Made by a program: the position numbers and the translations under genes. Shown piece by piece: positions 1 to 64,000 of a stretch of DNA of 64,000 nucleotides. Positions within the stretch are counted from its first letter, which is position 1; every line of letters starts with the position of its first letter. Source of the stretch: Streptomyces sp. NBC_01478 (GTDB taxonomy: Bacteria; Actinomycetota; Actinomycetes; Streptomycetales; Streptomycetaceae); the NCBI RefSeq assembly GCF_036227225.1, contig NZ_CP109444.1, forward strand, positions 4,507,501 through 4,571,500, in the 5' to 3' direction. The notes beneath the pieces are model-generated. The model saw only the letters and a list, made by a program, of their open reading frames with translations, made no database searches and was not told where the DNA came from.

Positions 1-150
1 GAGACCGGGCGGAAGGTCGGCAACGTCGTCATCAGCGTCGTACCGTCGAACCGACCCCCACGCCCCGCGACTTCACACTCACAGCCGCCCCTCAGACCGC
101 CCGCAGTGAGCTCCCAGCCCCAAGGCGTCCAATCCCTGTGTACGGGGTGA
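1..150 (+). CDS. Possible C-terminal end of an upstream gene (partial)
   Basis: Frame 1 is open from the first base to a TGA at 148-150 and reads ETGRKVGNVVISVVPSN followed by a proline-rich tail. The start lies outside the window. I do not recognise a family. The beta-strand-like VVISVV stretch looks protein-like, but the tail is low complexity and 50 codons is short for high-GC DNA, where open frames are common by chance. It could simply be non-coding. Confidence 0.3.
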   Translation, partial: ETGRKVGNVVISVVPSNRPPRPATSHSQPPLRPPAVSSQPQGVQSLCTG

Positions 151-183
151 TCCGATCCCGGTGCGGACGGACGGGAGGACGTC

Positions 184-861
184 GTGTTGTTCATCGTGTT
201 GGTGCTGCTGGCCCTGATCGTCGCCGAAGCGGTCGCCTTCGGCAAGAGGCAGGCCGGGGGCGGGAGTTCGAGACTTGGGTACGGCGGCGGTGCCGATGCC
301 GACGCCAACGCCGGGGCGGAGGCCGCTCGTTGGGTGGAGCGGCTCGGGGGGAGTCTGTCGACGCTCGACGCCGGTGGGAACGGCGCCGCCCGGCAGGCCC
401 TCGCCGACGCCACCGAGCGGCATCGGGCCGCCGAGGGGCAACTCGCCGTCGCCTACTCGTCGTTGCAGTACGGGCTCGTGACGCAGACCGCCATCGAGGG
501 ACTGCATCACATCCGTACCGCTCGTGGCGCGCTGGGGCTGGACCCTGGGCCCGAGTTGCCCGCGCAGGGTGCCGGTGGGCAGGTCACGGTCGGTGGGCAG
601 ACGTACACCGCCTCCGCGCAGCCGGGCACCGGCACGCCGTACTACTACCCCGGCGGAGTCGTCAACGGCCGTTCCATGCCCGGGGGTTGGTACAGCACAC
701 CCTGGTGGAAGACCGCCCTCGTCGCGGGTGCCGCCGGGGTCGGTGGCATGTTGCTCGCGGACGCGCTGTTCGACGGCTTCCACCATCACGGGCCGCACGG
801 TGGGATGTTCGGCGGTGGGCCGGGGGGACCCGGTGGGTTCGGCGGGCCGGGCCCCTTCTGA
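184..861 (+). CDS. Membrane-anchored protein with Gly/His-rich tail, unknown function
   Basis: The 225-residue product starts at a GTG preceded by a GGGAGG ribosome site. It has an N-terminal hydrophobic segment (about residues 1-18), an alanine-rich predicted helical region with paired Glu/Arg residues (about 40-110), and a second hydrophobic segment near 175-195 (WWKTALVAGAAGVGGMLLAD). The last 30 residues are almost only Gly, His, Pro and Phe. The flexible end and two membrane segments suggest a membrane protein whose tail is solvent exposed. No catalytic motif is visible. It converges on the permease gene that ends at 874, leaving only 12 bases between them. Confidence 0.75.
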   Translation: MLFIVLVLLALIVAEAVAFGKRQAGGGSSRLGYGGGADADANAGAEAARWVERLGGSLSTLDAGGNGAARQALADATERHRAAEGQLAVAYSSLQYGLVTQTAIEGLHHIRTARGALGLDPGPELPAQGAGGQVTVGGQTYTASAQPGTGTPYYYPGGVVNGRSMPGGWYSTPWWKTALVAGAAGVGGMLLADALFDGFHHHGPHGGMFGGGPGGPGGFGGPGPF

Positions 862-873
862 AACCCCCGCCCG

Positions 874-1767
874 TCAGCCCTTGTTGGCGCCCAGCGTGAG
901 GCCGCTGACGAACTGGCGCTGGAGCGCGAAGTACACGATCAGGGTCGGGATCGCGGTGAGCAGGGCGCCCGCGGCGACCAGGTTGGGGTCGGTGAAGTAC
1001 TGGCCGGAGAGGTTGTTCAGGGCGGAGGTGATCGGCATGTTCTCGCCGGTCGAGATCAGCACGATCGCCCAGAAGAAGTCGTTGTAGATCCAGATGGAGA
1101 GCAGCGTGGCCAGGGCCGCCATCGCCGGCTTGCAGAGCGGGAGCACGATCTGCCAGTACATCCGCCACACCGACGCGCCGTCGACCAGCGCCGCCTCGGT
1201 CAGCTCGTCCGGCAGCATCCGCATGTAGTTGCTCAGCACGAAGGCGCAGAAGCCTGATTGGAACGCCACGTGGATGAGGACCAGGCCCAGCGCGGAGTCG
1301 TAGAGCTTGCCGCTCATCGTGATGCCGGGGAGGTCGATCAGCAGGTACATGCGGTACAGCGGGGTGATGATGACCTGCTGGGGCAGCAGGTTGCCGGCCG
1401 TGAAGACCAGCAGCAGGAAGATGTTGAGCCGGAAGTCGAAGCGGCTGACGTAGAACGCGACCATCGACGCCAGCAGCAGCGTGAGCAGCACGGCCGGGAC
1501 CGCGATGATCAGTGTGTTGACGAAGTAGTGGATCATGTCGGACTGCTGGAACGCGTTCTTGAAGTTGTCGAGGTTCAGCTTGTCCGGCCAGGAAACGTAC
1601 CCCTTGTTGCTGGTCTCGGAGTACGGGCGCAGGGCCGCGTAGACCGCCCACAGCAGCGGGGCGAGCCAGGCCAGCGAGGTGACGACGAGGAACGTGTGCA
1701 GCAGGACCCGGGCGGGGCGGAGCGGGGTGCGCTGCTTCACGCCGAGTGCGGCGGTGGGGGTGGTCAT
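874..1767 (-). CDS. Carbohydrate ABC transporter permease (MalG type)
   Basis: This 297-residue inner-membrane permease has about six hydrophobic segments. The ABC-permease EAA loop near residue 195 (EAALVDGASVWRMYWQIVLP) contacts the ATPase. It is the third gene of a solute-binding protein/permease/permease operon; its ATG overlaps the upstream stop by 4 bases (ATGA), so translation is probably coupled. No ATPase gene is present. In Streptomyces such importers often share the general ATPase MsiK encoded elsewhere, so MsiK is the likely energiser (inference). The sugar cannot be read from the sequence, although the next gene leftward on the strand is a chitinase. Confidence 0.9.
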   Translation of the reverse strand: MTTPTAALGVKQRTPLRPARVLLHTFLVVTSLAWLAPLLWAVYAALRPYSETSNKGYVSWPDKLNLDNFKNAFQQSDMIHYFVNTLIIAVPAVLLTLLLASMVAFYVSRFDFRLNIFLLLVFTAGNLLPQQVIITPLYRMYLLIDLPGITMSGKLYDSALGLVLIHVAFQSGFCAFVLSNYMRMLPDELTEAALVDGASVWRMYWQIVLPLCKPAMAALATLLSIWIYNDFFWAIVLISTGENMPITSALNNLSGQYFTDPNLVAAGALLTAIPTLIVYFALQRQFVSGLTLGANKG

Positions 1768-2744
1768 GCGCGCCGCTCCTTCCGGAAGGTCGCGATCAGG
1801 TACGGGATGATGACCACGAGGGAGATGACCAGCAGGACGACGGCGATCGCCGACCCGTAGCCGATCCGGCTGGACTCACCGATGATGTTGTTGGTGATCA
1901 GGATCGACAGCAACTCGGTGCCCTGGGCGCCCTTGTTGAAGACGTAGACCAGGTCGAAGGCGCGCAGCGACTCGATGATGGTGACGACCAGGACGACCGT
2001 GTTGGTGGGGCGCAGCGTCGGGAAGATGACGTTCTTGAACGTCTGCCACTCGTTCGCGCCGTCCAGTGCGGAGGCCTCGCGCAGGGACGGGTCGACGCCC
2101 TTCAGGCCGGCCAGGTACAGGATCATCATGTAGCCGGCGTGCCGCCAGGAAGCGGCGATCAGGACGGCCCACAGGTTGAGCTTGGGGTCGCCGATCCAGT
2201 CGATGTAGTGGCCTGGCTTGTTGGCCCCGATGAGGCTGTTGATCAGGCCGGTGTCGGGGTTGTAGATGAGCTGCCAGACGAAGCCGGTGACCGCCAGCGA
2301 CATGACGACCGGCAGGAAGAACGCGGTCTGGTAGACGCGGCTGAAGCGGATCTTCTTGTCCAACTGGACGGCCAGGAACAGGCCGAAGGGCGTCGGCAGC
2401 AGGATGAGCACGACGAACCAGATGATGTTGTGCTCGAGGGCCGGCCAGAACTGCGGGTTGTCGTTGAACAGCTCCTTGAAGTTGGCCAGCCCCACCCACT
2501 TGATCGAGTCGAAGCCGATGCCGTCCCAGGACGTGAAGGCCAGGGCGATCGAGGCGAGGGCGGTGACCCAGACCAGGGCCACGTGCAGGACCGTCGGCGC
2601 GCCCGCCATGAAGGCGAGCGTGATGCGGTCACGGCGGGTCAGCAGGCGCTTGGCGCCCTGCGGGACCCGCTTGTTCTCGGGTGCGGGGCCCGGAGGCGGA
2701 ACGGCGTCCGCCTCCGGGCTCGTCGTAGTCGTCTCGGAGATCAT
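1764..2744 (-). CDS. Carbohydrate ABC transporter permease (MalF type)
   Basis: The 326-residue permease partners the MalG-type gene. The start chosen is the ATG at 2744 (MISETTTT), which overlaps the stop of the binding-protein gene by 4 bases; a longer open frame upstream is only a shadow of that gene. The N-terminal 40 residues are cytoplasmic and proline-rich. Six hydrophobic segments follow, and the EAA loop is visible (REASALDGANEWQTFKNVIFP). With the neighbouring permease it would form the membrane channel of a CUT1-type sugar importer. Confidence 0.9.
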   Translation of the reverse strand: MISETTTTSPEADAVPPPGPAPENKRVPQGAKRLLTRRDRITLAFMAGAPTVLHVALVWVTALASIALAFTSWDGIGFDSIKWVGLANFKELFNDNPQFWPALEHNIIWFVVLILLPTPFGLFLAVQLDKKIRFSRVYQTAFFLPVVMSLAVTGFVWQLIYNPDTGLINSLIGANKPGHYIDWIGDPKLNLWAVLIAASWRHAGYMMILYLAGLKGVDPSLREASALDGANEWQTFKNVIFPTLRPTNTVVLVVTIIESLRAFDLVYVFNKGAQGTELLSILITNNIIGESSRIGYGSAIAVVLLVISLVVIIPYLIATFRKERRA

Positions 2745-4039
2745 GAGGAGGCGAAGATCGTCTTCTTCTGGCGCTCGATCGAGGTCAGCAGACTGTCGAC
2801 GCCCTTGGGGTTCTGGAGGAACTTCTGCAGTCCGGGCTGCATCACCGTCGAGGTGAAGTCCGGCCGCGAGTCGCGGTCCATGAACTGGGTGAGACTCTTG
2901 GCGGCGCCGATCATGTCGAACGCCTTCTTCTGCAGCGGCGAGTACGCGGAGGTGTCGGCCTTGCTGGAGGCGGCCACCACGCTCGGGTCGGTCTTGAGGT
3001 ACAACTGCTCGGCCGCCGGGGTGCCCAGGTACTCCAGGAGCTTGACGACACCGTCGTGGTTCTTCGGGGACTTGCTGACCATGAAGCCGTCGGTGGGCGC
3101 CTCGACGGTGTCCTGGCCGTACGCGGAGTTGATCACCGGGAACGGGAAGAAGTCGAGGTCGTCGAGGTCGGCCTTGACGGTGAACTGCTGCGCCACGAAG
3201 GAGCCCAGCAGGTACATGCCGGACTTCTTCGACACCACGCCCTGGGCGGCGTCCTGCCAGGTGCGGCCCATGAAGCCGTCCTGGTGGTACGGGAGGAGCT
3301 CGGCCCAGTGGTCGAAGACCGCCTTGACCTTGGGGTCGGTCCACGCCTCCTTGCCGGCCATCAGGGACTTGTGGAAGTCGTAGCCGTTGAGCCGGAAGTT
3401 GATCTGGTCGAAGGTGCCCATCGCCGGCCAGGCGTCCTTGTCGCCGAAGGCGATCGGGACCAGTCCGTCGCTCTTCATCTTCTTGCACAGGGCGACCAGT
3501 TCGTCCCACGTGGTGGGGACGGTGTAGCCCTTGTCCGCGAAGACGCTCTTGCGGTAGAAGATCGCCCACGGGTACGTGGTCAGCGGCACGAAGTAGTACT
3601 TGCCGTCCTCGCCCTTGCTGAGCTGCTTCATCGCGTCGGGGAAGTTGTCCCCGATCTTCGCCCAGACGTCGTCGATGGACGTGGCGAGCTTCTTGGCCGC
3701 GAAGAACTGCATGCGGTACCCGGCGAACCAGTTGAACACGTCGTCCGGCGTGCCCTGGAGGTAGGAGTTGATCTGCTCCTGGAAGGTGTTGTGGTCCTTC
3801 GTGTTGACCTTGACGGTGACGCCGGAGGTCTTCTTGAAGTCCGCGTAGACGCTCGCGAACGCCTTCTTCGGCACCGCGTCGGACGCGTTGGAGCCGAGGG
3901 TGACGGTCTTCGGGTCGGACGAGCTACCACTGCTGCCGCACGCGCTCAGCAGGGGTATGCCGGCTCCGAGGACGGCTGCGCCGCCTATCCCGCGCAGGAC
4001 GGAGCGGCGGCTGGCAGCAGGGAGGGAGAAGTCGGGCAT
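2741..4039 (-). CDS. Extracellular sugar-binding lipoprotein (family 1 SBP)
   Basis: This 432-residue protein captures the substrate outside the cell for the two downstream permeases. The N-terminus has a twin-arginine motif (SRRSVLRG) and a lipobox LLSAC at about residues 30-34, so it is probably a Tat-exported lipoprotein anchored at Cys34. The mature part has the typical alternating alpha/beta layout and aromatic residues (NWFAGYRM, YPWAIFYRKS) of ABC sugar-binding proteins. It is the first gene of a three-gene operon transcribed from the promoter near 4135-4164. The substrate is unknown; a chitin-derived sugar would fit the adjacent chitinase but is not shown. Confidence 0.9.
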   Translation of the reverse strand: MPDFSLPAASRRSVLRGIGGAAVLGAGIPLLSACGSSGSSSDPKTVTLGSNASDAVPKKAFASVYADFKKTSGVTVKVNTKDHNTFQEQINSYLQGTPDDVFNWFAGYRMQFFAAKKLATSIDDVWAKIGDNFPDAMKQLSKGEDGKYYFVPLTTYPWAIFYRKSVFADKGYTVPTTWDELVALCKKMKSDGLVPIAFGDKDAWPAMGTFDQINFRLNGYDFHKSLMAGKEAWTDPKVKAVFDHWAELLPYHQDGFMGRTWQDAAQGVVSKKSGMYLLGSFVAQQFTVKADLDDLDFFPFPVINSAYGQDTVEAPTDGFMVSKSPKNHDGVVKLLEYLGTPAAEQLYLKTDPSVVAASSKADTSAYSPLQKKAFDMIGAAKSLTQFMDRDSRPDFTSTVMQPGLQKFLQNPKGVDSLLTSIERQKKTIFASS

Positions 4040-4134
4040 GAACGGCTCCTGACGGACAGGGTTCGGCCGGAATGCGCCACGCCCCAGGTCGTCGTAACCG
4101 ACCAGAAACCAACGCGACCAAACACGGTGGCGTA

Positions 4135-4164
4135 ATAACAGTCCTATGTCTGGTCATGCGTCAA
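4135..4164 (-). promoter_or_regulatory. Candidate sigma-70-like promoter of the sugar ABC operon
   Basis: On the minus strand, TTGACG (complement of 4159-4164) is followed after 18 bases by TGTTAT (complement of 4135-4140), about 95 bases before the binding-protein start. This is an unusually AT-rich patch. No DasR-type operator (TGGTCTAGACCA core) is visible here. Confidence 0.5.
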
Positions 4165-4209
4165 CACCCGCCGCCTTCATTTGTCGAAACGTAATCGACA
4201 CTCAGGAGC

Positions 4210-4251
4210 AAAAGGAGCGAACGTACGGCCGAGTGACCGTACGTCCGCTCC
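4210..4251 (-). terminator. Rho-independent terminator of the chitinase gene
   Basis: On the minus strand a 15-bp stem with one mismatch (GGAGCGgACGTACGG / CCGTACGTtCGCTCC) and an 8-base loop is followed by TTTT. It lies about 50 bases after the chitinase stop and insulates it from the sugar ABC operon promoter. Confidence 0.8.
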
Positions 4252-4303
4252 GGGGAGGCTGGGGCACAGGGGCCGCGAGGGACCCCTGGGGCCCGTGGGG
4301 CGC

Positions 4304-5776
4304 CTACTGGAAGGCCGCGAAGGCCTTGGTGAAGGCGGACGTGCCCTGGACGACCGAACTGCAGGTCGCGTCCGCGGTGGGCTTGGCGCCGCCGGGGCAC
4401 TGCTTGTCGCGAGTCGCGGACCACATCGAGAGGCCGCCCAGACCCTTCGCTTTCGCGAAGGCGGCCAACCCGTTCGCGTCCTCGACCGTGAAGACCTCCG
4501 ATGACACGTCGTTGACGCCGATCATCGGGGTCACTGCAACCGCTTTCCATGCAGCAGCGTCAGAGAGCCCGAGAACACTCTTGACTTGGGCTTGTGTAGC
4601 AGTAGCCGCTTGCTGTGAGTACGTTCCCATATTTCCGGAGTACGCCGGTCCGTAATCCATCGCCATGATGTTGACCGTATTGATCTTCACGCCGTTGGAC
4701 TTGGCATTGGACAACAGGTTCACCCCGTCCTGGGTCAGACCCTCGGGCATCACGGGGAGCGTGTAGGAGACGTCCAGGTTCGGGTGCTGCTGCTGGAGCT
4801 TCGCTGTCGCCTGGGCGCGGATCGTGTTCGCCGCCGTGTTGGGCAGCGCGGCTCCCTCGATGTCGAAGTCGACCTTGGTGAGGCCGTACGCGTCCACGAC
4901 CTTGCCGTAGGCCGTCGCCAGCGCGCTCGCCGAACCGCACGTCGTCGCCAGCTCGGAGCCGGACGCGCCGCCGAAGGAGACCCGCACGTCGCCGCCCTTG
5001 GCGCGCAGCGCGCCGATCTGGGCGGCCACACCGTCGCTCCCGAGATCCGACACACCTCCCCACTTCGGGGTGCAGCCGCCGCCGTCGGTGATGAAGGCGA
5101 GGTTGTAGTTCTTCACGCCGGTCGCGGTGACGTTGGCGAGCAGGTCGAAGGCGGGGTAGAGGGAGGTGTCGACGTAGGGGGCGAAGCCCGCGCCGGTCGT
5201 CGTGCCGGTGCCGCTGCTCGGGGTCGGGGTCGGAGTGGGCGTGGGCGTGGCCGTCCGGGTGGGAGTGGGCGTGGCCGTCGGCTTGGCGGTCGGCGTCGGT
5301 GTGGGCGTGGGCGTCCCCGTGGGGCGGCCGGTCGGCTCGGGGGTCGCGGTGCCGTCCGTCGAGCACTTGGCGTTGTCGATGAGGCAACCGGTCGGCTGGC
5401 CCGTGCCGTTGACCACGAAGCCGACCGTGGCCGACTCGCCGGCCGCGAGACCGTCCGGGTCCCACTTCGGCGGCTTCACGGTGATGTGCTGCCCGCTCAC
5501 ACTCGACTCGGCGTTCCACAGCGAGCTCAGCTTCGAACCGGACGGCAGGTCGAACTCCAGCGTCCAGTCCTTCTCCCGGGCACCGGTCGTGTTGGTGACG
5601 ACGTACTGCGCGGTGTACCCCGTCGACCACTCGCTGGTCCTGGTGTAGGCCGCGCCGACGCTCGCCGCCTGGGCGCTGCCGGTCAGCATGATCGCGCCGC
5701 CACCGACCACCGCCGCGGCGACCGCTCCGCCGATCGCCTTGTTCCTGTTGCTGATCCTGCGCCGGTGGGTGCTCAT
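4304..5776 (-). CDS. Secreted chitinase: CBM2-like domain, Pro/Thr linker, GH18
   Basis: The 490-residue enzyme is predicted to hydrolyse chitin outside the cell. From the ATG at 5776 the order is: signal peptide to about residue 37 (GSAQA|AS), a cellulose/chitin-binding CBM2-like domain (about 38-140), a Pro-Thr repeat linker (about 145-190) and a GH18 barrel (about 200-490). The catalytic motif reads TKVDFDIE, giving Asp303, Asp305 and the proton donor Glu307. The first Asp of the usual DxxDxDxE motif is Thr here. An upstream in-frame ATG would add 23 Cys/His-rich residues and is unlikely. A terminator follows the gene. No DasR site was seen upstream. Confidence 0.9.
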   Translation of the reverse strand: MSTHRRRISNRNKAIGGAVAAAVVGGGAIMLTGSAQAASVGAAYTRTSEWSTGYTAQYVVTNTTGAREKDWTLEFDLPSGSKLSSLWNAESSVSGQHITVKPPKWDPDGLAAGESATVGFVVNGTGQPTGCLIDNAKCSTDGTATPEPTGRPTGTPTPTPTPTAKPTATPTPTRTATPTPTPTPTPSSGTGTTTGAGFAPYVDTSLYPAFDLLANVTATGVKNYNLAFITDGGGCTPKWGGVSDLGSDGVAAQIGALRAKGGDVRVSFGGASGSELATTCGSASALATAYGKVVDAYGLTKVDFDIEGAALPNTAANTIRAQATAKLQQQHPNLDVSYTLPVMPEGLTQDGVNLLSNAKSNGVKINTVNIMAMDYGPAYSGNMGTYSQQAATATQAQVKSVLGLSDAAAWKAVAVTPMIGVNDVSSEVFTVEDANGLAAFAKAKGLGGLSMWSATRDKQCPGGAKPTADATCSSVVQGTSAFTKAFAAFQ

Positions 5777-5886
5777 CGCGTGCCTGCTCTCGCTGTCCGC
5801 CTGGGAGTGGGTGCGGCAGCACGCTAGCGATCCGGAATCGGGCAAAGTGCCTGATCCGGGCGGGGGTCGGCGATCTTAGGGTGCGC

Positions 5887-7290
5887 TTAAGGGAGGGATC
5901 GGGAACGGTTAAAGGTAGAGACCAATCTGCCGCGCCGACGCCGTCGTACGGCCCCTCGATGCCCCTTGCGCTCCGGCTCCCGCCCGTCGAGCTGGATCCA
6001 GATCCGCACCTCCGTGCCGCCGAGCATCGAGGAGCCGATCCGGACGTCCCCGCCCGTCGACTCCGCGAGCCGGCGCACGATGTCCAGCCCGAGCCCGGTC
6101 GACCCGTCGCTGCCGGAACCGCGCCCGCGCGCCATCGCCGCCTCGGGATCGCGTATGCCGGAGCCCGCGTCGGAGACGAGCACGATCACCGCGTCCTCGC
6201 TGTTGTGCACGTCGACCGCGAAGGCCGTGCCCTCGGGGGTGTGCCGGAACACGTTGCCCAGCAGGGCGTCGAGGGAGGCGACCAGGTCGGCGCGGGCCAC
6301 GGGTATCCGCACCGGCCGCTCCACCCCGGCCACCCGCACCTTGCGGCCCTCGTCCTCGGCGAGCGCGGACCAGAACCGCATCCGCTCGCGCACCACCTCG
6401 GCCGCGTCGCATCCGGCACCGGGCCCGGCGGCCACGGTCTGCGGCTTGGCCTCGCGCGCGGTCCGGATGATCGTGTCGACCTCCCGCTCCAACTGCGCGA
6501 CGGCGGTCCGCGTCTGCTCGGCGGCGGGCCCGTCCCCGAGCGAGGCCGCGTTGAGCCGCAGCACGGTGAGGGGGGTGCGGAGGCGGTGCGACAGGTCGGC
6601 CGCCAACTCCCTTTCGTTCGCCAGCAGTTGTACGACCTGGTCGGCCATGGAGTTGAACGCCACTGCCGCCAGCCGTAGTTCGGTCGGCCCCTCCTCGGGC
6701 ACCCGTGCGCCCAGCTTCCCCTCCCCCAGTTCCTGCGCGCCCTCGACGAGGCGCTGCGCGGGCTGCACCATCCGTACGCCCAGCCGGTCGGCGACCGCGA
6801 CGGACCCGACGATCAGCGCGAGGCCGACCCCGGCGAGCACCGCCCAGGCCGTGCCGACGCCGTTGCTGACCTCGGACTCCGGGACGTACACCTCGACGAC
6901 GGATATCTCGCCGGAGCTGAGCGCGACAGGCTGCAACAGGACGGAGCCGCCGGGCACTTCGGTGGTGGAGGCGCGGCCCAGCTTCCGTATGGTCGCGATG
7001 TCCTTGTCTGCGGCGCGCTGCCTGCCGATGTCGAGGGCGGCCTTCCCCTCCCCCGCCGGTATGTGGACGGCCATCCCGGAGTCCGCACCGGCCGAGGCGA
7101 CGACCTTTTCCAACTGGTCCCGGTCGGTGGTGATGGAGAGCGCGGGGGCGACGGCGGCGGCCTCCCGCTCGGCGTTCGAGAAGGCGCGGTCGCGGGCCAT
7201 CTCCTTGATGACGAGCCCGAGCGGCACCGCGAAGGCGACGACGACCATGGCCGCGATCGCCAGACAGACCCTGACCAGTGCCCACCTCAT
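5887..7290 (-). CDS. Sensor histidine kinase of a two-component system
   Basis: The 467-residue membrane kinase starts at the ATG that overlaps the response-regulator stop by 4 bases. Transmembrane segments lie at about 8-28 and 148-170 and bracket a roughly 115-residue extracytoplasmic sensor region. A HAMP domain follows. The phospho-acceptor box is DLSHRLRTPL (His235). The ATP-binding lobe shows an N box (GNVFRHTPEG), G1 (SDAGSGI) and G2 (GLGLDIVRRLAES). The C-terminus ends in an Arg-rich tail. It should phosphorylate the regulator encoded just upstream; the signal is unknown. Confidence 0.93.
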   Translation of the reverse strand: MRWALVRVCLAIAAMVVVAFAVPLGLVIKEMARDRAFSNAEREAAAVAPALSITTDRDQLEKVVASAGADSGMAVHIPAGEGKAALDIGRQRAADKDIATIRKLGRASTTEVPGGSVLLQPVALSSGEISVVEVYVPESEVSNGVGTAWAVLAGVGLALIVGSVAVADRLGVRMVQPAQRLVEGAQELGEGKLGARVPEEGPTELRLAAVAFNSMADQVVQLLANERELAADLSHRLRTPLTVLRLNAASLGDGPAAEQTRTAVAQLEREVDTIIRTAREAKPQTVAAGPGAGCDAAEVVRERMRFWSALAEDEGRKVRVAGVERPVRIPVARADLVASLDALLGNVFRHTPEGTAFAVDVHNSEDAVIVLVSDAGSGIRDPEAAMARGRGSGSDGSTGLGLDIVRRLAESTGGDVRIGSSMLGGTEVRIWIQLDGREPERKGHRGAVRRRRRGRLVSTFNRSRSLP

Positions 7291-7991
7291 CGCTGCGACT
7301 CCGCTCCCGGTGGCTCCAGCTTCACGCCGACACCCCGCAGGGTGTGCAGATAGCGCGGCCGGGCCGCCGTCTCCCCCAACTTCCGGCGCAGCCAGGACAG
7401 ATGGACGTCGATGGTCTGGTCGTCGCCGTAGGACTGCTGCCACACCTCGGCGAGGAGTTCCTTGCGCGGGACGACGACTCCGGGCCTTCCGGCGAGGAAG
7501 GCGAGGAGGTCGAACTCGCGGCGGGTCAGGTCGAGTCGGACGCCGTCGAGGTCGGCCTGGCGGCGCAGCGGATCGACCGTGAGGCCGCCGACGCGGAGGA
7601 CCGTGGACGGGGGTGCCTCGCCGGTGGCGGCACGGGAGCGTCGGAGGACCGCGGACATGCGGGCGGAGAGATGGTCGACCGAGAAGGGCTTGGTGAGGTA
7701 GTCGTCCGCGCCCGCGTTCAGCAGCCGGACGATCTCCGTCTCGTCGTCCCGCGCGGTGGCGATGATCACGGGGACGTCCGTGATCCCGCGCAGCATCTTC
7801 AGGGCCTCGGACCCGTCCAGGTCGGGCAGTCCGAGGTCCAGGATGACCACGTCGAAACGGAAATGGGCGACCTCGCGCAGCGCCTCAAGTGCCGTACCGA
7901 CACTGCGCACCGTGTGTGCGGCGTCGGTCAGATGCCGGATGAGGGCCGAGCGTACGAACTGGTCGTCCTCGACCACGAGCACACTTGCCAT
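7287..7991 (-). CDS. OmpR-family response regulator
   Basis: The 234-residue regulator has a receiver domain (about 1-120) with the acidic pocket at Asp9/Asp10, phospho-acceptor Asp52 (VVILDLGLPDLDG) and the conserved TKPF lysine near residue 101. A winged-helix DNA-binding domain follows (RREFDLLAFLAG, WLRRKLGE, LHTLRGVGVKLE). It is the first gene of the pair and overlaps the kinase gene by 4 bases. The upstream gap contains two DnaA boxes. The target genes are unknown. Confidence 0.94.
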   Translation of the reverse strand: MASVLVVEDDQFVRSALIRHLTDAAHTVRSVGTALEALREVAHFRFDVVILDLGLPDLDGSEALKMLRGITDVPVIIATARDDETEIVRLLNAGADDYLTKPFSVDHLSARMSAVLRRSRAATGEAPPSTVLRVGGLTVDPLRRQADLDGVRLDLTRREFDLLAFLAGRPGVVVPRKELLAEVWQQSYGDDQTIDVHLSWLRRKLGETAARPRYLHTLRGVGVKLEPPGAESQR

Positions 7992-8032
7992 GCGCCGCAC
8001 CGTACGCCATGCGGGCGACCCGCATCCGGGCC

Positions 8033-8058
8033 TGTGGACAACTCCCGCCTGTGGACAA
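8033..8058 (-). promoter_or_regulatory. Two consensus DnaA boxes in direct orientation
   Basis: The sequence TGTGGACAA occurs at 8033-8041 and again at 8050-8058. It is the complement of TTGTCCACA, the preferred Streptomyces DnaA box, and the copies start 17 bases apart. They lie in the 111-base divergent gap between the response regulator (start 7991) and a secreted-protein gene (start 8103), so DnaA could bind here and influence either promoter or act as a titration site. Confidence 0.6.
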
Positions 8059-8102
8059 AGCCATGGCCAACGGTGGGACACCCGTGGGGCGCGTGAGGCA
8101 GT

Positions 8103-8651
8103 ATGGCCGCGATGCCCAGAGGACTCGTCAACGGATTCATCCACGTGCTGGCCTGGTCGCTCGCCACCGGCGCGGCGGTCACGCTGTCCTGGTGGGGCGT
8201 CCACACGGTCATGACGGGCACGGCCTACGACCCGCCGCGCGCCCTGCCCATCACGGCGGCCGGCGCGAGCGCGCAGGAGGCGACGCCGCCGGCCGAGCCT
8301 TCGGTGCGGGCGGAGTCGTCGCCGAGCCCGACCAGCACCCCGACACCGACCCGCACCCCGAATCCGACCCCCGCGGAGACGGCGACCGCGAGCCCGGCCC
8401 CCTCCGCCTCCGTCTCCACCTCCGGCCAGGTCAAGAGCTACGACACCGACGGCGGGCGGGTGGTGCTCGAACTCGACTTCACGCCGGCCTATGTGACGCT
8501 CGTGTCGGCGACGCCGGGTACGGGCTGGTCGATGCAGGTGTGGAAGACGCCGTCCTGGCTCCGGGTGGAGTTCACCAAGGGCACGGGCAAGGTGTCGGTG
8601 ATCTGCACCTGGCACGACGGGGCGCCGCGGGTGGATGTGGGCAACTACTAG
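8103..8651 (+). CDS. Single-span membrane or secreted protein, unknown function
   Basis: The 182-residue product has an N-terminal hydrophobic segment (about 9-35, HVLAWSLATGAAVTLSWW) that could be a signal anchor. A Ser/Thr/Pro-rich linker (about 60-100, including TSTPTPTRTPNPTP) leads to a compact C-terminal beta-rich domain (about 105-182; VVLELDFTPAYVTLVSATPG, WRVEFTKG-like, VSVICTWHDGAPRV). A start at 8112 is also possible. The layout suggests an extracytoplasmic domain on a stalk. The family is not recognised. Confidence 0.75.
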   Translation: MAAMPRGLVNGFIHVLAWSLATGAAVTLSWWGVHTVMTGTAYDPPRALPITAAGASAQEATPPAEPSVRAESSPSPTSTPTPTRTPNPTPAETATASPAPSASVSTSGQVKSYDTDGGRVVLELDFTPAYVTLVSATPGTGWSMQVWKTPSWLRVEFTKGTGKVSVICTWHDGAPRVDVGNY

Positions 8652-8664
8652 ACGGGCGTGGCCT

Positions 8665-9534
8665 TCAGCGGAACACCGACGGGGGCGGTGCCGGTGAGGC
8701 GACCGCGGCAGCGTCCGTCACGGGTACGGCGCCGCCGGTGAAGTCGGTGAGTTCGCGGCCGTGTTGGAGCCGGCCGGGGTGCGGGTCGGAGGCGGCACGC
8801 CGGGTCAGTTCGGCGAGCGGCAGGGGGTGGTCGGAGGCGACGAGCACGGCGTTGCCGAACCGCTTGCCGCGCAGCACGGTCGGGTCGGCGATCAGCGCGC
8901 GTTCCGCGAACCGGGCGGCCACGGTGGCGATTTGGCCGCGCAGGTGGGCGAGCGGGGGCCCGTCGGCGAGGTTGGCGGCGTAGATCCCACCGGGTTTGAG
9001 GGCCCGGCGCACTTCGTCGAGGAACTCGGTGGAGGTGAGGTGAGCGGGCGTACGGGCCCCGCTGAACACATCCGCGACCACGAGATCGGCCCACCCTTCG
9101 GGCACCTTCGCGAGCCCCGCACGGGCATCGACGGACCGCACCCGGATCCGCGCGTTCGGGTCCAACGGCAGCTCCCGCCGGACCAGTTGGACGAGCGCCG
9201 CGTCGAACTCGACGACCTGCTGGGTGGAACGGGGACGGGTGGCGGCGACATACCGGGCGAGTGTGAGGGCACCCCCACCGAGGTGCACGGCCTGGATCGG
9301 CTTCCCGGCGGGCGCGGCGAGGTCGATGACGTGCCCGAGCCGCCGCTGGTACTCGAAGGACAGATACGCCGGGTCGTCGAGATCGACGTACGACTGCGGC
9401 GCCCCGTCGATCAGCAGCGTCCAGGCACGCGCGCGTTCCCGATCGGGTATCAACTCGGCGAGCCCACCGTCGACGGCCTCGACGACGGCTTCGGCGGTGC
9501 CGGCGGCTCGCCGGGGGGTCCTGGACTTTCCCAT
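8665..9534 (-). CDS. Spermidine-synthase-like methyltransferase-fold protein
   Basis: The 289-residue cytoplasmic protein has a Rossmann-like aminopropyl/methyltransferase core: AVHLGGGALTLARYVA is the nucleotide-binding glycine motif, VVEFDAALV ends in the acidic ribose-binding residue, and DLVVADVFSG is motif post-II. It resembles bacterial spermine/spermidine synthase family members without the membrane part. Key polyamine-binding residues cannot be confirmed by eye, so the real reaction may differ. The last 40 residues are a Pro/Ala-rich tail. It converges on the gene ending at 8651. Confidence 0.8.
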   Translation of the reverse strand: MGKSRTPRRAAGTAEAVVEAVDGGLAELIPDRERARAWTLLIDGAPQSYVDLDDPAYLSFEYQRRLGHVIDLAAPAGKPIQAVHLGGGALTLARYVAATRPRSTQQVVEFDAALVQLVRRELPLDPNARIRVRSVDARAGLAKVPEGWADLVVADVFSGARTPAHLTSTEFLDEVRRALKPGGIYAANLADGPPLAHLRGQIATVAARFAERALIADPTVLRGKRFGNAVLVASDHPLPLAELTRRAASDPHPGRLQHGRELTDFTGGAVPVTDAAAVASPAPPPSVFR

Positions 9535-9591
9535 GGGGCCATTATCGGGGGCCCTGGGCGGTACGGCGCGCCCGGCGCCGACGAGTGCCGG

Positions 9592-10026
9592 TCACCGACA
9601 GCCGTCCGCCGCCTCGATCAATCGAGCCGCCTCGCCCAGGGCGGCCCGCAGGACCTCCGGGTCGGTGGCCAGGTCCGCGTCGCCCGGCGGCAGGAGCCAG
9701 TCGGAGCCCTCGACGGGGGGCTCGGGGTCGGGGGCGAGGTGCAGGCCTCGGCCGTTGGTCTCCGTGCAGGTGCTGCCCGGCAGGTCCCAGGCCGCTGCCG
9801 TGCCCGGCGGTACCAGGAAGCCGAGTGTGTCGTCGCCGTCGTCGTGCAGGACGGGGCCGACCCCGTCGCACGCGCCGCGCCGCAGGATGTCGACCGCCTC
9901 CAGACCCTGCCGCGTCGGCACCGTCACCAGGTCGCAGGCCGAGTCCACGAACGGGGGCGCACTGCACTCCGCGCTCGGCATTCGAGGATCGACGCTCTGC
10001 CTGGTCTCCATCCCGGTCTCCACCAC
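9592..10026 (-). CDS. Small Prim-Pol-like (bifunctional primase/polymerase N-domain) protein
   Basis: The 144-residue product starts at a GTG with AAGGAGG seven bases upstream, a strong ribosome site that fixes the start. The segment around DTLGFLVPPGTAAAWDLPGS, a Cys, and GSDWLLPPG resembles the GRMLLFASPGTA...WLVAP pattern of the gene at 18717. Both look like the short Prim-Pol-related proteins found in Streptomyces. Metal-binding residues of an active primase are not obvious, so it may be an inactive relative. Family assignment is by pattern only. Confidence 0.7.
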   Translation of the reverse strand: MVETGMETRQSVDPRMPSAECSAPPFVDSACDLVTVPTRQGLEAVDILRRGACDGVGPVLHDDGDDTLGFLVPPGTAAAWDLPGSTCTETNGRGLHLAPDPEPPVEGSDWLLPPGDADLATDPEVLRAALGEAARLIEAADGCR

Positions 10027-10082
10027 GGAACCCCTCCTTGGACGAGCGGGTCGGGAGTCGGGTGGCTCCCGGATCCACGGGG

Positions 10083-10168
10083 TTCAACGCGTTGAAGCGT
10101 CAACGGCTACGGCGGAAGTGCGCCGCAAAGGATGGCAGTTCATGGCAGATCCCGGATGAGATATCCGG
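10083..10168. promoter_or_regulatory. Two palindromes in the divergent gap before the NsdA-like gene
   Basis: A perfect 14-bp palindrome TTCAACGCGTTGAA lies at 10083-10096. A second inverted repeat, CCGGAT-N5-ATCCGG, lies at 10152-10168. Both fall in the 271-base gap between divergent genes starting at 10026 and 10298, so they may be operators; the second, followed by TTTG, could also be a weak terminator. Nothing else recognisable is in the gap. Confidence 0.4.
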
Positions 10169-10297
10169 TTTGTAGCCAAACCCTGCGTGGCGGGTCATGC
10201 ACAGCAGGTACGTTCTTGCCCGCTGGAAACAGGGCGTCACTCAACAAGTCACCCTGAATCCGGCATGGTTCGACGGTTCGCACGAGAGGACCCGGCC

Positions 10298-11770
10298 ATG
10301 GCGTCGTCAATGGTGACCCCGTCCCCGTTCCCCCAACCACCGAGACCCAATCTCGCCTTCCGGCGGCTGCGCGGACAGCGCTCACCGGCGGAGTTCGCCG
10401 CGGCCGTACGCCGGTCCGCGCGGGAGATCGGCGAGCGGGTGAGCTGCGACGCGCGCTACGTGGGCCGCGTCGAGGCCGGTGAGATCCGTTGTCCCAACTA
10501 CGCGTACGAACGGGTGTTCCTGCACATGTTCCCCGGCCGCACGCTCGCCGACCTCGGCTTCGCCCCCCGCTCGTCCGTGCGCGGACGCGGGGCGCGCACC
10601 GCCGAGGACACGCCCCCGACGCACCCCACAAGCCCGGCGTACACCACGGATGAGGCAGCCGGGACGGGTGAGACGCAGGGGGTGTACGAGCCGTATGACA
10701 CGCAGAACCCGTACGACACGCACGAGAACCCACAGAACCACGAGGAGAGCGACGTGCTGCGTCGCGCATTCATGAGGGGCGGCACCGTCACGGTGGCCGC
10801 CGGCACGCTGGGCCCCCTGGGGCTCACTTTGGACGCCGTGGCAGCGGAACGTTCCGTCCGCCGCCCCGGTACGAGCGAGGCGGGCGCCCTGGAAGAGGCC
10901 GTCCGCAGAATCCGGCTGCTCGACGACCGGCACGGCGCCGACGGCCTCTACCGGCGCGCGGCGGCCCCGCTGCGCGCCGCCTACGCCCTGCTCGACGCGG
11001 GCACCACCCGGCAGTCGGTCGCCGAGAGACTGCACTCCGGAGCGGGTGAACTCGCCATCTCGGTGGGCTGGTTGGCCCATGACTCCGGCCGCTTCGACGA
11101 CGCCCGCTCGCACTACGCGGAGGCGCTCGCCACCGCCCGGGTGACCGGCGACCCGGGCCTCGAGGCACACGCCTTCTGCAATACGGCGTTCCTCGCGCGG
11201 GACGCCGGCCGGCCACGGGAAGCGGTGCGCGCCGCGCAGGCCGCGCAGCGCGTCGGACGCCCGCTGGGTTCCGCCCGCCTGATGTCGCTGCTCGCGCTGC
11301 GCGAGGCGGGCGGCTGGGCGGGGCTCGCCGACCGCACCGGCTGCGAACAGGCGCTGGCCCGTGCGCAGGCCCTCTTCGAGCGGGGGCACTCGGACGCCGA
11401 CCCCGAGTGGATGAGCTTCTACGGAGAGGCCGAGTTGGAGGGGCTCGAGGCGCAGTGCTGGTCGACGCTGGGCGACTGGCAGCGGGCGGCGCGGCACGCT
11501 CGGCGGGCGGCGCGGCTTCAGGATCCGCACTTCACTCGGAACATCGCGTTGTACACGGCCGAGCTCGCGGATGACCTCGCGCGGGGAGGGCGTCCCGACG
11601 AAGCGGCGACTGCGGGGATGCGGGTGCTGGATCTTCTGGACCTGGTGCAGTCGTCGCGGATTCAGACGATGTTGGCGGGGACGGCTCGGGTGCTGTTGCC
11701 TCATCGGCGGGCTTCGGGGGTTTCTACGTTTTTGGAGAGGCACTCGAGTTTGCCTCGTACCGCCGCGTAG
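10298..11770 (+). CDS. HTH/TPR regulator of the NsdA-like family
   Basis: The 490-residue product starts at the ATG at 10298 with GAGAGGA seven bases upstream. Residues about 14-90 form a helix-turn-helix-like domain (FRRLRGQRSPAEFAAAVRR, then YVGRVEAGEI). A Pro/Thr-rich linker follows. Near 150-180 an RR-x-F segment precedes a hydrophobic stretch (RRAFMRGGTVTVAAGTLG), resembling a Tat-type or membrane-association segment. The rest is TPR-like (ARSHYAEALATARVTGDPGLEAHAFCN, ARHARRAARLQDP). NsdA and SCO4114-like proteins of Streptomyces, which affect sporulation and antibiotic production, have this layout; orthology is not established here. Confidence 0.75.
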   Translation: MASSMVTPSPFPQPPRPNLAFRRLRGQRSPAEFAAAVRRSAREIGERVSCDARYVGRVEAGEIRCPNYAYERVFLHMFPGRTLADLGFAPRSSVRGRGARTAEDTPPTHPTSPAYTTDEAAGTGETQGVYEPYDTQNPYDTHENPQNHEESDVLRRAFMRGGTVTVAAGTLGPLGLTLDAVAAERSVRRPGTSEAGALEEAVRRIRLLDDRHGADGLYRRAAAPLRAAYALLDAGTTRQSVAERLHSGAGELAISVGWLAHDSGRFDDARSHYAEALATARVTGDPGLEAHAFCNTAFLARDAGRPREAVRAAQAAQRVGRPLGSARLMSLLALREAGGWAGLADRTGCEQALARAQALFERGHSDADPEWMSFYGEAELEGLEAQCWSTLGDWQRAARHARRAARLQDPHFTRNIALYTAELADDLARGGRPDEAATAGMRVLDLLDLVQSSRIQTMLAGTARVLLPHRRASGVSTFLERHSSLPRTAA

Positions 11771-11780
11771 TCATTCCGCG

Positions 11781-11831
11781 GGCCGGTGGGGGCTGGTCGC
11801 GCAGTTCCCCGCGCCCCTGAAAAGGGCGCCC
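11781..11831. repeat. Streptomyces-type intergenic repeat with terminator-like hairpin
   Basis: The stretch contains CTGGTCGCGCAGTTCCCCGC and CCCCTGAAAAGGGC, phrases that recur between genes in many Streptomyces genomes. It sits just after the NsdA-like gene and before the convergent phosphatase gene. A related element in the opposite orientation lies at 52062-52143. Confidence 0.6.
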
Positions 11832-11835
11832 ATGC

Positions 11836-12465
<630 letters not shown>

Positions 12466-12641
12466 TCACTCCATCATCGCTCACCCTTGAAAAGGGCAAC
12501 CCGGGGGGCGATCTCTGCGTCTTTGAGGTCCGGGGGCGCCCGAAACGGAGCGCTCGCACACGCCGTAAAGTGTCCCGACCGGGTTACCGGGAAGCCGGAC
12601 CACCGGGCACCGCACCAGAGCAGAAGGGGGAGGGCGATCGG

Positions 12642-13655
12642 ATGCCGCAGACCGAGACACCAGGCATCGAGGCGGACCGGCGACCCCGGCTGCGCTGGTG
12701 GACCGAGCTGCCGCTGATCCTCATGGTGTACGCGTCGTACTCGGCGGGCCGGCTGCTGGCCCGGGGCGACACGGCCAGCGCCGTCGACCACGGTCTGGCC
12801 ATCCTGCGCATCGAGAAGTTCCTGCACATCAACGCCGAGCACCCGCTCAACCGGCTCTTCACGCGCGAGGCCTGGCTCGGCATCCCGGCCGACTTCTGGT
12901 ACGCATCACTGCACTACCTGGTCACGCCCGCGATCCTGATCTGGCTGTTCAGGTCACGCGCTCAGGTCTACCGCGCGGCCCGCACCTGGCTGATGACATC
13001 CACGTTCATCGGCCTGATCGGCTTCACCCTCCTCCCGACCTGCCCGCCCCGGCTGCTCTCCCCCGACTACGGCTTCGTGGACACGATGGCCAAGTACAGC
13101 TCGTACGGCTGGTGGGGCGGCGACGCGAGCGCGCCGCGCGGCCTGGGCGGCATGACGAACCAGTACGCGGCGATGCCGAGCCTGCACTGCGGCTGGGCGC
13201 TGTGGTGCGGGGTGATGCTGTGGCGCTACGGCGGTACGCGGCTCACGAAGGTCCTCGGTGTCGCCTATCCGCTGCTGACGGCGATCGTGGTCATGGGCAC
13301 CGCGAACCACTATCTCCTCGACGCGGTCGCGGGTGTGGTCGTGATGGGGCTCGGGTTCCTGCTGGCGCCGCAGGTGATGAAGGCCGCGGACCGGATCAGG
13401 GCGCGGTTCGAGGGGCACGGCTCACTCGTCGCGGCCCGCTCCCGTGACGCCGTTCCCGGCCTCTCCCGTGACCTCGCGCGTGACGCGTCCCATGACGCCT
13501 CTCGTGGCACTGAAACCTCAATTGTCAGTGGCGGATGCCAGACTTCCCCGGGTGAACGAATTCCACGGCAGCGCGAGTCACAGCTCGGTACCGGAGCCGA
13601 GCCGGGTGCCTCCCCCACGGACGCGGGGGACGGCGCTCCGGCACCGGCTCGCTGA
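12642..13655 (+). CDS. PAP2-superfamily integral membrane phosphatase/transferase
   Basis: The 337-residue protein starts at an ATG after a purine-rich GGGGGAGGG site. It has about six hydrophobic segments. The PAP2 signature is split: MPSLHCGWALWCG (SxxxH type) and GTANHYLLDAVAGVVV (the catalytic SRxxxxxH type, here NHYLLD). This is the arrangement of inositol-phosphoceramide-synthase-like PAP2 proteins, which act on lipid phosphates. The C-terminal 90 residues are disordered. Its 3' end overlaps the start region of the nuclease gene and carries the DNA-damage promoter at 13522. Confidence 0.88.
   Translation: MPQTETPGIEADRRPRLRWWTELPLILMVYASYSAGRLLARGDTASAVDHGLAILRIEKFLHINAEHPLNRLFTREAWLGIPADFWYASLHYLVTPAILIWLFRSRAQVYRAARTWLMTSTFIGLIGFTLLPTCPPRLLSPDYGFVDTMAKYSSYGWWGGDASAPRGLGGMTNQYAAMPSLHCGWALWCGVMLWRYGGTRLTKVLGVAYPLLTAIVVMGTANHYLLDAVAGVVVMGLGFLLAPQVMKAADRIRARFEGHGSLVAARSRDAVPGLSRDLARDASHDASRGTETSIVSGGCQTSPGERIPRQRESQLGTGAEPGASPTDAGDGAPAPAR
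13522..13544 (+). promoter_or_regulatory. RecA-NDp/PafBC-type DNA-damage promoter
   Basis: TTGTCAGTG at 13522-13530 is followed after exactly 8 bases by CAGACT (13539-13544). The RecA/LexA-independent DNA-damage promoter bound with PafBC in actinobacteria has the consensus TTGTCRGTG-N8-TANNNT. The match is complete except C for T at the first -10 base. The GTG of the nuclease gene (13552) lies 7 bases after the -10 box, so the transcript would be leaderless. The site is inside the 3' end of the PAP2 gene. Confidence 0.75.
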
Positions 13656-14781
13656 GCTGCGCGGCCCCGACGTCCCGGCCAAGGCGCTGGACGCGCGCGC
13701 CCTCGCGGCACTGGCGGCGAACCCGGGCTGCAAGCGCCGGGCGATCCTGGACGGCGCGGGGGTGAACAAGGCGGTGCTGGCCGACGCGCTCGGCTCGCCG
13801 TCGGCCTTCGGACAGTCCCAGTTCGCCTTCATGCGGGGCAATGCCTTCGAGGCCCGGGTCAAGGCGGACGGCGGCGCGGAGCTGCTGCGCCTGGTGCACG
13901 AGAAGCTGGACCCGGGCGCCGAGCCGCCGACCCGCGCGCGGGTGCCCGACCTGTCCGCGATCGGCCCCGAGGGGCGCGCGGCCCGTACGGCGCTGGCGCT
14001 GCGCGAGGCCGGCGAGGCCGCCGCCTGGACCTTGCTGGACCACCCGATGCTCGCCCTCGACGTGGCGGGTTCACCCGCGTTCCTGGAGCCGGACGCGGTG
14101 GTCGTGCACCCGGACGGCAGGTGGACGGTCGTGGAGATCAAGTCCTTCCCGATGCTGGACGGTTCGGCGGACCCGGCGAAGGTCGGCGCGGCCGCCCGCC
14201 AGTCGGCGGTGTACGTGCTGGCCCTGGAGGAGGTCGCCGCCCGCCTGGACCCGGTTCCCCAAGTCCGCCACCGCGTCCTCCTGGTCTGCCCGAAGGACTT
14301 CTCGAACCTGCCGACCGCGTCCGCCGTCGACGTCCGCAAGCAGCGCGCGGTCACCGGTCGCCAACTGGCCCGCCTCACCCGCATCGAGGACATCGCCGAC
14401 ACCCTCCCCGAGGGCACCTGCTTCGCCCCCGACCGCCCGGCCGCCGAGCTGACCGCAGCGGTCGAATCGGTCCCCGCGGCCTACGCCCCCGAATGCCTAG
14501 CCGCCTGCGAACTCGCCTTCCACTGCCGCGACCACTCCCGCACCTCCGGCGCGGTCACCACCCTCGGCCGCTCCCTGCGCGCCGAGTTGGGCGACCTGAC
14601 GACGGTCGACGAGGTCCTGTCGGCGGCCCACGGCGAGTCCGGCGACCCGGACGACCCGGCGGTGGCCGCGCTGCGCAGAGCGGCCGAGTTGAGGGCCGAG
14701 GCGCTGGCACACCTCCCGGAGGGGCTGGAAAGCCGACAGGGAGTCCTGGACCCGCGACAGGAGGGCGCCGCATGTCGCTGA
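13552..14781 (+). CDS. Cas4/Dna2-type PD-(D/E)XK nuclease with predicted Fe-S cluster
   Basis: The 409-residue protein carries a RecB/Cas4-like nuclease: GNAFE (96-100), Asp181 (EPDAVVV), Glu195-Ile-Lys197 (VVEIKSF) and QxxxY (Gln217-Tyr221). Cys60 (NPGCKRR) lies before the nuclease core, and Cys315-x3-Cys319-x5-Cys325 follows it, the spacing expected for a 4Fe-4S staple as in Cas4, AddB and Dna2. The GTG at 13552 is chosen because the DNA-damage promoter ends 7 bases before it; ATG 13492 and GTG 13444 are alternatives. It is the first gene of an overlapping operon with a helicase, pointing to DNA end processing or repair. Confidence 0.85.
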   Translation: MNEFHGSASHSSVPEPSRVPPPRTRGTALRHRLAELRGPDVPAKALDARALAALAANPGCKRRAILDGAGVNKAVLADALGSPSAFGQSQFAFMRGNAFEARVKADGGAELLRLVHEKLDPGAEPPTRARVPDLSAIGPEGRAARTALALREAGEAAAWTLLDHPMLALDVAGSPAFLEPDAVVVHPDGRWTVVEIKSFPMLDGSADPAKVGAAARQSAVYVLALEEVAARLDPVPQVRHRVLLVCPKDFSNLPTASAVDVRKQRAVTGRQLARLTRIEDIADTLPEGTCFAPDRPAAELTAAVESVPAAYAPECLAACELAFHCRDHSRTSGAVTTLGRSLRAELGDLTTVDEVLSAAHGESGDPDDPAVAALRRAAELRAEALAHLPEGLESRQGVLDPRQEGAACR

Positions 14782-16370
14782 TCTCAACTCTCGCCCGGCT
14801 GGAGGCCGTTCACACCGGCCGGGCCCAACCCGCTGCCACCGTCCGCCACCGGCACCTCTCCGAGCGCCCCCTCGTCCTCGTGCCGCTCACCACCGCCGGT
14901 GAGGCCGGGGCGCCCCTGGGTGCGCTCGTCGGCACGGACCGGGACGCGCCGCGCCTGCTCGTCGTACCGCAGCCGCGTGACCGTGACCTGAGGTTCGCGT
15001 TCCTCGCCGAACTCGCGGACGTGGTGCTGCCGTACATCGACACATACGCCGACGACGTCGAGGCGGCCGAGCGCAACGAGACCGATCCGGAGACCGGGAA
15101 GCGCGTCAAGGTCGAGGTCGAACTGTGCGCGGACGCCCCGCAGTTGATCGTGCCGAGCCGCGCGGGCATCGAGTTGGTACGGCTGTTGGGGCGCTCGATG
15201 CGGTTTCGCCGTACGGCCGAGCAGGACCCGGAGACCCCGCATCCCGCGCCCCCGCACGTGCCGTTGCTGGGGCGGTGGCTGACGCACTTCGGAGAGCGGG
15301 CCCGGGTGCCCGGCTCCGCGCTGCTGCTCGCGCTCACCGAGGTGCTCGGCCGGCACTGGGCCACCGGCCAGTCCAGCCTGGAGGACCAGCACTTGGGCGC
15401 GCTGCTCGCCTGGATCGACCCGCCGGACGGCGTCCCGGGCGCCGAGGCCGCGCTCGACGCGGAGCTACGGCGGGACGCGCGCGGCCAGTTGGTGTGCCCG
15501 CCGGCCGGCCCGGCCACGGACCCGGCGTTCGACAACAAGCTGCTCGCCCCCGCCATCGAGCGCTACGACCGCGCCCGTACCGCACTCGCCGCCGCCGAGG
15601 ACGGTCTGGAGGCCGACGACCGGCTCGGTGAACTCACCGCCGCCGAGCGGGAGATCAGGTCCCTCGTCGAGAACGTCACCCGCCCCACCTGGGACGCGGT
15701 GTGGCACGGAATCGACCTGCTGCGGACCCTGCCGGAGGGCGCGCACGCCGTGGACCGGTGGACCCGCGACCGCTGGTCGTTCACCGGTCACCGGGACCGG
15801 ATCGTCGCCGGTGAGCCCCCGCAGCCGCGCCGCGACGACGCGGTCACCGCGGCCAACAAGCTCGCCACGCGCGAGCGGGAGCAGGCCCGGCTCGATGCCC
15901 AGGAGGCCCTGGACGACCCGCTGGTGATGGCCGGGCGACGGCTCGCCGGAGAAGCGTTCGCGGGCGAGGTCATCGATGTCGTCATGGCGTACAGCGAGGG
16001 CAAGAGCCCCCGCCCGCGCCCGCTGGTGACGGTGCGCACGGACGACCGGCCGCATCTCGGGGAGCGGGTGAAGGTGTTCCGGTCGCTCGGCGGGAAGCCG
16101 CAGTCGGCGGAGTTCGTAGGGCACGAAGAAGAAGGCGCCCTGATCGTCCTCCGGGTCGTCGACAAGATGGGCCGCGGCAAGGAGCCGGAGACCGGTTCGC
16201 TGCCGGAGAAGGGCGACCGGATCTGCTTCACGCTGTTCGAGCACGAGCAGCGCGGCGGCGCGAAACTGCCCGACCAGGAGGAGACACCGTGGACACACGG
16301 CGGCCCGCCGGGCGAGGAGACCGCCGTACAGGAGTCGGCCGATCCGGTGACCGAGGAGGACGTGCTGTGA
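14772..16370 (+). CDS. Unknown protein of the nuclease-helicase operon
   Basis: The 532-residue product begins at an ATG with GGAGGG upstream and overlaps the nuclease gene by 10 bases. There is no signal peptide or membrane segment. It has a helical, charged middle (about 240-390) and a C-terminal beta-rich segment with many Val/Lys/Gly residues (about 415-495; VKVFRSLGG, ALIVLRVVDKMG, GDRICFTLFE), ending in an acidic tail. The family is not recognised. Position and length suggest it supplies a bridging or DNA-contact module between nuclease and helicase, equal to the middle of a single-chain Dna2-like enzyme. That role is inference. Confidence 0.85.
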   Translation: MSLISTLARLEAVHTGRAQPAATVRHRHLSERPLVLVPLTTAGEAGAPLGALVGTDRDAPRLLVVPQPRDRDLRFAFLAELADVVLPYIDTYADDVEAAERNETDPETGKRVKVEVELCADAPQLIVPSRAGIELVRLLGRSMRFRRTAEQDPETPHPAPPHVPLLGRWLTHFGERARVPGSALLLALTEVLGRHWATGQSSLEDQHLGALLAWIDPPDGVPGAEAALDAELRRDARGQLVCPPAGPATDPAFDNKLLAPAIERYDRARTALAAAEDGLEADDRLGELTAAEREIRSLVENVTRPTWDAVWHGIDLLRTLPEGAHAVDRWTRDRWSFTGHRDRIVAGEPPQPRRDDAVTAANKLATREREQARLDAQEALDDPLVMAGRRLAGEAFAGEVIDVVMAYSEGKSPRPRPLVTVRTDDRPHLGERVKVFRSLGGKPQSAEFVGHEEEGALIVLRVVDKMGRGKEPETGSLPEKGDRICFTLFEHEQRGGAKLPDQEETPWTHGGPPGEETAVQESADPVTEEDVL

Positions 16371-17701
16371 CCGCCGTGTTCGACGCCGGTGCCGAGGCCG
16401 GCCGCGCCACCGACGCGATCCTCCGCGACACCCTGCACGGCACCGCGCGCGGAGTCGTCGTCGACTCCCCTCCGGGTGCCGGCAAGTCCACCCTCGTGGT
16501 CCGGGCCGCGCTCGAACTGGCCGACGCCGGGCGCCCGTTGATGGTGGTCGCGCAGACCAACGCGCAGGTCGACGACCTCGTCGTCCGGCTCGCCGAGAAG
16601 AACGGCGAGCTGCCCGTGGGCCGCCTCCACAGCAGTGACGCGGACCCGTACGACAAGGCGCTGGACGACCTGCCGAACGTACGGAAGTCGGCGAAGGCGG
16701 GTGAGCTGGCCGGGCTCCCGGTCGTCATCTCGACGGCGGCCAAGTGGGCGCACGTCAAGGTCGACGAGCCGTGGCGGCACGCGATCGTCGACGAGGCGTA
16801 CCAGATGCGCTCGGACTCGCTGCTGGCCGTGGCCGGGCTGTTCGAGCGGGCGCTGTTCGTGGGCGACCCGGGCCAGTTGGACCCGTTCGCGATCGTCGGC
16901 GCGGAGCAGTGGGCGGGCCTGTCGTACGACCCCTCGGCCTCGGCCGTGACGACACTCCTGGCCCACAACCCCGAACTGCCGCAGCACCGCCTGCCGGTGT
17001 CCTGGCGACTCCCGGCATCGGCGGCACCTCTCGTCTCGAACGCGTTCTACCCGTACACCCGTTTCCGCAGCGGCACGGACCACGGCGACCGGCTCCTCAA
17101 CTTCGGTGTCCCGTCGGACGGTTCGGGCCCGGACCGGGTGATCGACGAGGCGGCGGAGTCGGGTTGGGGCCTGCTGGAGCTGCCGGCCCGCCATACGCCG
17201 CGTACGGACCCGGAGGCGGTGCGGGCGGTGGCGACGGTCGTACGGCGCCTGCTGGACCGGGGCGGCGCGGCCACGTCGGAGCGATCGCCCGACCCCACTC
17301 CCCTGACCGCCGACCGCATCGCCGTGGGCACCGCGCACCGGGACCAGGCGGCGGCGATCCGGGCGGCGCTGGGCGAGTTGGGCGTCACCGACGTCACCGT
17401 GGACACGGCGAACCGGCTCCAGGGGCGGGAGTTCGACGTCACGGTGGTCCTCCACCCCCTCTCCGGCCGCCCCGACGCCACCGCCTTCCACCTGGAGACG
17501 GGCCGCCTCTGCGTCCTCGCCTCCCGCCACCGGCACGCCTGCATCGTGATCTGCCGAGCGGGCGTCACCGAACTCCTGGACGACCACCCGTCGACGGAGC
17601 CGGTGCAGCTTGGGGTGACGGTGAAGTTCCCTGACGGGTGGGAGGCGAACCACGCGGTGCTGGCGCACCTGGCGGAACACCGGGTGACATGGAGACCGTG
17701 A
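16367..17701 (+). CDS. Small superfamily 1 helicase (Dna2/Nam7 type)
   Basis: The 444-residue ATPase starts at a GTG overlapping the previous stop by 4 bases (GTGA), with GAGGAGGA six bases upstream. Motifs visible: Walker A GAGKST (37-42), motif Ia VVAQTNAQVDDL, Walker B VDEAYQ (Asp142-Glu143), motif III GDPGQLDPF (166-174), motif IV SWRLP, motif V-like TANRLQGREFDVTVV and motif VI-like VLASRHRHACIVI. Order and spacing fit SF1B helicases, in a compact form with no N-terminal nuclease. It should unwind DNA for the nuclease two genes upstream. The last 22 residues are duplicated downstream. Confidence 0.9.
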   Translation: MTAVFDAGAEAGRATDAILRDTLHGTARGVVVDSPPGAGKSTLVVRAALELADAGRPLMVVAQTNAQVDDLVVRLAEKNGELPVGRLHSSDADPYDKALDDLPNVRKSAKAGELAGLPVVISTAAKWAHVKVDEPWRHAIVDEAYQMRSDSLLAVAGLFERALFVGDPGQLDPFAIVGAEQWAGLSYDPSASAVTTLLAHNPELPQHRLPVSWRLPASAAPLVSNAFYPYTRFRSGTDHGDRLLNFGVPSDGSGPDRVIDEAAESGWGLLELPARHTPRTDPEAVRAVATVVRRLLDRGGAATSERSPDPTPLTADRIAVGTAHRDQAAAIRAALGELGVTDVTVDTANRLQGREFDVTVVLHPLSGRPDATAFHLETGRLCVLASRHRHACIVICRAGVTELLDDHPSTEPVQLGVTVKFPDGWEANHAVLAHLAEHRVTWRP

Positions 17702-17865
17702 ACCGGCGTCCCGCCGCCCTGCCGACGAGCGCCCGGCCGCCTTCCCGCCGGACGGAGTCCGGCACGCCGCCGGGGGCGGCCAGTGGAAACAGCCCGGACG
17801 GGTGGGAGGCGAACCACGCGGTATTGGCGCATCTGGCGGAGCACCGGGTGACATGGAGACCCTGA
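17630..17865 (+). repeat. Duplicated 3' tail of the helicase gene
   Basis: The last 72 bases of the helicase gene (17630-17701) recur at 17794-17865, shifted by 164 bases. The copies encode the same 22 residues (from DGWEANHAVL through HRVTWRP) followed by a stop; the five differing codons in that stretch are all synonymous. A weaker third trace, WAANHAVRDP, lies near 17945-17972. The second copy has no obvious full gene in front of it, so it looks like the remnant of a duplicated gene or a conserved tail element. Confidence 0.8.
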
Positions 17866-18076
17866 CCGTGGCCGTGGTCCGGAGACCGTGACCTGCGGCT
17901 CCTCGGGGTTCGGGCGGTCCGTGAGGCATACCGCACCGGTCCGCTGGGCAGCCAATCACGCGGTGCGGGATCCGTGCCCCGGGAGTATGCCCGGGGCCCC
18001 TTGCGCCGCCGGGGGACAATGGACGGTGGTCCGGCTCGTGAGGCGGGTCATCCGTGACGTACGAGGAGGAGAAGAC

Positions 18077-18448
18077 ATGGCGGAGCACACGCCGCGTCGC
18101 AACGAATCGCGGCTACGCCCCGCGCCCCTGCTCTTCGAGCCCGCGCAGGCGGCCGAGGACCCGGAGCACTTCTTCGACCTGGAGTCGATAGACGACCCCC
18201 GCGCACTGCTGGCCCGTGCGACGGAGCTGACGCACGCGTTCCGCGCCGCGACCGACCGCGCGGTGGAGTTCCAGGCGATCGCGGCGGCGCAGCTCGCCGA
18301 TCCGCGCCGGTTCGACCGGCTGACGCCGGCGGACATCGCCGAGCGGGCCGAGTGGACCGAGGACTACGCGAAGAAGATGGTTGAGTTCGGTCGCGATCTG
18401 CTGCGCGGCACGGAGGGGCGGGACAGCGGAGGCGCCGACCCGGTGTGA
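18077..18448 (+). CDS. Small cytoplasmic protein, unknown function
   Basis: The 123-residue protein starts at an ATG with GAGGAGGAG upstream. It is charged and mostly helical (PEHFFDLESIDDPRALLARA, HAFRAATDRAVEFQAIAAAQL, DIAERAEWTEDYAKKMVEFG) with a disordered N-terminus and tail. No family is recognised. It follows the nuclease-helicase operon by about 375 bases that contain the repeated tail, so membership of that operon is possible but unproven. Confidence 0.75.
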   Translation: MAEHTPRRNESRLRPAPLLFEPAQAAEDPEHFFDLESIDDPRALLARATELTHAFRAATDRAVEFQAIAAAQLADPRRFDRLTPADIAERAEWTEDYAKKMVEFGRDLLRGTEGRDSGGADPV

Positions 18449-18515
18449 GCCCGGGGCCGTCGACCCGGTGTGACCCCGGCCGGATCAGGGCCCTGGGCCC
18501 GCAATCCCGGCGGCA

Positions 18516-18583
18516 CCCACAACTCCCGCGCCACGCACGGCTCCCACAACACCCGCCACCCCCACAACTCCCGCGCCGCGCAC
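18516..18583. repeat. Short imperfect repeats in a 268-base intergenic gap
   Basis: The phrase CCCACAACTCCCGCGCC occurs at 18516 and 18561, with a shorter version CCCACAACACCCGCC at 18543. They lie in the gap 18449-18716 before the Prim-Pol-like gene. Further right, GGCATATGCC (about 18616) and AAGATACT are promoter-like AT-richer patches. Nothing else is recognised in this gap. Confidence 0.4.
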
Positions 18584-18716
18584 CGCGTCCCACCCGGCAC
18601 GAGAAAGACCTTCTGGCATATGCCGGTCGGGCAAGATACTCCCTCCCGCCCCCTCCTGTCCCGATTTCCGGCAACCCTCAGAGAGCAGACGCTCACGGCC
18701 GGTAGATCTATGGGAC

Positions 18717-19331
18717 ATGAGCCGCACACAGGATGAGCCCTTCGCCGACCGCTTCGACATCTCGGGCGTCACCTCGGACGGTGCCGCCTGGCTCGCCTCG
18801 GCGGAAACGTATCCGCGCAGTACTCTCGCCTTCTGGAAAGAGCGCCCGGACGCCCCGGTCGTCCTGCCCTGCGGCTCCGCCTTCGACGTGGTGAACGCCC
18901 CGGCGATCTTCGGCCGCCGTATGGTCGACCGTCTGTGGGACGAGGGTCCCGGCTCCGGGCCGGTCGCCACGTACCGGGGGCGGATGCTCCTGTTCGCCAG
19001 CCCCGGCACGGCTCAGCGGCTGCCGTCGTTGCTGGGCTGGGAGGAGTGGGGCGCGCACCCCGGAGAGCACAGCCGCACGGGGTCCGTCCCGCCGCTGCTG
19101 TGTCACGGCAAGGGCGACGCGGTGACCGTCCCGGCGCCGGCCGGCGCGGCCTCGCCGACCTCGTTCGACGCGCGCTGGCTGGTCGCTCCGGACACCCGCC
19201 GACCCTGGCTTCCCGGCGCCGAAATCCTGCTCTGGGCGGCCGTGCGGGCGGCCCGGACCGCCGTACGGATATCGATTTTTCCTCGCGCCGATCAGGATGC
19301 TAAGGTCTACGACGTCAGCAGGCGCCGCTAG
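18717..19331 (+). CDS. Prim-Pol-like protein ending inside tRNA-Lys
   Basis: The 204-residue protein resembles the N-terminal domain of Streptomyces bifunctional DNA primase/polymerase proteins: GSAFDVVNAP, GPVATYRGRMLLFASPGTAQRLPSLLGWEEWG and ARWLVAPDTRRPWLPGAEILLWA. The order matches the smaller relative at 9592-10026. The catalytic acidic residues of an active Prim-Pol are not evident. The stop codon TAG (19329-19331) lies within the first ten bases of the tRNA-Lys gene, so mRNA and tRNA processing overlap. The last 15 residues (DQDAKVYDVSRRR) therefore come from the tRNA promoter region. Confidence 0.75.
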   Translation: MSRTQDEPFADRFDISGVTSDGAAWLASAETYPRSTLAFWKERPDAPVVLPCGSAFDVVNAPAIFGRRMVDRLWDEGPGSGPVATYRGRMLLFASPGTAQRLPSLLGWEEWGAHPGEHSRTGSVPPLLCHGKGDAVTVPAPAGAASPTSFDARWLVAPDTRRPWLPGAEILLWAAVRAARTAVRISIFPRADQDAKVYDVSRRR

Positions 19332-19395
19332 CTCAGTTGGTTAGAGCAGCTGACTCTTAATCAGCGGGTCCGGGGTTCGAGTCCCTGGCGGCGCA
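19322..19395 (+). tRNA. tRNA-Lys (anticodon CTT), copy 1
   Basis: A 74-base cloverleaf: acceptor stem GCGCCGC/GCGGCGC, D arm GCTC..GAGC, anticodon loop CTCTTAA with CTT at 19356-19358, and T-arm GGTTCGAGTCC. The discriminator is A19395 and CCA is not encoded (next bases CTA). It is identical to copies 2 and 3 in this window and decodes AAG. Confidence 0.97.
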
Positions 19396-19689
19396 CTAGC
19401 GATTAGGTCGCTGACCTGGGCGTCCTCGGTTATCCGAGGACGCCTTTCGCATGCCCGGCGCTGGGGTGAGCTGGTCCGTCAGCCATACCTCGTACGCGGT
19501 GAGCGGGCGGTCCGGGCGCAGTCGTTCCGGGTGTCCGGCGGGCGGTTCCCGAAGGTCGTTCTCGGCGCACGCGCAGAGGTAGGGCAGACCGAACGCCATC
19601 AGCAGGTCGTCGCACCACCTGCGGAACGCCGCCACCCGCCCGCCCCGCCGTCCGCCTCCGGCTCCGCGCCCGACCCCTCCTCCAGCCAT
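19396..19689 (-). CDS. Small hypothetical protein converging on tRNA-Lys
   Basis: The 97-residue frame begins at the ATG at 19689, preceded on its strand by GGGAGGCGGG. After a Gly/Arg-rich start it reads FRRWCDDLLMAFGLPYLCACAEN and LTAYEVWLTDQLTP, which look protein-like and contain three Cys. The last 25 residues are encoded by the tRNA terminator and the stop sits directly beside the tRNA, so the native end may differ. The family is not recognised. Confidence 0.55.
   Translation of the reverse strand: MAGGGVGRGAGGGRRGGRVAAFRRWCDDLLMAFGLPYLCACAENDLREPPAGHPERLRPDRPLTAYEVWLTDQLTPAPGMRKASSDNRGRPGQRPNR
19419..19447 (+). terminator. Rho-independent terminator after tRNA-Lys copy 1
   Basis: A perfect 11-bp stem GGCGTCCTCGG / CCGAGGACGCC with loop TTAT is followed by TTT, 23 bases after the tRNA. 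Confidence 0.9.
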
Positions 19690-19795
19690 GCCGTCCCGCC
19701 TCCCACCTCGCCGCCCGGCCCGTACCACTTCGGTCAGGATGAACAGAAGCGCTACACCACGGCTTAAGGACGACTGGAGCGGGCCTTGTGCCCCC

Positions 19796-21121
19796 TCAGT
19801 TCTCCGCCGCCGGGGTGATCACCACCGTCCAGGCCCCGGACACCGTCCGGGCCTCCACCTCCACCCGTACGTTGTCGCCGGGCACGGTGAAGCTCTCACC
19901 GAGGGAGACCGGGGCGTCGGCGAGCGGCGGGTAGACCGAGGTCTCCCAGCAGGCCTCGGTGCGCGGGTGGGCGTCGACGACCTGGATCGGGCCGCTTCCG
20001 GAGGCGGCGCCGTCGCGCACCCGGTAGACGAGGACGCCCTGCTTGCAGCCCGTGGTGTCGTTGCCGACGGGGCTGCGCGCCTCGAAGGCCAGCGCGCTGT
20101 CGGTCCCGGTGCGCACGACCGCCAGCTTGACCCCGAGGCCGAGTCCGAACGCAGGCGATCCCGCGGCACCACCGGCGAGCGAGGCACCGGGGCCGGCGGC
20201 CACGGGTTCCAGGGTCAGCCGGGTCGGCGCGGTCCCCCGTACGCACACCACCTGGCGCGGATCCAGCCAGCCCAGCTTCCACTTGTGCCAGGCGAACAGG
20301 TCCGGGGAGAGCCCGAATTGACTGCCCATCAGATCCCAGTCGCCGACATAGGTGTCCCAGTCGCCCTTGCCGTCCACCGGCCGGTGGTAGAGGTCCGGCA
20401 GGTCGAAGACATGGCCGGTCTCGTGGGCGAGGACCAGCCGGTCCGGCGGGTGCTTCTCGAACACGGTGACGACCCGGCGGATGTCCGTGCCGTCGGCCCG
20501 CAGCGGGGTGTCCAGGTTCACGACCTTGGTCGCGTCCGAGTCGACACCGGGGGCATCCGGATCGGCGACGAAGTACACGACGTCGTAGCGCGAGAAGTCG
20601 ACCTCGGGGTCGGCGGCGGCGAGGGCGTCGCGCAGGTACGCGGCGCGGTTCACCGGGTTCCAGTCGCGCTGTATGGCGTACGACGTCGAGGGGTGCGGCA
20701 TGCGGATCCAGTTCCGCAGCGGGTGCGGGCGGAGCGTGAACCGGCCGTAGGAGGCGCGTTCGTAGAAGCGGGTGGTGGCCGGGAAGTGGTCGGCGGCCAG
20801 GGCGGCGGGGGTGGTCCGCGGGGTCGCGTCGGGGAAGGAGAGGAAGATCATCACCGCGTCGAGCGGGCGGGTGGGGCGCACATAGGCGGTGTTCCAGGTG
20901 TCCAGGCCCTCCGAGTGGTGGGCCTCGGTGCGCTTGAGGGCGCAGGGCGTGGTCGAGAAGGGCTCGGCGACCGACTGGCTGGACATGATCGAGGTCGCGG
21001 CGAGCGCGGACATGGTGGTGAACACGGCCGCGGTGCCGCGCAGTCCGGGTCGCGTCCGCCACTGGGCGAGCCCCCTGAGCGCCGTACGGGAGAGCCCCTT
21101 GAGGGGGAGCTGACACGGCAC
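19796..21121 (-). CDS. Secreted M6-type zinc metalloprotease
   Basis: The 441-residue protein starts at a GTG with GGAGG six bases upstream. A hydrophobic N-terminus (about 28-50) suggests export. The zinc site is LAHETGHVFDLPDLY (His233, Glu234, His237, then PD), the HExxHxxxxPD form of the immune-inhibitor-A (M6) family. Family traits FYERASYGRF and GDWDLMGSQFG, the latter containing the Met-turn-like DLMG, are also present. The C-terminal half is beta-rich. It probably degrades extracellular protein. It is a lone gene between the tRNA region and the c-di-GMP gene. Confidence 0.9.
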   Translation of the reverse strand: MPCQLPLKGLSRTALRGLAQWRTRPGLRGTAAVFTTMSALAATSIMSSQSVAEPFSTTPCALKRTEAHHSEGLDTWNTAYVRPTRPLDAVMIFLSFPDATPRTTPAALAADHFPATTRFYERASYGRFTLRPHPLRNWIRMPHPSTSYAIQRDWNPVNRAAYLRDALAAADPEVDFSRYDVVYFVADPDAPGVDSDATKVVNLDTPLRADGTDIRRVVTVFEKHPPDRLVLAHETGHVFDLPDLYHRPVDGKGDWDTYVGDWDLMGSQFGLSPDLFAWHKWKLGWLDPRQVVCVRGTAPTRLTLEPVAAGPGASLAGGAAGSPAFGLGLGVKLAVVRTGTDSALAFEARSPVGNDTTGCKQGVLVYRVRDGAASGSGPIQVVDAHPRTEACWETSVYPPLADAPVSLGESFTVPGDNVRVEVEARTVSGAWTVVITPAAEN

Positions 21122-21497
21122 GTTGGACCTCCGGGAGCGGGTTCACGGGACACCGACACCCAGCCTGTGATGGTTTGTTGGGGTACGCCCTGTTTATCTG
21201 CACCAGATGAGTGAGGGGGCCGCTCGGGACGGCCGAGACACGCCCGGGCCGACATCCGGAAACACTCACGGAACGTCACATGTGGTCGGCCATTTGAAGA
21301 ACCCGTCCAGGTGCGGGCGGAAACGATCTGCCGGAACCGGCCGTTGTTCCGGGACACTGGACAGTGGCTGGAAGGGCCGGGGGCCAACCTCTATGATCGG
21401 CACACTTTCCTGCACGGACACGGCGCGGCGGCCCCCCACCCGGTCGGCCATCCCGACGAGACCCATCCGAAGATCGAGTGCACTGCGGGAGCGAGCG

Positions 21498-23357
21498 GTG
21501 AGCGGAACGTCCGAAGGGCCGGCGCCCGCGGCAGACCTCATCCGGCCGGCCGTAACAGAGAGTAATGGCGAGGCATTGCCTCGTGTCAGTTTCCCCGAGG
21601 ACGGACCGCTCGGGTCCGCCTTCTCCGCCGCCGGCCCGTTCGGGTCGGCCTTCTCCGCGGCCCCCCTCGCGATGGCCGTCGTGGACCGTGACGGTCTGGT
21701 CGTCAGCGCGAACGACACGTTCGGCGCGCTGCTCGGCAAGCCGGGCGCTGCCCTGACCGGGCTGGTCGCGGCCGAGTTGATGGACCTGAAGGCGGACGCC
21801 CGCACCTGGCACGGCTATCGCGAGGTGCTCGGCGGCCGGCAGGCCAAGCTGAGCTGCACCCGCCGGGTCAAGCACCCCGACGGGCACGTGCTGTGGGTGC
21901 AGGTGACCGCCGCTCCGCTGCCGGCGGCGGAGCACGGCGTGCTGCTGTCACTCACCGACATCAGCGCCCGCCGTGAACTCCAGGCGCGGCTACGGCACTT
22001 GGAGATGCACGACCCGGTGACCCGGCTGCCGAACCGCACCCTGTTCTTCGAGCGGCTGTCGGCCGCGCTGGAGGCGGAGTCGTACGAGCGGGGCGGTACC
22101 GGACGGATCGGCCTGTGCTATCTGGATCTCGACGGCTTCAAGGCGGTCAACGACACGCTCGGCCACCGCGTCGGCGACCGGCTGCTGGCGGCCGTGGCCG
22201 AGCGGCTCACGCGGTGCGCGGACGAGGCGGGCCTCGCCCGGGCCACCGCACCGCTGGTGGCGCGGCTGGGCGGGGACGAGTTCGCGCTGCTCGTCGAGGA
22301 CTCGACCGGCACCGATCAACTGGCCGATCTCGCCGAGTCGGTACTGAAGGCGCTCCAGGCGCCCTTCGACCTGTCCGGGCAGCGGCTGTCGTTGTCGGCG
22401 TCGATCGGTGTGGTCGAGCGGCAGGCGGCCGGTACGACGGCCACCGGGCTGATGCAGGCCGCCGACACGACGCTGTACTGGGCGAAGGCGGACGGCAAGT
22501 CCCGCTGGACGCTGTTCGATCCGGAACGCAACGCGCACCGCATGACCCGCCAGGCACTTGCCTCCACGCTCCGTCCGGCCATCGAGCGGGGTGAATTCAC
22601 CCTGGAGTACCAGCCGTTGGTGGGCATGGAGAGCGGGCGGCTGCGCGGAGTCGAGGCGTTGGTCCGCTGGAACCACCCGCAGTTCGGCATGCTGACGCCG
22701 AATCGGTTCATCGGACTGGCCGAGGAGGACGGCTCGATCGTGCAGCTCGGCCGCTGGGTCCTGGTCACCGCCTGCCGCCAGGCCCGCCGTTGGCAGGTGG
22801 ACCACCCGGACGAGCCGCCGATCTTCGTGAGCGTCAACGTGGCCGTACGCCAGGTGTGGGACTCGGATCTGGTCGCGGATGTGGCGGAGGTCCTGGCCGA
22901 GACCGGACTGGCGCCGCGGCTGCTGCAGTTGGAGCTGACCGAGTCGGCGGTGATGGGGTCGGCGGGGCGGCCGTTGCAGGCGCTCCAGGCGCTGAGCGAC
23001 ATGGGGGTGCAGATCGCCATCGACGACTTCGGCACCGGATACTCGAACCTGGCGTATCTGAGCCGGCTGCCGGTCTCCGTGCTGAAGCTGGACGGGTCCT
23101 TCGTGCGCGGCTTCCAGTACGAGGGCGAGGGCGTCCCGCCGAACCCGGCGGACGAGGTGATCGTCGAGGCGATGATCCAACTCGCCCACCGGCTGGGGCT
23201 GTCGGTGACCGCCGAGTGCGTGGAGACCTCTTCACAGGCCGCCCGGCTGCGCCGCATCGGGTGCGACACCGGACAGGGGTGGCTGTACTCCCGTCCGGTG
23301 GCGCCGGATCGTATCTCCGAGCTGCTGGGGACGAAGGCCTGCAATCAGGCTTCCTGA
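21498..23357 (+). CDS. PAS-GGDEF-EAL cyclic-di-GMP turnover protein
   Basis: The 619-residue protein starts at the GTG at 21498, which has GGGAG six bases upstream; a frame extending to 21207 would add 97 basic, low-complexity residues and is unlikely. Order: PAS (about 53-158), GGDEF (about 166-325, with intact GGDEF at 258-262 and YLDLDGFKAVNDTLGH) and EAL (about 340-610, with GVEALVRW, ELTESAVM and IDDFGTGYSNL). Both catalytic signatures are complete, so it may make and degrade c-di-GMP, which controls development in Streptomyces. RmdA, CdgA and CdgF share this layout; which one it matches is not decided. Confidence 0.93.
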   Translation: MSGTSEGPAPAADLIRPAVTESNGEALPRVSFPEDGPLGSAFSAAGPFGSAFSAAPLAMAVVDRDGLVVSANDTFGALLGKPGAALTGLVAAELMDLKADARTWHGYREVLGGRQAKLSCTRRVKHPDGHVLWVQVTAAPLPAAEHGVLLSLTDISARRELQARLRHLEMHDPVTRLPNRTLFFERLSAALEAESYERGGTGRIGLCYLDLDGFKAVNDTLGHRVGDRLLAAVAERLTRCADEAGLARATAPLVARLGGDEFALLVEDSTGTDQLADLAESVLKALQAPFDLSGQRLSLSASIGVVERQAAGTTATGLMQAADTTLYWAKADGKSRWTLFDPERNAHRMTRQALASTLRPAIERGEFTLEYQPLVGMESGRLRGVEALVRWNHPQFGMLTPNRFIGLAEEDGSIVQLGRWVLVTACRQARRWQVDHPDEPPIFVSVNVAVRQVWDSDLVADVAEVLAETGLAPRLLQLELTESAVMGSAGRPLQALQALSDMGVQIAIDDFGTGYSNLAYLSRLPVSVLKLDGSFVRGFQYEGEGVPPNPADEVIVEAMIQLAHRLGLSVTAECVETSSQAARLRRIGCDTGQGWLYSRPVAPDRISELLGTKACNQAS

Positions 23358-23398
23358 TCGGCCGTCGAGTGTCAGGCTTCCTGATCCGCCGTCAACTC
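23345..23398. repeat. 27-bp tandem duplication holding both convergent stop codons
   Basis: Two 27-base units, 23345-23371 and 23372-23398, share TCAGGCTTCCTGATC and GCCGTC with two mismatches in the first 24 bases. The c-di-GMP gene stops in the first unit and the oxidoreductase gene (opposite strand) stops at the beginning of the second. Confidence 0.8.
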
Positions 23399-24493
23399 AT
23401 AGGCGTCGGCGATCAGTTCGTACGAGCGCAGCCGCAGGTCCGCGCTGTGGGCGTGGGACGTGAGCATCAACTCGTCGGCGCCGGTGCGCTTTTGCAGATC
23501 GTCGAGTCCGGTGCGGACCTCGTCGACCGTGCCGTGGATGACGTTGGCGTTCCAGGAGGTGATGAACTCCCGCTCCATGGGGCTGAATTCGTACGCCTCG
23601 GCCTCTTCCGGGGTGGGCACCAGCCCGGGGCGGCCGGTGCGCAGCCGGACCATGTTGAGGGCGGCGGCCAGCACCTGGCGGCGGGCCTCCTTCTCGTCGT
23701 CGGTGGCGAGGGCGGAGACGCCGATCAGAGAGTACGGCGCGTCGAGCACCGCGCTCGGGCGGAAGGACTCGCGGTAGAGGTCGAGCGCCGGGACGGTGTT
23801 CTGCGCGGAGAAGTGGTGGGCGAAGGCGAACGGCAGGCCGAGCATGCCGGCGAGGCGGGCGCTGAAGCCGGAGGAGCCGAGCAGCCAGATCGGGGGGCGG
23901 TGCGGGGACTGCACGCCGCCGGGTGAGGTCGACTGGATCGGGCCGGGGACCGCGTGGATGCGGGCGTAGGGGTGGCCGTCGGGGAAGTCGTCGTCCAAGA
24001 AGCGGGTCAGCTCGGCGAGTTGCTCGGGAAAGTCGTCGGCACCTTCGTTGAGGCGGTCGGTCCGGCGCAGGGCGGCGGCGGTGGCGCCGTCGGTGCCGGG
24101 GGCGCGGCCGAGGCCGAGGTCGACACGGTTCGGGGCGAGCGCCTCCAGGGTGCCGAACTGTTCCGCGATGACGAGCGGCGCGTGGTTCGGGAGCATGATG
24201 CCGCCCGAGCCGAGGCGGATGCGGTCCGTGTGGGCCGCGAGATGGCCCAGGATCACGGCGGGTGAGGAGGAGGCGATGCCCGGCATCGAGTGGTGCTCGG
24301 CGACCCAGTAGCGGTGGAAACCGCGCGACTCGGCGAGCTCGGCGATCCGCACGCTGGTGCGGAGCGCGTCCGTGGCGGTGCGGCCGGCGCCCACGGTCAC
24401 CAGGTCCAGTACGGAGAGGGGGACGGGGGCGGTGCCTCGCGCCGTACCCCGGATCTCGTCGGTCGTGCCCCGGACCTCGTCGTCTGCCGCCAC
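23372..24493 (-). CDS. LLM-class flavin-dependent oxidoreductase
   Basis: The 373-residue enzyme has the luciferase-like barrel: [62 protein letters not shown] and [14 protein letters not shown]. These phrases are typical of the group annotated as MsnO8-like monooxygenases, which use FMN or F420. The GTG start has AGGAGG eight bases upstream. The substrate is unknown. It ends 14 bases from the convergent c-di-GMP gene. Confidence 0.9.
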
Positions 24494-24535
24494 GGTGGGT
24501 GCCTCCTGTTGTGAGCTGTGCGGTTCCTTCCCGGG

Positions 24536-25951
24536 CTAACAGGAGGCTGTCTCCGCTTTATTCCCGGGTGCGCGGGCCGGATGGCGGCGCGAGGGCACCA
24601 CGAGGGCCCCGGCCGCGACCGCGAGCAGGACCACCGGGAGCGCCATCGCCAGATGCAGACCGGCGAGCGGTGACGAGCCGACCGTCATCAGGGCCGCCGT
24701 GGCCGCCGCTCCCAGGACCGAACCCAGTTGCCGGACCGTGTTGTTGACGCCCGAGGCCGCTCCGGCCAGGTGCGGCGGGACGTTGCGCATCGCCTCGGTC
24801 GACAGCGGGGCGATCATGCAGCCGGTGCCGAGGCCCATGAGCATCAGGGGCAGGGTGAGGGTCGACGCATGGGCGCCCGGGCCCGTCAGGAGGAGGGCCG
24901 CGGTGAGGCCCGTGGCGAAGGACAGAAGCCCGGCGAGGAGGACGCGCCGGCCGCCGATCCGGTCGCTCAGGCGGCCCGCGTACGGCGAGACGAGGAGCGA
25001 GACGAGCGGGGACGGGGCCAGGGCGAGGCCGGCGTGGACCGCACTGAGGCCGAGTTGCTGCTGGAGGAAGAGGCTGAGCGGGAGGACCGCGCCGATCAGG
25101 GCGGCGCCGATCGCGCCCATCAGGGCGGTCATGACGGTGAAGCCCCGGTCGGCGAACAGGGCGAAGGGGACGAGGGGTTCGGCGTCCTGACGGCGGGCCT
25201 GGTGGCGGAGGAAGAGGAATCCGAGGGCCAGGGAGCAGGCGGCGAGGGTCCAGATCCCGGGGTTCCAGGAGTAGCGGTCGCCCTCCATCAGGGCGAAGGT
25301 GAGGCCGGTCAGCGCGGCGCCGGAGAGCAGGACGCCGGGGAGGTCCAGGCGGTGGGCGCGGCCGGTGCGCAGGTCGGGCACCCAGCGGAAGGTGAGGGCG
25401 AGGACCAGCAGGCCGACGGGGATGTTGACGAAGAACACCCAGCGCCAGCCGAGCGTACTGACGATCAGGCCGCCGAGGGTGGGGCCGGAGAGGGTGGCCA
25501 CGCCGGCGACCGAGCCCCAGACGCCGAGGGCGGTACCGCGCCGGGCGGCGGGGAAGGTGGCGACGATCAGCGCCATGGTCTGCGGGGTGAGCAGGGCCGC
25601 GCCGAGGCCCTGGGCGATCCGGGCCGCGATCAGCGTCGTAGGCCCGGTGGCCAGGCCGCAGGCCGCGCTGGCCAGGGTGAACAGGCCGGTTCCGGCGACG
25701 AACAGGGTGCGCTGGCCCTTCATGTCGCCGAGCCGGGCGGAGGTCACCAGCAGGGCGGCGAGGACGAGCGTGTAGCCGCTGACCATCCACATGACCTGGT
25801 CGAGGTCCGCGTGCAGGGAGCGCATCACGTCGGGGATCGCGATGTTGACGATCGTCATGTCGAGGAGGGTCATGAAGAACCCGAGGGAGAGCGTGGTCAG
25901 GACGGCCCAGGGGTTTCCGCGCAGCTTCGGCGTTGCTGTCTTCTGCTTCAT
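24536..25951 (-). CDS. MFS drug efflux transporter (DHA2, 14-TM type)
   Basis: The 471-residue transporter from the ATG at 25951 has about 14 hydrophobic segments. It has the MFS motif A (ARLGDMKGQR), motif C region (GPTLGGLIVSTLGWRWVFFVNIPVG) and a second motif A-like loop (GRLSDRIGGRR), typical of EmrB/QacA proteins that expel drugs by proton antiport. It is divergent from a MarR regulator across a 71-base gap with an inverted repeat, so MarR probably represses it. In-frame ATGs up to 25999 exist but would run through the operator. Confidence 0.92.
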   Translation of the reverse strand: MKQKTATPKLRGNPWAVLTTLSLGFFMTLLDMTIVNIAIPDVMRSLHADLDQVMWMVSGYTLVLAALLVTSARLGDMKGQRTLFVAGTGLFTLASAACGLATGPTTLIAARIAQGLGAALLTPQTMALIVATFPAARRGTALGVWGSVAGVATLSGPTLGGLIVSTLGWRWVFFVNIPVGLLVLALTFRWVPDLRTGRAHRLDLPGVLLSGAALTGLTFALMEGDRYSWNPGIWTLAACSLALGFLFLRHQARRQDAEPLVPFALFADRGFTVMTALMGAIGAALIGAVLPLSLFLQQQLGLSAVHAGLALAPSPLVSLLVSPYAGRLSDRIGGRRVLLAGLLSFATGLTAALLLTGPGAHASTLTLPLMLMGLGTGCMIAPLSTEAMRNVPPHLAGAASGVNNTVRQLGSVLGAAATAALMTVGSSPLAGLHLAMALPVVLLAVAAGALVVPSRRHPARAPGNKAETASC

Positions 25952-25976
25952 GACGAGAAACATATACATCAGATCT

Positions 25977-26001
25977 AGATGCATCAAGATGAGATGCATC
26001 T
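25977..26001. promoter_or_regulatory. Inverted-repeat operator between MFS and MarR genes
   Basis: AGATGCATC (25977-25985) and GATGCATCT (25993-26001) are perfect inverted halves with centres 16 bases apart. They sit in an AT-rich divergent gap, where a MarR dimer would be expected to bind and control both genes. Confidence 0.65.
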
Positions 26002-26022
26002 CTTTCTGATATACCTGGTTCC

Positions 26023-26442
26023 ATGAACGTCGACGATCTGTTCCTGCTGGGCGTCCGCCTCCAGAAGATCGCGGAGTCCGCCATCCCGGCCGAGGGCATC
26101 GGCGACCACCCCACCAGCACCCGTACGGTCCTGATCGTCGCCGCCGACATCAGGGACCACCCCGGCACCACGGTCACCGAGGTCGCCCGGCGCACCGGGC
26201 TGGTACAGAGCCAGGTCTCCAACTGCGTGGCCCGGCTGCGCTCCGCCGACGCACTCGTCACCGAGCCCGACCCGACGGACGGCCGCCGCACCCTGCTGCG
26301 CACCAGCCCCGAGCCGTCCCCGCGCATGACGGCGGTCCGCGAGGCCCCGATCACCCCGGCACTCGCCGCCGCCACCGCCGATCCCGGGGAAGCGCTGGCA
26401 CTCCTCGAACGGCTGAACGCGCTGCTGAAGCCGGCCGACTGA
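26023..26442 (+). CDS. MarR-family transcriptional regulator
   Basis: The 139-residue protein has a winged helix: TVTEVARRTGLVQSQVSNCVARLRSADAL is the helix-turn-helix and EPDPTDGRRTLLRTS is the wing with the DxRR motif. It is divergent from the efflux gene and probably represses it until a drug-like ligand binds. No Shine-Dalgarno sequence precedes the ATG, so the mRNA may be leaderless from a promoter overlapping the operator. The C-terminal dimerisation helices are short for the family. Confidence 0.9.
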   Translation: MNVDDLFLLGVRLQKIAESAIPAEGIGDHPTSTRTVLIVAADIRDHPGTTVTEVARRTGLVQSQVSNCVARLRSADALVTEPDPTDGRRTLLRTSPEPSPRMTAVREAPITPALAAATADPGEALALLERLNALLKPAD

Positions 26443-26462
26443 GCGCCCAATCCCCTTACGGA

Positions 26463-27194
26463 TCAGGCCTGTACGAGCGGTTCCTTCGTGAACAGGGCCC
26501 CCAGGTCAGGCGCGTTGACCTTGCGGTCCGCCAGCCGCAGCGCCTCCCACACCGTGACCTGGTTCGCCGTGAGGACCGGCTTGCCCAACTCCTTCTCCAG
26601 GTCGGTGAGATGACCGGCGGTGTGCAGGGCCGTGTCCGGGAGGAGGATCGCCTCGATGTCCGGGCCGTCCACGGACCGGGCCAGTGCCAGCACCTCGTCC
26701 CGGCCCCAGGTGCCGACCTCCGCCGCGGTGACGATCCCGGAGGCGCGCACCGCGGCCGGTTCCACTCCCCCGGCCCGCAGGAAGTCCGCGAAGAGCGCCG
26801 CCACGTCGTCCGGGTACGTCGCGCCCACGGCAACCCGTCGCACCCCCAGCTCCTTCGCCGCGTACACGAAGGCGAAGGACGTCGACGACGCCGGCAGGCC
26901 CGCCGCCCGGGCCAGGGCGCGGACCTGGTCGTGGGCGCCCTCCCAGCCGTAGACGAAACTGCCGCTGGTGCAGGCCCAGACGACGGCCTCGGCGCCCGAC
27001 ATGCGGAGTTGTCCGACGCCTGCCGCGAGCCGCTCGGGGGAGCCCATCTCCAGGAGCGCGTCCACGCGGTGTGCGTCCTCGCCGATGTCCGTGTGGACCA
27101 CGTCGAGGCGCACGTCGCTGCCGAGGAGCTGTTCGATGCGCGGGTAGTCGTCCTCGGCGGAGTGGCCCGGGTAGAGGAATCCGAGTGCGGTCAT
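26463..27194 (-). CDS. Asp/Glu racemase superfamily (maleate isomerase-like), one Cys
   Basis: The 243-residue protein starts at an ATG overlapping the upstream stop by 4 bases. It shows the family fold: Cys75 in VVWACTSGSF, VRRVAVGATYPDDV and VLTANQVTVWEALR. The second catalytic cysteine expected near residue 187 is Asp (LLPDTAL). Maleate isomerases and racemases use two Cys; arylmalonate decarboxylase works with one. This paralog therefore probably has a different reaction or none. It forms an operon with its two-Cys paralog at 27191-27976, within the 26.5-35.1 kb catabolic cluster. Confidence 0.85.
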   Translation of the reverse strand: MTALGFLYPGHSAEDDYPRIEQLLGSDVRLDVVHTDIGEDAHRVDALLEMGSPERLAAGVGQLRMSGAEAVVWACTSGSFVYGWEGAHDQVRALARAAGLPASSTSFAFVYAAKELGVRRVAVGATYPDDVAALFADFLRAGGVEPAAVRASGIVTAAEVGTWGRDEVLALARSVDGPDIEAILLPDTALHTAGHLTDLEKELGKPVLTANQVTVWEALRLADRKVNAPDLGALFTKEPLVQA

Positions 27195-27976
27195 GACCAG
27201 CCTTCCTGGTGTTCTTCCGGCAGTACCGGCCCCCGGCGGCGCGCCGACTCGTCCAGCAGCGCCTGATAGGGGCCCACGGCACGGGTACCCAGTCGGCGCA
27301 GGGCTGCCCACATCGTGACCTGGTTGGCCGATACGACCGGTATGCGCAGCTCCGCCTCCAACTGGGGGATCACGTCGTACGTCGGAAGGTTGGTGCAACT
27401 GATGAACAGCGCGTCGGCGGCGCCCCGGACGGCCTGCCGGGCCATGTCGACGACGTCGCGGTAAGGCACCTTCCAGATGTGCCTGGTCAGGCCCATGAAG
27501 GCGCGGCCGATGACCTCGACGCCGGCCTCGGCGAGGTACTCCTCCAGGGACTGCGTGACGGACACCGTGTACGGCGTGACCAGGGCGATCCGGCGGGCGC
27601 CGAGTTCGGTGAGGGCGGCGAGCAGGGCGCCCGAGGTGGTCAGGGACGGGACCTCGCCGGCCCGGGTCATCGCCTCGCACATCGCGCGTTCCCCGGCGAG
27701 TCCGCCGACGAAGCTCCCGGAGGTACAGGCGTACGCGACGACCTCGGGGGCGATCGCGTTGAGCGTGCGGACCGCGTCGTGCAGGGTCTCGTGCTCGCTG
27801 ACCAGACGGGCCAGGTCGAGGCTGACCTCCACGGGTACGAACGGCGTCCGCGTGAGGTGCAGCGAGATGTCGTCGGGGACCCAGCGCCACAACTCGCGGT
27901 CCAGCGCGAAATCGAAGGGGGCGACGACACCGACACCGCGCTGCGGGCGGGGTCCGCCCAGGAAGGAAACGTGCAT
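27191..27976 (-). CDS. Asp/Glu racemase superfamily (maleate isomerase-like), two Cys
   Basis: The 261-residue protein keeps both catalytic cysteines: Cys84 in AYACTSGSFVGG and Cys194 in ALFISCTNLPTYD, the positions used by maleate cis-trans isomerase. ARRIALVTPYTVSVTQ and VVSANQVTMWAALRRLG are also typical. It may isomerise or racemise a dicarboxylate-like intermediate. EutA of ectoine-degradation clusters belongs to this superfamily, which is relevant because an EhuBCDA-type importer follows. It is first in a two-gene operon, divergent from the dehydrogenase-amidase pair. Confidence 0.87.
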   Translation of the reverse strand: MHVSFLGGPRPQRGVGVVAPFDFALDRELWRWVPDDISLHLTRTPFVPVEVSLDLARLVSEHETLHDAVRTLNAIAPEVVAYACTSGSFVGGLAGERAMCEAMTRAGEVPSLTTSGALLAALTELGARRIALVTPYTVSVTQSLEEYLAEAGVEVIGRAFMGLTRHIWKVPYRDVVDMARQAVRGAADALFISCTNLPTYDVIPQLEAELRIPVVSANQVTMWAALRRLGTRAVGPYQALLDESARRRGPVLPEEHQEGWS

Positions 27977-28124
27977 GGCTACACCGGCCTCACCAAGAGA
28001 AACGGGGTGACAACGGTCCGTGCGGGCGTCCGTGTTGACGAAGGTAGGTTCGAGTGCGAGCGTGGTCAATCCGCGCATGTCAGACGGCCGCATCCCTGTT
28101 GTTTTCCGCGAGAAACGGCTCCGC

Positions 28125-29087
28125 ATGACCGCAACTCCCGCCGCCCTGCCCACCCTTCTCGTCCTGGACGCCGACCCGCTGCCCCGGCTCGGGAAGCTCA
28201 CCGGGCGGGTACGGATCGCGCACGCCGACGCGTCGACGCTCGCGGATCAACTGCCGTCCGCCGACGTCCTGTTGGTGTGGGACTTCACCTCGCACGCGGT
28301 GCGCGCCGCGTGGCCCGGCGAGGGTCCGCGACCGCGCTGGGTGCACACGGCCAGCGCGGGTGTGGACCACCTGATGTGCCCCGAACTCGCGGACTCCGAC
28401 ACCGTGGTGACGAACGCGCGGGGCGTCTTCGACCAGCCGATCGCCGAGTACGTCGCCGCGCTCGTCCTCGCGATGGCCAAGGATCTGCCGCGGACGCTGG
28501 ACCTCCAGCGGGAGCGGACCTGGCGGCATCGCGAGGCACAGCGGGTGGCCGGGACCCGTGCGTGCGTGGTCGGTTCCGGGCCGATCGGTCGGGCGATCGT
28601 CCGCACCCTCAAGGCACTCGGCGTGACGACCGCGCTCGTCGGCCGCACCCCGCGCACCGGGATCCACGGCCCCGGCGAACTCGACCGGCTGATGGCCCGC
28701 GCCGACTGGGTGATCTCGGCGGCCCCGCTCACCGACGAGACGCGCGGCATGTTCGACGCCCGCCGGTTCGGCTGCATGCAGCCCTCGGCGCGCTTCGTCA
28801 ACGTGGGACGGGGCCAACTCGTCGTGGAGGGCGCGCTCGTGGAGGCGCTCACCAAGCGCTGGATCGCGGGCGCCGCACTCGACGTCTTCGAGGCCGAACC
28901 CCTCACCCCCGACAGCCCGTTGTGGCAGGTCCCGGGGCTGATCGTCTCCCCGCACATGAGCGGCGACACGGTCGGCTGGCGGGACGAACTCGGCACCCAG
29001 TTCGTCGCGGCGTACGAGAAATGGGAGGCGGGCAGGCCGCTGCCGAACGTGGTCGACAAGAAGCGTGGGTACGTACCGGGGCACTGA
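28125..29087 (+). CDS. D-2-hydroxyacid dehydrogenase family protein
   Basis: The 320-residue NAD(P)-dependent enzyme has the Rossmann motif ACVVGSGPIGRAIVRTLKALG, the catalytic Arg in FVNVGRGQLV, a Glu in FEAEPLT and His in VSPHMSG. It would reduce a 2-keto acid or oxidise a D-2-hydroxy acid. The ATG at 28125 gives the usual length; ATGs at 28077 and 28020 would add a non-conserved extension. The amidase gene follows after 22 bases, and the racemase-like operon is divergent, placing it in the same catabolic cluster. Confidence 0.88.
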   Translation: MTATPAALPTLLVLDADPLPRLGKLTGRVRIAHADASTLADQLPSADVLLVWDFTSHAVRAAWPGEGPRPRWVHTASAGVDHLMCPELADSDTVVTNARGVFDQPIAEYVAALVLAMAKDLPRTLDLQRERTWRHREAQRVAGTRACVVGSGPIGRAIVRTLKALGVTTALVGRTPRTGIHGPGELDRLMARADWVISAAPLTDETRGMFDARRFGCMQPSARFVNVGRGQLVVEGALVEALTKRWIAGAALDVFEAEPLTPDSPLWQVPGLIVSPHMSGDTVGWRDELGTQFVAAYEKWEAGRPLPNVVDKKRGYVPGH

Positions 29088-29109
29088 ACTCCCCACTCTG
29101 GAGGGCCGG

Positions 29110-30516
29110 ATGACGACCGAACTCACCGAGCTGACCGCCGTGGAACTCCTGGACGGCTACCGCAGAGGGGAGTTCAGCCCCGTGGAGGCGACCCGCGCGA
29201 CCCTGGACCGGGCCGAGGAGATCCAGCCCGCCGTGAACGCGTTCGTACGGCTCGACGCGGAGGGCGCGTTGGCGCGGGCGGCACAGTCGGCGGAGCGCTG
29301 GCGGCGCGGGGAGCCGGCCGGACTCCTCGACGGGGTGCCGGTCACCGTGAAGGACATCCTGCTCCAGCGCGGCACACCGACCCTGCGCGGCTCCAAGACC
29401 ATCGCGGAGCAAGGCAGTTGGGACGAGGACGCGCCCTCGGTGGCCCGACTGCGGGAGCACGGCGCGGTGTTCCTCGGCAAGACGACGACCCCGGAGTTCG
29501 GCTGGAAGGGCGTCACCGACTCCCCGCTGTCCGGCATCACCCGCAACCCGCACGACCCCTCGCGCACGGCGGGTGGCTCAAGTGGCGGGAGCGCGGCGGC
29601 CGTTGCCCTCGGCGCGGGCCCGTTGTCGCTCGGCACGGACGGCGGTGGCAGCGTCCGTATCCCCGCCTCCTTCTGCGGGATCTTCGGCCTGAAGCCGACG
29701 TACGGCAGGGTGCCGCTGTACCCGGCGAGCGCGTTCGGCACGCTGTCGCACGTCGGCCCGATGACCCGGGACGCGGCCGACGCGGCGCTGCTGCTGGACG
29801 TGATCGGCGTTCCGGACGCCCGCGACTGGTCGGGGCTCGACCGGCCGGCCGGCTACTTCACGGAAGGACTCGCGGGCGGGGTGCGGGGCCTGCGGATCGC
29901 GTACTCGCCGTCCCTCGGCGGGCAGGTCGCGGTGCGTCCGGCGGTCGCGGCGGCGGTACGGCGGGGCGTGGAGCGACTGGCCGCACTCGGCGCGTACGTC
30001 GAGGAGACCGACCCCGACTTCACGGACCCGGTGGACGCCTTCCACACCCTGTGGTTCAGCGGCGCGGCCCGCGTCACCCAGAAACTCGCGCCGGGGCAGC
30101 GGGAGTTGCTCGACCCGGGGCTGCGGGAGATCTGCGCGACGGGAGCGCGCTTCTCCGCGCTGGACTATCTGGCGGCGGTGGACGCCCGGGCGGAACTCGG
30201 CCGCAGGATGGGCCTGTTCCACGAGCGCTACGACCTCCTCGTCACCCCGACCCTCCCGATCACCGCGTTCGAGGCGGGAGTCGAGGTCCCGAAGGGTTCC
30301 GGGTACCGCCGCTGGACAAGCTGGACCCCGTTCACGTACCCCTTCAACCTGACCCAGCAGCCCGCCGCCACCGTCCCGGTGGGGGACGACGGCGACGGGC
30401 TGCCGATCGGGATGCAGATCGTGGGGGCGCGGCACCGGGACGACCTGGTGCTGCGGGCGGCGCACGCGCTGTACGGCGCAGGGGGCACTTCCCCCGGACT
30501 CAGGCCCGGAAGCTGA
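29110..30516 (+). CDS. Amidase signature family enzyme
   Basis: The 468-residue hydrolase has the Ser-cisSer-Lys triad: Lys in PVTVKDILLQ (near 81), and SRTAGGSSGGSAAA followed by LGTDGGGSVRIPASFCGIFGLKPTYGRV (about 155-200). It hydrolyses an amide to an acid and ammonia, with the substrate set by the variable C-terminal part. The ATG at 29110 has GGAGGG five bases upstream. Its place beside hydroxyacid dehydrogenase, racemase-like genes and an amino-acid-type importer suggests it opens or deamidates the imported compound. Confidence 0.9.
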   Translation: MTTELTELTAVELLDGYRRGEFSPVEATRATLDRAEEIQPAVNAFVRLDAEGALARAAQSAERWRRGEPAGLLDGVPVTVKDILLQRGTPTLRGSKTIAEQGSWDEDAPSVARLREHGAVFLGKTTTPEFGWKGVTDSPLSGITRNPHDPSRTAGGSSGGSAAAVALGAGPLSLGTDGGGSVRIPASFCGIFGLKPTYGRVPLYPASAFGTLSHVGPMTRDAADAALLLDVIGVPDARDWSGLDRPAGYFTEGLAGGVRGLRIAYSPSLGGQVAVRPAVAAAVRRGVERLAALGAYVEETDPDFTDPVDAFHTLWFSGAARVTQKLAPGQRELLDPGLREICATGARFSALDYLAAVDARAELGRRMGLFHERYDLLVTPTLPITAFEAGVEVPKGSGYRRWTSWTPFTYPFNLTQQPAATVPVGDDGDGLPIGMQIVGARHRDDLVLRAAHALYGAGGTSPGLRPGS

Positions 30517-30519
30517 GCG

Positions 30520-31014
30520 TCACGCCCGCCGGAAGCTGAGCGTCTCCCCCGCCGCCCCCGACCGCCACAGGTCGTTGCACGCCTCCGCCATCTCCGCCAG
30601 CCCGTCGACCACCTCGCCCCAGACGATCCCGGGCACCCAGCCCACGTCACCGTTGAGCAGCAGGTTGTTGCGTTCGTAGAACAGGGCCAGGTCGACGACC
30701 GCCGTGCCGGCGCGGACCTCGCGGTCGTAGCCGTAGGCCTTCGTGCCGAGTTCCGTGCCGGCGAAGGCGAAATAGCAGAGATCGCCCGGTATGGGGGTGA
30801 CCGTGGGGTTTTCCAGCGGGGGTTCCGTTTCGGCGAACGGCGGGAAAAGGGCGTAGATCTCGTTGCGGGCGTACTTGGCGTGGTAGACGTCGCCGGCGAG
30901 CGGAAGTGCGTTCCAGATCGCCGCGCAGGTCAGTGGGGCGCGGTCCACCAGCAGTTTTGCCCGGCAGTGGACGTTCCGCTTTGCGAGTGAGACCTCGATG
31001 AAGTGATCCGTCAT
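30520..31014 (-). CDS. DUF3830 family protein (cyclophilin-like fold)
   Basis: The 164-residue protein contains LPLAGDVYHAKYARNEIYALFPPF and GDLCYFAFAGTELG, phrases of the DUF3830/cyclophilin-like group often found beside ectoine-type importers and amidases. The reaction is unknown. It converges on the amidase gene (4 bases apart) and is divergent from the binding-protein gene. Two Cys (near 17 and 30) and a third at 80 are present. Assignment is by remembered family pattern. Confidence 0.72.
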   Translation of the reverse strand: MTDHFIEVSLAKRNVHCRAKLLVDRAPLTCAAIWNALPLAGDVYHAKYARNEIYALFPPFAETEPPLENPTVTPIPGDLCYFAFAGTELGTKAYGYDREVRAGTAVVDLALFYERNNLLLNGDVGWVPGIVWGEVVDGLAEMAEACNDLWRSGAAGETLSFRRA

Positions 31015-31061
31015 GTCATCCAGGGTGCATAACCCGGATGCGGTCGGGTAGCTGCGCGCCC

Positions 31062-31979
31062 ATGGCTCCACCACTTGGGAACGACAGACACACATCCGGT
31101 CACACGCCGGGTCACACCCGTCGGGCACTGCTCGCCGGGGTGGCGGCGGCCGGTGCGCTGGGCGCGGCCGGCTGCAGCCGGGTGGCCACCGCGTCGGCCA
31201 CGAGCGGCGGTGAACTCCTCGACCGGCTGAAGGCGCAGGGCGTCGTACGGCTGGGGATAGCGGGTGAGATCCCGTTCGGGTACATCGACAAGCAGGGCCA
31301 ACTGACCGGTGAGGCACCGAAGTTGGCGGAAGCGATCTTCAAGCGGCTCGGCGTCGACAGGGTACAGCCCGTGCCCACCGAGTTCGGCTCGCTCATACCC
31401 GGCCTGAACTCGCAGCAGTTCGACGTCGTGGCCGCCGGGATGTACGTGACCCCGGAACGCTGTGAGCAGGTCGTCTTCGCCGACCCGGACTACCAGGTGC
31501 TCGACGCGTTCGTCGTCCGCAAGGGCAATCCGAAGGGGCTGCACGACTACAAGGACGTCGTCGCGAAGAAGGCGAGGTTCGCCACCGGCACCGGCTACGC
31601 GCAGATCCAGCACGCCGTCGACGCCGGGTACAAGCAGAGCGACATCCTGATCGTGCCGGACCAGGTCGCCGGGCTGAACGCCGTAGAAGCAGGGCGTGTC
31701 GACGTCTTCGCCGGTACGGCGCTCACCACCCGCGCGGTCGTCAAGAAGTCCGCCAAGGCCGAGTCGACCACGCCCTTCGCCCCGCTCGTCGACGGCAAAC
31801 CGCGCGTCGACGGGGGCGCGTTCGCGTTCCGGCCGACCGAGACGAAGCTGCGCGACGCCTTCAACGTCGAGCTGCACCAGCTCAAGAAGAGCGGGGAGTT
31901 GTTCCGCATCCTGCGGCCCTTCGGGTTCACGAAGGCCGAGATGACGGACCTCACCGCGAAGGAGCTCTGTAGCGGATGA
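31062..31979 (+). CDS. ehuB: Amino-acid-type substrate-binding lipoprotein (EhuB-like)
   Basis: The 305-residue protein has a twin-arginine-like start (HTRRALLAGVAAAG) and lipobox GAAGC, so it is a likely exported lipoprotein. The mature part is a polar amino-acid binding protein: VVRLGIAGEIPFGYID, EFGSLIPGLNSQQFDVVAAGMYVTPER and GYAQIQHAVDAGYKQSD. EhuB proteins that bind ectoine and hydroxyectoine are close in pattern. The ATG at 31062 is preferred over 31038 but neither has a strong ribosome site. Its stop overlaps the next ATG by 4 bases. Ligand identity is unproven, since no eut degradation set is present. Confidence 0.87.
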   Translation: MAPPLGNDRHTSGHTPGHTRRALLAGVAAAGALGAAGCSRVATASATSGGELLDRLKAQGVVRLGIAGEIPFGYIDKQGQLTGEAPKLAEAIFKRLGVDRVQPVPTEFGSLIPGLNSQQFDVVAAGMYVTPERCEQVVFADPDYQVLDAFVVRKGNPKGLHDYKDVVAKKARFATGTGYAQIQHAVDAGYKQSDILIVPDQVAGLNAVEAGRVDVFAGTALTTRAVVKKSAKAESTTPFAPLVDGKPRVDGGAFAFRPTETKLRDAFNVELHQLKKSGELFRILRPFGFTKAEMTDLTAKELCSG

Positions 31980-32695
31980 CCTCCGGGCTCTGGGAACTTG
32001 TCCTGAAGGGGATCTGGACCACCGTCCAACTCCTCGTCCTCAGCGCGCTGTTGGCGACCGTCGTGTCGTTCGTCGTCGGCATCGCACGCACCCACCGGCT
32101 GTGGATCGTCCGCTTCCTGGCCGGTCTCTACACCGAGGTGTTCCGCGGCACCTCCGCCCTCGTCATGATCTTCTGGGTGTTCTTCGTCCTGCCGGTCGCC
32201 TTCGGCTGGCAGCTCGTCCCGCTGTGGGCGGGCACGCTCGCGCTCGGCCTGACCTACGGCGCGTACGGCACGGAGATCGTGCGCGGCGCGCTGAACGCGG
32301 TCGACCCGGCCCAGCAGGAGGGCGGGGTCGCGCTGAGCTTCACGCCCTGGCAGCGGATGCGGCTGATCCTGCTGCCGCAGGCGGTGCCGGAGATGATCCC
32401 CTCCTTCTGCAACCTGCTGATCGAACTGCTCAAGGGCACCGCCCTGGTGTCCGTCATGGGCATGGGCGATCTCACCTTCAGCGCCAACCTGGTGCGGCTC
32501 GCGCTGCAGCAGAGCGCGGAGATCTACACGTACATCCTGCTGATCTACTTCGTGATCGCCTTCACGCTCACCCGGCTGATGCGCGGGCTGGAGAAGAAGC
32601 TGAAGGCCGGGATCGGCAAGGCGCCCGGCAACGAGAAGGCCGCGCGTGAGCTGAAGCGGGCGCAGACCACGGGTGTCGGAGGTGGGGTCGCGTGA
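31976..32695 (+). CDS. ehuC: Amino-acid-type ABC permease (EhuC-like)
   Basis: The 239-residue inner-membrane permease has about five hydrophobic segments, the LYTEVFRGTSALVMIFWVFFVLP start common to polar amino-acid permeases, and an EAA-type loop (QQEGGVALSFTPWQRMRLILLPQAVP). It overlaps the binding-protein gene and the next permease by 4 bases each (ATGA, GTGA), which implies coupled translation. It pairs with EhuD-like permease to form the channel. Confidence 0.92.
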   Translation: MTSGLWELVLKGIWTTVQLLVLSALLATVVSFVVGIARTHRLWIVRFLAGLYTEVFRGTSALVMIFWVFFVLPVAFGWQLVPLWAGTLALGLTYGAYGTEIVRGALNAVDPAQQEGGVALSFTPWQRMRLILLPQAVPEMIPSFCNLLIELLKGTALVSVMGMGDLTFSANLVRLALQQSAEIYTYILLIYFVIAFTLTRLMRGLEKKLKAGIGKAPGNEKAARELKRAQTTGVGGGVA

Positions 32696-33342
32696 ACTGG
32701 GACTGGAACACCGTGAGCGACTTCATGCCGTACTTCTGGGACGGCCTGAAGGTCACCCTGCAGATCCTGCTCCTCGGGTCGCTGATCTCGTTCGTGCTCG
32801 GCCTGGTGTGGGCGCTGCTGATGCGGACGCCCTCGCGCTGGGTGCGCTGGCCGGTCGGGGTCGTCACCGAGTTCGTGCGGGACACCCCGCTGCTGGTGCA
32901 GTTGTTCTTCCTCTTCTATGTGCTGCCCGAGTGGGGGCTGACCTTCTCCGCGCTGACCACCGGCGTCTTCGCGATCGGGCTGCACTACTCGACGTACACG
33001 ATGCAGGTCTACCGCGCCGGCATCGAGGCGGTGCCCGTCGGCCAGTGGGAGGCGGCGACCGCGCTGAACCTTCCGGTGCGCCGGACCTGGACCGCGGTGA
33101 TCCTGCCGCAGGCGATCCGCCGGGTGATCCCGGCGCTGGGCAACTACGTGATCGCGATGCTCAAGGACACCCCGGTCCTGATGGTGATCACCGTGCTCGA
33201 ACTGATGGGCCAGGCCCGGCTGTTCTCGCAGGAGCACTACCGGTTCACCGAGCCCATCACCGTGATCGGCCTTGCCTTCGTCCTCATCTCCTATCCCGCC
33301 TCCCTGCTGATCCGAGCCCTGGAGCGACGCCTTGTCCGCTGA
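32692..33342 (+). CDS. ehuD: Amino-acid-type ABC permease (EhuD-like)
   Basis: The 216-residue permease starts at a GTG overlapping the previous stop by 4 bases. Five hydrophobic segments are visible, with TEFVRDTPLLVQLFFLFYVLP and the EAA loop (GQWEAATALNLPVRRTWTAVILPQAIRR). It is typical of His/Glu/Gln/Arg-type permeases. The ATPase gene starts 11 bases before its stop. Confidence 0.92.
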   Translation: MNWDWNTVSDFMPYFWDGLKVTLQILLLGSLISFVLGLVWALLMRTPSRWVRWPVGVVTEFVRDTPLLVQLFFLFYVLPEWGLTFSALTTGVFAIGLHYSTYTMQVYRAGIEAVPVGQWEAATALNLPVRRTWTAVILPQAIRRVIPALGNYVIAMLKDTPVLMVITVLELMGQARLFSQEHYRFTEPITVIGLAFVLISYPASLLIRALERRLVR

Positions 33343-34129
33343 CACGCCCCTGATGAACGATCCCGACGCCCACGCCAACCCTCCGGTGGACGGCAGCGAG
33401 TTGATCCGCCTGGACCACGTCACGAAGCGCTTCGGGTCCAACACCGTGCTCGACGACCTCGACTTCTCCGTGGAGTCCGGCAAGCACGTCACCCTGATCG
33501 GTCCCTCCGGGTCGGGCAAGACCACGATCCTGCGGCTGCTGATGACGCTGACGAAGCCGGACGAGGGCACGATCACCGTCGACGGGGAGCGGCTCTTCCC
33601 CGCGCCCGAGAAGCAGGTCCGGGAGATCCGCAAGAAGATCGGGATGGTCTTCCAGCAGTTCAACCTGTTCCCGAACATGACCGTGCTGCGCAATGTCACC
33701 GAGGCACCGGTCACCGTCCTGGGCCTGCCCAAGGACGAGGCGGAGGCGCGCGCCCTGGAGCTGCTCGACCTGGTCGGCCTCGCCGACAAGGCCGGCGCCC
33801 GCCCTACCCAGTTGTCCGGCGGCCAGCAGCAGCGCGTCGCGATCGCGCGGGCGCTGGCGATGCGGCCGCAGGTGCTCCTGCTGGACGAGGTGACCTCCGC
33901 GCTGGACCCGGAGCTGGTCGCGGGCGTGCTCGACGTGCTGCGGGACATCGCCCGCACCACCGACATCACCATGCTCTGTGTGACCCACGAGATGAATTTC
34001 GCCCGTGATATTTCCGACCAAGTCCTGATGTTCGACTCGGGAAAGGTCGTCGAATCGGGCCCGCCGGAGCAGATCTTCGGCGATCCGGAACAACAGCGGA
34101 CCCGGGAATTTCTCGGCGCGATTCTTTGA
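33332..34129 (+). CDS. ehuA: Amino-acid-type ABC ATPase (EhuA-like)
   Basis: The 265-residue ATPase has Walker A GPSGSGKTT, Q-loop MVFQQFNLFPNMTVL, signature LSGGQQQRVAIARALA, Walker B VLLLDEVTSALDPE and the switch His in CVTHEM. It powers the two permeases. A TTG start at 33332 with GGAGCG upstream is chosen because it overlaps the permease gene as the others do; ATG 33353 is an alternative. It is the last gene of the importer operon, and an AT-rich gap precedes the IclR gene. Confidence 0.92.
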   Translation: MSADTPLMNDPDAHANPPVDGSELIRLDHVTKRFGSNTVLDDLDFSVESGKHVTLIGPSGSGKTTILRLLMTLTKPDEGTITVDGERLFPAPEKQVREIRKKIGMVFQQFNLFPNMTVLRNVTEAPVTVLGLPKDEAEARALELLDLVGLADKAGARPTQLSGGQQQRVAIARALAMRPQVLLLDEVTSALDPELVAGVLDVLRDIARTTDITMLCVTHEMNFARDISDQVLMFDSGKVVESGPPEQIFGDPEQQRTREFLGAIL

Positions 34130-34349
34130 CATTTATTCAATTACTGCATGTGAGCATTCGAACACCCAAGGTCCACGTCGCGTGGCATGCCCAAGGAATA
34201 TGCCAAAGGATTCGCGCCGCAGTTCGGAGGGTGTAGGGAGGGACACAATCTCGCCAACAGCCGCTCCACATCGGCCGTTTGACGGCTATCGTGGAGGAGA
34301 TTCGCTGTCCGGTATCACGGCCCAAAAAGCGAGCGCAGGGAGAAACACC

Positions 34350-35108
34350 GTGGCGCTGATGCACGAGCCGACCGCTCCCTACCACTCGGTACAGGACGCA
34401 CTGCGCATCCTGGAGACAGTCGCGAGGCACTCCACCGGTGTCACGGACACCGAACTCGCCCGTCTCACCGGCCTCGGCGTCGAGCGCCTGACGATACTGC
34501 TGCGGACCCTGCGCCGCGAGGGCTACGTCCAGCAGCTCACCGACGGCGCCTACATCACCGGCGAGGCCCTGAGCCGGCTCGGCTCCGCGGCCGGCCGGGA
34601 GCAGGCGGTGCGCGAGCAGATCCAGCGGACCCTGGACCGGCTGCGCGACTCCCTGGGCGCGGCGGTCTACGTCAGCCGATACGTCGACGGCGAGGTCACG
34701 ATCACCCAGTACGCGGCGGGACCCACCACCCCGGCGGTCAACGAGTGGGTCGACTTCCGGGTCTCCGCGCACGCGACCGCGCTCGGCAAGAGCCTGCTGG
34801 GCCAGCTCGATCGCAACGGCCGCCGCGACCATCTCTCCCGGCACAAGATGGCCCGCCTCACCTCGCGCACCATCACCAGCGACCGGCTGCTGCTCGCCCG
34901 CCTGGAGAACCAGCCGCCGACCGTCCCCCACCTCGACCTCCAGGAGTACGCGGTGGGCACGGTCTGCGCGGCCGTTCCGATCACGGCCGGCTCCTCGGTG
35001 GGCTGCCTGGCCCTCTCCCTCCCGGTCGAGCACGCCCACCGCCTGCGCCAGGCGGCGGACACCCTGAACCGCGAGGCGGGACCGGTACTGCTCTCCCTGG
35101 CCATCTGA
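34350..35108 (+). CDS. IclR-family transcriptional regulator
   Basis: The 252-residue regulator starts at a GTG after AGGGAG. An N-terminal winged helix (SVQDALRILETVARHSTGVTDTELARLTGL) precedes the effector domain, with VDFRVSAHATALGKSLLGQL and EYAVGTVCAAVPITAGSSVGCLALSLP as family marks. It lies at the end of the 26.5-35.1 kb cluster and probably responds to the imported substrate or a metabolite. A hairpin terminator follows. A start at 34182 would add 56 non-conserved residues. Confidence 0.9.
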   Translation: MALMHEPTAPYHSVQDALRILETVARHSTGVTDTELARLTGLGVERLTILLRTLRREGYVQQLTDGAYITGEALSRLGSAAGREQAVREQIQRTLDRLRDSLGAAVYVSRYVDGEVTITQYAAGPTTPAVNEWVDFRVSAHATALGKSLLGQLDRNGRRDHLSRHKMARLTSRTITSDRLLLARLENQPPTVPHLDLQEYAVGTVCAAVPITAGSSVGCLALSLPVEHAHRLRQAADTLNREAGPVLLSLAI

Positions 35109-35121
35109 CGGCTGCCGTGGC

Positions 35122-35160
35122 CCTGGTCCGAAGCACCCCTCCGGACCAGGTAGTATTTTT
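35122..35160 (+). terminator. Rho-independent terminator after the IclR gene
   Basis: A perfect 9-bp stem CCTGGTCCG / CGGACCAGG with an 11-base loop is followed by TAGTATTTTT. It separates the regulator from tRNA-Lys copy 2; TAGTAT could also serve as the tRNA -10 box. Confidence 0.85.
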
Positions 35161-35207
35161 CTCGTCGCCCTCCGCGAGACACCGATCCAGCGGAAGGCGT
35201 GAGTCAT

Positions 35208-35281
35208 GCGCCGCTAGCTCAGTTGGTTAGAGCAGCTGACTCTTAATCAGCGGGTCCGGGGTTCGAGTCCCTGGCGGCGCA
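35208..35281 (+). tRNA. tRNA-Lys (anticodon CTT), copy 2
   Basis: Same 74-base sequence as copy 1. Here the discriminator A35281 is followed by encoded CCA (35282-35284 read CCA), unlike the other two copies. The antisense strand carries the stop of the acyl-CoA synthetase frame. Confidence 0.97.
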
Positions 35282-36905
35282 CCAAAGAAGGGCTCCTCGT
35301 TCCGACGAGGGGCCCTTCGGCGTCCTCGGAGGTCAGTCGCCGGTAGGCCGCCTCCCGCGGCGGCCGCCACCACACCGGATCCGGGCATACGACCCCCTCC
35401 CGCCTGAGCCCCGCCCGATGGATCTTGTTGGTCGCGGTCACCGGCATCCGCTCCACCACCCGCACGAACCGGGGTGCCATCTTCGTCCCCAAGTCCGGCT
35501 GGGTCAGCAGGAATTCGGCGAAGTCGAGCGGGTCGAAGCGCCCGGCGATGGTCGCCATGACCTGGTCGCCGGTCACCGGGTCCGGTACCGCGTAGACCGC
35601 CACGGCGTCGGCGCCCGGGTACCGGGAGAGGATGTTCTCGATCATCGCGGCGGCGAGGTTCTCGCTGTCGACGCGGAGGCGGTCGTCGGTGCGGCCGGCG
35701 AAGTAGAGATAGCCGTCGGTGTCCCGGTAGAAGAGGTCGCCGGTCCAGTACCAGCCCGCCCTGCGCCGTTCCGCGTCCGCCGCCGGATTGCGCCAGTACC
35801 CCTCGAAGGGGTTGGCGCCGCGGTTCACCAACTCCCCTATCGCCTCTTCCCCGTTGAGCAGTCGGCCGGCCGAGTCGAAGACCGCCGGCGGGCACTCCTC
35901 GCACGACTCCGGATCGAGTACGGCGAGCCCGGGCGCCGCCCGCCCCACCGCCCCGGACGGTGTCCCCGGCGACCACTGCACCGCCGCCCCGCCCTCCGAG
36001 GACCCGTACCCCTCCACCAGCCGCACCCCGAACCGCCGCTCGAACGCCGCCGCGTCCACCGCGCCCGCCTCCGTGCCGAAGCCCATGCGCAGCGGATTGT
36101 CCCGGTCGTCGGCACGTTCGTCGGTGGCCAGGATGTACTGCACCGCCCGGCCGACATAGGTGAAGTACGTCGCCCCGTACGTCCGTACGTCGTCCAGGAA
36201 GCGGGACGCCGAGAACCTGCGGCGCAGCGCCACCCCCGCCCCGGCCGCCAGCGCCGGTGCCCAGTCGGCGATCACCGCGTTGCCGTGGAACATCGGCATG
36301 CAGATGTAGTGCACGTCCCCCGGGAGGACGCCGAAGCTGTCGGCCAGCGAGCGTCCGGCGGCGGCCAGTCGGCCCTGGGTGCAGATCGCGGCCTTCGGGG
36401 CGCCGGTGGAACCGGAGGTGAAGTAGAGCAGGACGCGGTCGTCCGGGGTGGCGCGGGAGAAGGCGGAAGGGCGCGCGTCCGCGTACGGGGCGAGCAGGTC
36501 GCCGTAGGGCTGAGTGTCCGTCACCAGGACGTGGACGCCGGGGAGTTGGAGGTTCTCGATCAGCGGGAGATGGGCGCGCTCGGTGACCAGTACCCGGCAC
36601 TCGGTGTGCAGGATGTCGCGGGCCAGCTCAGGGCCTCGGCGGGTGGGGTTGATGCCGGCGACGGCCGCGCCCGCGAGGGCCGCCGCACTCAACCACAGGG
36701 GATATTCGGGGGTGTTGTCGAGCAGCACGCCGACATGGGGCGCGGCACCGGGCGGCAGCAGGTCCGCGAGGAGAGCCGCCCTGGCCGCGGCGCCGGCCGC
36801 CATCTCGTGGTGGGTGAACACCTGTTGCCCGCACCACAGCCCCGGGCGGTGGTCGCCCCACCGCGCCTGGACGAGTTCCGCGACGGTACGCCTGCTGGAC
36901 TCCAT
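35247..36905 (-). CDS. AMP-forming acyl-CoA synthetase, C-terminus running into tRNA
   Basis: The frame encodes 552 residues. Adenylate-forming motifs are complete: LLYFTSGSTGAPKAA (P-loop), VEGYGSSEGG, YWTGDLFYRDTDGYLYFAGRTDDRLRVDSENL and the catalytic Lys in PVTATNKIHRAG. The enzyme should activate a carboxylic or fatty acid with ATP and join it to CoA. About 25 final residues (ending RQGLEPRTR) are encoded by the antisense of the tRNA terminator and tRNA-Lys copy 2, and the stop lies inside the tRNA. The native stop was probably lost, or translation really continues; either way this end is not part of the family. Confidence 0.88.
   Translation of the reverse strand: MESSRRTVAELVQARWGDHRPGLWCGQQVFTHHEMAAGAAARAALLADLLPPGAAPHVGVLLDNTPEYPLWLSAAALAGAAVAGINPTRRGPELARDILHTECRVLVTERAHLPLIENLQLPGVHVLVTDTQPYGDLLAPYADARPSAFSRATPDDRVLLYFTSGSTGAPKAAICTQGRLAAAGRSLADSFGVLPGDVHYICMPMFHGNAVIADWAPALAAGAGVALRRRFSASRFLDDVRTYGATYFTYVGRAVQYILATDERADDRDNPLRMGFGTEAGAVDAAAFERRFGVRLVEGYGSSEGGAAVQWSPGTPSGAVGRAAPGLAVLDPESCEECPPAVFDSAGRLLNGEEAIGELVNRGANPFEGYWRNPAADAERRRAGWYWTGDLFYRDTDGYLYFAGRTDDRLRVDSENLAAAMIENILSRYPGADAVAVYAVPDPVTGDQVMATIAGRFDPLDFAEFLLTQPDLGTKMAPRFVRVVERMPVTATNKIHRAGLRREGVVCPDPVWWRPPREAAYRRLTSEDAEGPLVGTRSPSLVRRQGLEPRTR
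35287..35320 (+). terminator. Rho-independent terminator after tRNA-Lys copy 2
   Basis: A 14-bp stem GAAGGGCTCCTCGT / ACGAGGGGCCCTTC (one G-T pair) with loop TCCG starts 6 bases after the tRNA. Confidence 0.85.
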
Positions 36906-36944
36906 GGGGGCGCAGGGTAGTTGACGTACCGTCAGATATGGAGA

Positions 36945-37400
36945 CTACGAGCCCATGATGTCGAACATCTTGTGGGCCACGAGGATGAAGAAGACGCAGA
37001 AGGCGACGATCACGCCGAAGAACACCAGCATGCAGCCCGCGCCCGCCGCGAGCTTCCCGCGGGACGGGGCGTGGGCGGTGGCCCGCTCGGGGTGATCGGC
37101 CGCGTAGTAGGCGGTGACGATGTCGCCCTCCAGGGTGGTGCCCGGCCCGTTGCGCTCCTCGAACCTGACCGTACGGCCCTCGCGCGTCGTGAACTCGTAG
37201 ACGTGGTGCAGCGTCGTCGACACCATGGTGTCCCCGGCGCCGCCGCTGGTCGTCGTGTACGTCCGCAGACAGCGGGCCTCGGCCGTGAGCCCGCTGCTCC
37301 AGGCGCTGTTGACCTGGCGCGAGCGGCGGATCACGGCGGTCGCGCCGAGCGCCACGACGGCGATCATGAGCAGTGGCGCGATGTAGAACAGCGCTTCCAT
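36945..37400 (-). CDS. DUF3592-like two-TM membrane protein
   Basis: The 151-residue protein from the ATG at 37400 has hydrophobic segments at both ends (FYIAPLLMIAVVALGATAVI and GAGCMLVFFGVIVAFCVFFILV). Between them is a beta-rich region with HHVYEFTTREGRTVRFEERNGPGTTLEGDIV and YYAADHPERA, typical of DUF3592 proteins. The function is unknown. GGGGGA precedes the start. It is a single gene. Confidence 0.8.
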   Translation of the reverse strand: MEALFYIAPLLMIAVVALGATAVIRRSRQVNSAWSSGLTAEARCLRTYTTTSGGAGDTMVSTTLHHVYEFTTREGRTVRFEERNGPGTTLEGDIVTAYYAADHPERATAHAPSRGKLAAGAGCMLVFFGVIVAFCVFFILVAHKMFDIMGS

Positions 37401-37490
37401 GGTGTCCCCCGAGGTCAAGTACCGCTTGGTGGAGGGAACCTACCCCCGGGGGATGCCGGACTGTCTCAAGCAATGCTCAGAACCTCACGC

Positions 37491-38099
37491 TCAGAACGTG
37501 ACGTCGTCGCAGGAGTAGAACGCGTTGGTCGTGTCCGCGATCGTCCACACCGCGACGATCACGTGGTGACCGGAGAGGCCGGACGGGAGCGTGCCGCTGT
37601 GGGAGATGGTGGACGACGAGGGGCGCTGGCCGTTGTAGGGGACGGTGAGGAACGGGGTGGTGTTGAGGTCGGAGCGGGCCAGGTTGTGGTTCTGGTTCCA
37701 ACCCGCCTTGGTGACGTAGTACTTGAAGTCCGTCGTCGCGTGGATCGCCGTGAACTGCCAGCGGAACGTGTACGACTGACCACCCGTCACCTTGGTCGTC
37801 GGCCAGGCGGTGCCCGACGGGGCCTTCGGTGCGCTGAGTTGGGCGAAGCGGCTGATCCCGCCGTTGCAGATCTGGCCGTCGGCGGGGCCGGCCGCCGGGA
37901 AGCCCTTGGGGCCCTCGACGCTCTGCGGCTCGTACTGGATGTCACCGCAGTTGGTCACCGTGCCGTTGGCGCAGAGCTTCTGCCTGCTGATGGGGAGGTC
38001 GGTGTAGCCGTGGCTGCTCGCGGCCCCGGACGAGAGCACGATGGCCCCGGCCGTGGTGAGCCCGAGCACGCCCGCGTACCACTTGGTCTTTTTGCGCAT
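37491..38099 (-). CDS. AA10 lytic polysaccharide monooxygenase (chitin-active type)
   Basis: The 202-residue secreted copper enzyme has a signal peptide ending at SS|HGYTDLP, so His30 becomes the N-terminal His of the copper brace; His120 (QFTAIHATTDF) is the likely second ligand. ISRQKLCANG, QSVEGPKGFP and the C-terminal ADTTNAFYSCDDV are AA10/CBM33 hallmarks. It cleaves crystalline chitin oxidatively and helps the GH18 chitinase elsewhere in this window. A DasR-like operator lies 43 bases upstream, which ties it to GlcNAc control. Confidence 0.95.
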   Translation of the reverse strand: MRKKTKWYAGVLGLTTAGAIVLSSGAASSHGYTDLPISRQKLCANGTVTNCGDIQYEPQSVEGPKGFPAAGPADGQICNGGISRFAQLSAPKAPSGTAWPTTKVTGGQSYTFRWQFTAIHATTDFKYYVTKAGWNQNHNLARSDLNTTPFLTVPYNGQRPSSSTISHSGTLPSGLSGHHVIVAVWTIADTTNAFYSCDDVTF

Positions 38100-38141
38100 G
38101 CTGCCGCTCCTGGAGAACGTGTGGGGAGTTCCGTGAGCCGT

Positions 38142-38157
38142 GCAGGTCTAGACCAAG
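38142..38157. promoter_or_regulatory. DasR-responsive element (dre)-like operator upstream of the LPMO gene
   Basis: GCAGGTCTAGACCAAG contains a perfect GGTCTAGACC palindrome (38145-38154), close to the DasR consensus with core TGGTCTAGACCA. DasR, the GntR-type GlcNAc regulator of Streptomyces, controls chitinolytic genes through such sites. Confidence 0.75.
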
Positions 38158-38196
38158 TCCCAGATTATTGCCCTTACTTGACCGTGTCCATACCGC

Positions 38197-39327
38197 TCAC
38201 GGCGCGGCTTCTCCCCGCCCCGAGCAGAACGCGACCGTCAAGTCCTTCACCAGCACCTTGCGTTCGTAGTCGTCCAGCTCCACCAGCCCGCGCATGGTCA
38301 GCCGCGTCACCGTGTCCTCCACGGAGTCGACCACCGACGTCAGCATCGTCGCCCGCTGCTGCGCGTCCAGCGTGGCGATACGGCGGCGGGTCATCGCGGC
38401 GGCGACCTCCGGGGCGTACTCCACGCGCACCGGCCGCACCGAGAACACCTCGATGCCGACCGGCGCCGAGTCCGCCGCGACCAGTCGGGTCAGCGCGTCG
38501 ACGGCCAGGTCGGCCGCGCCCTTCGCGCCGCCGCCCGGCGGCTCCACCGGCACCCGGGCCAGCGCCGCCTCCACGCACTCGCGCAGATACGTCTCGTGGT
38601 CCTCGACCCCGAGCGTGGCCCGCGCGGTGTCCCGCACCCGCCACACCACGAGCACGACGACCCGTAGCGCCACCCCGTTCGCGTCGGCCGCCGGCATCGG
38701 CTCACCGCGCCAGTGCCGCAACCGTACGTCGACCCGGCGGCGCAGCAGCAGCGGGTTGACCCACATCAGACCGGTGCGCCGGACGGTCCCCCGGTACCGC
38801 CCGAACAGGCCGAGCACCCAGGCCTGTCCGGTACGGCCCCGGGCCAGCCCGCCGAAGCCGAACAGCCCCAGCGCCCCGGCCCCGGCGTACGCGGCCCACT
38901 GCGCGGGACCGAGGCCGGCACCGGCGTAGAACGGCAGCCGTAGCGCCTCGGTCGCGAGCGGGGGCAGGACGCCCGCCCACCACGAGGTGGCGAGGCAGCC
39001 GGCCAGTCCGCAGGAACCGGCGAGCACGCCCGCCGTGCCGGGCAGCACCCGGGCGGGGCGCTCCACCAGCTCGGGGTCGACCTGCGGGGCCGGGCGCGGC
39101 TTGGCCGGGAGGGGGCGGCGGAAGCGCGGCTGTTCGCCGGTGCCCTGTCTGCGCGCTACGACGGCTGGTCTCAGCGGCACCGACACCGGGTCGGGTTCGT
39201 CGCGGAACAGCAGGTGGACGGGGATCTCGGTGGTCGCCTCGTTCTGGATGAGCCGCGCGGGACGGGTCTGTCCCTCGGGCGGCCCCTCGTTGTTCTCGGG
39301 CGTCTGTGATGTGGTCGTCGTACTCAT
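38197..39327 (-). CDS. SPFH (slipin/band 7) domain membrane protein
   Basis: The 376-residue protein starts at an ATG with GGAGG six bases upstream. The first 90 residues are hydrophilic and Pro-rich. Two hydrophobic segments follow (about 95-165). The SPFH domain then reads RYRGTVRRTGLMWVNPLLLRRRVDVRLRHWRGE, NGVALRVVVLVVWRVRDTARATLGV and SAPVGIEVFSVRPVRVEYAPEVAAAM. Such proteins assemble at membranes as scaffolds. The long N-terminal extension is unlike simple slipins. The next gene on the strand encodes a cell-wall hydrolase, with no clear link. Confidence 0.85.
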   Translation of the reverse strand: MSTTTTSQTPENNEGPPEGQTRPARLIQNEATTEIPVHLLFRDEPDPVSVPLRPAVVARRQGTGEQPRFRRPLPAKPRPAPQVDPELVERPARVLPGTAGVLAGSCGLAGCLATSWWAGVLPPLATEALRLPFYAGAGLGPAQWAAYAGAGALGLFGFGGLARGRTGQAWVLGLFGRYRGTVRRTGLMWVNPLLLRRRVDVRLRHWRGEPMPAADANGVALRVVVLVVWRVRDTARATLGVEDHETYLRECVEAALARVPVEPPGGGAKGAADLAVDALTRLVAADSAPVGIEVFSVRPVRVEYAPEVAAAMTRRRIATLDAQQRATMLTSVVDSVEDTVTRLTMRGLVELDDYERKVLVKDLTVAFCSGRGEAAP

Positions 39328-39392
39328 GGTTGCCTCCAGCCTCCGCGCCAGATGCGTCACAACGGGTGGGGACGAGCGGGTGATGCGTGTGC

Positions 39393-40754
39393 TTACGAGA
39401 AGAGGCGGCGCCAGGTCTCCGGGCCCGGGTAGCCGTCCGCCGCGCCGCCGCGCCAGCCCTGGGCGCGCTGGAAGGCCTCGACGTTGCGCCGGTCCGGCTC
39501 GCCCCAGCGCGGTCCCGGGCCGGTCGTGTAGTACCTGCCGAAGCCCTTCTTGACCAACTGCTTTCCGAGCTGGGTGACGTACTTGTTGGTCGCGCCGGGG
39601 CGGAACATCGCCCTGCCCGGGTAGCCGGGGACGCCGTGCGAGGCGGGGGCGGGCGGGCCCGCCGCTCCCACGGCCGCGCCGCCGATGTTCCTGCCCTTGC
39701 CGGTGACGAGCAGTTCCCAGGTCGCCGGACCGGGCAGGCCGTCGGCGTCCGCGCCGGTCCAGCCCTGGGCGAGCTGGAAGGCCTGGGTGGCCCGGCGGTC
39801 CGCGTCCGACCAGACCGGGCCGGGACCGGAGGTGTAGTAGGCGCCCGCGCCCCGGGCGACGAGCATCGTGCCGAGCCGGGTGACGTACTTGTTGCTGGCG
39901 CCGGGGCCGAAATACGACGCTCCCGGATACCCCGTCTTCGCCGTGACCGTACCGGCCGGGGTCACCGGAGTCGCCGGGGTCACCGGGGTGACGCCGTCCG
40001 TACCGCCCGTCAGGCCCTTGTAGCGGTAGGGGACATAGTTGTCCGAGTGGCTCCAGTACGCGTACGGGGTGGACTGGCGGCGGGCGTGCGACGGGGTCTC
40101 CTCCAGGGCGATGTAGTAGGTGTGCGTGTAGTCGGTCCAGCCGCCGAAAATGACGACGTGCGAGCCTTTCTCGGGGTTCACCGGATTGTGGAACAGCAGA
40201 ATGTCGCCGGGCTGGAGTTCGTCCTTGGAAATACGCTCCCCGTACTGGTCGAGACTGCCGGTCCATTCGTTCCCCGGCAGTCCCCAGGCCATCGAGACGA
40301 ACCCCGAACAGTCCTGCCGGTAACCGTCGGACCAGTACGCGTTCATGCTGTACGGCACCTGCGCCGCGATCCAGGTCTTGGCCCGGTTGATGATCTCGGC
40401 GCGGGTGGTCGTGGGCGCCTTGAGGACGCCGGACGGCTTCGCCGGTGTCCCGCTCGGGCCGTGCAGCGGGGTCTTGCCGCCCTGCGGGGTGGCGGGTTCG
40501 TCGCCCGGGTCACCCGTTTCACCTGCGAAGACGCCGGGCCGGGCCGGGGTGTGCGGGGCGGCCGCCGCCGGTACGGCATGCCCGGCGGCGAGGGCGGCGG
40601 ACGCGGCCGACGCCACGACGAGGACCCGCTGGGCGGCGGGGAGACCGCCGGTGCGGCCGGTCGGGGAATGCGTCGGGGCGCGCCGCCGGTGAACACATCC
40701 GGCGCAGTCGCAATCGCTCGCGGGATCGAATTCCTCGAATACCGGAGTCTCCAT
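39393..40754 (-). CDS. NlpC/P60-like cell-wall amidase with two peptidoglycan-binding repeats
   Basis: The 453-residue protein starts at ATG 40754 (GAGGGG six bases upstream). It opens with a Cys-rich cap (DCDCAGCVHRRR) before a hydrophobic segment (about 42-65). The hydrolase core shows DCSGFVSMAWGLPG (catalytic Cys) and GSHVVIFGGW (His). Two similar C-terminal modules (YPGASYFGPGASNKYVTRLG and YPGRAMFRPGATNKYVTQLG) resemble peptidoglycan-binding repeats joined by a VTPVTPATP linker. It likely cuts peptidoglycan outside the membrane. The Cys-rich cytoplasmic cap is unusual and could bind zinc. Confidence 0.87.
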   Translation of the reverse strand: METPVFEEFDPASDCDCAGCVHRRRAPTHSPTGRTGGLPAAQRVLVVASAASAALAAGHAVPAAAAPHTPARPGVFAGETGDPGDEPATPQGGKTPLHGPSGTPAKPSGVLKAPTTTRAEIINRAKTWIAAQVPYSMNAYWSDGYRQDCSGFVSMAWGLPGNEWTGSLDQYGERISKDELQPGDILLFHNPVNPEKGSHVVIFGGWTDYTHTYYIALEETPSHARRQSTPYAYWSHSDNYVPYRYKGLTGGTDGVTPVTPATPVTPAGTVTAKTGYPGASYFGPGASNKYVTRLGTMLVARGAGAYYTSGPGPVWSDADRRATQAFQLAQGWTGADADGLPGPATWELLVTGKGRNIGGAAVGAAGPPAPASHGVPGYPGRAMFRPGATNKYVTQLGKQLVKKGFGRYYTTGPGPRWGEPDRRNVEAFQRAQGWRGGAADGYPGPETWRRLFS

Positions 40755-40912
40755 GCGATGCCCCTCACACTCCAGGTGGAAATATCCGCGCTCGTGCACG
40801 TCCGTCAGTTTCTCAACTGTCTTCCGGACTCGCATGTTGACGGTCCGAATGATGTACGGCGGCCCCGCCCGGGCCCGTCCGGGGGTGGTCGGGAGCACCC
40901 CCGGACGTCCGG

Positions 40913-40918
40913 TAGAGT
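40913..40918 (+). promoter_or_regulatory. Candidate -10 box of tRNA-Lys copy 3
   Basis: TAGAGT at 40913-40918 lies 18 bases before the tRNA and matches the usual Streptomyces -10 element. No clear TTGAC-type -35 is visible; the palindrome CCGGACGTCCGG sits directly before it. Confidence 0.5.
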
Positions 40919-40935
40919 TGTGCAGGTCAACACGC

Positions 40936-41009
40936 GCGCCGCTAGCTCAGTTGGTTAGAGCAGCTGACTCTTAATCAGCGGGTCCGGGGTTCGAGTCCCT
41001 GGCGGCGCA
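40936..41009 (+). tRNA. tRNA-Lys (anticodon CTT), copy 3
   Basis: Identical 74-base sequence to copies 1 and 2, with discriminator A41009 and no encoded CCA (next bases CGA). It lies between the divergent cell-wall hydrolase and the FadR-type regulator. Confidence 0.97.
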
Positions 41010-41013
41010 CGAT

Positions 41014-41155
41014 GACGATGGCGGGGCCCGTTCGCAGAAAGCGCGAACGTGCCTCGCCATCGTCTTTTCTGCACGGCTTCGCCGTGCGCGGTGGGGGCTC
41101 CGCCACCCACACCCCCTCGCGACGCCGGAGGCCCTCCGCAGTGCGGGGGGCCTTT
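41014..41155 (+). terminator. Terminator cluster after tRNA-Lys copy 3
   Basis: GACGATGGCG (41014-41023) pairs perfectly with CGCCATCGTC (41055-41064), followed by TTTTCT: a long terminator. A GCACGGC-TTC-GCCGTGC hairpin follows (41071-41087), and a second terminator GGCCCTCCGC / GCGGGGGGCC with TTT ends at 41155. Confidence 0.85.
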
Positions 41156-41223
41156 CGCATGGCCGGGACATCCGTCCGGACGGAACACAGGTCTCGCCCC
41201 GTTTGGCCGGTTACCCTCTGGCC

Positions 41224-41919
41224 ATGACAGCCCGTGACCTGCAGGAGCGGATCAAGAAGCTCATCCTCGACCGTCGGCTGTCCTCCGGGGCCCCGCTGCC
41301 GACCGAGCCCGAGCTGATGGTGTTTCTCGGCGCCAGCCGGAACTCGGTGCGCGAGGCGCTCAAGGCCCTCCAGGCGATGGGCATCGTCGAGATCCGGCAC
41401 GGGTTCGGGACGTACGTCGGCCCGATGTCGCTCGCGCCGATGGTCGAGGGGCTCGCGTTCCGTACCGTCGTCGGGCACTACCGGGGCGAGGACAGCCTGC
41501 TCCAGTTGCTCGAACTGCGGGAGGCGGTGGAGTCGGGGCTCGTCGCCCGGCTCGCGGGGCGGCTGCCGGAGCGTGATCTCGTCGAACTGGACGCGCTGGT
41601 ACGGCAGATGGAGCGGGAGGCGGCCGAGGGCGTGGGGCTCGCGGCCACCGACCGCGCCTTTCACGCCACGCTCTACCGGGGGCTGGACAACGCGCTGCTG
41701 AGCGAGGTCCTCGAAGCGTTCTGGGACGCCTTCCACCGCGTCCACACCGATCTCGCGGCCGGCCCGCAGGACCCCGACGTCACCTGCCGCCAGCACCGGG
41801 AGATCCTCGACGCGGTCCGGTCCGGGGATGCGAAACGTGCCGAGAACGCCATAAGGATGCACTTCGACAACGTGCGCACAAGGCTGTCCACGACGGATCC
41901 GCGTGATTCCCGCGTGTGA
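41224..41919 (+). CDS. FadR-subfamily GntR regulator
   Basis: The 231-residue regulator has an N-terminal winged helix (RIKKLILDRRLSSGAPLPTEPELMVFLGASRNSVREALKALQAMGIVEIRHGFGTYV) and a helical FadR/FCD effector domain with metal-binding-type residues (DRAFHATLYRGLDN, CRQHREILDAV, AIRMHFDNV). It would sense an organic acid. ATG 41224 is chosen over 41203. No target operon is adjacent; the 315-base gap downstream holds nothing recognisable. Confidence 0.9.
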   Translation: MTARDLQERIKKLILDRRLSSGAPLPTEPELMVFLGASRNSVREALKALQAMGIVEIRHGFGTYVGPMSLAPMVEGLAFRTVVGHYRGEDSLLQLLELREAVESGLVARLAGRLPERDLVELDALVRQMEREAAEGVGLAATDRAFHATLYRGLDNALLSEVLEAFWDAFHRVHTDLAAGPQDPDVTCRQHREILDAVRSGDAKRAENAIRMHFDNVRTRLSTTDPRDSRV

Positions 41920-42234
41920 CGTCTTGCGGCCGCGTGCCGAAGGCCTGGGCGACGCCGGGTCGAGGGTGCCGTAGAACCGTGAACCACCTGTGCATATGAC
42001 AGGGAGCTACCACATCGGGGCATGGCGTCATTCGCCCTCTAGGCCGGGGCGCTCATTCGTTCTACAGTCGATTCGAACGGCCCTGGCCCCCGGCCGGTCA
42101 TCCTCCACCATGGGGTTTCCCAGACCTCCCGCGTCGTCCGCCGGGTTACTCCCGCAACCCGTGCGTGCGCGGTCGAGGACCAGCCCGGTCGACGGCTTCC
42201 GGGGGGAGCGGGTCGTCGGCCGGGCCAGGTGGTG
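41920..42234. other. 315-base gap between convergent genes, no clear feature
   Basis: The gap separates the FadR-type gene from the sortase gene. An 89-codon open frame on the plus strand (41990-42259) overlaps the sortase 3' end and has no protein-like composition. A TTCGTTCTACAGTCGATTCG stretch (about 42057) is AT-richer and vaguely promoter-like. I see no RNA gene or repeat here. Confidence 0.4.
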
Positions 42235-42918
42235 TCAGAGACCGGTTCCGGTGAGGTAGGCGGAGACGATCACGTTCGCCGTGTAGCTGTGGCTGCCGCG
42301 GTCGAAGGTGCCGCCGCAGGTGATGAGGCGGAGTTCGGCGCGGCCCGACTGCCGGGTGCCGTAGGCCTGTTGGGCGTCGAAGCGGGCGCGGGTCAGGACG
42401 CGTACGTCGTCGATGGTGAACTCGGCCACCTTGCCGTCGTCGCGGATGACCCGGACGGTCTGGCCGGGCCGTAGCGTGCTGAGTTTGTAGAAGACGGCGG
42501 GGCGGGTCTCGGTGTCGACGTGGCCGACCAGCAGGGCGGTGCCGGCGGCCCCGGGCCGGACTCCGTTGCCGTACCAGCCGACCACGCCCGCCTGGTCGAA
42601 CGGCGGGGGGTCGATCGCACCCTGCGCGTCGAGGCCGCGGGCCACCACCGGTGCCTGTACGGCGAGTTGGGGAATGTCGACGCGTTGTGGGAGCGCGTCG
42701 GCCAACGGCTTTGCCGCGGGCGGGAGTTCGGCCTCAGGGGGGCGGCCGACCGCCGCCACGTCACCGGTTGTCGGCGCGGATATGCCGAGCCGTATGTCGG
42801 TCAGGTCCTGCCCCCACAGCCACAGCCCGAGCAGCAGCACGGCCCACGCCACCCCGGTCAGCAGCCGCCCGGTGCCGGTGGAACGCTCGTGCTCGGCGGG
42901 TCGGTCGTGATCGAACAT
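42235..42918 (-). CDS. Class F sortase
   Basis: The 227-residue membrane protein has one N-terminal transmembrane segment (about 20-40) and an extracellular transpeptidase domain: DIPQLAVQAPVV, GTALLVGHVDTET (catalytic His), and LRLITCGGTFDRGSHSYTANV (catalytic Cys in ITCGG, then Arg). Class F sortases attach or process surface proteins in actinobacteria; native substrates are largely unknown. It follows a secreted protein gene by 6 bases, so that product is its candidate substrate. Confidence 0.92.
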   Translation of the reverse strand: MFDHDRPAEHERSTGTGRLLTGVAWAVLLLGLWLWGQDLTDIRLGISAPTTGDVAAVGRPPEAELPPAAKPLADALPQRVDIPQLAVQAPVVARGLDAQGAIDPPPFDQAGVVGWYGNGVRPGAAGTALLVGHVDTETRPAVFYKLSTLRPGQTVRVIRDDGKVAEFTIDDVRVLTRARFDAQQAYGTRQSGRAELRLITCGGTFDRGSHSYTANVIVSAYLTGTGL

Positions 42919-42924
42919 GGCCGG

Positions 42925-43461
42925 TCAGCCCGTCCTGCGGCTCCGGCGGGCGCTGCGCAGCGCCACGGCCGCCGCGGCGACACCGGCCAGCAACAGCCCC
43001 ACCACCGCGTGCGCGGTACCGGGACCGGCCGCGCGGGCGTCCGCGGCCGCGAGATGCGCGGTACCACCGCCGCCCGCGTGGACGGGGGCGACGGGCGAGG
43101 CGGGCGGCGCCGTCGGGGACTGCGACCCGTTCTCCACGACCTTGATCGCGCCCTTCACCGTCACGCTGCCGCAGGTGATCTTCACGTCGTAGCTGCCCGG
43201 TTCCAGCGAGCCGCGGACCCGGGTCTCGCCGGCGAGGGTGCCGGCCGTGCCGACCAGTTTGGCGTCGGCGACGAACGCGTCCGACGTCGCCGAGCCCGTC
43301 GTACCGGCGCAGCCGCTGATTTTGAGGGCGACGTCGGCGCCGGGGGCGGGGGACGCGGGGGTCACCGAGACAGTGCCGCCGTCCGCCGCGTACGCCGTCG
43401 GGGTGAGCGTCGCGAGGAACAGCGCGGCACCCGTACAGAGTGTGACTTTCAGTGAACCCAT
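42925..43461 (-). CDS. Secreted membrane-anchored protein partnered with class F sortase
   Basis: The 178-residue protein has a signal peptide (to about residue 25, PTAYA|AD), an extracellular beta-rich domain (VSVTPASPAPGADVALKISGC, GSLEPGSYDVKITCG with two Cys), a Pro/Gly-rich stalk, a C-terminal hydrophobic segment and an RSARRSRRTG tail. This is the layout of a sortase substrate, but no LPXTG or LAXTG motif precedes the hydrophobic part. GGAGG precedes the ATG. It is co-transcribed with the sortase. Confidence 0.85.
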   Translation of the reverse strand: MGSLKVTLCTGAALFLATLTPTAYAADGGTVSVTPASPAPGADVALKISGCAGTTGSATSDAFVADAKLVGTAGTLAGETRVRGSLEPGSYDVKITCGSVTVKGAIKVVENGSQSPTAPPASPVAPVHAGGGGTAHLAAADARAAGPGTAHAVVGLLLAGVAAAAVALRSARRSRRTG

Positions 43462-43575
43462 CGTGAACCTCCAGATATCTGGAGACTCCTCCTGGTCACC
43501 CGGCCACGCATCCCTGGCGGGGCCCGATTGCTCCGTATGGGGGAGGGGGAGGCCGCAGTGCATAGCATGGTGGCC

Positions 43576-44355
43576 ATGACAGAGCGCAAGCCCATCGAAT
43601 CGTGGCTCACCGACATGGACGGGGTACTGATGCACGAGGGCGTCCCCGTGCCCGGTGCGGACGCGTTCATCAAGACGCTGCGGGAGAAGGGCCGTCCGTT
43701 CCTGGTCCTCACCAACAACTCGATCTACACGGCGCGTGACCTGCACGCCCGGCTGAACCGGATCGGTCTCGAAGTTCCGGTGGAGAACATCTGGACCTCG
43801 GCCCTGGCCACCGCCGCGTTCCTGGACAACCAGCATCCCGGCGGCACCGCCTACGTCATCGGCGAGGCCGGGCTGACGACGGCCCTGCACGACGCGGGGT
43901 ACGTGCTGACCGACTCCGACCCCGACTTCGTGATCCTCGGCGAGACCAGGACCTACTCCTTCGAGGCCCTGACCAAGGCGATCCGGCTGATCAACGACGG
44001 GGGCCGGTTCATCGCCACCAACCCCGACAACACCGGCCCCTCGCCCGAGGGCGCCCTGCCGGCCACCGGATCCGTCGCCGCGCTGATCACCAAGGCGACC
44101 GGCAAGGAGCCGTACTTCGTCGGCAAGCCGAACCCGCTGATGATGCGGAGCGCGCTGAACACCATCGGCGCGCACTCGGAGAGCAGCGCCATGATCGGCG
44201 ACCGGATGGACACGGACGTACTGGCCGGGCTGGAGGCGGGGATGGAGACCTTCCTCGTGCTCACCGGGCTGACGACCAGGGGCGATGTGGAGCGCTATCC
44301 GTACCGGCCCACGAAGGTCGTGGAGTCCATCGCCGACCTGGTCGAGCTGATCTGA
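43576..44355 (+). CDS. HAD-IIA phosphatase (NagD-like)
   Basis: The 259-residue enzyme has the HAD nucleophile DMDGVLMHEG (first Asp), motif II VLTNNS, Lys in VGKPNPLMMRSALN and motif IV MIGDRMDTDVLAGLEAGM. The NagD/AraL-type cap lies between motifs II and III. Members dephosphorylate sugar phosphates or nucleotides. ATG 43576 gives the usual length; ATG 43567 is an alternative. It is divergent from the sortase operon and ends 8 bases from the convergent phosphonatase-like gene. Confidence 0.92.
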   Translation: MTERKPIESWLTDMDGVLMHEGVPVPGADAFIKTLREKGRPFLVLTNNSIYTARDLHARLNRIGLEVPVENIWTSALATAAFLDNQHPGGTAYVIGEAGLTTALHDAGYVLTDSDPDFVILGETRTYSFEALTKAIRLINDGGRFIATNPDNTGPSPEGALPATGSVAALITKATGKEPYFVGKPNPLMMRSALNTIGAHSESSAMIGDRMDTDVLAGLEAGMETFLVLTGLTTRGDVERYPYRPTKVVESIADLVELI

Positions 44356-44363
44356 GCCTGCGG

Positions 44364-45035
44364 CTACAAGTCCGCGAGCAGCGTGGGCAGTTCGGCCACC
44401 GAGCCCAGGACGTGGGTGGCTCCGGCCTCGCTCAGCGCGGCGCGCCGGTGCGCTCCGGTCAGGACCCCGGCGACGACACCCGCCCCGGCGCGGACCCCGC
44501 TGAGCATGTCGTACGAGGTGTCGCCTACGACGGCTAGCTGCCGTACGTCCTCCGCGACCGCCGTACGCAGGAACGCGGTGAGGACCATGTCCGGGTACGG
44601 GCGGCCCCGGCCGCCCGCGTCGGCGGGGCAGAGCGTGAGGTGGGCGAGGTCCTGCCAGCCGAGCGCGGCCAGGATCGCGTCCTGGGTGGTGCGGGCGAAG
44701 CCGGTCGTCAACACCACGGTGCGGCCTTGGGACTTGAGCAGCTCGACGGTCTCGCGGGCGCCGGGCAGGGCCGCGATCCTGCCCCCGTCGACGAGTTCCG
44801 CGTACGCCGCCTCGAAGGCCTTGTTGGCTTCCTGAGCCTGCCCTTCCGTCCCGAACAGATGCCGGAAGACGGAGATCTTGGACTCGCCCATGGTGGCGCG
44901 GACGTGGTCGAGCATCGTGGCGGGCTCTTCGCCCAGGTGCCGGGCGGCGGCCGTGAAGGCCTCCTCGACGAGGCCGTCGTCGGCGACGGTGGTGCCGGCC
45001 ATGTCGAGGACGACGAGACGGATTTCCGGGTTCAT
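44364..45035 (-). CDS. Phosphonatase-like HAD hydrolase (PhnX-like)
   Basis: The 223-residue enzyme has nucleophile Asp11 in LDMAGTTVADDG, followed by the acid Asp20. Lys53 (MGESKISVFRHLF) sits exactly where phosphonoacetaldehyde hydrolase (phosphonatase) carries its Schiff-base lysine. Motif IV is VVGDTSYDMLSGVRAGA. It belongs to the PhnX-like group encoded next to an FAD oxidoreductase, as here (7 bases upstream). A role in splitting the C-P bond of phosphonoacetaldehyde is likely. A HutC-type regulator is two genes upstream. Confidence 0.85.
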   Translation of the reverse strand: MNPEIRLVVLDMAGTTVADDGLVEEAFTAAARHLGEEPATMLDHVRATMGESKISVFRHLFGTEGQAQEANKAFEAAYAELVDGGRIAALPGARETVELLKSQGRTVVLTTGFARTTQDAILAALGWQDLAHLTLCPADAGGRGRPYPDMVLTAFLRTAVAEDVRQLAVVGDTSYDMLSGVRAGAGVVAGVLTGAHRRAALSEAGATHVLGSVAELPTLLADL

Positions 45036-45042
45036 GGGTGGC

Positions 45043-46167
45043 TCACCAGTCCAGTTCGTTCGCGGTGGTTTCGGCGATCGCCGGGGAGCAGGTCATGCCG
45101 CGTCCGCCGGGCCCGGTGACCAACCACACGCCGTCGCGCACCTGTTGGCGGTGGACGACGCGGGCCGGGTCGGTGCACTGCGCGTACACGCCGGCCCAGC
45201 GGCGGCGGATCTTCGGGAGGGGACGGCCGAGGAACGACTCGACGACCTCGGCGAGATGGTCGTAGGGGTCCTCGGTGGTGTCGAAGGCGAAGGGGTGCTC
45301 GTACTCGTGGGTGTCGCCGATGGTCAGGCCGCCGTCGGCGCGCTGCACCATGAGGAGTTGCATGGCGTGGGCGGCGGCGGTCGGCGACTGCGGTTGCCGG
45401 GCGGCGAGTTGGTCGAGGGCGGGGCCGCGGTAGGCGGGGTAGTAGCGGAAGCTGTCCGCGTCGGCGACCGAGGTGGTGAGCGGTTCGCCGAGCGGGTCGG
45501 TCTGCATCATCTGCAACCGGACGCGCCGGACGGGGAGTTCGGGCCCGGCGAGTTCGCGGACGAGCCCGCACAGCCAGGCGCCCGTGCACAGGATCACCGT
45601 GTCCGAGGCGTGCACGTCCCCGTGGTCGTCGCGTACCGCGTGCTCGCCGACGACCTCGCGGACCTCGCGGCCCGGCAGGAAGGTGTAGCGCGGGGACTTC
45701 AACAGCTCGGCGCGCAGGGCCAGTTGGGTGGTGCGGGGTTCGACGGCCGCGTCCCGTTCGCAGTGCAGGGCGGCGGTGAAGTCGCCGCGCAGGGCGGGGT
45801 TGAGGGCGCGGGCCTCGGCGGGGGTGAGGAGCCGGTAGCCGCGGGCGGCGGCGTCCTCGCGGGCCACGGCGGCCTCGGCGACGGCGAGTTCGCGCTCGCC
45901 CCGGACCGGGGTCAGCGAGCCGTTGGCCCGGAAGCCGAGCCCGGGGACGCGGGCGCCGATCTCCTCCCACAACTCCCTTGCCCGCAGGGCTGTTTCGAGT
46001 TCCGCCCCGCCCGCGCGACCGCTCACCCAGATCTGCCCGAAGTTGCGCAAGGACGCGCCGCGGGCCTCCGTCTCGCGCTCGATCTGTACGACCTCATGGC
46101 CGCGTTCCACTGCTTGCCAGGCGTGCATGGTGCCCACCACGCCGCCGCCGACCACTGTCACTCTCAC
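45043..46167 (-). CDS. FAD-dependent amine oxidoreductase of phosphonate clusters (TIGR03364-like)
   Basis: The 374-residue flavoprotein begins with the dinucleotide motif VTVVGGGVVGTMHAWQAVERGHEV and ends with WLVTGPGGRGMTCSPAIAETTANEL. It is of the DAAO/glycine-oxidase type. Paired with a PhnX-like HAD gene and a GntR regulator, it fits the family that oxidises an aminoethylphosphonate, perhaps N-methylated, to phosphonoacetaldehyde, the substrate of the next gene. This route is inferred from the pairing and the family, not from substrate residues. Confidence 0.85.
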   Translation of the reverse strand: MRVTVVGGGVVGTMHAWQAVERGHEVVQIERETEARGASLRNFGQIWVSGRAGGAELETALRARELWEEIGARVPGLGFRANGSLTPVRGERELAVAEAAVAREDAAARGYRLLTPAEARALNPALRGDFTAALHCERDAAVEPRTTQLALRAELLKSPRYTFLPGREVREVVGEHAVRDDHGDVHASDTVILCTGAWLCGLVRELAGPELPVRRVRLQMMQTDPLGEPLTTSVADADSFRYYPAYRGPALDQLAARQPQSPTAAAHAMQLLMVQRADGGLTIGDTHEYEHPFAFDTTEDPYDHLAEVVESFLGRPLPKIRRRWAGVYAQCTDPARVVHRQQVRDGVWLVTGPGGRGMTCSPAIAETTANELDW

Positions 46168-46196
46168 GCTGCGAGCCTGACCGACGCGGGCACGTT

Positions 46197-46209
46197 TGGG
46201 CTAGACCCG
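46197..46209. promoter_or_regulatory. Candidate HutC-type operator upstream of the FAD/HAD operon
   Basis: TGGGCTAGACCCG, on the other strand CGGGTCTAGCCCA, is a near-palindrome with the GTCTAG-type core common for HutC-subfamily GntR regulators. It lies 30 bases before the oxidoreductase start, beside an AT-rich ATTAGTTACG stretch and next to the HutC-type gene. Confidence 0.45.
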
Positions 46210-46248
46210 TTATCAATTAGTTACGCAACTTCCGTCGGGTGACATCGG

Positions 46249-47010
46249 TCAGATGACTTCCGTCAGGTGACTGGTGAACGAGAAGCGGTCGCCCCGGTAC
46301 AGGCCCCGCACCCGTTCCAGCGGCTGCCCCTCCGTGTCCCGTGACACGCGGTGGATCAGCAGCATCGGGAGGGCGGGCGGGGTGCCGATGAGGAGGGCCT
46401 CGCGCGGGGTGGCGAGCACGGTCTCGATGCGTTCGTCGGCGTCGCCGAAGCGGATGCCGCGGGCGGCGAGGTAGCCGTAGAAGGAGGAGTCGGGCTCGAA
46501 GTCCGTGTCCAGGTGCGGGAGTCGGGCGACGGAGACGTAGGTGCTCTCGAGGCCGACCCGTTCGTCGTCGGCGAGCAGGACGCGCTCCAGGTGCCAGACG
46601 GGTTCGCCGCGGGTCAGTCCGGTCTCGGCGGCGAGCGCGGCGGAGCACGGGAAGCGGTCGAGCGTGACGAGGCTACGGCCCGGGGTGCGCCCCTGTCGTC
46701 GTACGCCCTCGGTGTAGCTGGCCAGGGACAGCGGCTGTTCCAGCTTGGGCCCCGCGACGACCGTGCCGCGCCCCTGCCGGCGCAGCCTGCCCTCCAGCAC
46801 GAGTTCGCGCAGCGCCTGCCGTACGGTCTCGCGGGCGACCTCGTACCGCTCGGTGAGGTCGCGCTCGGTGGGGATCGGGCTGCCCTCCCCCAACTCGTCG
46901 ACGAGCGCGGCGATCTGGGCCTTGACCGCGTAGTACTTGGGGATGCGGCCGTGCTCCGGGATGCCGGAGCGGACGGGGGCGCCGGGGGCCTGGTCGTTCG
47001 GGTAGTCCAC
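46249..47010 (-). CDS. HutC-subfamily GntR regulator (UTRA domain)
   Basis: The 253-residue regulator has a winged helix (PKYYAVKAQIAALVDELGEGSPIPTERDL, VARETVRQALRELVLEGRLRRQGRGTVVAGPKLEQPLSLASYTEG) and a UTRA ligand domain (VWHLERVLLADDERVGLESTYVSVARLP, LIHRVSRDTEGQPLERVRGLYRGDRFSF). It lies just upstream of the FAD oxidoreductase/phosphonatase-like pair and probably controls them in response to a phosphonate. The GTG start lacks a clear ribosome site. Confidence 0.9.
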   Translation of the reverse strand: MDYPNDQAPGAPVRSGIPEHGRIPKYYAVKAQIAALVDELGEGSPIPTERDLTERYEVARETVRQALRELVLEGRLRRQGRGTVVAGPKLEQPLSLASYTEGVRRQGRTPGRSLVTLDRFPCSAALAAETGLTRGEPVWHLERVLLADDERVGLESTYVSVARLPHLDTDFEPDSSFYGYLAARGIRFGDADERIETVLATPREALLIGTPPALPMLLIHRVSRDTEGQPLERVRGLYRGDRFSFTSHLTEVI

Positions 47011-47042
47011 GCGGAGATGGTCGCAGAAGGGGCGGGCCCGCG

Positions 47043-47840
47043 TTATCGGCGCCTCCGGGCCAGCAGGGCGCCGGCGGTGACGAGGAGGACGGACGTGGCG
47101 GCGAGGACGAGGTGTGCGGTGCCGATTCCGGTGCGGGCGAGTTCGTCGGTGAAGGAGAGGTCCTCGGCGGGGGGCGATGCGGTGGAGGAGGGGGCGGGAG
47201 TGGCGGCCGGGGAGGCGGCCGAGGTGGGGGCCGCTTCGAGGTCGGCGGGGTCGGCCGCCGCCACGTCGAAGCGGTAGTCGTTCGACTGGCCGATCCAGTC
47301 CCCGTCGTCGGCATGGCGTTGTACGACGGCCGCGTCGGCGGTGATCTCGTTCGCCACGGCGTCCGGGGCGAGGGCGAGGCGCACCTTCACCGTGAGGGTC
47401 TCGCGGGGGCCGACGGTGAAACCGGGGAAGCCGTCGTCGAAGGCGCCCACGAGTTCGGCCTCGTCGGTCCTGTTGAAGCGGACGGGATGGGGGCGCGGGT
47501 CGGTGCCGTCGTAGAAGTCGAGTCTGGGCTGGGACGGTTTCAGGGCGCGCTGCCGGTCGACGAGGACGACGACCGGGTGGATCGCGGTGCAGCGGCGGGC
47601 GGTGGTGTTGGTGAGGTCGAGATACCAGGTGCCGTAGCCGCCGCCGGCGTCGTAGGAGTCGGGGCCGTCGTGGATGCGGGTGGTGAGGGGGAAGGTACGG
47701 GAGCCGGGGGCGGCACAGGTGGGGGTGGGGTCGGCGGCGTGGGCCGGTGTCATCGCCGTGAAGAGAGGGAGGGCGGCTGCGGCGAGGCAGAGGGACAGGG
47801 GTGTGCGCAGTGGGATGCGCGGACTCAGGGGCAGTCGCAT
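47043..47840 (-). CDS. LAXTG-type surface protein (class E sortase substrate)
   Basis: The 265-residue protein has a signal peptide (about 1-35, ending PAHA|AD), an extracellular beta-sandwich-like domain with RIHDGPDSYDAGGGYGTWYLDLTN, a Thr/Ser/Pro/Ala-rich stalk, and a cell-wall sorting signal: LARTG, then a hydrophobic helix (HLVLAATSVLLVTAGALL) and ARRRR. LAXTG is the motif used by Streptomyces class E sortases, one of which is encoded at 56267-57049. It may be a wall-anchored adhesion or binding protein. The ATG at 47840 is uncertain. Confidence 0.85.
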   Translation of the reverse strand: MRLPLSPRIPLRTPLSLCLAAAALPLFTAMTPAHAADPTPTCAAPGSRTFPLTTRIHDGPDSYDAGGGYGTWYLDLTNTTARRCTAIHPVVVLVDRQRALKPSQPRLDFYDGTDPRPHPVRFNRTDEAELVGAFDDGFPGFTVGPRETLTVKVRLALAPDAVANEITADAAVVQRHADDGDWIGQSNDYRFDVAAADPADLEAAPTSAASPAATPAPSSTASPPAEDLSFTDELARTGIGTAHLVLAATSVLLVTAGALLARRRR

Positions 47841-48013
47841 AAGCACATGAGCGTGCCGGACGGGGGCTGTGGATCGGGGGTGCCGTGCCGGTGGCGGGCC
47901 ACGAATGCCTCGAACGGGCGCGGCGGGACCGCTGTTCGGCGGAAGTGCCACAGATCGCGGAGAGGTGTCCCACTTTTCCAGGACCCCCTTCAGGACACCC
48001 CCTCCCGGACGGC

Positions 48014-49471
48014 CTACCCGTCCGCCCGCCCGAACAGCGGTCCCAACAGCAACTGCGCCGCCCCCTCGGCGACACCCCGCGCCCCGCCGGGGGCGACCCG
48101 TACGGGTACGGCGGCCTCGCGGGCGCCCTCGCGGCGGGCGCGTTCGTCGAGGACGGCGGCGACTCCGCGCACGAAGGGTTCCGGGTCGGCGGCGACGGTA
48201 CGGCCACCCAACAGCACGAGGTCGATGTCGAGCAGGCCCACGAGGTTCGCGGCGCCCGCGCCGAGCACCCGCGCCGCCTCACCGACGTCACCGCGCGCCA
48301 CGGCGGCCAGGCACAGGGCCTCGATACAGCCCCGGTTCCCGCAGTCGCAGGGCGGCCCGTCCAACTGGATCACCTGGTGCCCGAACTCCCCGGCCCCGGT
48401 CCGCGCCCCCCGGTGCACACCCCCGCCGATCACCAGCCCGGCACCGAGCCCGGTCCCCAGATGCAGATAGGCGAACGCTCCGCCCTCCCCGCCGACGGCC
48501 AGCCCGAGCGCGGCGGCGTTCGTGTCCTTGTCGACGACCACCGGCACCCCGAGCCGCCGCGCGAGCGCGTCCCGCAGGGGGAACCCGTCCCACTCGGGAA
48601 AGCCGGTGACCCGGTGCAGGACGCCGTGGATGTGGTCGAGGGGCCCGGGAAGCGCGACACCGACACCGAGCAGGAGCGATATGGCTGGGCGCACGGTGGG
48701 CACCGGGGCAGCCGCCGCCGTATCGGCGGTCCCCGAACTGGCAGTCCCCGTATTGGCGCCCTCCGTACCGCCAACTTCCGTACCGCCAACTTCCGTACCG
48801 GCGCCCTCCGTACCGGCAGCCTCCGCACCAGCAGTCCCCGTACCGGCAGCCGCCCTGTCGGCAGCCTCCGTATCAACAACCGCCGGGCCGACACCGACCC
48901 GCACACCCACTCCCCCGGCCGGCCTGTTCGCCCCCCGAACCGCCACCTCCCCGACCAGTTCCTCGACCTCCCGCCCCACCGCCTCCACCACAACCCCGGC
49001 CCCCGCCCCCAGATCCAGCGGAGCACCCCGCTCCCCCACCACCGCACCCGTGAGATCGACCAGCACCACGCGCAGCTCGTCCCGGTCCAGATGCACCCCG
49101 ACCGCGTGCCCGGCCTCCGGGACCAGCCTCAGGACCGTGCGCGGTTTCCCGCCCGTGGACGCGCGCCGGCCCGCCTCCGCGACGAGGCCGGAGTCGCGCA
49201 GCCGAGCGGTGATCTTGCTGACGGCCTGCGGGGTGAGCCCGGTGCGGTCTGCGAGTTCGAGGCGGCTGATCCCGTCCGGGCCGGCCGTCCGCAGCAGGTC
49301 GAGGACCAGCGCGGTGTTGTGACTGCGGACGGCGAGCAGATTCGCCCCCACAGCCCCTACGACACCCATCGCTCCCGCCACACCAGCCACACCCATCGCA
49401 TTCGCCCCAGCCACCGCAGCCACCGCACCCACCGTCGATCCGACTCCGCTCCCACCCCGCGCACTGTTCAC
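48014..49471 (-). CDS. ROK-family transcriptional regulator with repeat insertion
   Basis: The 485-residue regulator starts at GTG 49471. After a Gly/Ala/Val-rich start it has a helix-turn-helix (ALVLDLLRTAGPDGISRLELADRTGLTPQAVSKITARL) and a ROK sugar-kinase-like domain: GVALPGPLD, VVDKDTNAAALGLA, GAGEFGHQVI and the zinc motif CDCGNRGCIEAL. The first half of the ROK domain is interrupted by about 55 residues of 5-residue repeats (GTEVG, GTEGA), encoded by the 15-bp minisatellite at 48718-48882. It is divergent from a Gfo/Idh/MocA oxidoreductase and should bind the palindrome at 49496. Confidence 0.9.
   Translation of the reverse strand: MNSARGGSGVGSTVGAVAAVAGANAMGVAGVAGAMGVVGAVGANLLAVRSHNTALVLDLLRTAGPDGISRLELADRTGLTPQAVSKITARLRDSGLVAEAGRRASTGGKPRTVLRLVPEAGHAVGVHLDRDELRVVLVDLTGAVVGERGAPLDLGAGAGVVVEAVGREVEELVGEVAVRGANRPAGGVGVRVGVGPAVVDTEAADRAAAGTGTAGAEAAGTEGAGTEVGGTEVGGTEGANTGTASSGTADTAAAAPVPTVRPAISLLLGVGVALPGPLDHIHGVLHRVTGFPEWDGFPLRDALARRLGVPVVVDKDTNAAALGLAVGGEGGAFAYLHLGTGLGAGLVIGGGVHRGARTGAGEFGHQVIQLDGPPCDCGNRGCIEALCLAAVARGDVGEAARVLGAGAANLVGLLDIDLVLLGGRTVAADPEPFVRGVAAVLDERARREGAREAAVPVRVAPGGARGVAEGAAQLLLGPLFGRADG
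48718..48882. repeat. In-frame 15-bp minisatellite, 11 units, inside the ROK gene
   Basis: Eleven consecutive 15-base units run without gaps, most close to CCGTACCGGCAGCCT. Units 4 and 5 are identical (CCGTACCGCCAACTT). The unit length is a multiple of three, so gain or loss of units changes the protein by 5 residues and keeps the frame. Confidence 0.9.
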
Positions 49472-49495
49472 ACCCCCATTCTCCCCACCACTTGC

Positions 49496-49520
49496 ACTTT
49501 GGCAACAGCGTTGCCAAAGT
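49496..49520. promoter_or_regulatory. Perfect 25-bp palindromic operator between ROK and oxidoreductase genes
   Basis: ACTTTGGCAAC (49496-49506) and GTTGCCAAAGT (49510-49520) are perfect 11-bp inverted halves around AGC. The site directly abuts the GGAGGG ribosome site of the oxidoreductase gene and lies 25 bases from the ROK start, so a bound ROK dimer would block both genes. Confidence 0.85.
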
Positions 49521-49527
49521 GGAGGGC

Positions 49528-50613
49528 ATGACTGGACGCACGACTCGCACACCTCTCCGCGTCGGCCTCGTCGGCTACGGCCTCGCGGGCTCCGTCTTCC
49601 ACGCCCCGCTGATCGCCGCCACCGAGGGCCTCGCGCTCGACACGGTGGTCACGTCGAACCCGGAGCGGCAGGAACAGGCCCGCGCGGAGTTCCCGGACGT
49701 CCGTACGGCCGCGACCCCCGACGAACTCTTCGCCCGCGCCGACGACTTGGACCTGATCGTCATCGCGTCCCCGAACAAGACGCACGTCACACTCGCGACC
49801 ACCGCGCTGAAGGCCGGCCTCCCGGTCGTCGTGGACAAGCCGATCGCCGGCACCGCCGCCGAGGCCCGCGAACTCGCCGCGCTCGCCGAGGAGCACTCCC
49901 TCCTCCTCTCCGTCTTCCAGAACCGCCGCTGGGACAACGACTTCCTGACCCTGCGCAAGCTGGTGGCCGAGGGCGAGCTGGGCGACGTATGGCGCTTCGA
50001 GTCCCGGTTCGAGCGCTGGCGCCCGCAGCCCAAGGGCGGCTGGCGCGAGTCCGGCGACCCCGCGGAGATCGGCGGTCTGCTCTACGACCTCGGCAGCCAT
50101 GTCGTGGACCAGGCGCTGACCCTCTTCGGCCCCGCGGCCTCCGTGTACGCCGAGTCGGACGTCCGCCGCCCGGGCGCGGAGACGGACGACGACACGTTCT
50201 TCGCGATCACCCACACGAACGGCGTCCGCTCGCACCTGTACGTCTCCGCGACCACCGCCCAACTCGGCCCGCGTTTCCGGGTGTTGGGCTCCAAGGCGGG
50301 CTATGTGAAGTACGGCCTGGACCCCCAGGAGGCGGACCTGCGGGACGGCAGGCGCCCCGGCACCGAGAAGAACTGGGGCCAGGAGTCCGAATCCCTCTAC
50401 GGCCGGGTCGGCGCCGGCGAGTCCCCGCTGACCGGCGGCGGCCGCCCCGAGCCGACCCTCCCCGGCGACTACCCCGCGTACTACGCGGCCGTCGCCGCCG
50501 CCCTCCGTGACGGCACCCCCAACCCGGTGACCGCGCTGGAGGCGGCCGCCGCCCTCGACGTACTGGAAGCCGCGCGCCGCAGCGCCCGCGACGGAGTGAC
50601 GGTGACCCTGTGA
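49528..50613 (+). CDS. Gfo/Idh/MocA-family oxidoreductase
   Basis: The 361-residue NAD(P)-dependent enzyme has the Rossmann motif VGLVGYGLAGSVFHAPLI, the catalytic EKP-type lysine as VVVDKPIAGTAAEA, and GGLLYDLGSHVVDQAL in the C-terminal domain. Members oxidise or reduce sugars, polyols or related compounds. Divergence from the ROK regulator suggests a sugar-responsive role. The next gene starts at the GTGA overlap, so the two are co-translated. Confidence 0.92.
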   Translation: MTGRTTRTPLRVGLVGYGLAGSVFHAPLIAATEGLALDTVVTSNPERQEQARAEFPDVRTAATPDELFARADDLDLIVIASPNKTHVTLATTALKAGLPVVVDKPIAGTAAEARELAALAEEHSLLLSVFQNRRWDNDFLTLRKLVAEGELGDVWRFESRFERWRPQPKGGWRESGDPAEIGGLLYDLGSHVVDQALTLFGPAASVYAESDVRRPGAETDDDTFFAITHTNGVRSHLYVSATTAQLGPRFRVLGSKAGYVKYGLDPQEADLRDGRRPGTEKNWGQESESLYGRVGAGESPLTGGGRPEPTLPGDYPAYYAAVAAALRDGTPNPVTALEAAAALDVLEAARRSARDGVTVTL

Positions 50614-51125
50614 CCCAGAACAAGCCCGCGATCACCCAGCGGATCGCCCCGGAGATCACCCCGACGGTGGAGGAACTCGAGGCACAGGAACGCCGGTTGG
50701 TGTTCCAGCGCTTCACCTACGACGACGCCTGGACGCTGGGTTCCCTGCTCGTGGAACGGGCCCGCGAGAGCCAGGCGCCGGTCGCCATCGACATCCGGCG
50801 CGCCGGTCAGCAGCTCTTCCACGCGGCGCTGCCGGGCTCGTCCCCCGACAACGACGCGTGGATCGACCGCAAGCGCAAGGTGGTCGAGCGCTTCGGTGCC
50901 GCCTCCTACCTGGTCGGCACCCGCTTCCGCGCCAAGGGCAGCACCTTCGAGGACTCCTCCCGCCTCGACCCGGACGAGTACGCGGCCCACGGCGGCTCGT
51001 TCCCGATCAGGGTCGAGGGCGTGGGCGTGATCGGCACGGTGACGGTGAGCGGGCTGCCGCAGTTGCAGGACCACCGGTTCGTGGTGGCGGCGCTGGAGCA
51101 GTTCCTGGACGACGACCGGAATTAA
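50610..51125 (+). CDS. Heme-degrading/UPF0303-type domain protein
   Basis: The 171-residue protein starts at a GTG overlapping the oxidoreductase stop by 4 bases. It contains EEQ-like LEAQERRLVFQRFTYDDAWTLGSLLVERA, VAIDIRRAGQQLFHAALPG and GSFPIRVEGVGVIGTVTVSGLPQLQDH, the pattern of UPF0303/GlcG-HbpS-like proteins. Some relatives bind heme or cobalamin. Its coupling to a sugar-type oxidoreductase suggests an accessory role; the function is not established. Confidence 0.85.
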   Translation: MTQNKPAITQRIAPEITPTVEELEAQERRLVFQRFTYDDAWTLGSLLVERARESQAPVAIDIRRAGQQLFHAALPGSSPDNDAWIDRKRKVVERFGAASYLVGTRFRAKGSTFEDSSRLDPDEYAAHGGSFPIRVEGVGVIGTVTVSGLPQLQDHRFVVAALEQFLDDDRN

Positions 51126-51185
51126 TCGGCGGCTCCCTCCGGTTGGGACTGTCCGACACGTCCGACACCGAAGGGAACGGGTCCG

Positions 51186-52052
51186 ATGAGCAACGCCCTG
51201 AAGGAAACGGTCGGCCGGTACGGCATCTGGAGCGCGGGTCTGCGCTCGGAAGATCCGTCCCGGCGCGGCGAGTTGGCGGAGGCCACGGCGGAGTTGGAGC
51301 AACTCGGGTACGGCGCGGTCTGGTTGGGTGGCAGCAGCAGCGCCCGCAACGCCGTCCCGCTCATCGGGGCGACGTCACGTATCGCCGTCGGGACCAGTAT
51401 CCAGAGCATCTGGCAGTACACGGCGGCCGAGAGCGCGGCGAGCTTCGCCGAACTGGAGCAGGCCCACCCGGGCCGCTTCCTGCTCGGCCTCGGAGTGGCC
51501 CACGCCAAGAACACCGACGGGTACCGCCGCCCGTACTCGGCCCTGGTCGCCCATCTGGACGCCCTGGACACCGCCGGGGTACCCGCCGGGCGCCGCCTCC
51601 TCGCCGCGCTGGGCCCGAGGACGATCGAGCTGGCCCGGGACCGCGCGGCGGGCTCGATCCCGTACCTGGTGACACCGGAGCACACGGCGCGCTCCCGCGA
51701 GATCCTGGGCGAAACCCCTTTGCTGGCCCCGGAGTTGAAGGTGGTCCTGGAAACGGACCCGACCCGCGCCCGCACCCTGGCCCGCGAGGCCCTCTCCCCC
51801 TACCTCGCCCTCCCGAACTACACCGCCAACTTCCTCCGCAACGGCTTCACGGACTCCGACCTCACGGACGGCGGCAGCGACCACCTGGTGGACGCGGTGT
51901 TCGCGTGGGGCGAGGACGCTCAAATCCGCGCCCGCATCGACGACTTCCGAGCGGCGGGCGCGGACCACGTGGCCCTACAGGTGGTGGACGGCAACACGCG
52001 CGAGGAGCTGCCACGCGAGGCCTGGCGCAGGCTGGCTTCTCTACTGGGCTGA
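51186..52052 (+). CDS. LLM-class F420-dependent oxidoreductase (TIGR03620-like)
   Basis: The 288-residue protein has the luciferase-like barrel: LEQLGYGAVWLGGSS, SRIAVGTSIQSIWQYTAAESAASFAELEQAHPGRFLLGLGVAH and a GADHVALQVV C-terminus. The pattern fits the F420-dependent TIGR03620 group. The substrate is unknown. It lies 60 bases after the heme-degrading-like gene and could be in the same transcript under ROK control. Confidence 0.9.
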   Translation: MSNALKETVGRYGIWSAGLRSEDPSRRGELAEATAELEQLGYGAVWLGGSSSARNAVPLIGATSRIAVGTSIQSIWQYTAAESAASFAELEQAHPGRFLLGLGVAHAKNTDGYRRPYSALVAHLDALDTAGVPAGRRLLAALGPRTIELARDRAAGSIPYLVTPEHTARSREILGETPLLAPELKVVLETDPTRARTLAREALSPYLALPNYTANFLRNGFTDSDLTDGGSDHLVDAVFAWGEDAQIRARIDDFRAAGADHVALQVVDGNTREELPREAWRRLASLLG

Positions 52053-52061
52053 GCGACAGTT

Positions 52062-52143
52062 GCCCCTCAGGGGCGCGGGGCTGCATCGATATGCGGCTCC
52101 GCCGCGTGGGCGCGACCAGCCACAACCGGACGCGCACCCGCCA
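52062..52143. repeat. Streptomyces-type intergenic repeat
   Basis: The stretch contains CCCCTCAGGGGCGCGGGGCT and CGCGACCAGCCACAACCGG, the reverse-oriented counterpart of the element at 11781-11831. Hairpins CCCCTCAGGGG and CGGCTCCGCCG are within it. It lies between two convergent genes and may end transcription from both sides. Confidence 0.6.
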
Positions 52144-52165
52144 AACAACCGCAACCCCTCGCCCC

Positions 52166-53023
52166 TCAGGCGTCTTTGAACTCCTGCCGCTGCCGCCCAA
52201 GCCCCGAGATCTCCAACTCCACAACATCCCCGGCCCGCAAGAACGGCTTGGGCTCAGGCTGCCCCAACGCAACCCCCGCCGGCGTACCGGTGTTGATGAC
52301 ATCCCCGGGGTACAGGGTCATGAACTGGCTGACGTACCGCACCACTTCAGCCACCGAGAAGATCTGCTCCGCGGTCGTCCCGTCCTGCTTCAACTCCCCG
52401 TTGACCCACAGCTTCAGCGACAGCGCCTGCGGGTCCGGCACCTCGTCCGCCGTCACCAGCCACGGCCCCAGCGGGTTGAACGTCTCGCAGTTCTTCCCCT
52501 TGTCCCACGTCCCGCCCCGCTCGATCTGGAACTCCCGCTCGGACACGTCATGGGCGACCGCGTACCCCGCGACATGCGCGAGCGCCTCCTCGTGCGAGGA
52601 CAGATAGCGGGCCGTACGTCCGATGACTACCGCCAGTTCGACCTCCCAGTCGGTCTTCACGGACTTGCGGGGGACGAGCACGGTGTCGTACGGCCCGACG
52701 ACCGTGTCCGCCGCCTTGAAGAAGATGACGGGTTCCGCGGGCGGCTCCGCGCCGGTCTCGCGGGCGTGGTCGTGGTAGTTCAGCCCGATGCACACGACCT
52801 TGCCGATCCGCGCCAGCGGCGGCCCGACCCGCAGCCCGTCGGCGTCCAGCGCGGGCAGCTCCCCGGCGTCGGCGGCGGCGCGGATCCGGCCGAGCGCGGC
52901 GGTGTCGGCGAGCAGCGGCCCGTCGATGTCCGGGACGATGCCGGACAGGTCCCGCAGGGTCCCCTCGGCGTCGAGCAGCGCGGGCCGCTCCGCCCCTGCC
53001 GTACCGACTCGCAGCAGCTTCAT
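52166..53023 (-). CDS. Fumarylacetoacetate-hydrolase family protein
   Basis: The 285-residue enzyme has the FAH-fold marks: VCIGLNYHDHARETG, PVIFFKAADTVVGP, DWEVELAVVIG (metal-binding Glu residues), AYAVAHDVSERE and PGDVINTGTPAGVALG. It probably hydrolyses or decarboxylates a 2-keto acid-type intermediate of sugar or aromatic degradation with Mg2+. The ATG at 53023 has GGAG upstream; a longer frame to 53074 is unlikely. It is a single gene. Confidence 0.92.
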   Translation of the reverse strand: MKLLRVGTAGAERPALLDAEGTLRDLSGIVPDIDGPLLADTAALGRIRAAADAGELPALDADGLRVGPPLARIGKVVCIGLNYHDHARETGAEPPAEPVIFFKAADTVVGPYDTVLVPRKSVKTDWEVELAVVIGRTARYLSSHEEALAHVAGYAVAHDVSEREFQIERGGTWDKGKNCETFNPLGPWLVTADEVPDPQALSLKLWVNGELKQDGTTAEQIFSVAEVVRYVSQFMTLYPGDVINTGTPAGVALGQPEPKPFLRAGDVVELEISGLGRQRQEFKDA

Positions 53024-53152
53024 GTTCACCATCTCCATCGATCGTGCGGGCCGTCGACCGATGGGTGCAGCCATCGGATGACTGGCCGATCCTCCAAGCT
53101 CACGGTCCAGTCCGCAATACCCGGTTCACGGACTGGACCGGCACCGCGCCGC

Positions 53153-53809
53153 TCAGCTCCGCAACAGGGCCCGTTCGACCGCGGTCCAGGCCGCGCTGGT
53201 CGTCACGTACAGCGCGACGGCGAGCGGTACGACGGCCACGGTGCCGAGGGTGAGGAAGGACATGAGCGGCAGCACCCGGGCGACGGTGCTGTCGTCGACC
53301 GCCGTCCGCCTGGCACGGACGTAGCTGAAGGTCGCGACCGCGGCGACGACGAGGAACAGCCCGACGTAGACGAGCCCGGCCGGCCCGAACACCCCGTCCC
53401 CGGCGAGGGCGTCGGCCCAGTGGCCGTCGAGCGGCGCGGCGAACAGCCGGTGGGACAGCAGTTCGTCGCCCCCGCCGGAGAACAGCCGGTACAGCAGGAA
53501 GAAGGCCGGGAGTTGCAGCAGGCTCGGCAGCAGCCCGGACAGCGGTGACACCTTCGCGTCGGTGTGCAACTCCAGTACGGCCGCCCGCAGTTTCTCGGGC
53601 TGCCTCGCGTACCGCTTCCGCAACTCGGCGATCTGCGGCTGGAGTTGTGCCCGCGCCCGCTGTCCGCGCGCGGCGGCCCGGGAGAGGGGATGGACGAGGA
53701 GTCGTACGAGAACCGTGAACAGGACGATCGCGGCGGCGACCGCGGTCGTACCGAACAACGGGTGGAGCAGGTCGGCCAGTTGGCCGACGGTGCGGGTGAG
53801 AACGGACAT
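53153..53809 (-). CDS. Short YidC/Oxa1-family membrane insertase paralog
   Basis: The 218-residue protein has about four hydrophobic segments and the Oxa1 core: RLLVHPLSRAAARGQRARAQLQPQIAELRKRYARQPEKL (the hydrophilic-groove Arg is in RLLVHP), then PSLLQLPAFFLLYRLFSGG. It lacks the long tail of the housekeeping YidC encoded near the origin, so it is a second, accessory insertase. GGAGGG precedes the ATG. The following gene (DUF6412-like) is 71 bases upstream on the opposite side of a small gap. Confidence 0.9.
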   Translation of the reverse strand: MSVLTRTVGQLADLLHPLFGTTAVAAAIVLFTVLVRLLVHPLSRAAARGQRARAQLQPQIAELRKRYARQPEKLRAAVLELHTDAKVSPLSGLLPSLLQLPAFFLLYRLFSGGGDELLSHRLFAAPLDGHWADALAGDGVFGPAGLVYVGLFLVVAAVATFSYVRARRTAVDDSTVARVLPLMSFLTLGTVAVVPLAVALYVTTSAAWTAVERALLRS

Positions 53810-53880
53810 GGGTGAGCCCTCCGTGGGTCTCGTCGTGCCGGAGTGGGGCATGGCGATGCGACGACCCGCGCGGGAATGCC

Positions 53881-54177
53881 TTACGCGGTGGTCGTCCGGA
53901 GGGTGTGTCCGGGGGCTCGGGGGCGTGGCCGGCCCGAGGCGTCGGGGTCGCGCTGGGGCAGGAACGCCGTACGGCGGGCCCGGTCGCGGATGGCCGTACG
54001 GACCCGGGCGGGCGGTACGGCTGGGGCGCGGCGCGCGGTGAGGAGGGCGCGGACGGTGAGGGCGGTGGCGGTCGCGGCGAGCGCGACGGTGACGGCGGCG
54101 GGGAGGCCGCCGGCGTCCAGCAGCGTCAGCGGGAACAGCAGGAACAGGAACAGCAGGGTGGCGCGACCGCGGTTCAT
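53881..54177 (-). CDS. DUF6412-like small membrane protein
   Basis: The 98-residue protein has two hydrophobic segments (TLLFLFLLFPLTLLDAGG and AAVTVALAATATALTVRALL) and a basic, disordered C-terminus. It lies directly upstream of the short yidC paralog on the same strand, an arrangement typical of the DUF6412 family in Streptomyces, so it may assist that insertase. The function is unknown. Confidence 0.75.
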   Translation of the reverse strand: MNRGRATLLFLFLLFPLTLLDAGGLPAAVTVALAATATALTVRALLTARRAPAVPPARVRTAIRDRARRTAFLPQRDPDASGRPRPRAPGHTLRTTTA

Positions 54178-54244
54178 CGGCTGTCCCCCTCCCCCAACTG
54201 CCATTCTCGTACGGTCCGTTATACCTGTCCGGCGTACCCGTCCG

Positions 54245-54772
54245 TCATACCGGATCGGTCTCGATCGGCTGGAGCAGTCGGCGTGGCTGGAGGAGCGCGC
54301 GGCTGACCGGGTCCGCGGGGTCCGGGTTGAGTCCGGAGCCCGGCTCCATGAGGACGTCCCCGGCGGGGACGACGAATCCGCAGGCGGGGCACTCGGCGTA
54401 CGGGCCGAGTTCGGTGCCGCAGTCCGCGTGCCGGAAGTAGCGGAGCTGCGGCTCGTCGAACTGCTCGCGGCCCCACCGGCCGAGTGAGCGCAGGGTCGGC
54501 CACAGGGCGATCGCGCGGTCGGTCGGGACGTACTCGTCGCGCGGCGGGGACTCCCGGTAGCGGCGCTTCTCCAGGATGCCGGCGGCGGTGAGGGCCTGGA
54601 GGCGGGCGGCGAGGACCGCGCGCGGGATGCCGAGGTGGACGAGGAAGTCGTTGTAGCGCCGGACGCCGTAGAGGGCGTCGCGGACGACGAGCAGCGTCCA
54701 GCGCTCCCCGACCACCTCCAGTGCCCGGGCGATCGAGCACTCCTGTGTCGCGTAGTCCTTGCCCAGTGCCAT
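54245..54772 (-). CDS. HxlR-family transcriptional regulator
   Basis: The 175-residue regulator has the HxlR signature ECSIARALEVVGERWTLLVVRDALYGVRRYNDFLVHLGIPRAVLAARL with wing KRRYRESPPRDEYVPTD. The C-terminus contains a four-Cys zinc-ribbon-like pattern (HADCGTE, ECPACGF), which is unusual for short HxlR proteins. It is divergent from an MFS gene, with two copies of an inverted-repeat operator between and into that gene. Confidence 0.92.
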   Translation of the reverse strand: MALGKDYATQECSIARALEVVGERWTLLVVRDALYGVRRYNDFLVHLGIPRAVLAARLQALTAAGILEKRRYRESPPRDEYVPTDRAIALWPTLRSLGRWGREQFDEPQLRYFRHADCGTELGPYAECPACGFVVPAGDVLMEPGSGLNPDPADPVSRALLQPRRLLQPIETDPV

Positions 54773-54801
54773 GCCGTCCACCTTAGCCACTTTCCGACTT
54801 C

Positions 54802-54867
54802 TAGGTTCATTGAACGAACCTACGGTGTTACGGTACTCCTCATGACTAGGTTCAGTGAACGAACTCT
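54802..54867. promoter_or_regulatory. Duplicated HxlR operator, one copy inside the MFS coding region
   Basis: AGGTTCATTGAACGAACCT (54803-54821) is an inverted repeat. AGGTTCAGTGAACGAAC recurs at 54848-54864, starting 45 bases later. The second copy lies inside codons 3-8 of the MFS gene, while the first is in the divergent gap. Both contain the inner palindrome GTTCA-N-TGAAC. Confidence 0.85.
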
Positions 54868-56257
54868 CAGCCGGACATCCGCGGCGCCCGAGGCAACCGA
54901 GGCACCCGCGGTCTCCGAGCCGAGCGTGCCGCACCCCCGCGCCACCCTCGCCCTGACCAGCGCGGCCACCGCCGTCGCGCTGATGACGTACACCGCGCCG
55001 ATGGTCACGCTCCCGGACATCGCCGCCGCCCTGCACACCCCGCTCTCCGCCCAGGCCTGGCTGCTGAACGGCACCCCGCTTGGCCTGGCCGCGCTGCTCC
55101 TGGTCGCCGGCAGCCTCGCCGACGACTACGGCCGCCGCCGAATCTTCCTGGCCGGCACCTTCGCGCTGGGCATCACCACGGCACTCTCCGCGCTGACCTC
55201 CTCGACCTTGCTGTTCACCCTGACCCGGATCGCGCAGGGCGCGTCCAGCGCGGCCCTCCTCGCCAGCAGCCTGGGCCTGATCGTGCACGCCTTCCCGACC
55301 CCGCGCGGCCGCCTGCACGCGACCGGCGTGTGGGGCGCGTTCGTCAGCGGCGGCATAGCCGTCGGCCCACTGGTGGCGGGTGCGATGCCGGACTGGCGCG
55401 TGGCCTACGGCGTCCTCGGCGCCGCCGCGCTCGTCGTGGCGGCCCTCGGCGTCCGTACGTTGTCCGAGTCCCGCGCACCGCGCGGCGGACGCCCCGATCT
55501 CGCCGGAGCGGTCACCTTCGGGCTGGCGCTGGTCGCCCTCGTGGCCGCGTTGACGCTGGGCCGCGACGGCTGGCTGCGGGCGCCGGTGGGCCTGCTGGCA
55601 CTGGCGGCCGTCGTGCTGGTCGGCGTCTTCGCGCTGGTGGAGCGCCGGGGCGCGACCCCGATGATCGACCTGAGCCTGCTGCGCCACCGCCTCTTCCTGG
55701 CCTCCTCGGCGGGCGGCCTGTTCACGGGCTTCGCGGTGATCGGCCTGTTCAGCTTCCTGCCGGCGCTGTTGCAGCAGACGCTGGGGCTGTCCGCGATGGA
55801 CACGGCCTGGCTGTTCCTCCTCTGGTCGGGCCTGTCCTTCACGGTCGCCCTCCAGGCCCGCCGCCTCGCCGGCCGCGTCTCCTCCCGGCACCAACTCACT
55901 CTGGGTTTCCTGCTGCACGCGGCCGGCGTCCTGACGATGCTCGGCGCGCTGGACTCCGGTTCCTGGGTACGGCTGCTGCCGGGACTGGTGATCGCCGGGG
56001 TGGGCAGCGGTCTGCTGAACGCCGCGCTGCCGCTGCTGTCCGTGGAGTCGGTACCGGCGGCCCGGGCCGCGATGGGCTCCGGGGCACAGCAGACGTTCCG
56101 GTACATCGGCTCGTGCGCCGGGGTCGCGCTGACGATCGCGATCGCCACGTCGGCCGGGGGCGGTCTCGCCCGTGGCGCGGACATCGCGATGGTGGTGTCG
56201 GCGGGGCTCGCGGTGGTGGCCGCGGTGAGTGTGGGGATGTTGCGGGAGCGGGCGTGA
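54842..56257 (+). CDS. MFS transporter, probable drug efflux
   Basis: The 471-residue transporter has about 14 hydrophobic segments, motif A GSLADDYGRRRIF and motif C-like GAFVSGGIAVGPLVAGAMPDWR. It is a DHA2-like exporter. The ATG at 54842 follows a short leader; the operator lies within the first codons, so HxlR binding would block both initiation and elongation. The N-terminal 25 residues are hydrophilic and low complexity. Confidence 0.9.
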   Translation: MTRFSERTLSRTSAAPEATEAPAVSEPSVPHPRATLALTSAATAVALMTYTAPMVTLPDIAAALHTPLSAQAWLLNGTPLGLAALLLVAGSLADDYGRRRIFLAGTFALGITTALSALTSSTLLFTLTRIAQGASSAALLASSLGLIVHAFPTPRGRLHATGVWGAFVSGGIAVGPLVAGAMPDWRVAYGVLGAAALVVAALGVRTLSESRAPRGGRPDLAGAVTFGLALVALVAALTLGRDGWLRAPVGLLALAAVVLVGVFALVERRGATPMIDLSLLRHRLFLASSAGGLFTGFAVIGLFSFLPALLQQTLGLSAMDTAWLFLLWSGLSFTVALQARRLAGRVSSRHQLTLGFLLHAAGVLTMLGALDSGSWVRLLPGLVIAGVGSGLLNAALPLLSVESVPAARAAMGSGAQQTFRYIGSCAGVALTIAIATSAGGGLARGADIAMVVSAGLAVVAAVSVGMLRERA

Positions 56258-56266
56258 ATCAGTGAA

Positions 56267-57049
56267 TCAACGGGGGTGCGTGGAGGTGAGCGTGCCCCAG
56301 ACCACCATGCGGTACCTGGACGTGAACTCCGGGGTGCAGGTGGTGAGGGTGATGTAGAAGCCGGGTTCGCTGTAGCCGTAGGACGGCTTGACGACCGAGC
56401 GCGGGATCGGCCGGATGACACCCGAGTCGGCGGCGGAGGTCTGCGGCAGGATCTTCTCGACCGTGTACGTGAAGGTGGCCGCGCTCGTCTCGACCTGGAC
56501 GGTGTCCTTGAGGCGCAGCCGCGGGAGATACCGGAAGGGCTCGCCGTGGGTGTTGCGGTGCCCGGCGAGCGCGAAGTTCCCTGTCTGACCCGGCTGTTGG
56601 GTGCCGGGGTAGTGGCCGACGTACCCCTTGTTGAGCACGTGCTGCTTGCTGACGCCCTCCGCGACGGGGACGCGGAGGTGGAGGCGGGGGATGGTGAGGA
56701 TGGCGTAGGCCTGGGAGGGGTGAGGGGTGGCGGATCCGCCGGCACCGGTGCCCGAGCCGGCCCGACCGCCCGCTGAACTGCCGCCCGCCGTACCGGTGTT
56801 GGCTGATCCCGTGTCGCCCGACGGGGTGCTGCCGCTCGCCGCGCCGGGCGTCGCCCATTGCCGCTCCAGCGCCTGCACCTGATGCTCGGCGCCCTGGCGG
56901 GCCTCCCGGTTGGTCCACCACAGCTCGTGGACGACGAGGAGCAGCAGGACGACCCCGGCGGTGACGAGCAGCTCCCCGCCGGTCCACAGGGCGCGTCGGC
57001 GCAGCGCACGGCGTCGACGGCCGCGGTGCTGCACGACGGGAACCCGCAT
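56267..57049 (-). CDS. Class E sortase
   Basis: The 260-residue membrane protein has an Arg-rich N-terminus, one transmembrane segment (about 22-45), a Gly/Ser/Thr-rich stalk (about 65-110) and a transpeptidase domain with NFALAGHRNTHGEPF (catalytic His), TLTTCTPEF (catalytic Cys) and SRYRMVVWGTL (Arg). TLTTC is the class E signature. It should anchor LAXTG proteins such as that at 47043-47840 to the wall. GTG 57058 is an alternative start. Confidence 0.92.
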   Translation of the reverse strand: MRVPVVQHRGRRRRALRRRALWTGGELLVTAGVVLLLLVVHELWWTNREARQGAEHQVQALERQWATPGAASGSTPSGDTGSANTGTAGGSSAGGRAGSGTGAGGSATPHPSQAYAILTIPRLHLRVPVAEGVSKQHVLNKGYVGHYPGTQQPGQTGNFALAGHRNTHGEPFRYLPRLRLKDTVQVETSAATFTYTVEKILPQTSAADSGVIRPIPRSVVKPSYGYSEPGFYITLTTCTPEFTSRYRMVVWGTLTSTHPR

Positions 57050-57265
57050 GGGCCGCACGATAAGGGCCGGTTCGCGAACTCACCAGACCCGTGGTCCCGT
57101 TGGTCGTGGAGGTGCCTGTTCGATCCTTCGTACACGGGTTTTAGAAAGGGGTGTCACAACCCTCGACAACCTCACACACCACACCCGATGCTTCCTGGTG
57201 GCACGAGCCGGGGGGATGGCCGACGCCGGTGGGACGACCGGCGGTTGAGCGAATCGGGAGTAGAG

Positions 57266-58741
57266 ATGATCCGACGCAGAACCCTGCTGGCCGCAGCGGG
57301 CGGTGGGCTCCTCGGCACCGCCCTGGCGGCCGGCACCGCACGCGCCGACGCGACGATCGCGGTCAACCCGGCGACGAAGTACGGCACTTGGGAGGGCTGG
57401 GGCACCTCGCTCGCCTGGTGGGCGAATGTCTTCGGCGCCCGGGACGACTTCGCCGACATCTTCTTCACCACCAAGTCGACGACGTACAACGGCACTTCAC
57501 TGCCGGGCCTGGGCCTGAACATCGCCCGCTACAACCTGGGCGCGTGCAGTTGGAACACGGTGAGCGGCGAGTCGATGGTCGCCTCGGCCAACATCCCCGC
57601 GTTCAAGCAGATCGAGGGCTACTGGCAGGACTGGAACAACGAGGACCCCACGTCCTCGGCATGGAAGTGGACGGCGGACGCGACCCAGCGGGCGATGCTG
57701 GTGAAGGCGACGGCACGAGGGGCCACCACCGAGCTCTTCGCCAACTCCCCCATGTGGTGGATGTGTCTGAACCACAACCCGTCGGGCGCCTCCGGCGGCG
57801 GCAACAACCTCCAGTCCTGGAACTACCGCCAGCACGCCTCCCACTTGGCGGCAGTCGCCCTCTACGCGAAGAACAACTGGGGAGTGAACTTCGCGACGGT
57901 CGAGGCCTTCAACGAGCCCTCGTCGAGCTGGTGGACGGCGACCGGCACGCAGGAGGGCTGCCACATGGACTCGGCGGTCCAGGCCGCCGTACTCCCGTAC
58001 GTCCGCAGCGAGTTGGACGCCCGCGGCCTGACGAGCACGAAGATCTCGGCGTCCGACGAGACGAGCTACGACCTGGCACGGACGACCTGGAGCGCCTTCT
58101 CGTCCACGACGAAGGGCTACGTCAACCGCGTCAACGTCCACGGCTACCAGGGCTCGGGCGGCCGTAGGGACCTGCTCTACACGGACGTGGTGACGACGGC
58201 GGGCAAGGCCCTCTGGAACTCCGAGACGGGCGACAGCGACGCCACGGGCCTGACCATGGCCAGCAACCTGCTCTACGACTTCCGCTGGCTGCACCCGACG
58301 GCGTGGACGTACTGGCAGGTCATGGACCCGAGTTCGGGCTGGGCGATGATCGCGTACGACCAGAGCACGCTCACGGCCGGCGCGGTGCAGACGAAGTACT
58401 ACGTGATGGCCCAGTTCAGCCGCCACATCCGCCCCGGCATGACGATCCTCGACACGGGCGTGAGCTACGCGGCGGCGGGCTACGACGCGACGGCGAAGCG
58501 GTTGGTCATCGTGGCCGCGAACACCGGCTCGTCCTCGACGACCCTGACCTTCGACCTCTCCAAGTTCACGACGGTGGCGGGCGGTTCGAGCGGTCTGGTC
58601 CCGCGCTGGAACACGGTGACGGGCGGTGGCGGTGACTTGTACACCTCCCACTCGGACACCTACCTGAGCGGCAAGACGGTGAGCGCGACGTTCGCGGCCG
58701 GGGCGGTGCAGACCTTGCAGATCGACGGGGTGGTGATCTGA
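57266..58741 (+). CDS. Secreted GH30 glycosidase (endo-beta-1,6-galactanase-like)
   Basis: The 491-residue enzyme has a Tat signal (MIRRRTLLAAAGGGLLG) cleaved near ARA|DA at about 27. GH30 marks: GTWEGWGTSLAWWANVFG, GLGLNIARYNLGACSW, the acid/base Glu217 in EAFNEPSS and the nucleophile Glu320 in LWNSETGD. These fit GH30 subfamily 5 galactanases that act on arabinogalactan side chains. The C-terminal beta-sandwich (about 420-491) is part of the family. GGGAG lies five bases before the ATG. The MFS gene follows after 29 bases. Confidence 0.92.
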   Translation: MIRRRTLLAAAGGGLLGTALAAGTARADATIAVNPATKYGTWEGWGTSLAWWANVFGARDDFADIFFTTKSTTYNGTSLPGLGLNIARYNLGACSWNTVSGESMVASANIPAFKQIEGYWQDWNNEDPTSSAWKWTADATQRAMLVKATARGATTELFANSPMWWMCLNHNPSGASGGGNNLQSWNYRQHASHLAAVALYAKNNWGVNFATVEAFNEPSSSWWTATGTQEGCHMDSAVQAAVLPYVRSELDARGLTSTKISASDETSYDLARTTWSAFSSTTKGYVNRVNVHGYQGSGGRRDLLYTDVVTTAGKALWNSETGDSDATGLTMASNLLYDFRWLHPTAWTYWQVMDPSSGWAMIAYDQSTLTAGAVQTKYYVMAQFSRHIRPGMTILDTGVSYAAAGYDATAKRLVIVAANTGSSSTTLTFDLSKFTTVAGGSSGLVPRWNTVTGGGGDLYTSHSDTYLSGKTVSATFAAGAVQTLQIDGVVI

Positions 58742-58770
58742 CCTCTCAACGCACTGATGGCGGCGGGCGG

Positions 58771-60015
58771 TTGGCCCCGTCCACGCAACTCGGAGGCGGT
58801 GGCGGGCAGTTCGGCCTGCTCGCGCTGGCGCTCGGCGGTTTCGGAATCGGCCTGACCGAGTTCGTGATCGCCGGGCTGCTGCCACAGGTGAGCCGCGGCC
58901 TGGACGTGTCCACGGCCGCGGCGGGCTGGCTGATCTCCGGCTACGCGCTGACGGTCGCGGCAGGCGCGATAGCGGTGACGGCGGCAACGGCGGGCCGGCC
59001 GCAAAAGCCGATCCTGGTAGGCCTGTTGGCCCTGTTCGTGGCGGGCAACCTGCTGTGCGCGATCGCGCCGAACTACCCGACGATGCTCCTGGGCCGCGTG
59101 GTGGCGGCCCTCTGCCACGGCTCGTTCTTCGGCATCGGCTCCCTCGTGGCCCGCCGCCTGGTCCCTCCCGAACGGGCCTCCCGCGCGGTCGCGATGATGT
59201 TCGCCGGCCTGACGGTGGCGAACGTACTCGGCGTCCCCTTCGGCGCCCTCGTCGGCGAGCGGTGGGGCTGGCGGGCGACGTTCTGGGCGATCACGGGGAT
59301 CGGTTCGGTGGCGCTGGTGGCGATCGCCGTCCTGGTACCGGGATGGGCGGGAGGAACGAGCGGCCGGGCGGACCTGCGATCCCAACTCCGTTCCTTCCGC
59401 TCGACCCAGGTGTGGCTGACGCTCACGGCCACGGCCCTCGGCTACGGCGGCATGTTCGGCGCGTTCAGCTACCTCGCGTACACCTTCACCGAGGTCACGG
59501 GCTTCTCCGCGACGGACGTGGCCTGGCTGCTGGTGGTCTACGGCACGGGCCTGGTCGTAGGCAACATCGCGGGCGGCCGGGGCGCGGACCACAACCGCGA
59601 CGTGACGCTGCTCGTGTCCCTGACCGGCCTGGCGGCCACGTTGACGGTGTTCGGGTTGCTGGCGAGCAGTCGGCCGGCGTCGGTGATCCTGGTCTTCCTG
59701 CTGGGCGCGTTCGGGTTCGCGACGGTCCCCGGGATGATCACGCGGGTGACGGATGCGGCGGGGGGTGTGCCGCTGGCGGCGAGCGCGAACGTGTCCGCGT
59801 CGAATGTGGGGAACGCGGTGGGGGCGTGGCTGGGGGGCCTGGCGATCAGTGCGGGGTGGGGGTATGCGGCTCCGTTGTTCGTGGGGGCGGGGATTGTGGG
59901 GGTGGGGTTGGGGGTCATGGGGTGGGCGGCGCGGGGATCGACGGACAGCGCCAGGGGTGGGGGCGGGGGTGCGGGCGGGGCAACAGGAGAAGCCGCGGAA
60001 GTGCAGCGGTCGTAA
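58771..60015 (+). CDS. MFS transporter (12-TM, AraJ/CmlA-like)
   Basis: The 414-residue transporter has about 12 hydrophobic segments, with LTEFVIAGLLPQVSRGLDVSTAAAGWLISGYAL and GSLVARRLVPPERASRAVAMMFAGLTVANVLGVPFGALVGERWGWRATFW, typical of DHA1 proteins of the arabinose-efflux/chloramphenicol-export type. The TTG start at 58771 lies just after the GH30 stop and is uncertain, since the frame is open upstream. A link to galactan sugars is possible but unproven. Confidence 0.88.
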   Translation: MAPSTQLGGGGGQFGLLALALGGFGIGLTEFVIAGLLPQVSRGLDVSTAAAGWLISGYALTVAAGAIAVTAATAGRPQKPILVGLLALFVAGNLLCAIAPNYPTMLLGRVVAALCHGSFFGIGSLVARRLVPPERASRAVAMMFAGLTVANVLGVPFGALVGERWGWRATFWAITGIGSVALVAIAVLVPGWAGGTSGRADLRSQLRSFRSTQVWLTLTATALGYGGMFGAFSYLAYTFTEVTGFSATDVAWLLVVYGTGLVVGNIAGGRGADHNRDVTLLVSLTGLAATLTVFGLLASSRPASVILVFLLGAFGFATVPGMITRVTDAAGGVPLAASANVSASNVGNAVGAWLGGLAISAGWGYAAPLFVGAGIVGVGLGVMGWAARGSTDSARGGGGGAGGATGEAAEVQRS

Positions 60016-60171
60016 GAAAACCGCCGGAAACCGAAAAGCCACCCGGAGTTCCCCACAAGGCGGCCTCCTGACCCCCTCACACCGCTCCCCCACCGCACTC
60101 TCACCGGCCGACCTGGGCATATCTCTCCCCTTGCCTCCATCTGTGTCGGCATCGGCAGTACCGTGTCGTTC

Positions 60172-61182
60172 ATGCGCCCCGACACGCCCGCCGAGAACGT
60201 CGACCACCCCGCCGAAGCGGCCCGCCTGGAGCGGACCGCGGCCCGCTACCCCGAGGACGCCGAGGCCCTGCTCCTCCAGGCCGCGGCCCACCTCGAACTG
60301 GCCGGCGACCGCCCCGCCGCCACCACGCTCTACGACCGCCTGCTGTCGTCACCGGACACCCTGGAAACCCCGCACCTGGTACGGGCCCTCAAGGCCTCGA
60401 ACCTCTGGGAGTACGGCCACGAGGCCGAGGCCAGGGCGATCATCGACGGGGTACGGACCGCGTCCCCGCGCGATCCCGCGCCCTGGGTGATCGTCGCGGA
60501 GTCCCTGGAGGCCCATGACGAGCTGGAGGCGGCGCAGGAGACGTTCACGGCGGGGGTGGCTCTGCTCCTGACGGACGTACCCGAACCCCCTTACTCGACC
60601 CACCCGTTGCTGTTCGGCCGACACCGGGTCCGGCGCATGCTGGGCGTGTCGCACGACGAGTGGGACACGCTGGCGGACACGTTGCATTCGTCCTCGGTGT
60701 CCCTGGACGAGCTGCACGACCCGAAGAGGGTGTGGTCCCTGGGGTCGGACAACCCGGCGGAGCTTGAGGCCGAGATCTCGCGGCTGCGAGCGGAGTTGGG
60801 GGCGTACCGGGAGGCGCTGTCCCGACCGTTCCCGGTGGCCGTGCTGCACTGGCCCGAGGGTGAACTCGCCGAACTGGTGGGGGCGTACGAGTCCCTCGCG
60901 ACGGAGTACCCGTCGCACGAGGAGCACCTCGCGACGATAGAGGGGTCGCTTCGGGAGCTGGCGGCGAGTGGCACGCCGAACCTTGGGATCGTTACCGGGA
61001 CTGTGCCTTCTTACGAGGCGTTCGCTGCCTCTGAGGGGGCTTCGCCAGGGGATGTTGATCTGTTGCCGCAGTATGCGACGACGTTGGCGGCGCGGGGGCG
61101 GGCTGTGGTTTGGCCGCCTCAGCGGGGGGCTTCTTGTTGGTGTGGGTCGGGAGAGGCCTATGGGGAGTGCCACGGGGGCTGA
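60172..61182 (+). CDS. TPR-like protein with C-terminal SEC-C zinc motif
   Basis: The 336-residue protein is helical: AARLERTAARYPEDAEALLLQAAAHLELAGDRPAATTLYDRLL and AIIDGVRTASPRDPAPWVIVAESLEAHDELEAAQETF are TPR-like. It ends in CWCGSGEAYGECHGG, a SEC-C zinc knuckle (Cys-x-Cys-x8-Cys-His) of the type found at the end of SecA and other proteins. It may be an adaptor. ATG 60172 is preferred over GTG 60163. The 3' part uses more T-ending codons than its neighbours. Confidence 0.85.
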   Translation: MRPDTPAENVDHPAEAARLERTAARYPEDAEALLLQAAAHLELAGDRPAATTLYDRLLSSPDTLETPHLVRALKASNLWEYGHEAEARAIIDGVRTASPRDPAPWVIVAESLEAHDELEAAQETFTAGVALLLTDVPEPPYSTHPLLFGRHRVRRMLGVSHDEWDTLADTLHSSSVSLDELHDPKRVWSLGSDNPAELEAEISRLRAELGAYREALSRPFPVAVLHWPEGELAELVGAYESLATEYPSHEEHLATIEGSLRELAASGTPNLGIVTGTVPSYEAFAASEGASPGDVDLLPQYATTLAARGRAVVWPPQRGASCWCGSGEAYGECHGG

Positions 61183-61188
61183 GGAGCG

Positions 61189-61557
61189 GTGGTGGCGGCT
61201 GAACAACACGCGTCTGCTGAACGCCAGTTGGTGCTCCGCTACTTCGAGATGTGGAACACCGGCGATTCGAGTGTCGCCGGTGAGGTGCTTCATCCCGAGT
61301 GGCGGGACCATGCGCATCCGGAGATCGCGGGACCCGATGATGTCCGGCGGGCGGTGGAGCGCGTACGGGCTGCTCAGCCGGACCTGCGCTTCGACATCAG
61401 GGCGGTGTTGAGCGAAGGCCAACTGCTGGCTGCGGTTGGGGAGGTGAGCCGGGGAGCTGGTTCAGCGGCGACAGTGAGCGGCCTGATTTGGCTGATCCGT
61501 GTTCGGGACGGCTTGCTCGCGGAGATGTGGACTTACCGTCGCGACGAACGGGCGTGA
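61189..61557 (+). CDS. SnoaL/NTF2-like ester-cyclase-type protein
   Basis: The 122-residue protein has the NTF2-like layout: RQLVLRYFEMWNTGDSSVAGEVLHPEWRDHAHPEIAGPDDVRRAVERVRAAQPDLRFDI and GLIWLIRVRDGLLAEMWTYRRD. Small SnoaL-like proteins include polyketide cyclases and steroid isomerases; no specific substrate is indicated. GAGGAGCG precedes the GTG (61192 is also possible). It follows the SEC-C gene by 6 bases. Confidence 0.85.
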   Translation: MVAAEQHASAERQLVLRYFEMWNTGDSSVAGEVLHPEWRDHAHPEIAGPDDVRRAVERVRAAQPDLRFDIRAVLSEGQLLAAVGEVSRGAGSAATVSGLIWLIRVRDGLLAEMWTYRRDERA

Positions 61558-61605
61558 TCCGCGGCTCTCGACACAACGTCTCAGGTACGCCGGCACAATA
61601 CTTCC

Positions 61606-62037
61606 GTGCCAGATCTCGTCCCGTCCTCCCCTGCCGTGTCCGCCCGCATGAGCCGACAGAGCTCCCGCGACACGGCCCCCGAAGTGGCGGTCCGACGCCT
61701 CCTGCATGCCGAGGGTCTGCGGTACCGGTTGAACGTACCTGTGCCCGGCATGCCCCGTCGCACGATCGACATCGTCTTCCCCAAGGCCAAGATCGCCGTC
61801 TTCATGGACGGTTGTTTTTGGCACGGCTGCCCTGAGCATGCGACGCAGCCCAAGTCGAACGCGGAGTGGTGGCGGGCCAAGCTCGACAAGAACATGGCAC
61901 GTGATGTCGAGACGACCGAGCATCTGCTCGCGGAAGGCTGGACAGTGCTGCGCTTCTGGGAGCACGAGACAGCCGATGGCGTTGCCCACCGGGTCGCTGC
62001 CTCCGTTGCGGCCCATCGGCCTCCGGCCGAGCTGTGA
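61606..62037 (+). CDS. vsr: Vsr-type DNA mismatch/strand endonuclease
   Basis: The 143-residue nuclease has the Vsr core: MSRQSSRDTAPEVAVRRLLHAEGLRYRLNVPVPGMPRRTIDIVFPKAKIAVFMDGCFWHGCPEH. Asp55 (catalytic metal), Glu26 and His73 are positioned as expected. The zinc-binding-type cysteines (GCFWHGC) are present. Vsr usually nicks at T-G mismatches created by 5-methylcytosine deamination, but no DNA cytosine methylase is visible within this window. It starts a probable defence island with the Z1 gene. Start GTG 61606. Confidence 0.9.
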   Translation: MPDLVPSSPAVSARMSRQSSRDTAPEVAVRRLLHAEGLRYRLNVPVPGMPRRTIDIVFPKAKIAVFMDGCFWHGCPEHATQPKSNAEWWRAKLDKNMARDVETTEHLLAEGWTVLRFWEHETADGVAHRVAASVAAHRPPAEL

Positions 62038-62272
62038 CCCGCCCCACGCACATCGACCTCGCCACCTGGAGCCGGTTTCGGGACGGCCGGGAGCAGCAAT
62101 GATGAAGTTGTTTCACGTATTGACATCCAATTCACCCAATAGTGTGTAGAGGTTGCACGAGTGGGATGCCGATCTGCTCCGCATGGGCCCTGGCGCAGCG
62201 TGATCTGTCGCGCCGGCCAACTCCCTGCGGCCCAGCCGGCTTGACGAGCGAGAGCGGAGACGGTCGATTCCC
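62038..62272 (+). promoter_or_regulatory. Intergenic region with AT-rich promoter before the Z1 gene
   Basis: The 235-base gap is AT-richer than its surroundings. TTGACA at 62120-62125 is a perfect -35 hexamer; a -10 is less clear (TGTGTA or TAGAGG about 17-20 bases later). No other gene or repeat is visible. Confidence 0.5.
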
Positions 62273-64000
62273 ATGACCGACAATTTCGACGAAATGTACG
62301 AAACGTTCAAGGCTCTCTTGGACACGTTCCCTCCCTCGGAGGCGGTCAAGCGGCTGGAGCTGTTCGGCATCAGCTCCGACATCGTCGAACAAATCCGTGA
62401 GCACCACGAGCAGCAGATGATCCGCATCAAAGAACTCGAAGAACCGCATGCGGTGGTCCTGGGCAACCGCGACACGTGGTACACCGGCCCGCAGGCAAAG
62501 GACAAGTGCTGGCCCGGTGTTGTGGATCTGCTTCGCAAGGACGGCTGGTCCGAAGAACCTGCCATCAGAGAGCTCGACGACTCCTCCACCCGCGTCGTCT
62601 CCCTGTTGAACCATCCGAAGGAAAGAGCATTCTCCACACGGGGGCTGGTCGTCGGGTACGTCCAGTCCGGCAAGACCACCAACTTCACATCGGTGATGGC
62701 CAAGGCCGCCGATCGCGGCTACAAACTCTTCATCGTCCTGGCGGGCATCCACAACGGCCTCAGGCGCCAGACGCAAGCGCGCCTGGTGCAGCAACTCGTG
62801 GAACCCAACCCCTCCATGTGGTCCCAACTGACAGGGCTGGACAAGGACTTCACACCACAGGAGAACCCGGCTTCGTACTTCGGAAAGAGCAACAAGACGC
62901 ACGTCCTTTGCGTGGTGAAGAAGAACGCAGCGGTACTGCGCAAGCTCGGCAGGTGGCTGGAGAAGGCTTCGGACTACCTCCAGGACTGTCCGGCGCTGAT
63001 CATTGACGACGAGGCGGACCAGGCCACGGTCGCCACGAAGTCCATCAACCCGTTGATCCTGAGCATCATGAGCAGCCTGCCGCGGTCCGCCTACGTCGGA
63101 TACACGGCTTCTCCCTTCGCCAACCTGCTGATCGACCCGAGCGCAGAAGACCTCTATCCCCGTGACTTCGTCGTCAACCTGCCCAAGCCGGCGGGCCACT
63201 TCGGCACCGAGGTGTTGTTCGGTCGCTACGCGCTCGACGGCGAGGACCCGGAACAGGTGGACGACGGTTACGACATGATCCGTTCGATCCCCGACGACGA
63301 TGTGTCGTGCGTGCGCCCCGAGACGAGAGCCGACGTCGAAGGCTTCGAGCCCTTCATCACCGACACTCTCAGCAGAGCGATCGAGTATTTCTGGCTCGTG
63401 ACGGCAGCCCGCAGAGTGCGGCGTTCAGGCAATCCACACAGCACGATGTTGATCCACACGAGCGTCAACACCGCGGTACACAACAGCTTCAAGCGGCCGT
63501 TGGAGCACCTTCGCTCCCGCGCAACGCAGTCCCTGACCGATGAAGACTTCCTCTCCACGTTGCGCGCTCTTTGGGATCAGGAGACCGCACGTGTCCCTGC
63601 CGAGGACTTCGGTGAGACGAAGGTGTCGTTCGACGAACTGGCGACCGAACTGCCGGATGTGCTCCGCAACTGCCGCGTCATCATGGACAACTCCAGCAGC
63701 GAAGATCGCCTCGACTACGAAAACGGCCCGGTCGTCGCCATCGCCGTGGGAGGCAACACCCTGTCGCGCGGGCTGACTCTCGAAGGCCTGTCGGTGAGTT
63801 ATTTCGTCAGGGCCGTGTCGGCGTACGACACACTGCTGCAGATGGGTCGATGGTTCGGTTTCCGGAACGGCTACGCCGACCTTCCTCGGATCTGGATGAC
63901 CGATGAACTGGCCGAGTGGTTCAGGCACCTCGCCACCGTCGAGACGGAGATGCGTCGAGACATCGACGTCTACATGACCGAGTCCGAGACACCTCTGACT
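62273..64000 (+). CDS. Z1-domain superfamily-II ATPase/helicase (C-terminus cut by window end)
   Basis: The frame is open from ATG 62273 for 576 codons to the last base of the window. Motifs: Walker A GYVQSGKT (128-135), Walker B IIDDEAD (Asp245-Asp249), the SF2 segment YVGYTASPFANLL, GGNTLSRGLTLEGLSVSYF and motif VI QMGRWFGF starting at Gln523. These define the Z1 family, which occurs in restriction-modification and other defence operons with Vsr, AIPR, PD-(D/E)XK and MutL/MORC-like ATPase genes. Codons end in A or T more often than elsewhere in the window, a sign of transfer. The start has only a weak upstream purine stretch. Confidence 0.9.
   Translation, partial: MTDNFDEMYETFKALLDTFPPSEAVKRLELFGISSDIVEQIREHHEQQMIRIKELEEPHAVVLGNRDTWYTGPQAKDKCWPGVVDLLRKDGWSEEPAIRELDDSSTRVVSLLNHPKERAFSTRGLVVGYVQSGKTTNFTSVMAKAADRGYKLFIVLAGIHNGLRRQTQARLVQQLVEPNPSMWSQLTGLDKDFTPQENPASYFGKSNKTHVLCVVKKNAAVLRKLGRWLEKASDYLQDCPALIIDDEADQATVATKSINPLILSIMSSLPRSAYVGYTASPFANLLIDPSAEDLYPRDFVVNLPKPAGHFGTEVLFGRYALDGEDPEQVDDGYDMIRSIPDDDVSCVRPETRADVEGFEPFITDTLSRAIEYFWLVTAARRVRRSGNPHSTMLIHTSVNTAVHNSFKRPLEHLRSRATQSLTDEDFLSTLRALWDQETARVPAEDFGETKVSFDELATELPDVLRNCRVIMDNSSSEDRLDYENGPVVAIAVGGNTLSRGLTLEGLSVSYFVRAVSAYDTLLQMGRWFGFRNGYADLPRIWMTDELAEWFRHLATVETEMRRDIDVYMTESETPLT

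Follow-up and report, generated by a model that had tools for sequence, protein, structure and literature searches.

The window analyzed here, a 64,000-nucleotide stretch of Streptomyces sp. NBC_01478 DNA, contains three consecutive open reading frames on the + strand, which we designated NUC, MID, and HEL. NUC (13552..14781, +) encodes 409 amino acids from GTG 13552; its start may instead be GTG 13606, as in the database entry for this protein (P0121), which is 391 amino acids long. MID (14772..16370, +) encodes 532 amino acids, its ATG lying within the end of NUC (10-nt overlap, 14772..14781, +), and HEL (16367..17701, +), encoding 444 amino acids, shares the 4 nt GTGA with MID (16367..16370, +). 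The overlapping layout reported in the initial annotation is thus present. Across the loci collected, with starts chosen by the analyst, the frames overlapped in 104 of 119 NUC/MID pairs and 54 of 115 MID/HEL pairs.

Sequence and structural model assign NUC to putative PD-(D/E)XK nucleases with iron-staple cysteines, and a Fe-S cluster is predicted. The previously noted motifs RGNAFE (95-100), D181, E195-x-K197, and Q217-xxx-Y221, as well as Cys60/315/319/325, were all found at these residues. They were followed in 121 NUC sequences, from 80 close Streptomyces loci and 41 others (33 from other genera, 5 that are second copies within the genus of the window, and 3 further core copies). The staple cysteines were held in 120–121 of 121 homologs, namely Cys60 in 120 (one ambiguous residue) and Cys315, Cys319, and Cys325 in 121 each, whereas the non-staple C246 (112/121) and C290 (81/121) were less constant. 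D181 and Y221 were retained in all 121 sequences, Q217 in 120, K197 in 119, E195 and E100 in 118, and N97 in 113. Since the motifs are conserved across 121 sequences, they are not a product of chance. Three NUC proteins among these loci are catalytically broken as judged by motif, although their cysteines and the helicase motifs are retained. The expected PD-(D/E)XK core is present in the predicted structure, which has low confidence outside the core; its first structural matches were Cas4 and MGME1, with AddA, Exo5, and RecB close behind, DinG in seventh place, and restriction and viral endonucleases further down. No family of Pfam or NCBIfam, and hence no Cas4 family, was matched at E ≤ 1; this includes TIGR03491, which had no match in genome G000 either. 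Compared with PDB, the NUC profile also hit repeat proteins, which were judged to be chance matches.

HEL matched the Pfam families AAA_11, AAA_12, and AAA_30 above the cut-off, which supports the earlier assignment to SF1B helicases, and comparison with solved structures places it in the Dna2/Upf1 type. The single sequence matched SMUBP-2 (E 1e-6) narrowly ahead of DNA2 (E 3e-6), while a six-row profile had DNA2 as its best match (E 6e-14). A UvrD-like (SF1A) identity found no such support, since UvrD-helicase (E 0.21) and UvrD_C_2 (E 0.15) were both under the Pfam cut-off. Walker A is located near residues 35-41, followed by DEA (142-144), QGR (352-354), and SRH (386-388). SF1B helicases carry a 1B barrel and stalk, which grip the single strand, on the same chain as domain 1A; HEL begins at domain 1A, and the usual 1B barrel is absent from this 1A-2A core.

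A confident structural model was obtained for MID, comprising a tentative RNase H-like fold, a helical stalk, and a C-terminal beta-barrel. The barrel (residues about 388-490) was best fitted by SETX/Sen1, although in a tie with unrelated barrels. The N-terminal part weakly resembles the RNase H-like fold, and its first strand lacks conserved acids. A conserved tail was found around PWTH (506-509) and P512. The sole Pfam match was CtaG, under the cut-off (E 0.043), and PF13482 (RNase_H_2) was not matched. Because HEL starts at 1A and the model of MID has a 1B-like barrel, the 1B barrel of the helicase is probably located on MID, and the split seems to run through the helicase itself, between 1B and 1A. 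This point was absent from the initial annotation.

The trio is usually adjacent, as NUC, MID, and HEL lie together in 115 of 121 loci; of the remaining six, four end at contig ends, and in two HEL is located 36-49 kb from NUC-MID. The complete trio was present in 31 of 33 newly collected loci, and NUC was found in 39 of 40 genomes of the same genus; in the remaining one, neither NUC nor MID nor a full HEL was seen. Of 64 Streptomyces loci, between 60 and 64 contained each of the six tested neighbor genes of the window copy. The trio thus occurs in Streptomyces and related soil bacteria as a conserved three-gene unit. None of the three refuting outcomes named in the initial annotation (no PD-(D/E)XK fold, unconserved cysteines, genes usually apart) was observed. 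A scan of genome contigs is uninformative on breadth, the best 80 of 592 relatives all being titled Streptomyces. Fusions of the trio genes were not found in 41 loci, where each frame had a match to at most one of the NUC, MID, and HEL profiles. One locus (L018, genome G156) was discarded as a false match, the trio being absent there; the match in G536 had E 8e-6. A phage origin of the trio was rejected, with no relative of the window MID, the HEL alignment, or the L120 NUC in viral contigs. HEL had no match at E 1e-5 in phage records either. Against this rejection stands the match of HEL to a single phage protein family, phrog_25411 (E 2.5e-15), to which no function is assigned.

The closest single-chain relatives of HEL found were fusions of a RecB-like nuclease, RNase_H_2, and an AAA_11-12 helicase, with frames of about 1090-1400 amino acids (loci L248-L259). 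Their helicase is homologous to HEL (57-84 bits in 12 of 12; hhalign 99.8%), and their nuclease part matches the Cys region of NUC (hhalign 79.7%), while the NUC core was unmatched by profile to their nuclease core, and the N-terminal half of MID matched their RNase_H_2 part no better than reversed controls in hhalign. The fusions differ from the trio in being one chain with TIGR03491/PF13482, as NUC lacks TIGR03491 and MID lacks PF13482; the latter family had no match in any of 99 genomes from the order to which the window belongs, and it was present in 52 of 198 genomes of the phylum. We take their domain order, partly read from one sequence, to be nuclease, RNase H-like, helicase, as in the trio; single-chain bacterial relatives of this order go beyond the initial annotation.

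Eukaryotic Dna2 combines an iron-staple nuclease with an SF1B helicase carrying a 1B barrel. The human and yeast enzymes are single chains, in contrast to the three chains of the trio. The HEL profile has DNA2 as its best match among solved structures. We know of no counterpart of the RNase H-like part of MID in eukaryotic Dna2. AddAB, AdnAB, and RecBCD, like the proposed trio, are multi-subunit end-resection machines with a RecB-family nuclease. Their helicases are UvrD-like SF1A, whereas the UvrD matches of HEL are below the cut-off. AddB carries the iron staple, and the Geobacillus protein Bad is a Dna2-like helicase-nuclease with an iron-staple RecB-family nuclease and an SF1B helicase in a single monomeric chain (PMC7430649). 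The available text of this source mentions a second class in Mycobacteria and Rhodococcus and describes no split form (PMC7430649). The trio shares with Dna2 and Bad the RecB-family motifs with four staple-pattern cysteines and the Upf1-like SF1B helicase, but not the single chain. A literature search over titles and the starts of abstracts, with few subscription papers or preprints covered, found no description of a split form or of the trio.

We consider it probable that NUC, MID, and HEL constitute one three-chain DNA-end-processing machine of the Dna2/RecB nuclease-helicase type. This reading is based on the three frames, their conservation as a unit, and their motifs, together with the modeled NUC core fold and the MID model; complex formation, the 1B role of MID, the polarity, and the substrate are what we infer from them. 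HEL would be the ATP motor, consisting of RecA-like domains 1A and 2A, to which MID would supply the 1B barrel and stalk. The RNase H-like domain of MID, seemingly devoid of catalytic acids, would probably serve as a scaffold or DNA clamp, and NUC as an iron-sulfur-stapled single-strand nuclease. If Dna2 and Bad are a guide, MID-HEL may move 5'-3' on single-stranded DNA and feed it to NUC, so that DNA would be resected or degraded from its ends. A role in chromosome maintenance is expected for the Streptomyces core copy.

Accessory copies carry a fourth gene, CC, found in 20 of 41 loci by profile (17 of 41 by BLAST clustering), and some adjoin genes of SbcCD (Mre11-Rad50) and Wadjet, neither of which is described, in the accessible text of the sources, as including a Dna2-like trio. 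Other neighbors included type III R-M genes (L017), HmaA and PprPDDEXK (L122), JetA (L019), Wadjet genes (L174, L179, and L189), and a HamC-like gene (L190), and on two Streptomyces plasmids CC-NUC-MID-HEL is followed by genes annotated as Wadjet-type. These neighbors suggest that the trio could mainly be an anti-plasmid or anti-phage DNA-degradation module, with the Streptomyces core copy as a domesticated or permanently kept defense copy, a reading that we regard as possible, though with less than an even chance. It is weakened by the presence of NUC in nearly all same-genus genomes within a fixed gene neighborhood, whereas typical defense genes are patchily distributed, and by the origin of the PADLOC neighbor evidence, which comes from 20 proteins of 10 chosen loci without a control set (4 unmatched, one at only 26.5 bits). 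PADLOC-DB 2.0.0 contained no families for NUC and MID, and its nine matches to HEL, MkoC and MkoA first, did not exceed 34 bits. The defense complex suggested in the initial annotation therefore finds support for accessory copies, within the chosen loci, but not for the window copy with its conserved chromosomal neighborhood. Given the near-constant presence of its six neighbor genes, a housekeeping role fits the window copy at least as well as defense.

It is unlikely that MID-HEL, as relatives of Upf1/Sen1/SETX, remodel R-loops or RNA with NUC as a mainly structural partner. The SETX/Sen1 fit of the MID barrel and the three catalytically broken NUC proteins are in line with this, as are HEL relatives that have a weakly MID-like neighbor and adjoin AAA-VWA genes on plasmids of Rhodococcus and Xylanimonas, where none of the tested proteins matched NUC (the MID profile was run against eight plasmid proteins). 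The near-universal retention of E195 and K197, the DNA2 match of the HEL profile, and the DNA-end nuclease SbcCD accompanying some accessory copies argue against this reading. Separate action of three proteins from one operon, without a common complex, is still harder to credit: the two genomes with distant HEL indicate that linkage is not strictly needed, but the frames often overlap at the chosen starts, the three genes are jointly present or jointly absent, and HEL lacks a 1B region, which seems to reside in MID.

Within the preferred end-processing reading, the accessory machine would degrade the DNA ends that Wadjet JetD and similar nucleases produce. A broader version is more tentative and may well not hold, namely an actinobacterial modular "broken Dna2", in which a two-chain SF1B motor, MID-HEL (1B barrel and RecA domains), would have exchangeable partners: the iron-staple nuclease in the trio; CC and SbcCD beside Wadjet on plasmids and islands, as a clean-up arm degrading Wadjet-cut DNA; or AAA-VWA proteins on the Rhodococcus and Xylanimonas plasmids.

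Streptomyces linear chromosomes depend on DNA-end processing. Nearly every genome sampled from the genus retains the trio, yet nearly all database copies of NUC and MID among those listed are named hypothetical. Accessory copies suggest a possible fate of DNA after Wadjet cutting, a step that the available text of a review does not describe (PMC10586767). If the proposed reading is true, the trio would be a Dna2-type resection machine taken apart and cut through the helicase fold, and therefore its motor, grip, and nuclease could be tested one by one.

In the window, the genes of a PD-(D/E)XK nuclease (NUC, 13552-14781), a middle protein (MID, 14772-16370), and a helicase (HEL, 16367-17701) lie on the forward strand, and these coordinates bear out the overlap of each gene with the next claimed in the initial annotation. 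The genome is a single contig of 12.1 Mb, with the window at 4.51-4.57 Mb. The named best protein matches in database searches with NUC and MID came from Streptomyces, which we therefore regard as the genus of the window; among the best 120 database copies listed for each, nearly all were called "hypothetical protein," and the few exceptions were named secreted, membrane, or SseB family protein. No Pfam family above the cut-off, NCBIfam model, or PADLOC model matched NUC or MID. HEL matched the Pfam families AAA_11, AAA_12, and AAA_30 above the cut-off, Viral_helicase1 marginally, and one phage family with no assigned function. A second copy of the HEL 3' end (73 bp, 92% identical) was found downstream of the gene at 17793-17865, and three tRNA-Lys genes, all reading CTT as anticodon, occur within 22 kb (19322-19396, 35208-35284, and 40936-41010).

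The trio is real and conserved. Across the phylum, NUC was found in 11 of 198 and then 16 of 396 genomes (G156, among the 11, proved to be a false hit), in 71 of 394 genomes of the class, one match being weak, and within the genus in 12/12 genomes in one search and 39/40 in a second. The 40th genome had no NUC or MID match, and its sole HEL hit (33 bits) was inside a 1258-aa frame. We collected 121 loci, comprising 80 named Streptomyces loci (the closest 80 of 592 relatives) and 41 others, namely 33 from other genera, five second copies in the genus of the window (L019, L122, L188, L189, and L190), and three further core copies (L020, L021, and L191). The neighborhood check proposed with the initial annotation, on whether the trio is conserved, found all three genes together in 115 of the 121 loci, including one (L160) with HEL across two frames. 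Four of the remaining loci stop at a contig end, and two, from one genus (Micromonospora by protein identity), have HEL 36 and 49 kb away. Between NUC-MID and the displaced HEL gene there is a shortened HEL-like remnant that contains an internal stop (G554:C4:1351881-1352240). With the starts we chose, NUC and MID overlapped in 104/119 loci, and MID and HEL in 54/115. Among the 64 Streptomyces loci at least 20 kb long, 60 to 64 contained each of six genes that flank the trio in the window and that we take to encode an HTH protein, a histidine phosphatase, PAP2, a small protein, a primase-like protein, and a peptidase-like protein; therefore, the window copy occupies a fixed chromosomal place. 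None of the six was found at L016, L017, L019, L120, L121, and L122, and the trio thus moves as a unit.

The assignment of HEL to SF1B helicases held, since the single sequence matched the solved structures of SMUBP-2 (E 1e-6) and DNA2 (E 3e-6), a six-row profile matched DNA2 (E 6e-14), SMUBP-2, NAM7/UPF1, and others, and the motif residues are kept. Residues G37, G39, K40, D142, E143, Q146, D167, Q170, R214, Q352, G353, R387, and H388 were retained in 113-115 of 115 sequences, the rest being gaps, and R354 in 106. In SMUBP-2 and DNA2, domain 1B is among the parts preceding 1A. HEL begins about 35 residues ahead of Walker A, and in the profile match the corresponding stretch begins at residue 204 in SMUBP-2 and 650 in DNA2; therefore, the part before 1A, including 1B, is missing from HEL.

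HEL relatives were present on 41 plasmid records (30 listed) at E 1e-20, including the three trio-bearing ones. Three other plasmids, Rhodococcus opacus pROB01, R. erythropolis pREL1, and Xylanimonas pXCEL01, carry a row of genes for an AAA ATPase, a VWA protein, a small protein, a 388-396-aa protein, and a HEL relative (L260:4035-9137, L261:3994-9134, and L262:4059-9140). Mycobacterium plasmids also carry HEL relatives. The helicases of the three rows matched the HEL profile strongly (210-224 bits), and the 388-396-aa proteins matched the MID profile weakly (10.8-15.4 bits; at most 1.1 bits for the other five of the eight proteins tested). In hhalign, the latter scored 16% against whole MID, 30% against its N-terminal part, and nothing against the MID barrel, which may correspond to SF1B domain 1B. 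NUC matched none of the eight proteins, and its search of plasmids returned three records only, none from Rhodococcus. Such pairs without a NUC match suggest that MID and HEL may be one motor in two chains.

Geobacillus is the source of a purified Dna2-like protein, Bad, and a second class of such proteins is said to exist in Mycobacteria and Rhodococcus (PMC7430649). Twelve single-chain reading frames that are about 1090-1400 aa long and bear an RNase_H_2 domain, taken from genomes of the phylum, were all matched by the HEL profile (57-84 bits). In profile-profile comparisons, with reversed controls at E 0.05-0.6, HEL resembled the helicase of these fusions (99.8%, E 4e-28) and the Cys-rich C-terminal part of NUC resembled theirs (79.7%, E 1.5e-5); the MID barrel region gave E 0.005-0.008 with a probability of only 5-7%, and the MID N-terminal half and NUC core gave nothing. 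The RNase_H_2 domain occurred in 0/99 genomes of the order of the window versus 52/198 of the phylum. TIGR03491 was matched in three of eight trio-bearing genomes tested (G607, G252, and G165) and not in G000, a same-genus genome with only the core copy. In two distant genomes, the matching nuclease is near the trio (L120:5062-6753 in G252 and G165:C4:982-2400), directly downstream or about 7.5 kb away. Unlike the Dna2-like enzymes compared here, the trio is split into three chains, and the split probably runs also within the helicase itself.

Some accessory and other-genus copies are accompanied by a fourth gene, CC, which codes for conserved proteins about 265 aa long, with no Pfam family above the cut-off in six members tested. 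Examination by position placed CC immediately before NUC in 17 loci; by profile, it was present in 20/41 loci (L159:8377-9171, L122:10229-11101, L174:8675-9511, L190:10481-11338, and 16 more) and absent from the window. Of 18 whole genomes searched, 8 contained CC; those lacking it were G000, three other genomes of the same genus that have the core copy alone, and six more genomes that bear the trio. By tblastn, CC was also found on six Streptomyces plasmids without a NUC match (H7-H12). SbcD and SbcC genes adjoin CC in 5/41 loci, from three families, and on plasmid NZ_CP108489.1; NZ_CP027023.1 has a partial SbcD. Wadjet genes of two types were present in four of these five loci (L019, L174, L179, and L189) and, by annotation, on both plasmids; L190, the remaining locus, carries a HamC-like gene. 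L017 adjoins type III restriction and modification genes, and L122 adjoins HmaA and PprPDDEXK. This possible link to defense was scanned with PADLOC in only 20 neighbor proteins of 10 chosen loci; four had no match (in L019, SbcD and a transposase; in L120 and L172, one protein each), and one L188 neighbor reached only 26.5 bits. NUC at L122:9020-10135, L188:9093-10250, and L176:9616-11712 has lost catalytic residues and keeps all four Cys, and the HEL motifs are intact at these loci.

HEL together with the MID barrel would translocate on single-stranded DNA while NUC would cut the strand, like Bad and Dna2. Wadjet is described as cutting circular DNA (PMC10586767), and DNA ends as the target of SbcCD (PMC12624138). 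For the accessory copies, a Wadjet cut could be followed by SbcCD acting at the DNA ends, and the trio may then degrade the DNA further.
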